Source: Sulfurimonas sp. (GTDB lineage Bacteria > Campylobacterota > Campylobacteria > Campylobacterales > Sulfurimonadaceae). From it: a DNA stretch of 45,248 nt. The DNA is taken from assembly GCA_026988315.1 (NCBI GenBank), contig JALSLJ010000074.1, forward strand, positions 1 through 45,248, given 5' to 3'. The notes beneath the pieces were generated by a model. It made no database searches. It was not told the origin of the DNA and saw nothing but the letters and a program-made list of their open reading frames with translations. Both the position numbers and the translations under genes were made by a program. Shown here in pieces: positions 1 to 45,248 of the stretch (positions are counted from its first letter, which is position 1; each line of letters starts with the position of its first letter).

Positions 1-1957
1 CAACCATTTTAATAAGTTGGGCTACTTGCTTTGGAGTAAATTTAAGCTCATTTACTTGTTTCTCTTTTAACTCTCTAGCAACTTCATTAGCAACAATGTT
101 AGCGATACCCACAGGGTTATTGTTCTCTGATAAAGACTCCTCAAAAAAGCAAGATAGTTTCTCATCTCGTGCTAGAGTATTAGCTATTTCACTATTGAGT
201 CCAAGTTTATTGGTGTATTTGTTAAAGTTTGTTTGTTGGGTTTCACTCATAGCTACCACTTCACCATCTACCTGCACTTTTTTAGCTTGAGGTTTCTTTT
301 CACTCTGAGGTGTTTTTTTCTTTTTAGTATAAGAGTCTTTGAGACCTACAATTTTGTTAAATACAGGCTTCTTATCAGTGTACTCAATAGGATCTGCATA
401 AAAATACCCTTCTCTTTCAAATTGAAATCTAACATCTGCTTTTTCAGTTATAACTGCAGGCTCAATAAGAGCATTTTTGATTATTTTTAGAGAATGAGGG
501 TTTAAATCTTCTAATCCTTCTGGTGCTTCTGAGGAGTATAATCTGTCATAAACTCTCACTTCCACTCTCTTAGCTTCTTTAGCACTTACCCATTGGATGG
601 CACTTTTTACTTTGATGCCACTTGTGTCTGAACCACTTTTGGACTCAGGATGATACTCAGCTTTGATCTCAATTATATTACCATTTTTATCTTTGATAAT
701 TTCCTTACAAGTGATAATATAAGCATGTTTTAGACGCACGCTCTGCTTAGGTGTAAGGCGGAAGTAACCTTTTGGGGGATTCTCCATAAAGTCATCTCGC
801 TCTATATAAATTTCTTTAGAGAAAGGCAATTTTCTTGAACCCTCTTTAGGTATATCATCTGGATAGTAAGAGGCGCTAAGCTCTTCACACCCTTCATAAT
901 TTTCAATCGTCACTTTAAGTGGATTAAGTACACACATAACGCGAGGCACTTTTGTATTTAAATCATCTCTTATACAAAATTCAAGCTGTGCAACATCAAC
1001 CACTGAATTTGCTTTTGCAATACCTATTTGCTCACAAAAGTTTAAAATTGATTCTGGAGTATAACCTCTTCTTCTATATCCGGCAATCGTAGGCAAACGA
1101 GGATCATCCCAACCAGAGACTTGCCCCCCCTCAACCAACTCTAAAAGCTTTCTTTTACTCATAACAGTGTAGTTGATACTAAGTCTTGCAAACTCATACT
1201 GGTAAGGGCGTGGTGATGTAAGCCCTAGAGTATCAAGTACCCAGTTATAAATATCACGGTTATTTTCAAACTCTAGTGTACAAAAAGAGTGAGTAATCCC
1301 TTCAAGGTAGTCAGATAAACAGTGAGCAAAGTCATACATTGGATAAATTGCCCATCTATCGCCTGCTCTAAAGTGATGTGCGTGTCGAATGCGATATAAA
1401 AGTGGATCTCTCATTTTCATATTGGCAGCGGACATATCAATCTTAGCACGAAGAACATGTTCACCATCTTGAAACTCACCATTTTTCATTCTCTCAAAAA
1501 GATCTAGGTTTTCTTTTACAGAGCGATCAGCATATTTACTCCGTTTTCCAGATTCAGTAACAGTGCCACGGTATTCACGCATCTCCTCTTCATCTAAAGA
1601 ATCAACATATGCTTTGCCCATTTTGATAAGTTCTAGTGCATAATCGTATATCTTAGGGAAGTAATCAGAGGTGTATCGAACACTTTTGCCAAAGTCAAAT
1701 CCAAGCCATTCTACAGCACTTTTAAGAGCTTCAACATATTGTGTGTCCTCTTTTGTTGGATTCGTATCATCCATCCTAAGGAAACAGTGACCATTGTAGT
1801 CATTGGCAATGCCAAAATTTATAGCAATTGATTTTGCATGTCCAATGTGTGGAAAGCCATTTGGTTCAGGAGGAAACCTAGTGACAATCTTTTTGTATTT
1901 ACCAGATCTTAAATCCTCTTCAACTATTGTGCGTAAAAAATCTTTGCTCTCACTCAT
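1..1957 (-). CDS. glnS: Glutaminyl-tRNA synthetase with C-terminal YqeY-like tail (3' end cut by window)
   Basis: Class I aminoacyl-tRNA synthetase that charges tRNA-Gln with glutamine in the cytoplasm. I translated the minus strand from the ATG at 1957: the HIGH-type signature is PPEPNGFPHIGH (residues 29-40) and the KMSKS-type loop is VMSKRK (265-270), the form found in GlnRS rather than GluRS. The catalytic and beta-barrel anticodon domains run to about residue 555. A charged linker rich in Lys and Gln follows, then from about residue 570 a helical region ending in FTPKQVAQLIKM that resembles the GatB/YqeY tail. The frame is still open at base 1, so the end of the tail is missing. An AAAGG lies about 10 nt before the start. 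A YqeY-tailed GlnRS is known in Deinococcus; here the tail is inferred from pattern, not from a search. Confidence 0.93.
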   Translation of the reverse strand, partial: MSESKDFLRTIVEEDLRSGKYKKIVTRFPPEPNGFPHIGHAKSIAINFGIANDYNGHCFLRMDDTNPTKEDTQYVEALKSAVEWLGFDFGKSVRYTSDYFPKIYDYALELIKMGKAYVDSLDEEEMREYRGTVTESGKRSKYADRSVKENLDLFERMKNGEFQDGEHVLRAKIDMSAANMKMRDPLLYRIRHAHHFRAGDRWAIYPMYDFAHCLSDYLEGITHSFCTLEFENNRDIYNWVLDTLGLTSPRPYQYEFARLSINYTVMSKRKLLELVEGGQVSGWDDPRLPTIAGYRRRGYTPESILNFCEQIGIAKANSVVDVAQLEFCIRDDLNTKVPRVMCVLNPLKVTIENYEGCEELSASYYPDDIPKEGSRKLPFSKEIYIERDDFMENPPKGYFRLTPKQSVRLKHAYIITCKEIIKDKNGNIIEIKAEYHPESKSGSDTSGIKVKSAIQWVSAKEAKRVEVRVYDRLYSSEAPEGLEDLNPHSLKIIKNALIEPAVITEKADVRFQFEREGYFYADPIEYTDKKPVFNKIVGLKDSYTKKKKTPQSEKKPQAKKVQVDGEVVAMSETQQTNFNKYTNKLGLNSEIANTLARDEKLSCFFEESLSENNNPVGIANIVANEVARELKEKQVNELKFTPKQVAQLIKMV

Positions 1958-2070
1958 TATTATTTAACCTTTTGATTTTGAAACTTTTTTAAGAATTGTA
2001 TTTTACCCTATTAGAGCTTGTAGCATCTTAGATATAGCAAATTAGTCAATTGAAAATCAGTCCATATTGC

Positions 2071-2505
2071 TTATTTGGAACTACAAAGCAAGGCTTTTAT
2101 TTTTAGCGTAAAACTGATGTTTTTACCATTTTTTTGTACACCTTTTGCACTAAAGTCACCTTTGTCATAGCTATAGTTCATCTCTATTTTTTGAGTGGTA
2201 TTGTTAGCATCTAAATTCACTGTAATGATTCCTGTTCTTGGTTTGCCTTTGATTCTTTTGTCTGCATGGATATCTGTTATAGTTAGAGTTGCAGATTTTA
2301 CACTAATAGTTGAACCGATAAAAATAGTCTTGAAGTTTTTTCCTGTCTCAACTATCGCCTTATAGTTAGCTTTTTTAAAAATACCGTACCCACCTAAGTT
2401 TAGTGTAACATCCCCAACTTGAGAAAGATCACAGCTGGTATGTTTTGGAGCAGAACACAATGCCAAAGAAGAGATAAGTGCCAAAGAGAGAATGATTTTT
2501 TTCAT
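2071..2505 (-). CDS. Small exported protein of unknown function
   Basis: A 144-residue protein I cannot assign to a family. It begins with a clear Sec signal peptide: a Lys-Lys start followed by a hydrophobic stretch to about residue 19. A cysteine at position 17 (SLALCSAP) could suggest a lipoprotein, but Leu before the Cys is a poor lipobox match, so a soluble periplasmic product is more likely. The mature part is beta-rich with alternating polar and hydrophobic residues, somewhat like YceI-type lipid-binding barrels, but I see no diagnostic motif. Two further cysteines (25 and 141) could form a disulfide. It lies 15 bp downstream of the TonB/TolA-like gene on the same strand and has its own AAAGG ribosome-binding site, so the two are probably co-transcribed. 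Confidence 0.75.
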   Translation of the reverse strand: MKKIILSLALISSLALCSAPKHTSCDLSQVGDVTLNLGGYGIFKKANYKAIVETGKNFKTIFIGSTISVKSATLTITDIHADKRIKGKPRTGIITVNLDANNTTQKIEMNYSYDKGDFSAKGVQKNGKNISFTLKIKALLCSSK

Positions 2506-2520
2506 GAATAACCTTTGTAA

Positions 2521-3387
2521 TTAGTATCTAGCTAAATTATAAAATACATTATATCTAATTAATGTTTTTTCACTTGGTCTTGGATATTTGCTGTATGCGT
2601 ATTCTATCGTTTCTTTTGTTGTATCATCAAGTATATAGTAGCCACTTTTATCAAGAAACCTAAAGTCTGACATATCCCCGTTTGGGTGGAGGTAGAACTC
2701 TATCACATTTGTTTTATTGACATTTAGGTCTCTTGGAAGATTAACTCTTGCTACACGGGTTAAGACCTGTTGAGTGATTCGTCTCATAATCTCTTGATTA
2801 TCTAAAATATATTGTTGTTGCCCTTGAGAGAGTTTTCCAAATTCATCTCCATAAAGCTCTTTGATATTTTGGCTTATGTTACTTTTTGAAGATGTTCTCT
2901 TTTTTACTTTAACTTCTTCTTCATCAGATTTATCTTGTGAGAGTAGGGCATATAAAACATCTTTTGGTTTTTCTTTAGTTTCTTTTTTTGTTGTGTTTTG
3001 ATCTTTTTCAAGCGTAATATATGCTTTTTCTATTTCAATCTCTTCTATTTTTGGTTTTGGTGTCTCTTTTGGCTTAGTGTTGATTTGTGGCTGCTTGATT
3101 TTTTGTTTTGGTGGCTCAAACTTGATAAGCGGTTTTTTGACAATCTCTTTGAGTTGAGAGCCCTTTGGCATTGGTGGTGCTATTTGTGGTTGCTCTATTT
3201 TTTGTTTTGTTACGCCTGATTCTTTATGCTTTGGAGGCATCTCTTTAAGCGAGATTTTAATCTTTTTTTCTTGCTCTTGCAGAGGGCTCTCTTTTTCAGG
3301 AATTTTACTTAGTAAAACCCAAAATAGTAGTAAAAATAATAAGTGAATTAAAAGTGCCACAAATAGGGCAAATGTAGAACGGTTCAT
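2521..3387 (-). CDS. TonB/TolA-like energy-transducing protein
   Basis: A single-span inner-membrane protein with the TonB/TolA layout. A short cytoplasmic start is followed by one hydrophobic helix (about residues 7-28), a long Lys/Pro/Glu-rich periplasmic spacer with repeated KPK and PP runs (about 40-150), and a C-terminal globular domain of about 90 residues. The domain contains the pattern VIEFYLHPNGDMSDFRFL and ends RYNVFYNLARY, typical of TonB/TolA C-terminal domains that contact outer-membrane or Tol-Pal partners. I prefer the ATG at 3387, preceded by GGA at a good spacing, over the ATG at 3396, which has no Shine-Dalgarno match. No exbB/exbD, tolQR or tolB neighbours are seen, so a TonB versus TolA role cannot be settled from context. 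Confidence 0.72.
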   Translation of the reverse strand: MNRSTFALFVALLIHLLFLLLFWVLLSKIPEKESPLQEQEKKIKISLKEMPPKHKESGVTKQKIEQPQIAPPMPKGSQLKEIVKKPLIKFEPPKQKIKQPQINTKPKETPKPKIEEIEIEKAYITLEKDQNTTKKETKEKPKDVLYALLSQDKSDEEEVKVKKRTSSKSNISQNIKELYGDEFGKLSQGQQQYILDNQEIMRRITQQVLTRVARVNLPRDLNVNKTNVIEFYLHPNGDMSDFRFLDKSGYYILDDTTKETIEYAYSKYPRPSEKTLIRYNVFYNLARY

Positions 3388-3482
3388 GTTTTCCATTTTA
3401 ACTAAAATTTAGTGATAGAATTATAACAGATATAAATTAATAGTTCTTTGCTATAATAACAAAAAAAATAGAAGGTCATTAA

Positions 3483-4775
3483 ATGAGCACAGGCGCATCA
3501 ATAAAAGCTTTTGAAGAAGCACAACAACTAATTCCAGGTGGAGTTAACTCTCCAGTAAGAGCATTTAAAAGTGTTGGAGGAACTCCAATTTTTATTACTG
3601 AGGGTGAGGGTGCTTATTTAACAGATGTTGATGGTAACAAGTATGTAGATTTTGTACAGAGTTGGGGACCACTTATTTTTGGTCACAGAGATGAGTCAAT
3701 AGAAGCTGCTGTTATAGAAGCTGTTAAGCACGGACTTAGCTTTGGTGCACCAACTGTTGCAGAAACAGAACTTGCAAAACTTGTTGTTTCATTTTTTGAT
3801 TCTGTTGATAAAGTTAGATTTGTAAGTTCTGGAACAGAAGCTGTTATGAGTGCTATCCGTTTAGCTCGTGGATTTACTGGCAAAGATGATATAGTAAAGT
3901 TTACTGGATGTTACCATGGGCATAGTGATTCTCTTTTAGTTGAGGCTGGAAGTGGTGCAGTTACTTTTGGAAATCCAAGTTCTCCAGGTGTTCCAGCAGA
4001 CTTTACCAAACACACTTTACTTGCAACTTACAATGATATAGAGAGTGTAAAAAAATGTTTTGCAGACTCTAGTGATATCGCTTGTATTATCATCGAGCCA
4101 ATCGCTGGTAATATGGGTCTAGTTCCTGCAGATAAAGAGTTCTTAGCAGAGTTAAGAAAAATTTGTGATGCAAATGGTGCTCTACTTATTTTTGATGAAG
4201 TTATGAGTGGTTTTAGAGGAAGTTTACATGGTGCTGAGTCTATAACAGGAACTTCACCAGACATTATTACACTTGGAAAAGTTATAGGTGGTGGTATGCC
4301 AGTTGGTGCTTTTGGAGCGCGTGCAGAGATTATGTCACAACTCTCACCAGATGGTCCTGTATATCAAGCTGGTACACTAAGCGGTAACCCTGTTGCAATG
4401 GCAGCTGGATATGCAGCCTTAAGTAAACTACAGAAAAACGGACAAATTATGTCAGTTTTAAATGCTCGTGCTCTCAGGCTTGTTGAGGGTATGAAAGCGG
4501 CAGCTACGGAGTGTGGAATCACTATGCAGATAGACACAAGAGGATCTATGTTTGGTTTCTTTTTTAATGAAAAACCTGTAAAGAATTTTGCAGATGCTTG
4601 TAATTCAGATGCAGAACTTTTTGCTAAATTTCACTCTGGTATGCTAGATGAAGGTTTCTATTTTGCTTGTTCATTATATGAAACAGGCTTCATCTCAACA
4701 GCTGTTACAGATGAGATGATAGAAAACACTATACAAGCAAGTGCGAAAGTGTTTAAAGCAATTACAAATGGCTAG
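3483..4775 (+). CDS. hemL: Glutamate-1-semialdehyde 2,1-aminomutase
   Basis: PLP-dependent class III aminotransferase-fold enzyme that converts glutamate-1-semialdehyde to 5-aminolevulinate in the C5 route of tetrapyrrole synthesis. The 430-residue length is normal for the family. Landmarks are [11 protein letters not shown] near the N-terminus, [16 protein letters not shown] in the PLP phosphate-binding region, CYHGHSDS, the aspartate in [12 protein letters not shown], and the PLP-binding lysine K266 in [27 protein letters not shown] follows, as expected. It is transcribed away from the TonB-like gene, and its last 8 bases overlap the next coding region, which suggests translational coupling with two membrane-protein genes. 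Confidence 0.97.
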
Positions 4776-5109
4776 TGGCGAAAAAGTAGAAGAGGTTACG
4801 GAAGAAAAAAAACCTAGAATAAAACCTGTTATAGAGGCTGCTGATAGCCTCTCTTTGGGTATTTCAATGGTCGTTGCGGTTGTAATGGGTGTTGGTATTG
4901 GTTATCTGCTTCGTAGTTTAACTGGAGTTGAATGGTTATTTTGGGTAGGGATATTTATCGGCATAGCTGCTGCTATTTTAAATGTGTATAAGGCATATGA
5001 AAAACAACAAGCTGTGTATGAAGAGTTAGCAAAAGAGCCACGATATGCTATAAAGAAAAAACTTGATGACGATGAAGATGATGAGGACTATGGTGTTAAA
5101 AACTATTAA
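4768..5109 (+). CDS. AtpZ/AtpI-like small membrane protein
   Basis: A 113-residue protein with a charged N-terminus, two hydrophobic helices separated by a short turn (about residues 26-50 and 56-73) and a very acidic C-terminal tail (DDDEDDED). Size and layout match the AtpZ/AtpI family of small membrane proteins linked to F0F1 ATP synthase assembly or cation transport, but no ATP synthase genes are nearby. The start was taken at the ATG that overlaps the hemL stop by 8 bp; an upstream in-frame ATG at 4741 lies inside hemL and would add nine basic residues before the family-like start. Coupled translation with hemL is likely. The family call is by pattern only. Confidence 0.7.
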
Positions 5110-5599
5110 GCTAACGGGTATAGTTGAACTACTGATACTAGCAACTTATCTTATCTCTTTTGAATTTTTTATAAATCTACAAATTGCATTTTTAAGTAGT
5201 TTCTTCATTATTTTAGGGGCAATGTTTACCTATCAAAAGATGGTTGATACTAAGGTTGATGCAAATATTGTAGATGGTAAAAGAGATCTTCTTGATACAA
5301 TAGAAGACCCATATGAGCTTTATGAAGATACACCTCTCAATGATACTCCTGCTGAAGAATTAGACTTTAAAGAGATAGTCAAAGAAGAAAAAAAGAAGAT
5401 TAAAACATTTAGCATGAAAAATATTAAATATGGGGCAAAAGGGAGTTTTTCACCTTTTAGGCTTGTTCCTTATCTATTTTTAGTTTTAGGTTTTATCGCT
5501 CTAAACAATAACGATTTATTAAATGTAGCAATCTACTTGCCATCTCTGTTAGTGGGAATAGTTCTTGGTTCTATTATTGGCAGAGAAGTTTTTAGCTAA
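5090..5599 (+). CDS. Four-helix membrane protein of unknown function
   Basis: A 169-residue integral membrane protein I do not recognise. Hydrophobicity suggests two helices near the N-terminus (about residues 5-25 and 28-48), a cytosolic acidic/basic segment rich in Asp, Glu and Lys (about 50-120), and two more helices at the C-terminus. The start at 5090 is preceded by GAGG at 5083-5086; upstream ATGs in the same frame fall in the acidic repeat region of the preceding gene and have no good ribosome-binding site. It overlaps the AtpZ-like gene by 20 bp and therefore belongs to the hemL unit. Its stop codon overlaps that of the convergent gene by four bases, leaving no room for a terminator between them. 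Confidence 0.65.
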   Translation: MVLKTIKLTGIVELLILATYLISFEFFINLQIAFLSSFFIILGAMFTYQKMVDTKVDANIVDGKRDLLDTIEDPYELYEDTPLNDTPAEELDFKEIVKEEKKKIKTFSMKNIKYGAKGSFSPFRLVPYLFLVLGFIALNNNDLLNVAIYLPSLLVGIVLGSIIGREVFS

Positions 5600-6279
5600 G
5601 AGGTGATCATCGGTATATTTATCGTTATAGATTTTTGTATATCGATGTAGAAGTTACTGTTTTCACTTAGAATTTTTAGTTCAGTAGTTTTTTGTTTGTT
5701 GATATTTTCTGCACTGACTTCAACAGAGAAGATACAGTATTTTTTTTCTTCAAATTTTATATGTTCCCCAACTCTAAAAAAGATTTTTGTATTGATTGTT
5801 TTATTATCATCAAAACAAGCATACATTTTATTTAAAATTTTTATAAATCCGTTTGAGTTGATGATTATTTCAGGAATTGTTGGATCAAACTCTTTTGTAA
5901 ACTTGATTGATGAGCCGATAGAATTTGATGAGATACATAAGTCCACGAGGGAATATATATTTGTTAATTGTCCAACCGGTTTTGGATTGTTAAGTTTAAA
6001 TGATGGTGCTTGATAGAACTTAACGCCTATCTCTTCCTCATTTTCATAACCAACAGTGAGCCCAAAAAATTTATAGCGTCCAAACTCTAGTTCTAAAAAT
6101 GTTGTTTTAAATCCAAAGGTAACATTGGCATAGGTTATTGCAAGCTCAAAAATTTCTTGAGCTGTAGCAGACCCGAGTAAAAACTGGGCTTCTGAATTAA
6201 GTGATAAAATTTTTCCACTTGAATTAAAGAGAATATAAGGGTTGTAGTCAAACTCAATCCACTGTTGCTCAAAAGTCAT
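5596..6279 (-). CDS. PAS-like protein with possible degenerate kinase ATPase region, downstream of rpoD
   Basis: A 227-residue cytoplasmic protein with no signal peptide or membrane helix. The first part (FNSSGKILSLNSEAQFLLG) has the look of a PAS sensor fold. The second half (from about residue 120) has IPEIIINSNGFIKILNKMY, which resembles the start of a histidine-kinase HATPase domain, but the N-box asparagine and the glycine-rich ATP lid are not visible and there is no H-box histidine motif. If this reading is right it is a sensor remnant or a binding module, not an active kinase. It begins 12 bp after rpoD on the same strand, so it is very likely co-transcribed with the major sigma factor. 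Function unknown; the domain reading is inference. Confidence 0.6.
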   Translation of the reverse strand: MTFEQQWIEFDYNPYILFNSSGKILSLNSEAQFLLGSATAQEIFELAITYANVTFGFKTTFLELEFGRYKFFGLTVGYENEEEIGVKFYQAPSFKLNNPKPVGQLTNIYSLVDLCISSNSIGSSIKFTKEFDPTIPEIIINSNGFIKILNKMYACFDDNKTINTKIFFRVGEHIKFEEKKYCIFSVEVSAENINKQKTTELKILSENSNFYIDIQKSITINIPMITS

Positions 6280-6291
6280 TTATTACCTTAT

Positions 6292-8154
6292 CTACTCTTC
6301 AATATAATTTTTAAGCTTTCGTCCAACTTTTGGATGTTTAAGCTTTTTTATGGCACTTGATTCAATCTGACGAACTCTTTCACGAGTTACACTTAACTCT
6401 TTTCCAATCTCTTCTAAGGTTCTATCACTTTCATCATCCATAATTCCAAAGCGAAGTTTTATAACAGCTTTCTCTCTCTCATTCAACTGCTCTAAAACAC
6501 CTTCGATTTGAACTCTTAAATCATCTTTTAGAATAGAATCAGCTGGAGATATTGAGGATTTATCTTCGATAAAATCACCAAAACGACCATCATCTTCACT
6601 ACCAATAGGGGCTTCAAGACTTATAGGCTCTTTTGTGATTTTAATCACATTTTTAACTTTTTCTACTGATAAGCCAACCTCTTCCGCGATTGTATCAACA
6701 TCTGGCTCTTTACCATGTTCTTGAAGGTGTTTACGCATGATTTTATTGATACGGTTAATAGTTTCAATCATATGAATAGGGATGCGGATGGTTCTTGCTT
6801 GATCTGCAATAGCCCGAGAGATAGCTTGACGAATCCACCATGTAGCATATGTAGAGAATTTATAACCTTTTTGGTATTCAAACTTATCTACTGCTTTCAT
6901 GAGACCAATGTTCCCCTCTTGGATAAGGTCAAGAAATGGTAGTCCACGGTTTGTGTATCTTTTTGCAATAGAAACGACGAGTCTTAAGTTTGATTTTGCC
7001 ATTTTAGTTTTGCTTATTTCACTTATATTTTTACCACGCTTAATCTGTTCTAAAATGTCTGAAAGCTTCTCTGGTTCCATGTCGAAACTATTTTTTGAAG
7101 CCTCTTTTGTTTGAACAAGTTTTTTAATCTCCATATATGTACTTACCATAGTAGCCTCTGGAACCATACCAGCAATATCTTCTTTATTAAGTTCACAGAT
7201 TCTCTCAACTAAAACCTTGTGATTAGCTTTGAGAGTAGCGTTAAAAAGTGGAAGTTTATACTCTAGTCTTTTGAGTTCTTTATCATACCCCTCATCACTC
7301 TTAAGTGCTGTTTCCATTGCACGAACAAGCTCATTGATAAGTTTAGAGGTTGGTCCCAAATCAAGTAATTTTTCTTTTAGTACAGATTTTTTAAATGTTA
7401 CACCTAGAAAATAAGCAACAATCTCTTCAGTAAGGTCACCGTTTAAATTATCAGGCATTTTATCTGCAAGCTTGATCCACTCTTTTTTAGCTTTTTCAAG
7501 TGCTTTAAAGCTAGTAGATACTTTTTCTACTCTGCTTTTATCTTTAGCTGTTAAAGATTTAGCTTCTTTTTCAGCATCTGGTTCAGCATTTTCTTTTTCA
7601 TCACCATCATCCGCATCCTCTTTTTCATCTTCAAAACTTTTAAATAGCTCTTTAACTCTTCTCTCGCGGTTAATTAAAGGCTCTTTGTAGTCTAAGATAA
7701 ACTCTATGAGGTAGGGAACAGAACAGATAGCATCAATAATGATACTCTCCCCAGCCTCTATCTTTTTAGATATCTCAATCTCTTCCTCTTTTGTTAAAAG
7801 TGGAATTTGTCCCATTTCACGAAGGTACATACGAACAGGGGAATCAGAGCGAGACCACTCTAATAGTTCATGCTCTTTTAAGATGTCAAACTTGTCTGAG
7901 TCGTTACTCTCAAGCATTTTTCTTTGAGCGGCACGCCTAGATTCTGCTTCTGAATCATTAAGAATTTTTGCATGTTCTGAAGCTGTATAGATACAAGTTT
8001 TATTTTTAGTTATAAGCTTAAAAATATTTTTTGCTTGTGCGGCTGTTGGTTGTTTTTCAAATAGTTCAATGAGTGATTCATATGTTGAACACTCTTTTGG
8101 CTTTGTATTACTAAAGAATGTTTCTATGGCTTTGTTGAGTTCTTTTGCTGTCAT
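6292..8154 (-). CDS. rpoD: RNA polymerase primary sigma factor (sigma-70/RpoD)
   Basis: The 620-residue housekeeping sigma factor. Region 1.2 is seen in [17 protein letters not shown], with an extended acidic nonconserved stretch (about residues 170-215) between regions 1.2 and 2. Region 2 carries [20 protein letters not shown] and the -10-recognition helix [18 protein letters not shown]. Region 3 contains [16 protein letters not shown], and region 4 ends in the helix-turn-helix [20 protein letters not shown] that contacts the -35 element. The N-terminal part is of the Campylobacterota type, with an early nonconserved domain. A GGAG lies about 11 nt before the start. A PAS-like gene follows directly downstream, an unusual partner for rpoD. 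Confidence 0.97.
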
Positions 8155-8202
8155 ATTACAGTGTGCTCCACAGTATTAAAGTGTTAGGATTTTAGAAAAA
8201 GG

Positions 8203-8208
8203 ATTATA
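8203..8208 (-). promoter_or_regulatory. Probable -10 element for rpoD
   Basis: On the minus strand the sequence reads TATAAT at 8208-8203, about 50 bp before the rpoD start, followed by a plausible untranslated leader. No clear -35 is seen, as is usual for sigma-70 promoters in this group. Confidence 0.4.
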
Positions 8209-8354
8209 CCCATATTAGCTTAAAAAGAGCATAAGTTGTGAATCAAATATAACCTTGATTTTTTTTATTTGCCGTAGATGATAATTTAGCGGTTTCTTAG
8301 TTTATTTAAAGTATTATATATTTACTGATTAAATTAAAAAATTTGGATACATAA

Positions 8355-9404
8355 ATGCAAGTAAACATCTCTCTTAAAAAAGTTGTTGATAATTCATACG
8401 ATATTACAATTGATACGCTCCCTCAAGTACATTTTGATACAAAAGTTGCCATAGTTACTAACCCTAAAATAGCGGGGCTTCATTTAGCTTACTTACTCTC
8501 TAAAATAAGTGCTAAAGAGCTTTACATCATCACTGTACCAGATGGGGAGGAGTATAAAAATCAAGAGAGTATTGATACTATTTTGGAATCTCTTTTTAAC
8601 CATCGTTTTAACCGCAAGTCTATGCTTATAGCCTTTGGTGGTGGGGTGATTGGTGATATGACGGGGTATGCTTCGAGTATCTACCAAAGAGGGATAGATT
8701 TTATTCAAATCCCTACTACTCTTCTTTCTCAGGTAGATGCTAGTGTTGGTGGTAAAACAGGGATGAACAATAGTTATGGAAAAAATCTTATAGGTGCATT
8801 TCATCAGCCAAAAGCTGTCTATATAGACCCTCTGTTTTTAACAACATTACCTCAAAGAGAGTTTAGTGCTGGTGTTGCTGAGATAGTAAAAATGGCAGTT
8901 ACTTTTAATACAGAGTTTTTTGAGTTTTTAGAACAAGCGGATCTAAATGATGTGACTGTTTTGCAAGAGGCTATAAAACAAGCGGTTCAAACGAAAGCAG
9001 ATGTTGTTGCTCAAGATGAAAAAGAGCATGGTATCCGTGCAGCTTTGAATTATGGTCATACTTTTGGACATGTTATAGAAAATGAGACTCAGTATAAAAA
9101 GTTTTTACATGGTGAAGCTGTAGCTATCGGTATGGTTATGGCAAATGAAACAGCTGTAAAAATGAACCTTATGAGTGTAGATGAAGCTTCGCGTGTAAAA
9201 AAACTTCTGCAAAAATATAATTTGCCTATATCTTATGATGTTGTCAACCCTGAGAGTTTTTATGAGGCGTTTTTCTTAGATAAAAAAAGTTCAGATAGCT
9301 CTATCACTTTTATTATTCCTAAAGGTATTGGCGGTGTCGAAATAACAGATAAATGTGAAAAAAATCTACTTCTTTGTGTTCTCAATCAATTTGGAGAGTC
9401 TTGA
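8355..9404 (+). CDS. aroB: 3-dehydroquinate synthase
   Basis: Second enzyme of the shikimate pathway: NAD- and divalent-metal-dependent conversion of DAHP to 3-dehydroquinate. The 349 residues contain the NAD-binding GGGVIGDMTGYASS, the substrate-site stretch QIPTTLLSQVDASVGGKTG, and the metal ligands in AGVAEIVKMA and in LNYGHTFGHVIE, with HGEAVAIGM following. All hallmark residues appear present. It is the first gene of a tightly packed run (aroB, mscS, mtaB, ftsH-like, bioV, mog). Its TGA stop overlaps the next start as ATGA, so translation of the channel gene is coupled to it. I recall the same aroB-mscS order in Helicobacter and Campylobacter. Confidence 0.97.
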   Translation: MQVNISLKKVVDNSYDITIDTLPQVHFDTKVAIVTNPKIAGLHLAYLLSKISAKELYIITVPDGEEYKNQESIDTILESLFNHRFNRKSMLIAFGGGVIGDMTGYASSIYQRGIDFIQIPTTLLSQVDASVGGKTGMNNSYGKNLIGAFHQPKAVYIDPLFLTTLPQREFSAGVAEIVKMAVTFNTEFFEFLEQADLNDVTVLQEAIKQAVQTKADVVAQDEKEHGIRAALNYGHTFGHVIENETQYKKFLHGEAVAIGMVMANETAVKMNLMSVDEASRVKKLLQKYNLPISYDVVNPESFYEAFFLDKKSSDSSITFIIPKGIGGVEITDKCEKNLLLCVLNQFGES

Positions 9405-11044
9405 TGAAACAGATCTTTATCCTATTTTTATTGCTAAGCTCTTTGGTATTTGCTGAAACAAATGAAAGCGTGGAACTTACACAAACACAAGAGAAGTTGC
9501 AACTGCAAGAGATTGAAAAAGAGCATAGCAGACAGTTAGAACTTCAAACACATCTAGCAGAACTCAGTAAACTAGAAGAGGAGATCTCTAAAGAGAAAGT
9601 TTGGATGAAAAGTTACGCTTCGTATCTTACTTCTATAGAGGTGAGAGAGGGTTTAAAAGAGATAAGAAAAAGGATAAAGTATCTTGAAAAAAAAGGAAAA
9701 TCTGTTAGTGATGCAGATGAGCTTGCCGCTTTAATCTCAAAAGAAAAAATTTTAGCTTCTCAGATAGAGGAGTTAAAAGAAAAAGGTACAGCTCCATTTT
9801 CTGAACTCTTAACTCCTCCAAAAATTGATGACATTCCTAGTGTAACTAACCCAGTAGATATTTTTACAGGTATATCTCTTATAAAAACTTTAAACATAGA
9901 TTTTGAGGATTATAAAAAGCGTAAAGAGGAATTGACACAACTTATAGATTTGCTCAGAAAAGAGCTGTCTATATATAAGGGCATAGAGTTATTAGATAAA
10001 GAAAAAAAGTATATTAAAGATGCAGAATTTAAACAAAAGCAATTAGAAAGATTTGAAACTGCATTAGATACTATAAGTGTTACGGCAGAAGTGTATGAAA
10101 AAAGACTAGAGATAATACAATTAAAAATAAACAAAGAGATTCAAGTACAGCTATGGAGACTTATCGATATTGGTGTTATTATATTGGTGTTATTTTTAAT
10201 CTTTTTCTTAATGAAGTTGGCGGTTAAAAAATATATAACAGATAATGAACGCTTTTATATGGCAAATAAAATTATCACCTTTGTTAATGTCACCTTAGTC
10301 ATAATAATTCTTTTTATAAATTATATTGAAAATGTAAGTTATTTAGTAACTATTTTAGGGTTTGCTTCAGCGGGTATCGCTATTGCAATGAAAGATTGGT
10401 TTATGAGCATCTTAGGCTGGTTGGTGATAGTCTTTGGTGGTAGTATTCATGTTGGTGATAGAATTCGAGTAGATATGGATGGAATAAAATATGTTGGAGA
10501 TGTTATGGATATCTCACTACTTCGCATGACAATACTTGAAGATATCACTCTCACATCAGTTTCTGACAATAGAAGAGCTGGAAGAATTATATTTGTCCCA
10601 AATAACTATATATTTACTCGTATGATCGCAAATTATACACACTCTACATTGAAAACAGTTTGGGATGGAGTAGCAATCACAATCACCTTTAATTCTAATC
10701 ATAAAAAGGCGATGCATTTAGCAAAAGAGATAACTAAAAAATACTCAAAAGGCTATACAGATATAACTAGAAAACAGTTAAATAAACTTAGAAACCAATA
10801 TAGCCTTAAAAACACAAATGTTGAACCTAGGATTTTTTCATTTATAGAGTCAAATGGTGTAACAATAGACTCATGGTACTTAACAAATGCTTACGCAACT
10901 TTAACTTTAAGAAGTGTTATATCTGTTGAGATTGTCAATGCTTTTAATGCAGAAGATGATATAACCATTGCATACCCTACACAAAAACTATATGTTGAAA
11001 AGTCCAAAAAAGAGCTTCCATTTGATGCTAATGAGGTTCTCTAA
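9404..11044 (+). CDS. MscS-family mechanosensitive ion channel with periplasmic coiled coil
   Basis: A 546-residue inner-membrane channel of the MscS family, which opens under membrane tension to release solutes. It starts with a signal peptide (FILFLLLSSLVFAETN), followed by a long Glu/Lys/Leu-rich region (about residues 20-240) that should form periplasmic coiled coils. Hydrophobic helices lie near 250-275 and 290-315. The pore-lining helix follows, with small residues (LGFASAGIAIAMKDW), then the MscS beta domain (GDRIRVDMDGIKYVGDVMDI and RIIFVPNNYIFTRMIANYT). The chosen ATG overlaps the aroB stop and has GGAGAG five bases upstream; an ATG at 9374 lies inside aroB and lacks the signal-peptide start. 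The long extracytoplasmic part makes it resemble the large MscK/YbdG-type members more than minimal MscS. Confidence 0.9.
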   Translation: MKQIFILFLLLSSLVFAETNESVELTQTQEKLQLQEIEKEHSRQLELQTHLAELSKLEEEISKEKVWMKSYASYLTSIEVREGLKEIRKRIKYLEKKGKSVSDADELAALISKEKILASQIEELKEKGTAPFSELLTPPKIDDIPSVTNPVDIFTGISLIKTLNIDFEDYKKRKEELTQLIDLLRKELSIYKGIELLDKEKKYIKDAEFKQKQLERFETALDTISVTAEVYEKRLEIIQLKINKEIQVQLWRLIDIGVIILVLFLIFFLMKLAVKKYITDNERFYMANKIITFVNVTLVIIILFINYIENVSYLVTILGFASAGIAIAMKDWFMSILGWLVIVFGGSIHVGDRIRVDMDGIKYVGDVMDISLLRMTILEDITLTSVSDNRRAGRIIFVPNNYIFTRMIANYTHSTLKTVWDGVAITITFNSNHKKAMHLAKEITKKYSKGYTDITRKQLNKLRNQYSLKNTNVEPRIFSFIESNGVTIDSWYLTNAYATLTLRSVISVEIVNAFNAEDDITIAYPTQKLYVEKSKKELPFDANEVL

Positions 11045-11045
11045 A

Positions 11046-12317
11046 ATGAGTAGTGGAACAAATACCGTTGGAATGAAGAAAGTGTTTTTTAAAACCTTCG
11101 GATGCAGAACAAATGTATATGATTCACAAGTGATGATGAGTTCTTTAAAAGAGTATGAAATAACAGAGAATGAAGCTGAAGCAGACGCAATTGTTATAAA
11201 CTCATGTACTGTGACAAATGGTGCTGATTCTCATGTTCGCTCATTTATCTCTCATGTTGAAAAAACAAGTGAAGCTAAGATTTTTCTTACAGGATGTGGT
11301 GCCCATACAAAAGGGGAATCTCTTCTAAAAGAAAATCGTGTTCATGGAGTTTTTGGTCAAAGTGAAAAACAAAAAATAGACTTTATGCTTTCTCAAGATA
11401 AACCTTTTTATGACCCAGGTGACTTAAACCATATTGATGAGATGATTGTAGATGATTTTGTAGGAAAAAGCAGGGCTTTTATAAAGGTTCAAGAGGGGTG
11501 TAATTTTCGCTGTTCTTATTGTATCATCCCTTTTGTTCGTGGGGATGCTAGAAGTATGAATGAGGAGAGAATTTTAGAGCAGATTTCAAAACTTGCTCTC
11601 AACGGTTTTGGGGAGTTTATCTTAACTGGAACAAATGTTGGAAGTTATGGGCAAAATACTGATACATCTTTAGCAAAACTGATGAAACGAATTTCTCAAA
11701 TTCGTGGAGTTAGACGAATTAGACTTGGAAGTGTTGAGCCTATTCAGATAACAGATGAGTTTAAAGAGATACTTGATGAGCCTTGGTTAGAGAAACATCT
11801 TCATATAGCACTGCAACATACATCTCCCGCAATGCTAAAAATGATGAATCGAAGAAATGTTTACAAACAAGATAGAGAGTTGTTTGAACTTTTAGCGGAG
11901 AAAGGTTTTGCTATTGGAACGGACTTTATCACTGGGCATCCAGGTGAGAGTGAGGAGCTATGGAGAGAAGCAATGCTCAATGTTAGAGAGCTTCCTTTGA
12001 CTCATATACACTCATTTACTTACTCTAAAAGAGATGGAACTCCATCGGCTACGATGAAGCCTGAAGTAAATGGAAAAGTAGCAAAACAGAGGCTTCATGA
12101 GCTGGATGCACTTATAAAAGAGAAAAATTTAAACTTTAGAAAGAGCTGCAACCAAGAATTAGAAGTGCTTATTGAGAGTCAAAAGGATGGCTTATATCAT
12201 GGATTTGATCAATATTTTAACAAAATTATCGTTGCATCAAACGAAGATTTAAACGGTAATTGGGTAAATATACAAAATTATGAAATAAAAGGAGATGCCA
12301 ATTATGCTAAACTCTAA
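11046..12317 (+). CDS. mtaB: tRNA threonylcarbamoyladenosine(37) methylthiotransferase
   Basis: Radical-SAM enzyme that adds a methylthio group to t6A at position 37 of ANN-decoding tRNAs. The N-terminal UPF0004 domain shows FFKTFGCRTNVYDSQ with its first iron-sulfur cysteine, NSCTVTNGAD and TGCGAH. The radical-SAM cluster motif is CNFRCSYCIIPFVRG, followed by ARS, the MtaB-type sequence (MiaB has a different continuation). QHTSPAMLKMMNRR and TDFITGHPGE are also typical. The 423-residue length is normal. I use the ATG at 11046, one base after the mscS stop; an internal ATG at 11073 is a possible alternative. Its 3' end overlaps the ftsH-like gene by 14 bp. MiaB is less likely because of the motif details. 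Confidence 0.9.
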   Translation: MSSGTNTVGMKKVFFKTFGCRTNVYDSQVMMSSLKEYEITENEAEADAIVINSCTVTNGADSHVRSFISHVEKTSEAKIFLTGCGAHTKGESLLKENRVHGVFGQSEKQKIDFMLSQDKPFYDPGDLNHIDEMIVDDFVGKSRAFIKVQEGCNFRCSYCIIPFVRGDARSMNEERILEQISKLALNGFGEFILTGTNVGSYGQNTDTSLAKLMKRISQIRGVRRIRLGSVEPIQITDEFKEILDEPWLEKHLHIALQHTSPAMLKMMNRRNVYKQDRELFELLAEKGFAIGTDFITGHPGESEELWREAMLNVRELPLTHIHSFTYSKRDGTPSATMKPEVNGKVAKQRLHELDALIKEKNLNFRKSCNQELEVLIESQKDGLYHGFDQYFNKIIVASNEDLNGNWVNIQNYEIKGDANYAKL

Positions 12318-13956
12318 AACAAATCGTATAGCTCTTTATGTATCAGCTTTTTTAGTAATTATTTTAGTCTTATTTGCAATTCTTAGAGATAATGCAGATC
12401 CTATTACTCTTAAAGATGCAACAGCTATTTTAGATAACCATAGTGTAAAAAGTGTAACAGTTACAAAAGAGTATGTGTATCTAAAAACAAAAGATAATTT
12501 TTACAAAATTGCTTCTTCACAAGTTAGTCCTAAAATGTTTCTAAATTATAAAGTAGAGGTCAAGAGTGGTTCAAGTGCCATTGTTTATATTTTATTTTTA
12601 ATTTTATTTTTAGGTATTGGAACATTATTATTAAGATGGTGGCAAAAACAAAAAAATGAAGTTCAAAATCAATGCTCTAGTTTTATCTCAGGTGGTTCAG
12701 CTTCGAGCATAGGCGATAGTAGTCCTGTAGAGGCTACTAAAAGTGATGTTACTTTTGATGATATTGGTGGTATCTCGGATGTTAAAATAGAATTAGAAGA
12801 GATTATAGATTTTATGAAAAATCCTACACGGTATAAAAATTTTGGTGCAAGAATGCCTAGGGGTGTGCTTTTAGTTGGTCCCCCTGGTGTTGGAAAAACT
12901 ATGATTGCAAAAGCTGTAGCACATAAAGCAGATGTGCCATTTTACTATCAAAGTGGTGCTTCATTTGTTCAGATATATGTTGGTATGGGTGCAAAAAGAG
13001 TACATGAGCTTTTTATGGCTGCAAAAAAGAATGCACCTTCAATCATCTTTATAGATGAGATAGATGCAGTTGGTAAAAAGCGTGAGGGGCAGAGAAATGA
13101 TGAGCGTGAAGCTACCTTAAATCAGCTCTTAACAGAGATGGATGGTTTTGAGGGTTCTAGTGGGATTATAGTAATAGCCGCAACCAATAAGATAGAGGTC
13201 TTAGATTCAGCACTTCTTCGTGCAGGTAGATTTGATAGAAGAATTTTTGTTGAGCTTCCAACCAAAAGGGAAAGGGAATCAATCCTTTTAAAGTATTTGC
13301 AAAAAGTTCCACATGAGTTAGATGTAAAAGCGGTAGCAAATATGACGGTTGGATTTAATGGAGCATCTTTAGCAGCTCTTGTCAATGAAGCAGCTCTTTT
13401 ATCATTGAGACAAAATGACTTTCATGTAACTATAGAACATTTTCATCAGGTGAAAGATAAGGTGATGTTTGGGAAGAAAAAACTTCAAATGTTGAGTGAT
13501 AAACAAAAAAGTTATCGTGTTACATATCAGGCTGGTAAAGCTTTATGTGCTACATATTTTGATATCACTTTTGAGAAGCTTATGCTCTCAAGTGAGAAGT
13601 TAACACCATCTTCAGATACTCCGTTGATAAAACATGAGTTAGAGTCAATGATTAGGATGTTGTTGGCTGGTATGGCAGCGTGTTCACTTCGGTATAAAGA
13701 ACATGCAAGTAGTGCTAAAGATGATTTAGATGAAGCAAAAAAACTCATTAAAGATATGTTGAATAACTATGGAATGGGTACATCTTTAATCTCTCAAGAG
13801 AGTGAAGAGAAGGTGCTTATGGATAAGCTCTATAGCGAAACAAAAACTTTTTTAGAGTCTATGGATGTTGTGATGCAAAATATTGAAGCTGTTTTACTAG
13901 AGAGAGAAAGCATAAGCAAATCAGAGGTTAAAAAGTTTATAGATGAAGTTTTATAG
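12304..13956 (+). CDS. FtsH-family AAA+ membrane protein lacking the zinc-protease motif
   Basis: A 550-residue inner-membrane AAA+ protein built like FtsH: an N-terminal helix (about residues 7-25), a short periplasmic domain, a second helix (about 93-113), then the ATPase. Walker A is GPPGVGKTM, Walker [12 protein letters not shown], and the second region of homology [21 protein letters not shown], with the pore-loop-like [12 protein letters not shown]. In FtsH the protease part has HEAGH; here the aligned site reads YQAGK (residues 408-412), so both zinc histidines and the catalytic glutamate are lost, although the later Asp region ([11 protein letters not shown]) remains. It is therefore probably an unfoldase or chaperone, not a peptidase. 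The start at 12304 fits the GGAG at 12291; the ATG at 12295 is too close. H. pylori and C. jejuni have, as I recall, a similar short homologue beside mtaB. Confidence 0.88.
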
Positions 13957-14464
13957 TGGGTTTTCTTTACAAAATGAGTCTTATCTTTTTGATAAGTATG
14001 CAAACACCTCAGAGTACTGTGTAAGTGGATTTTCTTATGGGGCTATCAAAGCTTTTGAGTATGTACAACAGCAGATAGCACTATCAAAAAGAGTGGATAC
14101 TATGCAACTTTTTTCCCCAGCATTTTTTCAAACTCAAGCAGAAAAATTTAAAAGACTGCAACTTATGGCATATAAAAAAAGTGAAGATGCGTATCTCAAT
14201 CAGTTCATAGATTCTTGTTTTTCACCTTATGACAAAAAAATTGTACAACATACCGCAACTGCCGTAGAGGAGCTTCAAGAGTTACTAAACTATGAGTGGG
14301 ATGTTGAAGCCTTAAATGTTATCGCAGACAAGGGGGTAGCAATTGAAGTTTATCTTGGTGGTGAAGATAAAATCATAGATGTGGCATCTGCAAGAGAGTT
14401 TTTTTTAAAAGTAGCTACAGTTACATACATAAAAAATGCAAATCATTTTTTACAAATAAAATAA
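13943..14464 (+). CDS. bioV: Probable pimeloyl-ACP methyl ester esterase BioV
   Basis: A small alpha/beta-hydrolase of 173 residues. It has the nucleophile elbow GFSYG (Ser31), an acid-loop candidate in YLGGEDKIID and a late histidine in KNANHFLQ (His168), which together make a plausible Ser-Asp-His triad. Size, triad placement and position after the ftsH-like gene fit BioV, the Campylobacterota esterase that frees pimeloyl-ACP methyl ester during biotin synthesis and replaces BioH. The protein lacks a cap domain and a signal peptide. Its start overlaps the preceding gene by 14 bp, so translation is probably coupled. No other biotin genes are in the window, so the role is inferred from family resemblance. 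Confidence 0.68.
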   Translation: MKFYSGFSLQNESYLFDKYANTSEYCVSGFSYGAIKAFEYVQQQIALSKRVDTMQLFSPAFFQTQAEKFKRLQLMAYKKSEDAYLNQFIDSCFSPYDKKIVQHTATAVEELQELLNYEWDVEALNVIADKGVAIEVYLGGEDKIIDVASAREFFLKVATVTYIKNANHFLQIK

Positions 14465-14477
14465 TTTAGGAAAATAT

Positions 14478-15011
14478 ATGAGTCAAATCAAAATAGGTGT
14501 AATAACAGCAAGTGATAGAGCAAGTAAAGGGATATATGAAGATATTTCAGGTGTAGCTATTCAAGATACAATGAAAGATTATTTAAAGTGTGAGTTTGAG
14601 ATAGTATATAGATGTATCCCCGATGAACAAGATATACTAGAAAATACTATGAAAGAGCTTTGTGATGAGGCTAGATGTTGTCTTGTTGTAACAACTGGTG
14701 GAACAGGACCAGCACTAAGAGATGTAACACCTGAAGCAACTGAAAATGTATGTGAGAAGATGATGCCAGGATTTGGAGAGTTGATGCGTCAAGTGAGTTT
14801 ACAGTATGTCCCAACGGCTATTCTTTCTCGGCAAACTGCAGGAATTAGAGGACAAAGTCTCATCATCAATCTACCAGGAAAACCAAAGTCTATCCGTGAG
14901 TGCTTAGACGCTGTTTTTCCAGCTGTTCCTTATTGCATAGACTTGATAGAGGGTCCATATATAGAAACAAATGAAGAGGTTATCAAGGCTTTTAGACCAA
15001 AAGCAAAATAA
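14478..15011 (+). CDS. mog: Molybdopterin adenylyltransferase
   Basis: MogA/MoaB-fold enzyme of 177 residues that adenylylates molybdopterin before molybdenum insertion. Diagnostic stretches are IGVITASDRASKGIYED at the N-terminus, LVVTTGGTGPALRDVTPEAT (the MPT-binding loop) and LIINLPGKPKSIRECL near the C-terminus; together they fit Mog better than MoaB. AGGA lies about 8 nt before the ATG. It follows bioV after 13 bp and closes the aroB-led gene run. Molybdenum cofactor would serve enzymes such as nitrate reductase or formate dehydrogenase, none of which are in the window. Confidence 0.92.
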   Translation: MSQIKIGVITASDRASKGIYEDISGVAIQDTMKDYLKCEFEIVYRCIPDEQDILENTMKELCDEARCCLVVTTGGTGPALRDVTPEATENVCEKMMPGFGELMRQVSLQYVPTAILSRQTAGIRGQSLIINLPGKPKSIRECLDAVFPAVPYCIDLIEGPYIETNEEVIKAFRPKAK

Positions 15012-15076
15012 TAAATTTAATATTTTTTTAAGTAGATAAGTTATACCATTAATTACAGTACATAAAGGGGTATTAT

Positions 15077-15892
15077 ATGAAAAAAATTACATTATCTTTA
15101 TTGATTACATCTTCTTTAGTTTTTGGAGCTTTTCATCCAGACTGGGATAAAACAGACGGTGAGGTTTACATCGAAAACCAAGTAGTTGTCAATGAGATTA
15201 TTGGTGGCAATAGCAAGGTAGAATTTATTGACAGCAACAAAGATGTTGGTGTTGGTGCTAAGTTTATTAATGTTGGGGATATCCGTATTTTAAATTTTCC
15301 ACTTAATTATTCTTTAGATTCAAATTATGGCTTAGAGCTTAATTTCCCTCTTGTCTCAAATAGAGATTCTATATCAGGAGAAAGATGGACAGGAATAGGT
15401 GATATATCTTTTGGGGCTAACTATCATACTGGATCAGCACTTGATGAGAGGGGAAGTAATATATCGGCAGTTACTTATAAGTCAACAACAGGTAGTGATA
15501 CAAAAGGGATTGGGGCTACTGTGACATCATTGACTTTTTCTCATAGAATCATGAAAAATTATGATGAAAAGATTCAACTTCATGGATTTGCATCATATAC
15601 ATTAAATAATACTGGTGATTCCACTATGTTTATGATTGGTGGTTCTCATCCTTGTTTGCTCTCTGATAAGCTCACAACAAATGTAAAACTAACATATTTT
15701 CATATTGATTCCTTAGTGAATACGGAGGTTGATACTCTTGATTTATGGGTGAATTGGACAAGTAAAAAGTTAGTTGCCGATGTGCCTCTTGGATTTGGCT
15801 TTAAACTGCCCCTCATCAATACAAAAGGTGGCGATTCAAAAGATAAAACTATATTGTTTTATTTAAGTGCGTCAAGCTTCTTTGACAACTAA
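15077..15892 (+). CDS. Outer-membrane beta-barrel protein, phenol-degradation MetA-like
   Basis: A 271-residue secreted protein with a clean signal peptide (KKITLSLLITSSLVFGAF). The mature chain is made of alternating hydrophobic and polar stretches with many Gly, Asn and aromatic residues, ending in SASSFFDN. A central stretch (WTGIGDISFGANYH) and the spacing of strands resemble the MetA-pathway-of-phenol-degradation barrel family of outer-membrane channels. I see no enzyme motif. The final residue is not the usual Phe of BAM substrates, though FF lies two residues before it. It has a GGGG just upstream of the start and is followed by hairpins, so it is likely a single-gene unit. The substrate cannot be guessed. 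Confidence 0.6.
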   Translation: MKKITLSLLITSSLVFGAFHPDWDKTDGEVYIENQVVVNEIIGGNSKVEFIDSNKDVGVGAKFINVGDIRILNFPLNYSLDSNYGLELNFPLVSNRDSISGERWTGIGDISFGANYHTGSALDERGSNISAVTYKSTTGSDTKGIGATVTSLTFSHRIMKNYDEKIQLHGFASYTLNNTGDSTMFMIGGSHPCLLSDKLTTNVKLTYFHIDSLVNTEVDTLDLWVNWTSKKLVADVPLGFGFKLPLINTKGGDSKDKTILFYLSASSFFDN

Positions 15893-15941
15893 GTAATAGC
15901 TTTTTAGCTGTTACTTTATTTCATTGATGTTTTTAACATCA
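15891..15941 (+). terminator. Tandem hairpins after the barrel-protein gene
   Basis: Two inverted repeats follow directly. The first is AAGTAATAGC paired with GCTGTTACTT (one G-U) around a six-base loop at 15891-15916, starting inside the stop codon. The second is TGATGTT/AACATCA with a three-base loop at 15925-15941, followed by TTCTTCT. T-runs are short, so termination is probable but not certain. Confidence 0.5.
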
Positions 15942-16032
15942 TTCTTCTAAGATAGGCTATTTTACTTTGAAGTGCTAAGTCCTTTGGGCAATTCTTACTC
16001 TTTATCATGAATCCAAGTCTCAAGCCTTTCAT
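15916..16032 (-). CDS. Possible 38-residue basic small protein
   Basis: A short open frame on the minus strand: its ATG is at 16032 with GAGG five bases upstream, and the predicted product is very basic (MKGLRLGFMIKSK start, ending LRRMMLKTSMK). It lies in the 277-bp gap between the barrel-protein gene and flgL, and its end overlaps the hairpins there. A neighbouring frame upstream also encodes a protein-like stretch ending in LNERLETWIHDKE, so this could equally be the wreck of a longer gene. No family is recognised, and chance is a serious alternative. Confidence 0.2.
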   Translation of the reverse strand: MKGLRLGFMIKSKNCPKDLALQSKIAYLRRMMLKTSMK

Positions 16033-16109
16033 TTAAGCCTCGCATCCAGTTCTCTATATAGATTGATGAATTATAGTATAAGAAAATAACTTTTAGCCGA
16101 TGTTACATA

Positions 16110-16125
16110 TGGAACTTATATTGCT
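16110..16125 (+). promoter_or_regulatory. Sigma-54 (RpoN) promoter of flgL
   Basis: TGGAAC, five bases, then TTGCT: this matches the -24/-12 consensus TGGCAC-N5-TTGCA/T with correct GG-to-GC spacing. It lies 45 bp before the flgL start, which has GGAGG upstream. Middle flagellar genes in Helicobacter and Campylobacter are known to use sigma-54 with the FlgRS/FlgR system. Confidence 0.78.
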
Positions 16126-16169
16126 AGTGATTTAATAATAATTTATTCAAAGCCCTGTGGAGGTGTGTT

Positions 16170-18272
16170 ATGAGAATTACATCTAGTATGTACTACGAAA
16201 GCTTATATGGACAAAGTAACTCTAAAATTAGCAACCAACTTTTTGATGTAAACAAACAGATAGCTTCAGGGCTTAGTATTCAGTATGCAAAAGATGATAT
16301 AGCTACATTTACCGAAACAATGAGACTTGATAACGAATTAGCTGCTCTTAGTGAAGCTAAAAAAAGTGCAGAAAGTGGATATAAAATTTCAAATCAGACA
16401 GATATTATTTTAAACGATTTTGAAGATACTATGAATCGCATGAGAACTCTGCTTGTTCAAGCTTCTAATGGTACAAATAGTGATACTTCACTTGATGCTA
16501 TTGCTACTGAGTTAAGAGGTATTGAAGATCATTTCATCACCTTGGCTAACTCATCCATTAATGGAAAGTATCTTTTTTCTGGTTCAGCTATAGATGTTAA
16601 GCCTATCTCTGATGATGGAGATTATTTGGGGAATGATGGAGTTATGAATGCTTTTTTAGGGACAGGTGTTCAACAGCAGTATAACTTAGCGGGTAGTGAT
16701 CTTTTTTTAGGTGAAGAGGTGCTGGTCAAGAGGGAAGTAACAAGTAATGTTGTAAACAATAGTTTAACTGCAGAGTACCCTGATTTTACAGACCCAAATG
16801 TAACTGGTGGCAATGTACTAATTAGCACTCAAAGTACCATTCGTGATTTGATGGGTGATACAGATAATAATATTGACACTGTCAATGCAAAACATCAGTT
16901 TTATCTACGAGGTACGCAGAGTAATGGTACTGCTTTTAATGAAAAAATATCTATGCGAGATGATGAGAGTGTAGCTGAACTTCTAAATAGAATAGGTCAG
17001 GCTTATGGCAATACACCAGATTTAGATGTTGTAAATGTGACCATGAATGATTATGGGCAAATTGTAGTACAAGATAAAATAGCAGGTTCTAGTAAGCTAG
17101 ATTTTCATATGATTGGGGCTGTAGATTACAGTGGTGGTGGCGCTGCAAATGTAACATCTCTTGATGACTTAGATGTTGGTGAAAAAAACTTTGATAGAAT
17201 TATGAATGGAACAAGTGTAGCGGCAAATCAAGATCTTTATGTAAAAGAGTTTGTTGTCTCTTCTCTTCCTCCAGCAGATGGGGCTGCTACAAATATTGAA
17301 GCTATTGTTTATGATAGAACAAAGTTTAGTGAAAATGGTTCAATCCTATCATCTACCACACCTCAGATCTTAAGAGATGGGAATGCTTTTGCAACACCTT
17401 CAACTAAGCTTTCAGAAGTTGCAGACCTTTCTCAGGGTACTGCTGGAACTTTAGATGGTACGCAGTTTACAATGTCTGGAATAGATATTAATGGGAAGCC
17501 TTATACAGCACAAATAGATATGAAGAGTACTGCAAATGGTGGTTCAACATTTTCTCTTGATGGTGGAATCACTAACTATGAAATATATAATGTAGCTACA
17601 CCTAGAGGTGCTGTAGACGCAGATGAGATGACCTATCAGCAATATATGGATACTATGAATATGATTGTAACTGGTAATATTCCAGCATCAACTGGAAGTG
17701 ATGTTGACTTTGATAAAGCGGTTTATGCATCAAACTTTAGTGGTGGGACTTATTTAACAAGAGAAGGTAAAATTGAATTTCAAGAGATTGGAGTTTCAGA
17801 CACTCAAGCTTCAATAGCCTTATATGATTCCAATAGTGGAGATTTTTCCAAAGATCCTTCAGTTATGACTTTTAACACAAATAATGCACTTACAGTGCGC
17901 GATCCAAAAACAGATTTCTTTAAAACTATAGATGAGATGATTACCGCTGTTGAAAACCACAGTTTGTACCCAGATAGTACGGGCAATAATGTTAGAAGCA
18001 TAGGTATTGAAAACTCTATAACGATGATGGATGATTTACAAGATCATGTATTTAGATCACACTCTTTAGTTGGTGCACAATCAAACTCTTTAACAAAAGC
18101 TATAGAAAGAACAGAATTGTTGGAAATAAGTACAATAACACTTCGCTCTACAGTTGTTGATACTGATTTGGCAAAAGCATCCCTAGAGTTAACGCAACTT
18201 CAGTTAAGCTATGAGGCGATGCTATCCACAGTGGGGAAAGTTTCTAAATTAAGCTTGGTGAATTATCTATAA
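16170..18272 (+). CDS. flgL: Flagellar hook-associated protein 3 (hook-filament junction), long form
   Basis: Hook-filament junction protein, exported by the flagellar type III apparatus. The N-terminal D0/D1 part (MRITSSMYYESLYG, followed by a KQIASGLSIQYAKDD segment) and the C-terminal coiled region (VVDTDLAKASLELTQLQLSY then EAMLSTVGKVSKLSLVNYL) are typical flagellin-family ends. At 700 residues it is about twice the E. coli FlgL length; the extra 300-400 residues in the middle are Gly/Asn/Asp-rich surface domains, as in other Campylobacterota. No signal peptide is present, as expected. It is preceded by a sigma-54 promoter and followed after 98 bp by ftsK, an order I recall from Campylobacter. 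Confidence 0.9.
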   Translation: MRITSSMYYESLYGQSNSKISNQLFDVNKQIASGLSIQYAKDDIATFTETMRLDNELAALSEAKKSAESGYKISNQTDIILNDFEDTMNRMRTLLVQASNGTNSDTSLDAIATELRGIEDHFITLANSSINGKYLFSGSAIDVKPISDDGDYLGNDGVMNAFLGTGVQQQYNLAGSDLFLGEEVLVKREVTSNVVNNSLTAEYPDFTDPNVTGGNVLISTQSTIRDLMGDTDNNIDTVNAKHQFYLRGTQSNGTAFNEKISMRDDESVAELLNRIGQAYGNTPDLDVVNVTMNDYGQIVVQDKIAGSSKLDFHMIGAVDYSGGGAANVTSLDDLDVGEKNFDRIMNGTSVAANQDLYVKEFVVSSLPPADGAATNIEAIVYDRTKFSENGSILSSTTPQILRDGNAFATPSTKLSEVADLSQGTAGTLDGTQFTMSGIDINGKPYTAQIDMKSTANGGSTFSLDGGITNYEIYNVATPRGAVDADEMTYQQYMDTMNMIVTGNIPASTGSDVDFDKAVYASNFSGGTYLTREGKIEFQEIGVSDTQASIALYDSNSGDFSKDPSVMTFNTNNALTVRDPKTDFFKTIDEMITAVENHSLYPDSTGNNVRSIGIENSITMMDDLQDHVFRSHSLVGAQSNSLTKAIERTELLEISTITLRSTVVDTDLAKASLELTQLQLSYEAMLSTVGKVSKLSLVNYL

Positions 18273-18370
18273 ATATATTGCAAAATGCCAATTTTTTTTC
18301 TTTAAGAGCTCTTTTTGGCTATACTCTTTTTTTATTTTAATATCATTATTTTTGACTCAGGACTTATCAC

Positions 18371-20569
18371 TTGAAAGACGCTTTATTTATCGTAATTACT
18401 GGAATTTTAACCTATCTTGGTTTTGCAACAATATTTGGAGATAGTGGACTAATTGGAAGCTATGGTGTTGTTTTTGCTTCGTTTAACCATCAGTATTTTG
18501 GATATATCTCATATGTTTATATTTTAATCATGCTTGCACCTCTATATAGTTTTTATAAAAACAGTTCTTTTAATATGCGAAAATTTGAAGTAGCTGTAGC
18601 ATCATTTTTATTGCTCTTTTCTTTTCTTTTAGCCCAAGCAATGTTAGTGGAGAATGAATTAAGAGGTGTGATTGGTGCAGATTTTGTAGATTTTCTCTCT
18701 CCTTATATTGGTCTTTTTGGTTTGTGGATATTTTGGTTGGTGATTACACTTGTTTCTTTTATAATTATTTTAGATAAAAGTACTCATGAATTGGCTTCTT
18801 TGTTATCAGATTTAGTAAAAAGTAAAATACCACAGCAAAAAAAATCAACAGAAATTAAAAAGAAAAGTATTACAAAAGAAAAACCAATAAAAAAATCAAA
18901 TTCACCAGAAGCTCAAGAGATTTTAGAAGAGGAGATTGATAAGCCATCATATTTAAGAAAGGATACCTCTTTTGCTATTCCTACGATAAAAGAAGTAAAT
19001 ATAGTTGAAGATATAGATATTGTAGATACCCCCAAAGAGGAGCAAAAATCGCATAATATTTTAGAGCTCGCTTCACAAGTTAAAGAGCAAAAAAATGCAG
19101 TTATTGTTGAAGAACTTGAAGAAAATGCAAAATTACTAGAGACCATAGAAAAAGGTGAAGTTGAAAAACCTAAAAACTTTACGCTTCCCTCCATAAAATT
19201 TTTGCAAAAACCAGATGCAACATCCCATAGTGTTGATGAGAGTGAACTGGATGATAAAATTCGTTACCTCATAGAAAAACTTGCCCACTTTAAAATTGAT
19301 GGGGATGTGGTGAGGACTTATGCGGGTCCTGTTGTTTCTACATTTGAGTTTAAGCCTGCTGCAAATGTAAAAGTATCTAAGATTTTAAATCTTCAAGATG
19401 ATTTGGCAATGGCTCTCTCAGCCGAGACTATCCGTATTCAAGCTCCTATCCCCGGAAAAGATGTTGTTGGTATCGAAATACCAAACGATACTGTTGATAC
19501 TATTTACCTAAGAGAGTTGCTTGATTCTAAACTATTTAAAGAGTCCGCATCCCCATTAACAATTGCTTTAGGCAAGGATATTGTTGGTAAACCTTTTATT
19601 ACTGACCTTAAAAAGCTCCCCCATCTTCTTATAGCTGGAACTACAGGGAGTGGTAAAAGTGTTGGTATAAACTCCATGATACTTTCACTGCTTTATAAGA
19701 ATTCACCTGATCAGTTGAGACTTCTTATGATTGATCCTAAAATGCTTGAGTTTTCCATATACAATGAGATTCCTCATCTTCTTACTCCTGTAATTACAAA
19801 ACCCAAACAGGCAATAGTAGCCTTAAATAATATGGTTTCAGAGATGGAGCGCCGTTACGAGCTTATGAGTGAAACAAAAACAAAAAATATTGAAAACTAC
19901 AACGAAAAAATAAAAAAAGAGGGTGGGGAGCACTTTCCTTATATGGTTGTTATCATAGATGAACTAGCTGACTTAATGATGACAAGTGGAAAAGATGTTG
20001 AGCATTCTATTGCGAGATTAGCGCAAATGGCACGAGCATCAGGAATACACTTGATAGTTGCAACGCAAAGACCATCAGTTGATGTTGTTACAGGTCTTAT
20101 AAAAGCAAACTTACCATCTCGTATATCATACAGAGTGGGGCAAAAAGTCGATAGTAAGATTATCTTAGACCAAATGGGTGCAGAATCACTTCTTGGTCGC
20201 GGTGATATGCTATTTACTCCTCCAGGTGCTCCAGCTCTTGTTCGTCTTCATGCTCCTTGGAGTACAGAAGAGGAGATAGAAAATATAGTAGAGTTTATAA
20301 AATCTCAGCGCGAACCAAACTATGACAAGAGTTTTTTAGTAGAGGAAAGCGAAACAACATCAAACTCTTCTGCTGATTCATACGAAGAGTTAGACCCTCT
20401 TTATGAAGATGCAAAAAATGTAGTGTTGACAGATAAAAAAACCTCTATATCATACTTGCAAAGAAAACTCCAAATTGGGTACAATCGCTCTGCTAGAGTG
20501 ATTGAACAGTTAGAAAAAGAGGGCATACTCTCTGTTCCTAATGCGAAAGGGATTCGTGAGATACTGTAG
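18371..20569 (+). CDS. ftsK: DNA translocase FtsK
   Basis: Division-site DNA pump that resolves chromosome dimers and moves the terminus region. The 732 residues show an N-terminal block of four hydrophobic helices (to about residue 140), a charged Lys/Glu linker (about 150-280), and the RecA-like motor with Walker A GTTGSGKSVG (423-432), Walker B MVVIIDELADLMM and the FtsK stretch HLIVATQRPSVDVVTGLIKA. A winged-helix gamma domain follows at the end (SISYLQRKLQIGYNRSARVI), which reads orientation sequences. I use a TTG start with AGGA about 8 bases upstream; no better ATG precedes the first helix. The linker is short compared with E. coli FtsK. Confidence 0.95.
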   Translation: MKDALFIVITGILTYLGFATIFGDSGLIGSYGVVFASFNHQYFGYISYVYILIMLAPLYSFYKNSSFNMRKFEVAVASFLLLFSFLLAQAMLVENELRGVIGADFVDFLSPYIGLFGLWIFWLVITLVSFIIILDKSTHELASLLSDLVKSKIPQQKKSTEIKKKSITKEKPIKKSNSPEAQEILEEEIDKPSYLRKDTSFAIPTIKEVNIVEDIDIVDTPKEEQKSHNILELASQVKEQKNAVIVEELEENAKLLETIEKGEVEKPKNFTLPSIKFLQKPDATSHSVDESELDDKIRYLIEKLAHFKIDGDVVRTYAGPVVSTFEFKPAANVKVSKILNLQDDLAMALSAETIRIQAPIPGKDVVGIEIPNDTVDTIYLRELLDSKLFKESASPLTIALGKDIVGKPFITDLKKLPHLLIAGTTGSGKSVGINSMILSLLYKNSPDQLRLLMIDPKMLEFSIYNEIPHLLTPVITKPKQAIVALNNMVSEMERRYELMSETKTKNIENYNEKIKKEGGEHFPYMVVIIDELADLMMTSGKDVEHSIARLAQMARASGIHLIVATQRPSVDVVTGLIKANLPSRISYRVGQKVDSKIILDQMGAESLLGRGDMLFTPPGAPALVRLHAPWSTEEEIENIVEFIKSQREPNYDKSFLVEESETTSNSSADSYEELDPLYEDAKNVVLTDKKTSISYLQRKLQIGYNRSARVIEQLEKEGILSVPNAKGIREIL

Positions 20570-20701
20570 GGTATATATCTTAGATAAGCAAAAATACTTC
20601 ATTCTACCCCTTAACATCTAAATAAATGTATATTTTTCATAAAAATCACTACAAAAAGCTATAAATTAACATATCGAGGGTGAAAAATGAATTTTTTTAA
20701 G

Positions 20702-20751
20702 TTCTTTGATATAATAACTATATCATATGATATAGTTATTATATCAAAGAA
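20702..20751. repeat. Perfect 50-bp palindrome
   Basis: Two 25-base arms, TTCTTTGATATAATAACTAT plus ATCAT and its exact reverse complement, meet with no spacer. Each arm contains TATAAT (20710-20715 on plus, 20738-20743 on minus), so it could hold two opposed -10 elements. As RNA it would make a very long hairpin ending ten bases before the AAAGG of the next gene. Role unknown. Confidence 0.9.
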
Positions 20752-20773
20752 TTACGAAGTAAAGGTACTGCTC

Positions 20774-21166
20774 ATGACTACACCACAGTTCATTTTCACA
20801 AAGTATAGCAATTCGTTTAGTGTATATATTAAAAATTTAGAGCAATTATCAGTAGAACAAATACAAGAGATTCAAATTTTTGTTGCGCAGAGAAAAGGTG
20901 TTTTTGATTTTGAGACTTACTCCTTTGTAATTCAAAAAAGATTGGAGTTTGATGCGTTTGTTTCATTATTGGGATACAGCGAGATTAATGCCGAGTGTGA
21001 AGAGGTAGAATTGATTAGAAAGACTTATGCAAAAATAGACTTTGGAAAATATAAAGGCATGAGATTTAGCGAACTGCCTGATTCTTATCTTATTTGGCTA
21101 AAAGGTAATTATAGAGGAAAAGAGAGAGAAACAATTGATACTGAATTAAAAAGTAGAAATATATAA
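20774..21166 (+). CDS. Small DUF3820-like protein (ExoX C-terminal type motif)
   Basis: A 131-residue cytoplasmic protein. Its C-terminal part has IDFGKYKGMRFSELPDSYL followed by IWL, the pattern of the DUF3820/ExoX C-terminal-like family, which often accompanies exonuclease or nucleic-acid functions; the N-terminal part is not recognised. I take the ATG at 20774, preceded by AAAGG at 20761. A second in-frame ATG at 20687 with a strong GAGGG site would add 29 residues encoded largely by the 50-bp palindrome; since the palindrome looks like a regulatory or inserted element, that longer form is less likely. It stands alone between ftsK and acnB. Confidence 0.6.
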   Translation: MTTPQFIFTKYSNSFSVYIKNLEQLSVEQIQEIQIFVAQRKGVFDFETYSFVIQKRLEFDAFVSLLGYSEINAECEEVELIRKTYAKIDFGKYKGMRFSELPDSYLIWLKGNYRGKERETIDTELKSRNI

Positions 21167-21174
21167 GTTGGCTA

Positions 21175-21268
21175 GTGTTACAAATGTTAACACATATAAA
21201 AATATATATCACTGAAGTGTTTAGATAAGTAACATGCTAATTGTTACTAATTTATATTTGGCTATAAT
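21175..21268 (+). promoter_or_regulatory. acnB upstream region: two inverted repeats and -10
   Basis: GTGTTA/TAACAC (21175-21193) and AGTAACA/TGTTACT with a 7-base spacer (21228-21248) lie upstream of TATAAT at 21263-21268. The second repeat sits where a -35 would be, so it may be an operator controlling acnB; the first may instead be a weak terminator of the preceding gene. Confidence 0.4.
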
Positions 21269-21297
21269 CATTCAAAATTTACCAAACAGGAATGACT

Positions 21298-23862
21298 ATG
21301 GCATTTTTAGATGATTATAAGAAACATACACAAGAGAGAGCGGAACTTGGCGTTCCACCACTAGCTTTAACTGCTGAACAAACAGCAGAGCTTGTTGAGA
21401 TATTAAAAGCTTCACCAATTGTGGAGCAAGACTATGCAATGGATATTTTTGAAAATAAAATCCCTGCTGGTGTTGATGATGCTGCTTATGTAAAAGCTGC
21501 GTTTTTAAATGATGTAGTACAAGGTAATGTTTCTTGTGATGCAATTACACCTGCTAAAGCTTGTGAAATTTTAGGAAAAATGCTTGGTGGATTTAATGTT
21601 ACTCCATTGGTTGAAGCACTTAAAATTGAAGCTATTGCAGATATTGCGGCTACACAACTTAAAAATACAATTTTAGTATATGATTCATTTAATGATGTAA
21701 AAGCTTTAATGGATGCTGGAAACCCTCAAGCCAAAGAGATTATAGAGTCTTGGGCAAATGGTGAATGGTTCACTAATAAGCCAACTATGGACAAAGAGAT
21801 CACAGTTACAGTGTATAAGATTCCAGGTGAAACAAATACCGACGATTTATCTCCAGCTTCTGAAGCGTTTACAAGAGCAGATATCCCATTACATGCGAAC
21901 TCTTTTCTAGTAAATAGAATGGATAACCCTCTTGATACTATGAAAAAGCTAAAAGAAAAAGGTCATCCATTAGCATATGTTGGTGATGTTGTAGGAACTG
22001 GTTCGTCAAGAAAATCAGGAATCAACTCTGTTCAATGGCATATGGGTGTTGATATTGATGGTATCCCTAACAAAAGAACTGGTGGTATTGTAATTGGTGA
22101 TACTATCGCTCCAATTTTCTTTAATACAGCAGAAGATTCAGGATGTATCCCTATTCAAGCTCCTGTTGGAGATTTAGAAACTGGTGATGTGATTACTGTT
22201 AAGCCATTTGATGGTGTTATTGAGAGAGATGGAAAAGTTGTGTCTGAATTTACACTTTCTCCAAATACTCTTCCAGATGAGATGCGTGCTGGTGGTCGTA
22301 TTCCACTTATTATTGGTAAGGGTCTTACTGCAAAAGCTAGAGAAGTTTTGGGTATGGATGCTGGAGATATTTTTCTTGTTCCTGAGCAACCAAAAGATGA
22401 TGGTAGCGGATATACACTCGCACAAAAAATGCTTGGAAAGGCTTGTGGTATAGAGGGTGTTAAACCTGGTATGTATTGTGAGCCTATTGCAACTACAGTT
22501 GGTTCTCAAGATACAACTGGTCCAATGACAAGGGATGAAGTAAAAGAGCTTGCAGCACTTAGCTTTGGTGCTGATATGGTTATGCAATCATTTTGTCATA
22601 CTGCTGCATATCCAAAACCAGCAGATATTAAACTACAACACACCCTTCCAGAATTTTGGACATCAAGAAAAGGTTTCATTCTTCGCCCAGGTGATGGTGT
22701 AATCCACTCATGGTTAAACAGACTTTGTCTTCCAGATACTGTTGGTACTGGTGCAGATAGTCATACTCGTTTCCCAATTGGTATCTCTTTTCCAGCTGGT
22801 TCTGGTCTTGTTGCATTTGCAGGAGTTACAGGTATGATGCCTCTAACTGTACCTGAGTCTGTCTTAGTGAAGTTTTCTGGTACTATGCAACCAGGAATTA
22901 CACTAAGAGATTTAGTAAATGCTATCCCTCATCAAGCTATAAAAGATGGTTTATTAACTGTTGAGAAGAAGGGTAAGAAAAATATCTTTGCTGGAACTAT
23001 AATTGAGATCGAAGGCCTGCCTGATCTTAAATGTGAGCAAGCATTCGAATTATCTGATGCTTCTGCTGAGAGAAGCTCTGCTGCTTGTACTGTTAAGCTT
23101 AACCGTGAGCCTGTAGTTGAGTACCTAGAGTCAAACATTGTTCTTATTGAAGAGTTGATTGCTCAAGGTTATTCTGATGCTGCAACACTACAAAGAAGAG
23201 CAGACAAGATGAAAGATTGGATTAAAAATGGCGAATTGATGGAAGCTGATAAAGATGCTAAATATATCGCAACTATCAACATTGACTTAAACGAAATCAA
23301 AGAGCCAATTTTAGCTTGTCCAAATGATCCAGATGATGTTAAAACTTTAACTGAAATTCATGAAGCTGGTTTACGCACTGAAATTGATGAAGTGTTTGTT
23401 GGTTCATGTATGACTAACATTGGTCTTTTCCGTGCTGCTGGTGAGATTTTAAGAGGCGAGGGTGCTGTTAAAAATAAACTATGGATCTGTCCTCCAACTA
23501 AAATGGATGAAAAAACTCTTCAAGAAGAGGGTTATTATTCTGTATTTGGTATGGCTGGAGCTAGAACTGAGATTCCAGGTTGTTCTTTATGTATGGGTAA
23601 TCAAGCTGCTGTTGCACAAAACGCATGGGTATTCTCAACATCAACTAGAAACTTTGATAACAGATTAGGTAAAGGTTCTCAAGTGTATCTAGGATCTGCT
23701 GAGTTAGCTGCTGTTGTAGCACTTAAAGGTGCACTACCAACTGCTGCAGAATATTTAGAGGTAGTTGCAAATAAAATCACTCCAGAGATGACTGACGAAG
23801 TATATAAATATCTTAACTTCAACAAAGTAGAAAAAGACGCGTTAAGCGCAATGATTAAATAA
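21298..23862 (+). CDS. acnB: Bifunctional aconitate hydratase 2 / 2-methylisocitrate dehydratase
   Basis: [4Fe-4S] enzyme interconverting citrate and isocitrate; in a reductive TCA cycle it runs from isocitrate to citrate. The 854-residue chain opens with [20 protein letters not shown], like E. coli AcnB, and the HEAT-like, swivelling and catalytic domains follow in AcnB order, not AcnA order. Cluster cysteines are visible in FVGSCMTN and GCSLCMGN, and [17 protein letters not shown] is the typical active-site stretch. I use the ATG at 21298, six bases after AGGA; the one at 21292 abuts the ribosome-binding site. It is separated from the main rTCA operon by about 9 kb of envelope genes. Confidence 0.97.
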
Positions 23863-23894
23863 GATAATCCTCAGGCTTTTGGCACTAAATGCCG

Positions 23895-23956
23895 ATGCCT
23901 CCATCGCTTTTCGATCCCCTTTGAGGGTAAAAGCGTAAGCGGGGCATGCCTTTTTT
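23895..23956 (+). terminator. Long nested terminator of acnB
   Basis: An outer stem ATGCC(T)CC with GGGGCAT, an inner stem CGCTTTT/AAAAGCG and a CCC/GGG tip are nested at 23895-23947. After three more bases (GCC) a run of six T follows at 23951-23956. This is a credible intrinsic terminator between two converging genes; the size is unusual. Confidence 0.7.
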
Positions 23957-24470
23957 AATCCCTAATGACATCAAACTCTAAAGAGTATTTCGGGGTAAAA
24001 ACTTCCAAATCAATCTTCTCGTTTTGCTTTTGATTTTTAAAAACTATTTTTACATTATTTTCAAATTCATCTATATAAGAGATAGAATTAATAAGCTCTT
24101 TTTGTGTTATTATTGTAAATGTAGTGTCACCATAGAGTGTTTCAAATGTATTGTTTTTAACTTTTTTAGCATTCTTAATCATCTTAAAAAAATCAAAATT
24201 TGATTCCACTTTTTTAATAATAACTTGCTCTATCTCTGGCTCAACTATTGTCACCTCAAATCTATTTATATAAATTTTTTTCTTTACAGGTTGTGTGTAA
24301 TTCCAAACAGCATTTTGCGGTTTTGAAGCAATAATATGTCCATTGTATGTAAGAACTTTCTCTTTATCATCTGTAACTTTTTGTATAAAATCAGCTTCAA
24401 ATGAGTCTATTGTGTTTATGGAACCAAAACTTATATTTGCAAATACAAGTAGAATAAAAATGTGTTTCAT
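23955..24470 (-). CDS. lolA: LolA-type outer-membrane lipoprotein carrier
   Basis: Periplasmic chaperone that takes lipoproteins from the LolCDE exporter to the outer membrane. The 171 residues start with a signal peptide (IFILLVFANISFG) and continue with IDSFEADFIQKVTDDKEKVL, TYNGHIIASKPQNAVWNYTQ and PVKKKIYI, the typical LolA beta-sheet opening. The later part is poorly conserved, as is usual. It is transcribed divergently from secA; with the LolC/E-like permease after secA, this makes a lolA/secA-lolC/E neighbourhood I recall from H. pylori. An AAGGA ribosome-binding site lies six bases before the ATG. Confidence 0.82.
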   Translation of the reverse strand: MKHIFILLVFANISFGSINTIDSFEADFIQKVTDDKEKVLTYNGHIIASKPQNAVWNYTQPVKKKIYINRFEVTIVEPEIEQVIIKKVESNFDFFKMIKNAKKVKNNTFETLYGDTTFTIITQKELINSISYIDEFENNVKIVFKNQKQNEKIDLEVFTPKYSLEFDVIRD

Positions 24471-24598
24471 GTATTTTCCTTAATGAAAAAAATTATATCA
24501 AATTGGTGATTGATATTGCATTAAAATAAATCATTTTAGTATTTATGCAAATTATTATTTTTTGTATGATAGAATGGCGCATATTTCTTTGATGGGTA

Positions 24599-24604
24599 TA
24601 TAAT
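24599..24604 (+). promoter_or_regulatory. Probable -10 element for secA
   Basis: TATAAT at 24599-24604, 32 bp before the chosen secA start, in the short gap between divergent lolA and secA. No obvious -35. Confidence 0.42.
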
Positions 24605-24636
24605 AGACTATATAGTTGTCATATATAAGGTTGAGA

Positions 24637-27210
24637 ATGCTACAAGCATTAATGGGTAAGATTTTTGGTACTACCAACGATCGCGAATTAAAAAAATATG
24701 CAAAAAGAGTTAAAAGTATCAATGCTCTTGAAAGCAAATATGAAGTTTTAAGTGATGATGAGCTCAAAGAGGCATTTTTAGAATTAAAAAACAGTGTTGT
24801 AAAGGAAGAGAAAAGCTTAGATGATGTTCTGATAGATTCTTTTGCTATCACTAGAGAAGCCAGTAAAAGAGTTTTAAAAATGAGACACTTTGATGTTCAA
24901 CTTGTGGGTGGTATGGTGCTACATGAGGGACGAATAGCTGAGATGAAAACAGGTGAGGGTAAAACACTTGTAGCAACTCTTGCAATTGCTTTAAATGCAA
25001 TGACTGGCAAAGGTGTGCATTTAGTAACCGTAAATGATTATCTAGCTTCAAGAGATGGGACTGAGATGGGGGTTCTTTATGAATTTCTAGGCTTCTCCGT
25101 TGGTATCATTGGCGATAACATGATAAGCACAGAGGAGAAAAAAGCTGCATATAATGCGGATATCACTTATGGTACAAATAATGAGTTTGGTTTTGATTAT
25201 TTAAGAGACAATATGAGTTATTCTCAAGAGCAGATGGTTCAAAGAGGTCATAACTTTGTTATTGTAGATGAAGTTGATAGTATTTTAATTGATGAAGCAA
25301 GAACACCTCTCATCATCTCTGGTCCAACCAATAGAACAATGCAAGACTATGCAGATGCAAATATCATAGCAATGAAACTTGAAAAAGATAAACATTTTAC
25401 TGTTGATGAAAAAGATAAAGTGATTCTAATTACTGAAGAGGGGATCACTAAAGCCGAGGAGTTATTTAAAGTAGAAAATTTATATAGCCCTGAGAACGCT
25501 TCTTTACCTCATGCACTAGACCAAGCCTTAAAAGCTAATTATCTTTTTGAAAAAGATGTTGATTATGTTGTTAATGATGGAGAGGTCGTTATTGTAGATG
25601 AATTTACAGGAAGGCTGAGTGAAGGTCGTCGCTATTCTGAAGGGCTACATCAAGCTCTTGAAGCAAAAGAGAAAGTTGAGATTAAAGAGGAGACGCAAAC
25701 TTTAGCAGATATTACATTCCAAAATTATTTCAGAATGTATGATAAACTCTCGGGAATGACGGGTACTGCTCAAACAGAGGCTACAGAATTTGCTCAAATA
25801 TATTCTCTTGATGTTGTTTCTATCCCTACAAATATCCCTATCACAAGAAAAGATTTAAACGATTTAATTTATAAAACAGAAGATGAAAAATTTTCTGCTG
25901 TTGTTGGTACTATTAAAACTTTAGCAAAGACAGGTCAACCAGTCTTAATTGGTACCGCTTCGATTGAAAAATCTGAAGTACTTCATGCAGTACTAAAGAA
26001 AGAAAAAATAGCACATACTGTCTTGAATGCAAAAAATCATGAACAAGAGGGTGAAATCATTAAAAATGCTGGTCAAATGGGAGCAGTTACTATTGCTACA
26101 AATATGGCTGGTCGTGGTGTTGACATTAAAGTAAATGATGAAGTAAAAGCTCTTGGGGGTCTTTATATTATCGGTACTGAGAGACATGAGAATCGTCGTA
26201 TAGATAATCAGCTTCGTGGACGCTCTGGAAGGCAAGGGGATGCTGGTACAACTCAATTTTATTTATCTTTAGAAGATAGTCTTCTTCGTATCTTTGGAAG
26301 TGATAAAATTAAATCAATCATGGAGAGATTGGGTGTTGAAGATGGTGAGTATATAGAATCTAAAATGGTTACTCGTGCAGTTGAAAAAGCTCAGAAAAAA
26401 GTTGAAAATATGCACTATGAAGGTAGAAAGCAGATTGTTGAGTATGATGATGTTGCTAATGAGCAAAGAAAAATAATTTATAAATTTAGAAATAAACTTT
26501 TAAATAAAGAGTATGATATAAGTTCTAAAGTGAATGAAATTAGAGCAGAGTATATTGAAAACATACTAAATAGTGCTGATATATATGATGGAGGCGATAG
26601 AGAAGATTACAATATAAAAAAAGTTTGTGAGCTTTTAAAAGAGCAAATCAACCTTGATATTGATGCAGAGGAGTTAAGCTCATATGAGTATGATGAGTTA
26701 CTGGAAAAAGTGATAGCTCTTGTTAAAAAATCATATGATGAAAAGATGAGTGTAGTTGATGTAGATGTGGTGCGTGATATAGAAAAAGAGCTTTATCTAA
26801 AAGAATTAGACAGTGCATGGAGAGAGCATCTTTATGCTATGGATACTATGAAAACAGGGATTAGACTTCGTGCTTACAATCAAAAAGATCCACTTGTAGA
26901 GTATAAAAAAGAGAGTTTTAGTCTTTTTACTGAGTTAATTAACGATATTAAATTCAATACTATTAAAACTCTTCAAATTATTCAGTTTAAAATGGAATCA
27001 CCTGAGGAAGAAGCTAGAAAAATGGCAGAAAAACTTGAATTAGAACAAAAACAAAATCAAGCTTTTTTGAAGTTTAATCATTCTGAAAATGAGAAAGAAG
27101 TTAGCGAAAAAAAGATAGCTAGAAATGATCCTTGTCCATGTGGTAGTGGAAAAAAGTATAAGCAATGTTGTGGTAAAAGCGGTCCTAAAAAAGGTGTTTT
27201 TGCTTCTTGA
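24637..27210 (+). CDS. secA: Preprotein translocase ATPase SecA
   Basis: Motor of the Sec pathway, driving unfolded precursors through SecYEG. The 857-residue chain begins [20 protein letters not shown], with Walker [10 protein letters not shown] (near residue 100), the [16 protein letters not shown] block, the DEAD-like [30 protein letters not shown] and [15 protein letters not shown] in the second nucleotide-binding fold, and a C-terminal zinc-binding tail [14 protein letters not shown] that contacts SecB or the ribosome. The start at 24637 fits the AAGG six bases upstream better than the ATG at 24616. The stop overlaps a TTG start of the next gene. Confidence 0.98.
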
Positions 27211-28409
27211 AAAATTCAATTGTACCTTATCTAGTAAAGCGTTTTCTACGCTTTGATAATGAACAGCCTTTTATCTTTTTATCCGCAATTTTAGCTTTTT
27301 TAGGTATTTCACTAGGTGTTATGGTGCTTATCATTGCCATGGCACTTATGAATGGTTTTGATAAAGAGTTTAAAAAGAAACTCACCATCATGAATTATCC
27401 ATTAACAATTATCCCGAAATTTTACGGCTCTGTAAATGATAGTTTACTTATAGATTTGCAAAATAAATTTCCCCACTTAAAGTTTAGTCCGTATGTGCAG
27501 TCATCTGTGATGGCTAGAAATGGTGATAAATTAGAGGGTGGATATATATTTGGAGTTAATTTTTCGCAAGAAGTTCAAGTAAACAGCGTTTTAAATGATG
27601 CACTAAAGAATACTCAAGTGAATAAGTTTGATGTTGTTGTTGGAAAATCTTTAAAGGATGAATTTAATCTTTATATTGATGATAGACTGATGTATATTTT
27701 TACCCATGTAGAGCCAGGTGGACTTTCTGTTACTCCTAAAATTAAACGCTTTAAAGTAAGAAGTGTTTTTGATTCTGGCCTTTCAGCATACGATAAAGCA
27801 TATAGTTATACCACCCTCTCATCCATGCAAGCGATACTTAGTATCCCCTCGAATCAATACGATGGGATACATATTTTCTCTAGTGATCCACATGTGGATA
27901 TATTGAAAATAAAAGAGATGTTGCCAGTGAGTGTAAGTATAAAAGGGTGGTGGGAAGATAACCTTAATTTCTTTGCAGCATTAGAGTTAGAAAAAGCAGC
28001 TCTTTTTATAGTTTTAATGCTTATCATTCTGATAGCATCTATCAATATAATATCCTCACTTTTAATGACTGTTATGAATAGGAGAGCTGAGATAGCACTC
28101 CTTTTATCTTTGGGTGCAACATCTATAGAGGTAAAAAAAGTTTTTCTTTATCTTGGTATTGTTATTGGTATAAGTGGTATTTTAGCGGGAATTGTATTTG
28201 GGATGGGTGGATTATGGATATTAAGTACTTTTGATATTATTTCACTTCCAAAAGATGTATATCCCACAACTACTTTGCCACTTGATCTTAGCCTAAAAGA
28301 CTTTATTCTCATTATAACTGGTGCTTTTACTATTGTAATAGTATCTGCTTACTACCCCGCAAAAAAAGCTAGTGAAGTAGATATTCTCACAGTTCTAAGA
28401 AATGAGTAG
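27207..28409 (+). CDS. LolC/LolE-family lipoprotein-releasing ABC permease
   Basis: A 400-residue ABC transporter permease of the FtsX/MacB type. It has an N-terminal membrane helix ([20 protein letters not shown]), a large periplasmic domain (about residues 45-265) and three C-terminal helices (about 270-300, 315-340, 370-390), with the FtsX-like stretch [16 protein letters not shown]. Such proteins release lipoproteins from the inner membrane to LolA. No LolD ATPase is seen next to it, so the ATPase must lie elsewhere, and whether the complex uses one or two permeases cannot be told. The TTG start overlaps the secA stop, implying coupled translation. Confidence 0.87.
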
Positions 28410-28425
28410 TTACTCTCTATAAGTG

Positions 28426-31400
28426 CTAATCACTTGTAATAAGGTGATATGGCAGTAAAAAAGTTCGTTTTATAATATTTAGTGGAGCTACTATGATATC
28501 TTCTGCAATGAGGGACTCTACTTTTGGATCATCAAGTGCTCCTGTGATACTTAGCGTAGTTGCAACTGTATCGTCGCCTAGCAAAATGTAGCCAACAATA
28601 GGTATTTGTGAAATTGCACTCCCTAAATCTGTTTTTAAATTAAGACGAAGATTTATATCATTTCTTTTAAAGCTCGCACGACCTCTTCCGAGGATAGTTA
28701 ACTCCTTGGATTTAACATATATATCACTAATATCAAATTCATCATCTTTTGAGTGAAAAATCATATACCCATCAGATACATCCAAACCTTTTCTGCTATA
28801 GCCAGGGAGTGAAAATGTAATTAAAGAGGGGATGGTGTTTACAAACGCAAGTACATTATTTAATACTTTGTATTCAACAATAGTGGTATCTTTCACATGA
28901 AACACACCATCATATTCAGAAGTTGTTCCATTCATTGAAAATGCTAATGAACCATTTTTAAATTTTGATAAAGCAAATAAATTTTCCATAAATTTATCAT
29001 TAAAATTTTTCCCATATATGTGAAAATCATTATCTATTAACTCAAGATTTGCACTTCCATTATTGTGTAGAAGCTGTGCTGTTATAACACTATTGAAGTA
29101 TTGCAAACTCATACTTTCAGATATTATGCGTCTGCTTTCATCAATATAGAGATGTGAATTTAAAAAATTTATAATAAAATTAGATTTTTGGGAGCCATCG
29201 GATGTTGATTTGCGTTCATTAAAAAAAGCAAGTACAGCATTGAGGTTTATTCCTATGTTTTGAGCATCAATAGTGATATTTTTATTCATAGCAACATCTA
29301 TGCTATTGTTGATATTAAGCGATATACTATCTTTGTATTTACCTCTGATAGTATAGTTTTGCACGGGCTTATTATCTAAAACTAAAATTTCATAAGGATA
29401 CTTTACATCCCCATAAAAACTTAAAAAAGAATCATTCTTATTCTTATAAAGCGTAAAATTTCCATTTGTTACATTATAATCATTAAGTATTTTTGATTTT
29501 TTAGTAAGTTTACTTAATGAGTTTAAATTGAGTTTCCATTTGGAGTCACTTATAATAAAGTCGATATCAAACTCATTTGATCTTATGAGTAGATCATCTC
29601 TTTTGGAATCTATAGAAAGTTTTGTATTTTTAGAGTTATAAAATATCTCACCGAGTTTTTCATTCTTGATTTTTAAGTAATTTAGATTAAGAGTACCTTT
29701 TTCATCTTCAAAGCTATATAGCCCATTTAATTTTGTTTCTATTCTATCTTTTAAACTCAAGTAGCTATATTTCAAATCTAAAGTATTGTTCAGTATGTCA
29801 AGTTTTGTATTTGCTATAACATATTCTAAGTCATCAAAATTAAACTTCACCTTTTTATTGGAAGAAAGCGTGAACTTTTTATCATAAGTCAATTGCAGTT
29901 TGGCATGTGGTTGCGCTAAGGTTAGTCCATGAGTGGTAAACTGAAATAGGTCAATATTGAGATGTGCTCTTATTGGTTGCAAGAGTACTTTTCCCCAAAC
30001 ATAGCTTGATGCTACTTTTGGCATATTGACTAATGTTTTTGGTATATCCATGCTTAGTTTGTTTGAGTCAAAATCTATATGTAAAGAATCTACATTAATA
30101 AGTTTTGATGAAAATTTCCAAACAGATGCATCAACATCAATGATATCCCCATCTTTTAGGATGTTATAGGTGATACGAAGTGGTTTCTTTTGATTATATA
30201 AAGACAAATCCACATCTTTAAATGATATATCTTTTACTGTAAAATCAATCGTGCCAAGACTATTACTCGTGTCAAAATTCACATCTACTTTTGTAATTAC
30301 AGAAACTTCATCATCGTATTTTGCTAACATGTTTTTAATTGTAACAACACCATTCTCAAGTGAAATATAAGCGTCAAATATATTTAAGTTTAGCCCCAAG
30401 TAATCAAAATTTGCATTTTTAGTAAAAAAGTCACCCTTTGCTTGTAGATCCATAGTCTGCAGATTGATTTCAAGTTTTAAGTTGGTGTCTATGAGACCCT
30501 TATGCTGGTAAAAAGGAAGTTTTACACCATATGCCTTGGTAATAGATAATAAATTATCATTAAGCATCCCTTTAAATAGTAGTTGTATAGTTACAAGTTC
30601 TTCCTCTTTCGTTAAATCTAACTTTATCCAGCTTTTATCTAAGAAAAATCCAGCTGTATAGGCTTTTTTTGGATAAATATATAGAATCCCATTTTTAAAC
30701 TCTAATTCCGTGTTTTTACTATCGATAGAATCTAGTTGTTTGTTATATGTATATTTTAAATCATGTACTGTAGCACTGATGTATAGATTTTTATAGAACT
30801 CTTGTAGGTTTTTATATTCTAGCCACCCATATATGCTATTGATTGAGAGTGATGACATATCTATAGCATCTAGTGCCCAGTAGTTAATATCTTCACCAAG
30901 GTTAAATAGCTTAATTGTATGTTTGATATTTGTAATGCTAGAGAGAGAGTTCACTCTATAGAGAAGTTTTTCTTTATTTGCATCAATAAAAACCTTAAGT
31001 TTTACATCATTGTTTATATCTACATTCAAAGCAGTGATTATCTCTATATCTTTTGTGTAGAGGTTTAAAATTATATTACCATCTACAATTATCTCTCTTT
31101 GTATATCTTTGAACTCTATTATCTCTATATTAAAGAGATTTGATTCAAAATAGAGTAAACTTTTAAGAGAAAAATTTGGAGATAAAGCATTGAAAAAACC
31201 ACTTTCCCCATACTTGTAATGAAAAGAAGCAGATATATCATTAAAAACAATTTTTTGAATAACTACATTTTCAAACCATGTATCAAACAAAACAAGTTCT
31301 TTAAAAATTTTCTTTATCTGCTTATAGTCGAAAGTATTGTTACTTGTTTCCTCTTTTTTTGTTATTTTTAGCTCATCGAGAGATATATCTAGTTTTTCAT

Positions 31401-31575
31401 TCCATTTTATGTATAATTTCTTGATTTGTAAATTTGGAATGTTTATATTTTCAATATATATTCCATTTTGTAAAAGTATAAAAACAACTGAAAGTAATAA
31501 AAAGATGAATGATAAAAAACTTACTATAATAAAGTATATTTTTGAAATTGCACTAATAATTATATTATCATTCAT
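28426..31575 (-). CDS. Large AsmA/YhdP-like envelope protein
   Basis: A 1049-residue protein anchored by one N-terminal helix (about residues 10-35). A long beta-rich periplasmic body without obvious catalytic residues follows. The C-terminal 150 residues hold the AsmA/YhdP-type pattern ILGRGRASFKRNDINLRLNL and SQIPIVGYILLGDDTVATTL. YhdP, TamB and AsmA family members form hydrophobic grooves that carry phospholipids between the two membranes; that role is inferred here from the family. An AGG seven bases upstream supports the start at 31575. Its 5' end overlaps the divergently transcribed mltG by 71 bp. Confidence 0.75.
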   Translation of the reverse strand: MNDNIIISAISKIYFIIVSFLSFIFLLLSVVFILLQNGIYIENINIPNLQIKKLYIKWNEKLDISLDELKITKKEETSNNTFDYKQIKKIFKELVLFDTWFENVVIQKIVFNDISASFHYKYGESGFFNALSPNFSLKSLLYFESNLFNIEIIEFKDIQREIIVDGNIILNLYTKDIEIITALNVDINNDVKLKVFIDANKEKLLYRVNSLSSITNIKHTIKLFNLGEDINYWALDAIDMSSLSINSIYGWLEYKNLQEFYKNLYISATVHDLKYTYNKQLDSIDSKNTELEFKNGILYIYPKKAYTAGFFLDKSWIKLDLTKEEELVTIQLLFKGMLNDNLLSITKAYGVKLPFYQHKGLIDTNLKLEINLQTMDLQAKGDFFTKNANFDYLGLNLNIFDAYISLENGVVTIKNMLAKYDDEVSVITKVDVNFDTSNSLGTIDFTVKDISFKDVDLSLYNQKKPLRITYNILKDGDIIDVDASVWKFSSKLINVDSLHIDFDSNKLSMDIPKTLVNMPKVASSYVWGKVLLQPIRAHLNIDLFQFTTHGLTLAQPHAKLQLTYDKKFTLSSNKKVKFNFDDLEYVIANTKLDILNNTLDLKYSYLSLKDRIETKLNGLYSFEDEKGTLNLNYLKIKNEKLGEIFYNSKNTKLSIDSKRDDLLIRSNEFDIDFIISDSKWKLNLNSLSKLTKKSKILNDYNVTNGNFTLYKNKNDSFLSFYGDVKYPYEILVLDNKPVQNYTIRGKYKDSISLNINNSIDVAMNKNITIDAQNIGINLNAVLAFFNERKSTSDGSQKSNFIINFLNSHLYIDESRRIISESMSLQYFNSVITAQLLHNNGSANLELIDNDFHIYGKNFNDKFMENLFALSKFKNGSLAFSMNGTTSEYDGVFHVKDTTIVEYKVLNNVLAFVNTIPSLITFSLPGYSRKGLDVSDGYMIFHSKDDEFDISDIYVKSKELTILGRGRASFKRNDINLRLNLKTDLGSAISQIPIVGYILLGDDTVATTLSITGALDDPKVESLIAEDIIVAPLNIIKRTFLLPYHLITSD

Positions 31576-32449
31576 GTATTACCTAAATCAGTATATTGAT
31601 ACCTCAAAAGTTCTCTATATTCCTCAAGGCTCTATTAATAAAATTATAACACAATTGCATGAGAAAAATTACGATGTTAGTAAACTTGATTCTTTGCTTT
31701 TAAGAGTGATAGGCTCGCCACAAAGTGGATGGATAAATATAGGTACAGAGAGAAGCACAAGAGCTGATTTTTTATATAAACTTACAACTGCAAAAGCAGC
31801 ACTTCAAAATGTAACACTTATCCCTGGTGAAACTACATTTATATTTTTGAATCAACTTTCACAAAATTTTAATTTAGATAGAGAAAAGTTACAAAAAGAG
31901 TACGATTTACAATCGCCCTTGGTAGAAGGCGCTTTTGTGCCAAATACCTATAGGATGCCTATAGGTATTACAGAGAAGGAGTTAATTAGACTTCTATTGA
32001 GTAGTTCAGCTAAACTAATGAAAGAGTTGTCTATAAAAATATTTGGGAACTATAATGAAAAAAAATGGTTTCAATATGTAGCAGTTGCTTCCATAATACA
32101 AAAAGAATCAGCGAATCTTGAAGAGATGCCAATAGTGAGCTCTGTTATACATAATAGAATAAAAAAAGGGATGAAACTACAGATGGACGGTACTTTAAAC
32201 TATGGAAAGTATTCTCATGTTAAAATAACACCAAAGCGCATTAGAGAGGATAAATCCATTTATAATACATATATACACAGTGGTGTTCCGAAAATTCCCA
32301 TATGTAATGTGAGTTTCGATGCTATTAGAGCTGCTATCTTCCCAGCAAAGACAGACTATCTCTATTTTATGAAGTCAAAGAGTGGTACGCACAACTTTGC
32401 ATGTAACTATTCTACACATTTAGACAATATAAAGGGTGCTACAAAATGA
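31505..32449 (+). CDS. mltG: Endolytic murein transglycosylase MltG (YceG family)
   Basis: Membrane-bound transglycosylase that cuts nascent glycan strands and helps set their length. The 314 residues start with one helix (about residues 9-24), then a LysM-like region, then the YceG catalytic domain with ASIIQKESANLEEMPIVSSV (catalytic Glu), LQMDGTLNYGKY and GVPKIPICNVSFDAIRAA, all typical. I choose the ATG at 31505 to keep the membrane helix; its upstream site (AAAG) is weak. A start at 31574 would remove the helix, and the overlap with the opposite gene would shrink to two bases. The 3' end is immediately followed by a tiny open frame with an ATGA overlap. Confidence 0.83.
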   Translation: MNDKKLTIIKYIFEIALIIILSFMYYLNQYIDTSKVLYIPQGSINKIITQLHEKNYDVSKLDSLLLRVIGSPQSGWINIGTERSTRADFLYKLTTAKAALQNVTLIPGETTFIFLNQLSQNFNLDREKLQKEYDLQSPLVEGAFVPNTYRMPIGITEKELIRLLLSSSAKLMKELSIKIFGNYNEKKWFQYVAVASIIQKESANLEEMPIVSSVIHNRIKKGMKLQMDGTLNYGKYSHVKITPKRIREDKSIYNTYIHSGVPKIPICNVSFDAIRAAIFPAKTDYLYFMKSKSGTHNFACNYSTHLDNIKGATK

Positions 32450-32582
32450 AACAAATTTTGAATATAGATAATTCTTTAGAGATGCTAATCAAATATTACC
32501 TATCTTAGTGTTATCATAATCTTGTAAATTTTTATGGGGCGAAAACTACTATAAAAATAAAATATTAACCTAAGGACAAACA

Positions 32583-34751
32583 ATGTCAAAAATTATTTGG
32601 ACAAAAATTGATGAAGCTCCGGCTTTAGCAACTTATTCGTTATTACCTATTGTAAATGCTTTTACTAAAGCAGCAGGTGTTGAAGTGGTAGTAAGTGATA
32701 TTTCACTTGCAAACAGAGTTCTTTCTTCTATGGGAAAAACTACTGATGAGCTAGCAAAACTAGGAGAAGTTGTTTTAGAAGCTGATGGTAACATCATTAA
32801 GCTTCCAAATATTTCTGCATCAGTTGGGCAACTGATTGATTGTATAACTGAGCTTCAAGGGCAAGGTTTTGATATTCCTGATTATCCTGAAACTCCTCAA
32901 AATGATGCAGAGAAAGAGATTCAGGCTAAATATGCAACTTGTTTAGGTTCAGCTGTTAATCCAGTTCTTCGTGAAGGAAACTCTGACAGACGCGCTGCTG
33001 CTGCAGTTAAGAAATTTGCTCAAAACAACCCACACAAGTTAGCACCTGCGAGTGAAAACTCTCAATCTAGAGTATTGCATATGGATGGTGGAGATTTCTT
33101 CTCAAATGAGCAATCAGTAATCCTTGATAATAACGCAAATGTTACTATTGAGCTAAATGGTAAATGCTTAAAAGAATTAACTGACATGCAAGATAAAGAG
33201 ATTATTGATGCTACTTTCATGTCTAAAAAAGCTTTAAGAAAATTCCTTCAAGAGACTATTGACAGTGCCAAATCAACTGACACTTTATGGTCATTACACC
33301 TTAAAGCTACGATGATGAAAGTAAGCGATCCAATTATGTTCGGTCATGCAACGGAAGTATTTTTCAAAGATGTATTTGATAAATATCAAGATGAGTTCGA
33401 CAAACTAGGTTATAACTCAAACATGGGTCTTGGTGATTTATACAAAAAATTAGAAAACTCTGATAAAAAAGATGAGATTATTGCTGCTATCGAAGCTGTG
33501 TATCCAACTCAGCCGCGTATTGCAATGGTTGATTCTTCTAAAGGTATTACAAACTTACACGCTTCAAATGATGTAATTATTGATGCTTCTATGCCAGCTG
33601 CAGTTAAGACTGGTTGTAAGATGTGGAACTGGGATGATAAAGCTGAAGATGTTGTTTGTGTAATTCCTGATGCTTCTTATGCAGTTTTTCACAAAGCTAT
33701 GGTTGATGATGTTGTAGCAAATGGTCAGTATGATGTTACAACTATGGGTAATGTTGCAAATGTTGGTCTTATGGCACAAAAAGCTGAAGAGTATGGTTCT
33801 CATCCAACAACTTTTGAAATCGCTGAAGCTGGTACTGTTGAAGTAAAACAAAATGGTAAAGTTTTAATGTCTCATGAAGTGGAAGAGGGTGATATTTGGA
33901 GACTTTCTCGTGTGAAAGATATTCCAATTCAAGACTGGGTTAGACTCGCTGTAGAGCGTGGTACACTTACTGGTTCTCCAGTAGTATTCTGGCTAGATGA
34001 AAATCGTGCTCATGATGCAAATATGATTAAAAAAGTAAATGAGTATCTTAAAAATCATGATACATCAGGACTAGAAATTCATATAATGAATGTTACTGAT
34101 GCAACTAAATTTTCAAATGCTAGAGTAAGAGAAGGTAAAGATACTATCGCTGCAACTGGTAATGTTCTTAGAGATCACCTGACTGACATGTACCCAATTT
34201 TAGAGCTTGGAACATCTGCAAAAATGCTTTCAATTGTTCCTTTATTAGCTGGTGGTGGACTGTTTGAGACTGGTGCAGGTGGATCTGCTCCTAAGCATGT
34301 TGATCAGTTTGTTGCAGAGGGTCACTTAAGATGGGATTCACTTGGTGAGTTCTTAGCACTTGCTGAGTCTTTAAGATTTATTGGCAACAAAAACTCTGAT
34401 GAAAAATTAGCTGCTCTTACAGCTGCTCTTGATATTGCAAACGATGGTTACCTTTCAAACAATAAAGAGCCAGGTAGAAAATGTGGTGAGCCAGACAATA
34501 AAGCTTCTCACTTCTTCTTAGCACAATATTGGGCTAAAGCATTAGCTGAGGGTGATAACGCTGAGTTAGCTGCTAGATTTGCACCTGTTGCAAAAGCTTT
34601 AACTGAAAATGAAGATACAATTATCGCTGAGTTACTTGCTGTTGAAGGTAAAGCTCAAGATATTGGTGGTTACTTCCGTCCAGATGATGCAAAAGCTGAA
34701 ACTGCAATGAGACCATCTGCTACATTAAATAAGATTATTAGCGCTATATAA
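32583..34751 (+). CDS. icd: Isocitrate dehydrogenase, NADP-dependent monomeric type
   Basis: Monomeric IDH (IDH-II type, 722 residues) that interconverts isocitrate and 2-oxoglutarate; in a reductive cycle it carboxylates 2-oxoglutarate. The start KIIWTKIDEAPALATYSLLP and the stretches LREGNSDRRAAAAVKKFA and DPIMFGHATEVFFKDVF are diagnostic of this family and not found in the dimeric Icd. GTSAKMLSIVPLLAGGGLFE and LAESLRFIGNKNSD further support it. AAGGA lies before the ATG. A strong hairpin with a T-rich tail follows the stop, so this gene is its own unit, set apart from mdh-oorC by a structured leader. Confidence 0.97.
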   Translation: MSKIIWTKIDEAPALATYSLLPIVNAFTKAAGVEVVVSDISLANRVLSSMGKTTDELAKLGEVVLEADGNIIKLPNISASVGQLIDCITELQGQGFDIPDYPETPQNDAEKEIQAKYATCLGSAVNPVLREGNSDRRAAAAVKKFAQNNPHKLAPASENSQSRVLHMDGGDFFSNEQSVILDNNANVTIELNGKCLKELTDMQDKEIIDATFMSKKALRKFLQETIDSAKSTDTLWSLHLKATMMKVSDPIMFGHATEVFFKDVFDKYQDEFDKLGYNSNMGLGDLYKKLENSDKKDEIIAAIEAVYPTQPRIAMVDSSKGITNLHASNDVIIDASMPAAVKTGCKMWNWDDKAEDVVCVIPDASYAVFHKAMVDDVVANGQYDVTTMGNVANVGLMAQKAEEYGSHPTTFEIAEAGTVEVKQNGKVLMSHEVEEGDIWRLSRVKDIPIQDWVRLAVERGTLTGSPVVFWLDENRAHDANMIKKVNEYLKNHDTSGLEIHIMNVTDATKFSNARVREGKDTIAATGNVLRDHLTDMYPILELGTSAKMLSIVPLLAGGGLFETGAGGSAPKHVDQFVAEGHLRWDSLGEFLALAESLRFIGNKNSDEKLAALTAALDIANDGYLSNNKEPGRKCGEPDNKASHFFLAQYWAKALAEGDNAELAARFAPVAKALTENEDTIIAELLAVEGKAQDIGGYFRPDDAKAETAMRPSATLNKIISAI

Positions 34752-34763
34752 TGTAAAGAACAG

Positions 34764-34794
34764 GAGAGGGGTTTCTCCTCTCTTTTCTTTTTTT
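34764..34794 (+). terminator. Intrinsic terminator of icd
   Basis: GAGAGG/CCTCTC hairpin (34764-34782), with alternative AGGAGA/TCTCCT pairing, followed by a T-rich run (TTTTCTTTTTTT). Confidence 0.85.
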
Positions 34795-34900
34795 ATATAA
34801 AACTATTTTGTTGGTTTTATATAAAAGACGAAAGTCTTTGATTGATGCTTAATATACTTAAGTGTTGTGTGTTCGCACATATTGTTTAAGTTTATTAAAC
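34793..34900 (+). promoter_or_regulatory. Structured leader upstream of mdh
   Basis: Four inverted repeats in a row: TTATATAAAAC/GTTTTATATAA (34793-34824); AAAGAC-GAAA-GTCTTT, a GNRA-type hairpin (34824-34839); a 15-pair stem with one mismatch and several G-U pairs around a TTCG loop (34857-34890); and GTTTAA/TTAAAC (34884-34900). The last shares bases with the 3' arm of the third, so the two cannot form together. This could be a switchable leader for the rTCA operon, or part of a small RNA. No known riboswitch class is recognised. Confidence 0.4.
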
Positions 34901-34933
34901 AGGCATCATAGTATTTAATATGTAGGAGTATAA

Positions 34934-35890
34934 ATGAGTCAAGGTAAAAGAGTAGGAATTGTAGGAGCTGGAAATGTAGGTGCTACAGTAGCATATTCTC
35001 TAGCGATGCTTGGTTCTTGTCATGAGATTATTCTTCGTGATAATAAGATAGATGTAGCTAGAGGTAAGGCGCTTGATATGTCTCAAGCCGCTTCAGCAGT
35101 AAGAAGTCACACAGTAGTTAGTGTTGCAGAAGATATGTCTGATTTAGTTAATTGTGATGTTGTTGTTGTGACAGCTGGTAGTCCAAGGCTTCCAGGGATG
35201 AGTCGTGATGACTTACTTATGATTAATGCAAGTATCACAAAAGAGGTTATACAAGGTATAGCTGAGTATTCTCCAAATGCAATTATTATAATGGTATCCA
35301 ATCCATTGGATGCTATGACTTATGTAGCATTAAAAGAGAGTGGTTTTGATAGAAGTCGTGTTATTGGGATGGCAGGTATTTTAGATAGTTCGAGAATGGC
35401 TGCATTTATTCAAGAAAAACTCGGATATGGTGGAGGTCAAATTCGTGCATCTGTTATGGGTGGTCATGGTGATGATATGGTTCCATTACCTCGCTATTCT
35501 ACAGTTGCAGGTGTTCCTCTTTCTGATGTTTTAAGTGAAGATGAGATAGATGAAATTGTAGTGCGTACTCGTAATGGTGGTGCAGAAATTGTTGGACATC
35601 TTAAAACTGGTTCGGCGTATTATGCACCAGCAAAATCAACAGCAATTATGGTTGATGCTATTTTAAAAGATACAAAGCAGATCCATCCATGTGCAGTTTA
35701 TTTAGAGGGTGAATATGGCTATAAAGATGTTGTTTCTGGTGTTCCAGTGATGCTAGGTGCAAATGGAGCAGAAAAAATTATCGAAGTTACGCTTGATGAA
35801 GCAGAACAAGAGATGTTTAAAAAGTCTTGCGCATCAGTACAAGAACTTATAGACTCTTTAAATAAAAATAATTTTTTTAAAGGTAAGTAA
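34934..35890 (+). CDS. mdh: Malate dehydrogenase, lactate-dehydrogenase-like type
   Basis: NAD-dependent enzyme of 318 residues; in the reductive cycle it reduces oxaloacetate to malate. The nucleotide-binding loop is [15 protein letters not shown], followed by [18 protein letters not shown], the arginine-bearing active loop [30 protein letters not shown] and the catalytic histidine region [15 protein letters not shown]. The PRLPGMSR loop points to malate as substrate rather than lactate. A good AGGAG site lies before the ATG. It opens a tightly packed operon that runs to oorC at 42660 with gaps of -1 to 42 bp. Confidence 0.95.
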
Positions 35891-35891
35891 T

Positions 35892-36743
35892 ATGCGTGAA
35901 ATTGCGTATGAAGAGATAGTGAAAAATGTTAGAGATATTATTGTTTATTCTGCTTCAAATTTGCCAGAAGATGCTTTACAAGCAATGAAAGATGCTTACG
36001 AAAACGAAAAAAGCCCTGTAAGTAAAGAGGTTCTCAAGCAACTTTTAGAAAATGCTGATATAGCAAGTTCTGAAGCGCGTCCTTTATGTCAAGATACTGG
36101 TCTAGCAGTTTTCTTTGTAAAAATTGGTGCGGATGTAAAGGTTGTTGGTGGTCTTTTGAAAGATGCTATTAACGAGGGTACCGAAAAAGGTTATGTAGAG
36201 GGTTATTTAAGAGCTTCAACCTGTCACCCTTTTACTCGTGCCAACAATAAAGATACAGTTGGTTATAACTTACCTGCAATTATTCACCTTGATATTGTGG
36301 AGGGTGATAAAATAGATATAGAATATGCTGCAAAAGGTGGTGGGAGTGAAAATGTATCTCGTGCAAGAGTTTTTCCACCAGCTGCTGGAAAGCAAGGTGT
36401 AATTGACTATGTAAGAGAGTGTATCTCTGATGCTGGTCCAAATCCATGCCCCCCACTTACTGTTGGTGTTGGGATTGGTGGAACTTTTGAAAAAGCTGTA
36501 ATTAGCTCCAAGCATGCACTATTCCGTGATATTGGTTCAGTAAACGAAGATCCTGATATGGCAGAGATGGAAGAAACTATAAAATTAGAATTAAACAAGC
36601 TCGGTATCGGTACTATGGGTATGGGTGGAACAGAGACCGTTTTAGCTGTGCATATTGAAGCTAACCCATGCCATATCGCCTCTTTGCCAGTGTCTGTTAA
36701 TGTTCAGTGTCATAGCTCACGCCATACACATATCACTATATAA
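35892..36743 (+). CDS. Fumarate hydratase class I, alpha subunit
   Basis: Large subunit (283 residues) of a two-part iron-sulfur fumarase. The region RPLCQDTGLAVFFVKIG, the cysteine in LRASTCHPFTRAN and the stretch GGSENVSRARVFPPA are typical of the TtdA/FumA N-terminal domain, with GVGIGGTFEKAVISSKHAL and MGMGGTETVLAVHIE near the end. It hydrates fumarate to malate or the reverse. Class I and not tartrate dehydratase is inferred from its position between mdh and sucCD. It starts one base after mdh, and the beta subunit gene follows after 9 bp. Confidence 0.92.
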   Translation: MREIAYEEIVKNVRDIIVYSASNLPEDALQAMKDAYENEKSPVSKEVLKQLLENADIASSEARPLCQDTGLAVFFVKIGADVKVVGGLLKDAINEGTEKGYVEGYLRASTCHPFTRANNKDTVGYNLPAIIHLDIVEGDKIDIEYAAKGGGSENVSRARVFPPAAGKQGVIDYVRECISDAGPNPCPPLTVGVGIGGTFEKAVISSKHALFRDIGSVNEDPDMAEMEETIKLELNKLGIGTMGMGGTETVLAVHIEANPCHIASLPVSVNVQCHSSRHTHITI

Positions 36744-36752
36744 GGAGAAAAG

Positions 36753-37310
36753 ATGAGTAAAACATATCACTTAACAACTCCACTTAGTGACGAAATTGTT
36801 TCAGAGCTTCAAAGTGGTGATATTGTATATTTAAGCGGTACTATTTATACCGCAAGAGATGCTGCCCATAAAAGACTTGTTGATTTACTTGACGCTGGAG
36901 AAGATCTTCCTTTTGACATAAAGGGTGCTGTGATCTATTTTGTAGGACCAACTCCACCTAAGCCGGGTGACCCGATTGGAAGTGCAGGACCAACTACATC
37001 TTACCGTATGGATTCTTATTCTCCTAGGCTGATTGCTGAGGGTTTAAAAGGGATGATAGGTAAGGGTAAAAGAAATAAAGATGTAACAGATGCATGTGAA
37101 GAGTATAAAGCTGTATATTTTGGCGCTACTGGTGGTGCTGGAGCACTTTTAGGGAAGCAAATTAAAAGTGCAGAGGTTATTGCTTATGAGGAACTGGGTC
37201 CCGAAGCAGTTAGAAAACTAGAAGTTGTTGATTTTCCAGTGACAGTAGTAAATGACACACATGGCGAAGACCTATATAAAATTGGTCGTGCCAAATATGA
37301 AATCAAATAG
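36753..37310 (+). CDS. Fumarate hydratase class I, beta subunit
   Basis: Small subunit (185 residues) of the same fumarase, matching the FumA C-terminal/TtdB domain. Signature stretches are GTIYTARDAAHKRLVD, YFVGPTPPKPGDPIGSAGPT and TTSYRMDSYSPRLIAEGLKG, with YFGATGGAGALL further on. Two-subunit class I fumarases are common in anaerobes and rTCA organisms, while E. coli FumA fuses both parts. The ribosome-binding site AAGGAG lies just before the ATG. The ordering alpha-beta and short spacing indicate a stoichiometric operon. Confidence 0.92.
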   Translation: MSKTYHLTTPLSDEIVSELQSGDIVYLSGTIYTARDAAHKRLVDLLDAGEDLPFDIKGAVIYFVGPTPPKPGDPIGSAGPTTSYRMDSYSPRLIAEGLKGMIGKGKRNKDVTDACEEYKAVYFGATGGAGALLGKQIKSAEVIAYEELGPEAVRKLEVVDFPVTVVNDTHGEDLYKIGRAKYEIK

Positions 37311-37352
37311 GTCAGAAGTTAAATAACTTCCAATTTAAAACAAGGAGAATTA

Positions 37353-38525
37353 ATGAATATACATGAATATCAAGCGAAACAGGTTTTTGCTAAATACGGT
37401 GTGCCAGTACCAAAAGGTATTATGGTTGAAAGCGTAGATGCTGCTGTAGAAGCTGCAAAAGAGTTGGGTGGTCCTATTTGGGTTGTTAAAGCTCAAATTC
37501 ACGCAGGTGGTCGTGGTTTAGGTGGTGGTGTTAAGCTTGCTAAGACTCTTGATGAAGTAAGAGAACTTGCAGACGAGATCCTTGGTATGACTTTGGTAAC
37601 CCATCAAACTACTGCTGAGGGTAAATTAGTTCAAAAACTTTACATTGAAGATGGTGCAGATATTAAAGATGAGTTCTACCTTTCTGTTGTTTTAGATAGA
37701 AAATTAGAGATGCCACTAATTATGGCTTCTACAGAGGGTGGAATGAACATCGAAGATGTTGCTGAAAACACTCCTGAAAAAATAATTACAGTTCCTGTTG
37801 ATCCAGCTATTGGTTTTCAAGCTTTTCACGGTCGTCAACTAGCTTTTGGTCTTGGAATTACAGATAAAGCAGAGCAAAAAAACATCATCACATTTGCACA
37901 GAAACTGTTTAAATTGTATATGGAAAATGATGCAGAGATGATTGAAATCAATCCTCTTGTTAGAACTGGATCAGGTGAGTTTATTGCACTTGATGGGAAA
38001 ATGGGCTTTGACAATTCTGCTCTTGGACGCCAACCAGAAATCGCTGCAATGAGAGATTTAACTGAAGAAGATGCTGATGAAGTAGAGGCTGCTAAGTATG
38101 GTCTTTCTTATGTTGCACTTGATGGTGAAATTGGTTGTATGGTAAATGGTGCTGGTCTTGCAATGGGCACTATGGATACTATTAACTATATGGGTGGAAC
38201 ACCTGCTAACTTCCTCGATGTTGGTGGTAGTGCAAATGCAGAGACTGTTGCTAAAGGATTTGAAATAATCCTTAAAAACCCAAAAGTTAAAGCAATTTTT
38301 GTAAATATTTTTGGTGGTATTGTTCGTTGTGACCGTATCGCAAATGGTATCATTGAAGCTACAAAAATTACTGATGTTAATGTACCGGTTATTGTTCGTC
38401 TTGATGGTACAAATGCTCCAGAGGCTGCAGAAATTCTTAAGAATGCAAATATTTCCAACCTTATTGTTGGTAGTGATTTAGGTGATGGTGCTGCAAAAGC
38501 AGTAGCTGCCGCAAAACAAGCATAG
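37353..38525 (+). CDS. sucC: Succinyl-CoA ligase (ADP-forming), beta subunit
   Basis: ATP-grasp subunit of succinyl-CoA synthetase, 390 residues. It opens with MNIHEYQAKQVFAKYGVPVP, has the nucleotide-binding KAQIHAGGRGLGGGVKLA, EINPLVRTGSGEFIALDGKM and the succinate-site FLDVGGSANAETV and IFVNIFGGIVRCD. In the reductive cycle it makes succinyl-CoA from succinate with ATP. It forms an alpha2-beta2 or alpha-beta enzyme with the next gene, 12 bp downstream. A CAAGGAG site precedes the start. Confidence 0.96.
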   Translation: MNIHEYQAKQVFAKYGVPVPKGIMVESVDAAVEAAKELGGPIWVVKAQIHAGGRGLGGGVKLAKTLDEVRELADEILGMTLVTHQTTAEGKLVQKLYIEDGADIKDEFYLSVVLDRKLEMPLIMASTEGGMNIEDVAENTPEKIITVPVDPAIGFQAFHGRQLAFGLGITDKAEQKNIITFAQKLFKLYMENDAEMIEINPLVRTGSGEFIALDGKMGFDNSALGRQPEIAAMRDLTEEDADEVEAAKYGLSYVALDGEIGCMVNGAGLAMGTMDTINYMGGTPANFLDVGGSANAETVAKGFEIILKNPKVKAIFVNIFGGIVRCDRIANGIIEATKITDVNVPVIVRLDGTNAPEAAEILKNANISNLIVGSDLGDGAAKAVAAAKQA

Positions 38526-38537
38526 TAAAGGAAATTA

Positions 38538-39413
38538 ATGTCAATATTAGTAAATAAAGATACAAAAGTAATCGTTCAAGGTTTTACAGGGAAAGAGGGT
38601 ACTTTTCATGCTGAGCAATGTTTAGCATATGGTACAAAAATCGTTGGTGGTGTGACACCAAATAAGGGTGGTCAAACTCACCTTGGTCAACCAGTATTTA
38701 ATACAGTTTCAGATGCTGTAAAAACTACAGGTGCTACTGTTTCTATGATTTTTGTACCACCTGCATTTGTTGGTGATGCTGTAATGGAAGCTGCTGAGGC
38801 TGGAATTGAGCTTGCTGTAATAATAACAGAGGGTGCACCAGTAAAAGATATGCAAATGGCTAAGGCTCACGCTACTAAGCATGGTATGAAAACACTTGGA
38901 CCAAACTGTCCTGGTATTATCACTGCTGAAGAGTGCAAGATTGGAATTATGCCTGGTATGATTTTCAAAAAAGGTAATGTTGGACTTATTTCTAAATCTG
39001 GTACATTAACTTACGAAGGCGCGAACCAAGTTTGTAACGAAGGTTATGGTATTACAACAGCTATTGGAATTGGTGGAGATCCAATAATTGGTCTTTCATA
39101 TAACCAAATTTTACCAATGTTTGAAGCAGATCCAGAGACTGAAGCAATCGTTATGATTGGTGAAATTGGTGGGGATCTTGAGATTCAGGCTGCTAAATTG
39201 ATTAAAGAGCAGATCACAAAACCTGTTGTTGCTTTTATTGCAGGTCAAACTGCACCTAAAGGTAAAACTATGGGTCATGCAGGTGCAATTGTATCTGGTA
39301 GTGCTGGTACAGCAAAAGAGAAGATGGAAGCACTTGAAGCTGCTGGTGTTACAGTTGTTGTTTCTCCTGCTGATATTGGTAAAGCTATAGCAAAAGTTTT
39401 AGGAAAAAAATAG
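38538..39413 (+). CDS. sucD: Succinyl-CoA ligase (ADP-forming), alpha subunit
   Basis: CoA-binding subunit of 291 residues that carries the phosphohistidine. [20 protein letters not shown] and [19 protein letters not shown] are the CoA-binding opening, [20 protein letters not shown] a conserved core, and H247 in [20 protein letters not shown] the phosphorylated histidine (equivalent to H246 in E. coli). It is separated from the small metal-binding gene by only 3 bp, so all belong to one transcript. Confidence 0.97.
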
Positions 39414-39416
39414 AAA

Positions 39417-39707
39417 ATGCTAAAAACCGTAGAGGTTAATAATGTACGCTGTAGTGGTTGTGCAAATACAATAATGAAAGTTCTTAAAAAAGAGGGCTTT
39501 GAAAATGTAGAAGTTGACCTTTCGTGCGAGCCTCGTAAGGTAACAGTTGAGTTACAAGATGAGGCGTCATCAGCACACTTTAGAACTATTTTAAGAAAAC
39601 TAGGTTATCCTCTCTCCGATGAAGAGATTAGTTTTGGTAATTCAGCTACTCTTAAGGCTAAGAGTTTTCTCTCTTGCGCAGTCGGGAAGTTTGGTGTTAA
39701 AAAATAA
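39417..39707 (+). CDS. Small heavy-metal-associated (HMA) domain protein
   Basis: A 96-residue protein whose first 70 residues have the ferredoxin-like HMA fold pattern: TVEVNNVRCSGCANTIMKVL with a CxxC metal site (C13, C16), then VEVDLSCEPRKVTVELQD and a LRKLGYPL end, like CopZ or P-type ATPase metal-binding domains. A short tail with another Cys follows (SFLSCAVGKFG). Such domains bind Cu(I) or similar soft metals. It lies between sucD and oorD in a central-carbon operon, with gaps of 3 and 39 bp, which is unexpected for a metal chaperone. Its role there is unknown; service to iron-sulfur enzymes is a guess. Confidence 0.82.
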   Translation: MLKTVEVNNVRCSGCANTIMKVLKKEGFENVEVDLSCEPRKVTVELQDEASSAHFRTILRKLGYPLSDEEISFGNSATLKAKSFLSCAVGKFGVKK

Positions 39708-39746
39708 TACGAAGTAATATTCGTAACTTAATAATTAGGAGAAAAT

Positions 39747-40097
39747 ATGGCAGCTAGTCCAATGGTAAACCCAGGTGATCAACCAGTATGGGTAAATACA
39801 GATAACTGTAAAGCGTGTGATATATGTGTTTCAGTATGTCCTTCAGGTGTTCTTGGGATGAAATATGAGTCAACATCAACTCTTGGTGCAATGATTTCTA
39901 TTGATCACCCAGAAGCTTGTATTGGGTGTAATGAATGTGAGTTAACATGTCCTGATTTCGCTATTTATGTAGCAGATAAGCAAGAATACAAAGCAGCTGG
40001 TTTTAGTTTTGCTAAACTTACTGATGAAGCAAAAGAGCGTCAAGCTGCAATTATTGCAAACAATTATATGTCACTTAGTGAACAAGGAGTTAAGTAA
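39747..40097 (+). CDS. oorD: 2-oxoglutarate:ferredoxin oxidoreductase, delta (ferredoxin-like) subunit
   Basis: A 116-residue subunit with two [4Fe-4S] motifs: CKACDICVSVCPSGVLG and CIGCNECELTCPDFAIY. This is the arrangement of OorD, the polyferredoxin-like subunit of the four-subunit oxidoreductase that in autotrophs carboxylates succinyl-CoA to 2-oxoglutarate with reduced ferredoxin. The D-A-B-C order is that of Helicobacter and Campylobacter. AGGAG lies just upstream. It overlaps oorA by one base (TAATG), so the subunits are translationally coupled. Confidence 0.95.
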   Translation: MAASPMVNPGDQPVWVNTDNCKACDICVSVCPSGVLGMKYESTSTLGAMISIDHPEACIGCNECELTCPDFAIYVADKQEYKAAGFSFAKLTDEAKERQAAIIANNYMSLSEQGVK

Positions 40098-41230
40098 TGG
40101 AAATGAGAGAAGTAATTTCTACAGGAAATGAACTTGCTGCACTAGCAGGTGTGGATGCAGGCTGTAAATTTTTTGGCGGCTATCCACTTACACCGTCAAG
40201 TGAAATAATGCATGTAATATCTGATCTTTTACCTAAGATTGGTGGTACATGTATTCAAATGGAAGATGAGATAGGAGCAATCTGTGCAGTAATCGGTGCA
40301 GGAATGGCAGGAGAAAGAACTATGACTGGTACTTCTGGACCAGGTATGAGTTTAAAAGCTGAAAACTTAGGTCTTGCTCAGATGGCAGAAGTTCCTTTAG
40401 TTTGTGTAAATGTTATGCGTGGTGGTCCATCGACTGGTCTTCCAACTCGTGTATCTCAAGGGGATATTCTTCAATCTAAAAACCCATCTCATGGTGATTA
40501 TAAATCAATCACATTATGTGCTGGTTCATTAGAGGAATGCTATACTGAAACAGTAAGAGCTTTTAATCTTGCAGATAGATTTATGCAACCAGTTATCGTT
40601 TTACTTGATGAGACTATTGGTCACATGCACGGTAAAGCTATGCTTCCAACTGCTGAAGAAGTGAAAAAAGGTATAGTGCCAAGAAAGAAATTTGATGGCC
40701 CTGCTGAAGAGTATTTTCCATATGAGTGTGGCCCAACTGAACCAGCAGTTCTTAATCCAATGTTTGAGGGCTATAGATACCACTTTACAGGTCTTCACCA
40801 TGATAAAAATGGTTTTCCAACGGAAGAGATTGAGACTTGTAGAAAGCTGATTCAAAGACTTGAAGATAAAGTTGCAATGCATGAAGATGAATTGGAATCT
40901 TATGAAGAGTTTATGATGGATGATGCAGAGATTATGATTGTTGCTTATGGTTCTGTTTCTCTTGCAGCAAAAGAGTCTATTCGTCATTTGAGAAAAGAGG
41001 GGATTAAAGCTGGTCTTTTCCGTCCAATTACTATCTGGCCTTCACCAGCTAAGAAAATTAAAGAGCATACTGATAAAATAGAAAAAGTTTTAGTGGTAGA
41101 GTTAAATATTGGTCAGTTCCATGCTGAAGTAGAGCGTGCTTCGTCTAGATTAGATATAGACGGTCTATTTAAAGTTAATGGTAGAGCAATTTCACCTCAT
41201 GAGATTGTAAGTAAAGTAAAGGAGTTATAA
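40097..41230 (+). CDS. oorA: 2-oxoglutarate:ferredoxin oxidoreductase, alpha subunit
   Basis: The 377-residue alpha chain, holding the pyrimidine-binding and transketolase C-terminal-like domains. Conserved blocks are FFGGYPLTPSSEIMH, the glutamate in MEDEIGAICAVIGAGMAG, TGTSGPGMSLKAENLG and PSTGLPTRVSQGDI. The Thr/Ser-rich site and length fit 2-oxoacid oxidoreductases of the KorA/OorA type; 2-oxoglutarate and not pyruvate is chosen from the four-gene D-A-B-C order and the TCA neighbourhood. It is followed after 2 bp by oorB. Confidence 0.94.
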   Translation: MEMREVISTGNELAALAGVDAGCKFFGGYPLTPSSEIMHVISDLLPKIGGTCIQMEDEIGAICAVIGAGMAGERTMTGTSGPGMSLKAENLGLAQMAEVPLVCVNVMRGGPSTGLPTRVSQGDILQSKNPSHGDYKSITLCAGSLEECYTETVRAFNLADRFMQPVIVLLDETIGHMHGKAMLPTAEEVKKGIVPRKKFDGPAEEYFPYECGPTEPAVLNPMFEGYRYHFTGLHHDKNGFPTEEIETCRKLIQRLEDKVAMHEDELESYEEFMMDDAEIMIVAYGSVSLAAKESIRHLRKEGIKAGLFRPITIWPSPAKKIKEHTDKIEKVLVVELNIGQFHAEVERASSRLDIDGLFKVNGRAISPHEIVSKVKEL

Positions 41231-41232
41231 CA

Positions 41233-42090
41233 ATGGCATTTAATTATGATAAATATTTAAGACTAGAAAAAATGCCAACACTATGGTGTTGGGGTTGTGG
41301 CGACGGTGTAATTTTAAAAGCATTTGTTAGGGCTATTGAAAAAATGGGTGTATCTCAAGATGATGTATGTGTTGTTTCAGGAATCGGTTGTTCAGGAAGA
41401 TTTTCTTCTTATGTTGATTTTAATACAATCCATACTACTCACGGTAGAACAGTAGCTTATGCAACCGGTGTTAAGCTAGTTCGTCCTGATAAATTAGTTG
41501 TCTGTGTTGCTGGAGATGGTGATGCACTTGCTATTGGTGGTAACCATACAATTCATGGATGTAGAAGAAATATTGATATAACTATGATTGTAATTAATAA
41601 CTTTATTTATGGTCTTACAAATTCACAAACTTCTCCAACAACACCGCAGGGTATGTGGACAGTAACTCAAAAAATTGGTAATATCGATCCAACTTTTGAT
41701 ACTTGTGAGTTAGCTATCGCTTCGGGAGCTTCTTTTGTTGCTCGTGAGACAATGCTTGATCCTAAGAAGCTTGAAAAAGCGATGATTAAAGCAATGGAGC
41801 ATAAAGGCTTCTCAATGATGGAAGTACTTTCTAACTGTCATATTAATCTCGGTAGAAAAAACAAAATGGTTTCGGCTATGGAGAATTTAGAGTGGATAGA
41901 TAGCATTACAGTTTCTAAAAAGAAATATGATGCTATGAGTGAGGAAGAGCAATTAAACTTATTCCCAACAGGTATTCTAAAACAAGACTTAGAAGTTCGT
42001 GAATATTGTGATATGTATCAAGATATTATAGATGCTCATCAAGGTAAGCGTGCAAAAATTACACAAGATGATTTTGCTAAAAAAATATAA
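41233..42090 (+). CDS. oorB: 2-oxoglutarate:ferredoxin oxidoreductase, beta (TPP) subunit
   Basis: Thiamine-diphosphate-binding chain of 285 residues. It has the CWGCGDGVILKAF opening, GIGCSGRFSSYVDF, the TPP motif GDGDALAIGGNHTIHG with the downstream NNFIYGLTNSQTSPTTP, and cysteines that, together with CWGC, should hold a [4Fe-4S] cluster. It carries out the C-C bond step with succinyl-CoA and CO2 in the reductive direction. It ends 9 bp before oorC. Confidence 0.95.
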   Translation: MAFNYDKYLRLEKMPTLWCWGCGDGVILKAFVRAIEKMGVSQDDVCVVSGIGCSGRFSSYVDFNTIHTTHGRTVAYATGVKLVRPDKLVVCVAGDGDALAIGGNHTIHGCRRNIDITMIVINNFIYGLTNSQTSPTTPQGMWTVTQKIGNIDPTFDTCELAIASGASFVARETMLDPKKLEKAMIKAMEHKGFSMMEVLSNCHINLGRKNKMVSAMENLEWIDSITVSKKKYDAMSEEEQLNLFPTGILKQDLEVREYCDMYQDIIDAHQGKRAKITQDDFAKKI

Positions 42091-42099
42091 GGAAGAATA

Positions 42100-42660
42100 A
42101 TGAGCGATACTAAAACATTAATGAGATTTACTGGTGTTGGTGGTCAAGGTGTTCTTCTAGCTGGTGAAATTTTTGCAGCTGCAAAGATTAAAACTGGTGG
42201 CCATGGACTAAAAACAGCAACATATACATCACAAGTTCGTGGTGGACCTACTGTTGTTGATATTCAGCTTGATGATGAAGAGATTTATTATCCATATGCA
42301 AATGATGGTGAAATTAACTTCATGCTTTCAGTTGCTGAAATGAGCTACAAGCTATTTAAAGATGGTGTTAAGCCTGGTGGGACAATTGTTATCGATCCAA
42401 ATTTAGTTCATCCAACCGATGAAGATAGAAAAACTTGGAATATCCATGAGATTCCAATTATTACTATTGCAAAAGAAGAGGTTGGTAATGTTATCACTCA
42501 ATCTGTTGTTGCTCTTGCAATTGCTAATACTATGATGAATGCTATTGATAAAGAAACTCTTATTGAAACAATGCTTTCAAAAGTACCGGCTAAAGTTCAT
42601 GATGTTAATAAAACTGCTTATGAGCTTGGTGAAAAATATGCTAAAGAAGCTATGGCTTAA
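42100..42660 (+). CDS. oorC: 2-oxoglutarate:ferredoxin oxidoreductase, gamma subunit
   Basis: The 186-residue gamma chain of the same enzyme, with the opening RFTGVGGQGVLLAGEIFAAA and the conserved SQVRGGPTVVDIQLDDEEI. This domain helps build the CoA-binding and electron-transfer interface of the complex. It is the last gene of the mdh-oorC unit, and a strong terminator follows 13 bp after the stop. Confidence 0.95.
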   Translation: MSDTKTLMRFTGVGGQGVLLAGEIFAAAKIKTGGHGLKTATYTSQVRGGPTVVDIQLDDEEIYYPYANDGEINFMLSVAEMSYKLFKDGVKPGGTIVIDPNLVHPTDEDRKTWNIHEIPIITIAKEEVGNVITQSVVALAIANTMMNAIDKETLIETMLSKVPAKVHDVNKTAYELGEKYAKEAMA

Positions 42661-42673
42661 TTAGTTCTACTTT

Positions 42674-42703
42674 AAGGCAACTCTTTATGAGTTGCCTTTT
42701 TTT
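42674..42703 (+). terminator. Strong intrinsic terminator of the rTCA operon
   Basis: GGCAACTC/GAGTTGCC, eight perfect pairs with loop TTTAT, followed by seven T (42697-42703). Confidence 0.95.
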
Positions 42704-42799
42704 AAGCTCCTGTATGATATTAATTAGTATTAAATAATCTATTTCATAAATGCTTTTAGCTAAATTAATATTAAAAAATATCAATTTAGCTAAAAAATA

Positions 42800-43417
42800 T
42801 TAAATTTTTATGCTTTCCCAAAAGAAATCAACATGTTTTTCAAATTGAGTAGATAGACTGTTTGTAGATAAAGAATCAAATCTTAAAAGAGTAACTTGAA
42901 GCCTAATATAGAATAGGGTGGATAAAAATTCATAGGAGATTATCATAGGATCACCAGAGCGTATTAAAGAGTTCTGCATCATGATAAAAAAACCTTCAGA
43001 GAGTATCTTGACATTCTTATCATGAAAATCACTCATAAACTGCTCTCTAAGTACTTTGTTTTGTAGTAGTTCAATAAGAAGTATTCTAAACATTTTCTCG
43101 TTCCTCTTATCAAATGTAAGCAGTTTATACTGCATTGCGAATTTATGTAAAAATGTTTTTCCTTTCATAGCACTTTCTCTAATTTCATCTTGCTCAAGAG
43201 AGAAGGGTGAAGAGAATATATCCTTTGCAACTTCTAAGAAAATTTCCTCCTTGCTCTTATAATGATTATAAATTGCGCTTTCTCTTATCCCTACTTGTGA
43301 AGCTATTTTTCTTACGCTTGTACCTTTATATCCATATTCTGAAAATAGGGTAGAAGAAATTTTCAGTATTTTTTGTTTCGTTCCAGTTCTTTTATGAATC
43401 GTCGTATTTTCGGGCAT
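42800..43417 (-). CDS. TetR-family transcriptional regulator
   Basis: A 205-residue regulator with the N-terminal TetR helix-turn-helix: KILKISSTLFSEYGYKGTSV and RKIASQVGIRESAIYNHYKS. The C-terminal helical ligand domain is divergent and gives no clue to the effector. The ATG at 43417 has AAAAGG seven bases upstream; a longer start at 43444 would lie inside the first operator. The gene's own -10 and four copies of a 14-bp palindrome lie upstream, so autorepression is likely. No adjacent transporter or enzyme gene points to a target; the next gene in the other direction is rnpB. Confidence 0.88.
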   Translation of the reverse strand: MPENTTIHKRTGTKQKILKISSTLFSEYGYKGTSVRKIASQVGIRESAIYNHYKSKEEIFLEVAKDIFSSPFSLEQDEIRESAMKGKTFLHKFAMQYKLLTFDKRNEKMFRILLIELLQNKVLREQFMSDFHDKNVKILSEGFFIMMQNSLIRSGDPMIISYEFLSTLFYIRLQVTLLRFDSLSTNSLSTQFEKHVDFFWESIKI

Positions 43418-43437
43418 ATTTAGACCTTTTTTCAGTG

Positions 43438-43546
43438 TGAACACTTGTTAATTTCTTATGTATTATATATGAACACTTGTTAGTATTAGCTTATCTCAAA
43501 AGAACAAGTGTTCATATATGAATTTTTGCAAATGAACACTCGTTCT
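43438..43546. promoter_or_regulatory. Four helically phased TetR-type operators and tetR promoter
   Basis: A 14-bp imperfect palindrome TGAACA-NN-TGTTCA occurs at 43438-43451, 43470-43483, 43501-43514 and 43533-43546, the third in reverse orientation. Start-to-start spacing is 32, 31 and 32 bp, close to three helical turns, so all face the same side of the DNA. The tetR -10 (TATAAT on minus, 43467-43462) lies between the first two sites, and a TATAAAT facing rnpB (43553-43559) follows the fourth. Operator identity is inferred from position and symmetry. Confidence 0.72.
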
Positions 43547-43589
43547 CATTCATATAAATAAGATTTAAAGGATTAATAGAGTAATATTT

Positions 43590-43917
43590 CGCAGGTGCAC
43601 CAGATAGTCACTTGAGTAACCTCAAGAGGAAAGTCCGGGCTGCTGTAAGACAGTGTTCCATTTAACTAATGGCCGTAGTGATACGAGGGAAAGTGCAACA
43701 GAAAATAAACTTTTATCCACTTGGATAATAAAGGTGAAAAGGTGGTGTAAGAGACCACCAGTCTTTGTAGCAATACAGAGAGCTTGTAAACCCAACATGG
43801 CAGCAAGAAACAGATGGTCAGCGTCTTACATTGCGACTGTTTCGCTAGAGATACTATGTAAATAGTATAGTAGATTAATGCTATCGTAACAAAACCCGGC
43901 TTATAGTTGCACCTAAG
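43590..43917 (+). ncRNA. rnpB: RNase P RNA (bacterial type A)
   Basis: Catalytic RNA of RNase P, which removes 5' leaders from pre-tRNAs. Universal elements are present in order: GAGGAAAGTCCGGGC (43626-43640), ACAGAAA (43698-43704) and AACCCGGCTT (43893-43902). The ends pair as helix P1, with AGGTGCA at 43593-43599 and TGCACCT at 43908-43914. The length of about 325 nt fits type A. Exact ends are uncertain by several bases. A TATAAAT element lies about 35 bp upstream, right after a TetR-type operator. Confidence 0.95.
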
Positions 43918-44089
43918 TCCTGAGTCAAAAATAACACCAACAGGATTTATAATATACTTATCTATCTTAGAAGATAAGAGAGGTATTTTCAATAGAATTT
44001 ACATTATGTTAACCAGTATCTATCTCCAGTCTTCTTGATACATATTGTTTAATATAAAACTTTTAAGCAACTACAATAAGGAGAAAGTG

Positions 44090-44299
44090 ATGGATAGAAA
44101 AACACAACTAATAAAAGATATACAAGATTTACTTAACTCTTACGATGCAGAAAATACAACTTCCATCAACCCTGATCTATTAATGTTTATGGATGAAAAT
44201 ACTCTTGTAAGTATAATAGACAATTTGCTTACTCAAAAAGAACATTCTAAACAATCAGATACTCAATGGTTGGAAAAATTTAAAAAATATAACGATTAG
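44090..44299 (+). CDS. Small acidic protein of unknown function
   Basis: A 69-residue protein with no signal peptide, membrane helix or recognised motif. It is helix-rich and contains a repeated acidic-hydrophobic pattern (TQLIKDIQDLLNSYD and ENTLVSIIDNLL) that could form an amphipathic helix pair for protein binding. An excellent AAGGAG site five bases before the ATG at 44090 supports both the gene and this start rather than the ATG at 44045. It stands alone between rnpB and a response regulator gene; a link with the regulator is possible but not shown. Confidence 0.6.
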   Translation: MDRKTQLIKDIQDLLNSYDAENTTSINPDLLMFMDENTLVSIIDNLLTQKEHSKQSDTQWLEKFKKYND

Positions 44300-44434
44300 T
44301 CATATTTTCAACGACTTGTAAAGCTCCAATATAGGGGTTTTTATTGATATGAATTATTGTTATGTTTATATCCGTTAGGTATATTTACTAAAATAGTGTA
44401 TCATTTCGGAAATTAATACATAGGAACCTTACAT

Positions 44435-44983
44435 ATGACAAATATAGATTTAGTTCAGTTAACTGAACAAACGAAAAAATTAACAGCACTAATTGTTGAA
44501 GATGAAAAAGTAACAAACGAGCTCTTGTGTTCTACTTTTAAAAACTTTTTTGCTAATGTAAACTCTTTCTTCTCTGGTGATGAGGCACTTGAAGCATATA
44601 AAAAACTTAAGCCAGATGTTGTTTTTGTTGATATAATTATGGCAGGTATGGACGGGATAGAGCTTTCTCGTAAAATTCGTGAAATTAATCCAAGTCAAAT
44701 TATTATTGTAATCTCTGCAAGTAATGATATTGAAAAAATATCTCAATCAATTGAAGTTGGTGTAAATAGTTTCATTCAAAAACCAATAGATACTAAAAAG
44801 ATAGTGGAGCTTCTTACAAACCTTGTTTCAATCATCACTAAAAAGAAAAAGATTGATACTAAAACATTCTCTATATCTCTTCCTTTGGATTTATATGATG
44901 TGGTGAATGATAACGCAAAAGCTGAAAGTATTTCAAAAAATGCAGTTATCATTAGAGCTCTCCGCAGTTTCTACGAACAATAA
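44435..44983 (+). CDS. Response regulator with C-terminal ribbon-helix-helix-like domain
   Basis: A 182-residue protein with two parts. Residues 17-132 are a receiver domain: acidic D23, phosphoacceptor D66 in VFVDI, S94 in the conserved Thr/Ser position, and K116 in IQKPID, so phosphorylation is expected. Residues 144-182 read FSISLPLDLYDVVNDNAKAE and then ISKNAVIIRALRSF, a strand-helix-helix pattern like CopG/Arc/MetJ DNA-binding domains rather than the usual OmpR, NarL or Fis outputs. No histidine kinase is adjacent, so the partner is unknown. Output by DNA binding as a dimer is inference from the fold pattern. Confidence 0.8.
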   Translation: MTNIDLVQLTEQTKKLTALIVEDEKVTNELLCSTFKNFFANVNSFFSGDEALEAYKKLKPDVVFVDIIMAGMDGIELSRKIREINPSQIIIVISASNDIEKISQSIEVGVNSFIQKPIDTKKIVELLTNLVSIITKKKKIDTKTFSISLPLDLYDVVNDNAKAESISKNAVIIRALRSFYEQ

Positions 44984-44996
44984 GCTGATATTTTTT

Positions 44997-45045
44997 TATG
45001 TTCCTTAGTTATTTAATTTTTAATTAAGGAACATATCTATATAAT
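44997..45045 (+). promoter_or_regulatory. Inverted repeat and -10 upstream of tRNA-Glu
   Basis: TATGTTCCTTA (44997-45007) and TAAGGAACATA (45025-45035) form an exact 11-bp inverted repeat with a 17-base AT-only spacer, directly before TATAAT at 45040-45045. It covers the -35 zone of the tRNA promoter. No T-run follows on either strand, so it does not look like a classic terminator of the response regulator gene. Confidence 0.45.
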
Positions 45046-45072
45046 TTCGGCTCAACAATTAATGTTGAAAGT

Positions 45073-45147
45073 GGCCCCGTCGTCTAGCGGTTAGGATCCA
45101 TGGTTTTCATCCATGTTACAGGAGTTCGATTCTCCTCGGGGTCACCA
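45073..45147 (+). tRNA. tRNA-Glu (anticodon TTC)
   Basis: A 75-nt cloverleaf: acceptor GGCCCCG pairs with CGGGGTC (one G-U), the anticodon stem CATGG/CCATG surrounds loop TTTTCAT with anticodon TTC, and the T-arm holds GTTCGAT. The CCA end is encoded. Confidence 0.96.
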
Positions 45148-45244
45148 CTTACCTTTTCTTAAAAAAACCAAAAAAACTTTATAACACAACAACTTATCAG
45201 CAAAGATTGGATAAAATTTCACAAATTATTATTTAGGAATTTTA

Positions 45245-45248
45245 ATGT
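45245..45248 (+). CDS. Start of a further gene, cut by window end
   Basis: AGGA at 45235-45238 is followed six bases later by an ATG at 45245, and the window ends one base after the start codon. Nothing can be said about the product. Confidence 0.3.

Follow-up and report, generated by a model that had tools for sequence, protein, structure and literature searches.

A perfect palindrome downstream of ftsK

How did a perfect 50-bp palindrome come to lie between ftsK and the gene that follows it in a Sulfurimonas genome, and what might it do there? This palindrome occupies positions 20702-20751 of the window (the whole stretch of DNA analysed, 45,248 bp), with arms at 20702-20726 and 20727-20751 that are 25 nt long each, 100% complementary and separated by 0 nt, as an earlier note on this DNA had described. 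A scan of the window revealed no other spacerless palindrome with an arm of at least 9. The longest arm in 60 windows simulated with its dinucleotide frequencies ranged from 6 to 11 (mean 8.2), and about 4e-10 arms of 25 are expected by chance. The palindrome is real and far beyond chance, and the rarity that had been attributed to it is borne out by these figures.

Internally, it consists of two copies of a 19-bp palindrome, designated P (TGATATAATNATTATATCA) and located at 20707-20725 and 20728-20746, in the arrangement P-TA-P'. The other signals pointed out previously are also present: TATAAT is found on both strands (20710-20715 on the + strand and 20743-20738 on the - strand), preceded by TGA in each case; the AAAGG of a ribosome-binding site starts ten bases past the palindrome end; and an upstream ATG (20687), which is in frame with the downstream gene, has GAGGG before it. 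The earlier note had also named an assembly artefact as a possible refutation. Since the flanks are not inverted copies of one another, and the central 40 bp of the doubled core recur with 40/40 identical bases on another contig (C86), an assembly fold-back is an unlikely origin of the palindrome. The features of the locus are the following:

18371..20569, + strand: FtsK-type DNA translocase gene, the upstream neighbour (NF007615, E 1.2e-155, under the model's curated cut-off)
20570..20773, + strand: gap of 204 bp that relatives lack, from the ftsK stop to the QSregVF_b-like gene
20702..20751, no strand assigned: palindrome, a doubled P with TTCTT/AAGAA flanks
20756..20765, + strand: ribosome-binding site GAAGTAAAGG of the downstream gene, from the sequence
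20774..21166, + strand: QSregVF_b-like gene, likely start ATG 20774 (PF12843, E 3.5e-6)

The family PF12843 (QSregVF_b) was formerly named DUF3820.

The palindrome as the right-hand end of a dispersed repeat

A search for further copies revealed that the palindrome is not unique, being the right end of an intergenic repeat of ~105-140 bp with about two dozen copies in this genome. Each copy is laid out as a left box B (AACATCYAAAAA), an AT-rich middle, and the right palindrome P. The window copy has been delimited as follows:

20613..20751, + strand: repeat element, from the left box to the doubled right palindrome (BLAST, profile and copy alignment)
20613..20624, + strand: left box B (family AACATCYAAAAA, window version AACATCTAAATA), aligned in 21 copies

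BLAST of 20566-20775 against its own genome yielded 64 matches at E up to 10, a number that includes the query itself and both strands of the palindromes. The best non-self match (158 bp, 77% identity) is on C3, a copy which the window copy resembles leftwards as far as 20592. P occurs exactly at 15 places of the genome, at 26 with at most one mismatch (24 loci) and at 29 with at most two, and a reversed control pattern was found at 0 places of this genome at up to two mismatches. The left box accompanies P at 21 of the 24 loci, and these 21 copies were aligned. When distances of 80-99 bp were scanned, with C3 placed by hand, B was found 83-84 bp from P in 11 of the 21 copies and 94-96 bp from it in the other 10, with none in between, so that the two classes differ by one helical turn; the window copy falls into class 94, and C86 into class 83.

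The conservation of the copies is concentrated at their ends. Identity between copies is 0.81-0.88 in B and 0.77-0.78 in P (most copies having been found via P, which biases the set to intact P), vs 0.47-0.48 in the middle. The middles are nevertheless related, given that shuffled sequences reach 0.33-0.34 (mean z 2.2 over 190 pairs, with values up to 9). Information content rises 2-3 bases before the AACATC of the left box and in the 5 bases past P, and some A-richness is visible further left of B, near -19 and -20. A profile of the B-to-P stretch matched 23 places at E <1e-7, 20 of which had been used in building it; weaker or partial matches include C76, C10, C110 and C31, among others, and the profile search recovered few copies that hold B with a ruined P.

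The family seems to be private to this genome. Exact P was found in 0 of 134 other genomes of the genus, and P with one mismatch at one place each in 12 of them. Under stricter filters, the profile matched once in each of 8 of the 134 (E 7.8e-4 to 9.9e-3), which we read as noise, and none of these genomes holds a convincing copy. Plasmid and phage searches gave no match. Exact P is present in 48 stretches from viral contigs, as is motif A (a second repeat described below) in 11, and these occurrences are taken as chance in a very large collection. Among the matches listed in the open literature on repeats of Sulfurimonas and Campylobacterota, there was no description of a B-P repeat family.

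Some copies show peculiarities of their own. C107 (L055, ~630-760) has the left box twice, 20 bp apart, ahead of P. In C27 (L128, ~810-850), a separate stem-loop formed by AACATCTAAATAAG and its reverse complement stands beside P, its arm resembling the left box, and in C80 (L076/L144, ~330-370) P is contained within a longer exact palindrome (GAGACGAC...GTCGTCTC) with no clear left box.

A doubled P is the exception, as most copies carry a single short P only. It has been found in four copies: that of the window, C3 (with two bases missing), C86, and C88 (with changes). The outer flanks of the doubled forms differ, being TTCTT/AAGAA in the window and AAC/GTT in C86. As the two share their 40-bp core despite different flanks and length classes, their likeness would be explained either by copies exchanging P or by P having been duplicated in inverted orientation together with its flank. 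A symmetric spread of the P flanks by gene conversion was not significant (2.2 vs 1.6 bases, p 0.07).

Probable separation of two adjoining genes

The downstream gene was found in 72 of 100 genomes of the genus searched (own genome counted), and the loci of the 29 best-scoring of the 71 relatives with the gene were compared. All 29 match the protein that starts at ATG 20774 from residue 1-5. In 28 of them, its start codon is -1 to +12 bp away from the stop of ftsK (cases with two adjacent stop codons being counted as -1), and the junction frequently reads TAATG or TGATG; the end of ftsK could not be identified in the remaining locus (L025). An empty site is therefore seen in 28 of the 29, in a comparison that covers the window locus and distant relatives. 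The 204 bp here, vs -1 to +12 bp in relatives, point to the repeat having split a tightly joined gene pair, probably supplying a new promoter. Relatives also lack 65 bp outside the B-to-P stretch, 43 bp on the left of B and 22 bp on the right of P, and the insertion may therefore have exceeded B-to-P in length.

The same comparison bears on the reading frame. ATG 20774 is the likely true start of the gene, and the stretch from ATG 20687 reads as repeat sequence; its 29 residues do not seem to be an old part of the protein, because the gene adjoins the ftsK stop in 28/29 relatives, leaving no room for such a leader. The earlier note, which had argued against simple coding sequence, is sustained on this point, and conservation of the 29 N-terminal residues, which it had named as a possible refutation, is not what the 29 relatives display.

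Elsewhere in the genome, none of the 23 loci other than the window has P inside an ORF of at least 100 residues kept by the script. At C107, P shares 8 bases with the 3' end of a convergent ORF, and at C88 it overlaps with a doubtful ORF of 73 residues. The right-hand gene reads away from P in 14 of 20 copies and towards it in 6 (window counted; C54 is assigned to the 6 because of a distant ORF, and at C33 the contig has no gene on that side), a weak excess (two-sided sign test by hand, ~0.12). Eleven of 21 P ends (20 copies plus the window) lie at most 112 bp from the start of a gene reading away. At least four copies (C79, C96:29148, C107 and C76) are flanked by convergent genes, so that no mRNA would be served by outward transcription from P. 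The neighbouring genes, identified by eye, include gatB, efp, gyrB, purL, gap and serS, without a common theme.

A second private repeat, motif A

The genome also holds 25 exact copies of a motif designated A (TAAGTYCTGAGTCAAAA, often continuing AATAACACCAACTCCAG), with 0 exact copies in the 134 other genomes of the genus and 0 in 397 others sampled from the order, two sets that overlap. The copies in the window are:

18350-18366, - strand: motif A, directly preceding the ftsK start
43914-43941, + strand: motif A

The T end of motif A is sharply defined, whereas its other end is ragged; the motif occurs alone, in inward-facing pairs, or left of B. In 10 of 24 copies of B, its end is found 0-38 bp to the left in the same direction, and at C33 a reversed motif A precedes B. 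The window copy lacks the motif, and a degenerate version to the left of it was not supported (p 0.17). At L085, L090, L094 and L102, inward-facing pairs form elements of ~55 to 180 bp with TA at both ends, an arrangement that resembles a small transposable element. Between two inward-facing copies on C56, no transposase was recognised by eye, as the ORFs of at least 80 residues found there look like host genes.

P as a putative two-way promoter

The earlier note had proposed a symmetric promoter, and P has that form: exact copies carry an extended -10 element, TGATATAAT, on both strands, from which we infer promoter activity. P also fits the sigma70 motif gnTAnaAT of Campylobacter jejuni, where, according to PMC3847290, 948 of 992 mapped starts lie 4-8 nt after this motif, with no -35 box. 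With that spacing, the following starts are predicted in the window:

20707..20725, + strand: first P copy, consensus extended -10 TGATATAAT, rightward, predicted start ~20720-20724 (4-8 nt spacing of C. jejuni)
20728..20746, - strand: second P copy, consensus extended -10 TGATATAAT, leftward, putative start ~20729-20733

A generic promoter scan requiring a -35 hexamer did not list P, and gave 5 sites vs 4.6 in shuffles.

In a single P, the two -10 elements stand back to back, and the starts would be directed outward. In the window copy, where P is doubled, each P unit contributes one element of the consensus pair. The consensus elements lie at the outer sides and face each other, and each P keeps a weaker TATAGT for the other direction; the two directions would thus compete, in what would not be a standard two-way layout. 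According to PMC10268837 and PMC12825309, symmetric -10 regions can initiate transcription in both directions, the distance between the starts being 18, 10 or 23 bp. The starts of a single P would be ~12 bp apart, vs the commonest spacing of 18, 10 being also common (PMC12825309).

A two-way promoter laid out in this manner has a possible natural precedent in nine relatives (L113, L115-L119, L121-L123), where a single near-P, TCATATAATNATTATATCA, is located in one and the same divergent gene pair, which by eye encodes YfiH-type and OvoA-type proteins. The ATG of one gene lies inside this site, and the other gene has its first start codon 16-19 bp past it. The site may thus be a two-way promoter that has been conserved, with one of its two mRNAs almost leaderless.

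The explanation that we favour, with a fair degree of confidence, is that the palindrome is the right end of a private dispersed repeat which splits the ftsK gene pair, and that the two-way promoter P replaces the coupling of the two genes. A private intergenic repeat formed by B, an AT-rich middle and P would have landed between ftsK and the next gene, separating a tightly joined and probably translationally coupled pair. The repeat probably acts as a two-way start point for transcription, the back-to-back extended -10 elements of a single P letting RNA polymerase start outward either way. In the window copy, an inverted duplication of P would have left the consensus -10 elements facing each other, the rightward one probably replacing the lost coupling with an mRNA that starts in the middle of the palindrome, ~50 nt before ATG 20774. 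We give little credence to a bolder version, a transposable two-way promoter module without inverted ends, in which B is phase-locked at 83-84 or 94-96 bp from P and the whole spreads between genes as a unit, rewiring coupled pairs, with both parts selected after landing and P growing by inverted duplication.

Alternative explanations

Instead of a mobile repeat, B and P could form a two-part regulatory signature, B being bound by a regulator that keeps a fixed helical phase with the promoter P downstream of it, and the copies constituting the regulon of that regulator. The far stronger conservation of the ends than of the middle and the two spacings one helical turn apart would agree with such a regulon. 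It is nonetheless improbable considering that the neighbours have unrelated housekeeping functions, that some copies lie between convergent genes, that the middles keep residual homology, that no convincing copy exists in the 134 relatives, and that the single site compared with relatives holds 204 extra bp.

A somewhat less probable proposal is that the hairpin acts on RNA, as an RNase III site or partial terminator in ftsK read-through transcripts, for which the Correia elements of Neisseria offer a precedent (PMC2649163). RNA spanning the entire palindrome has a folding energy of -31.6 kcal/mol (z -6.4), and the RNase III-processed leader suggested in the earlier note is possible for read-through RNA; it does not suit RNA from the palindrome's own consensus + strand promoter, which would contain only half of the palindrome (-5.4 kcal/mol, z +1.0), as the long hairpin would be missing from an mRNA started at ~20720-20724. 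Most copies, moreover, have a single short P. The T-tract/A-tract hairpin that some copies contain between B and P suggested that the element might enclose a conserved terminator or small RNA. This idea was abandoned: over 20 copies, the left portion of the element does not fold consistently (mean z of -1.1 for one strand and -0.4 for the other), with single copies reaching z -5.3. A terminator scan of 20400-21400 detected one site, inside acnB, and none at the element. In Rfam, none of the 12 matches listed for 20400-20900 reached its gathering score, most of them being microRNA models that fit the long palindrome.

Less plausible still, P could be the operator of a Fur/PerR-type repressor overlapping the promoter. 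Fur/PerR 7-1-7 boxes share the core TAATNATTA, and P contains ATATAATNATTATAT and is itself symmetric about one central base. The -10 elements, however, account for the same bases, relatives show no multi-copy site of such a kind, and the neighbours lack a common theme. Finally, an artefact or a chance palindrome can hardly be entertained, even in a draft genome of 112 contigs where C12 terminates, and C58 starts, within copies of the element that are almost identical (probably a single locus broken at P), in view of the expectation given above, the recurrence on C86 and the flanks.

The dispersed repeat among known systems

The preferred reading, a private repeat inserted between two genes, turns an odd palindrome into a definable repeat family of a Sulfurimonas-like genome with a clear empty site in relatives, and provides a testable case of a repeat that would split a tightly joined gene pair and supply a symmetric promoter. 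It also raises the question of what mobilises an element that lacks inverted repeats at its ends. The trace of a mobile element, another suggestion of the earlier note, has gained substance, as the repeat is mobile-element-like and dispersed at about two dozen loci, from which we infer mobility. Comparison of the left 40 bp with the reverse complement of the right 40 bp in 21 copies revealed no terminal inverted repeats (mean z -0.36, maximum 1.4). Target-site duplications were in no clear excess in the 21 copies (mean longest flank repeat 3.9 vs 3.5 across copies), a test in which single copies reached 6 and the element ends are known to a few bases only. The Y1 transposase, the family searched (PF01797), had 0 matches in this assembly, given as 99.85% complete, and the same search was positive in 6 of 14 control genomes. 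Because neither terminal inverted repeats, target duplications nor a Y1 transposase were found, the repeat is not filed as a MITE, a Correia element or a REP.

Three known systems are nevertheless close to it. REP/BIME palindromes with their RAYT, as well as palindrome-ended IS200/IS605 derivatives, are short palindromic intergenic repeats and share this form with the repeat, whereas here no Y1 transposase was found in the genome. The bidirectional promoters based on -10 symmetry described by Warman and colleagues also serve both strands from one symmetric -10 region; according to PMC10268837 and PMC12825309, each of them is a promoter at a single site, in which the two directions share a near-symmetric -10 and the starts are in most cases 18 bp from each other, whereas here two full extended -10 elements adjoin and the unit is a dispersed repeat. 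The third are the Correia repeat enclosed elements (CREE/NEMIS) of Neisseria, which, according to PMC2649163 and PMC2229807, are likewise mostly intergenic, restricted to one genus and ~105-155 bp long in discrete length classes, with promoter sequences at their ends and a possible RNase III hairpin. CREE have terminal inverted repeats and target duplications, neither of which was seen in the repeat described here. In bringing promoter sequences, this repeat would work like a Correia element (PMC2649163, PMC2229807). It represents no new mechanism, but a member, private to this genome, of a type of repeat that is already known.
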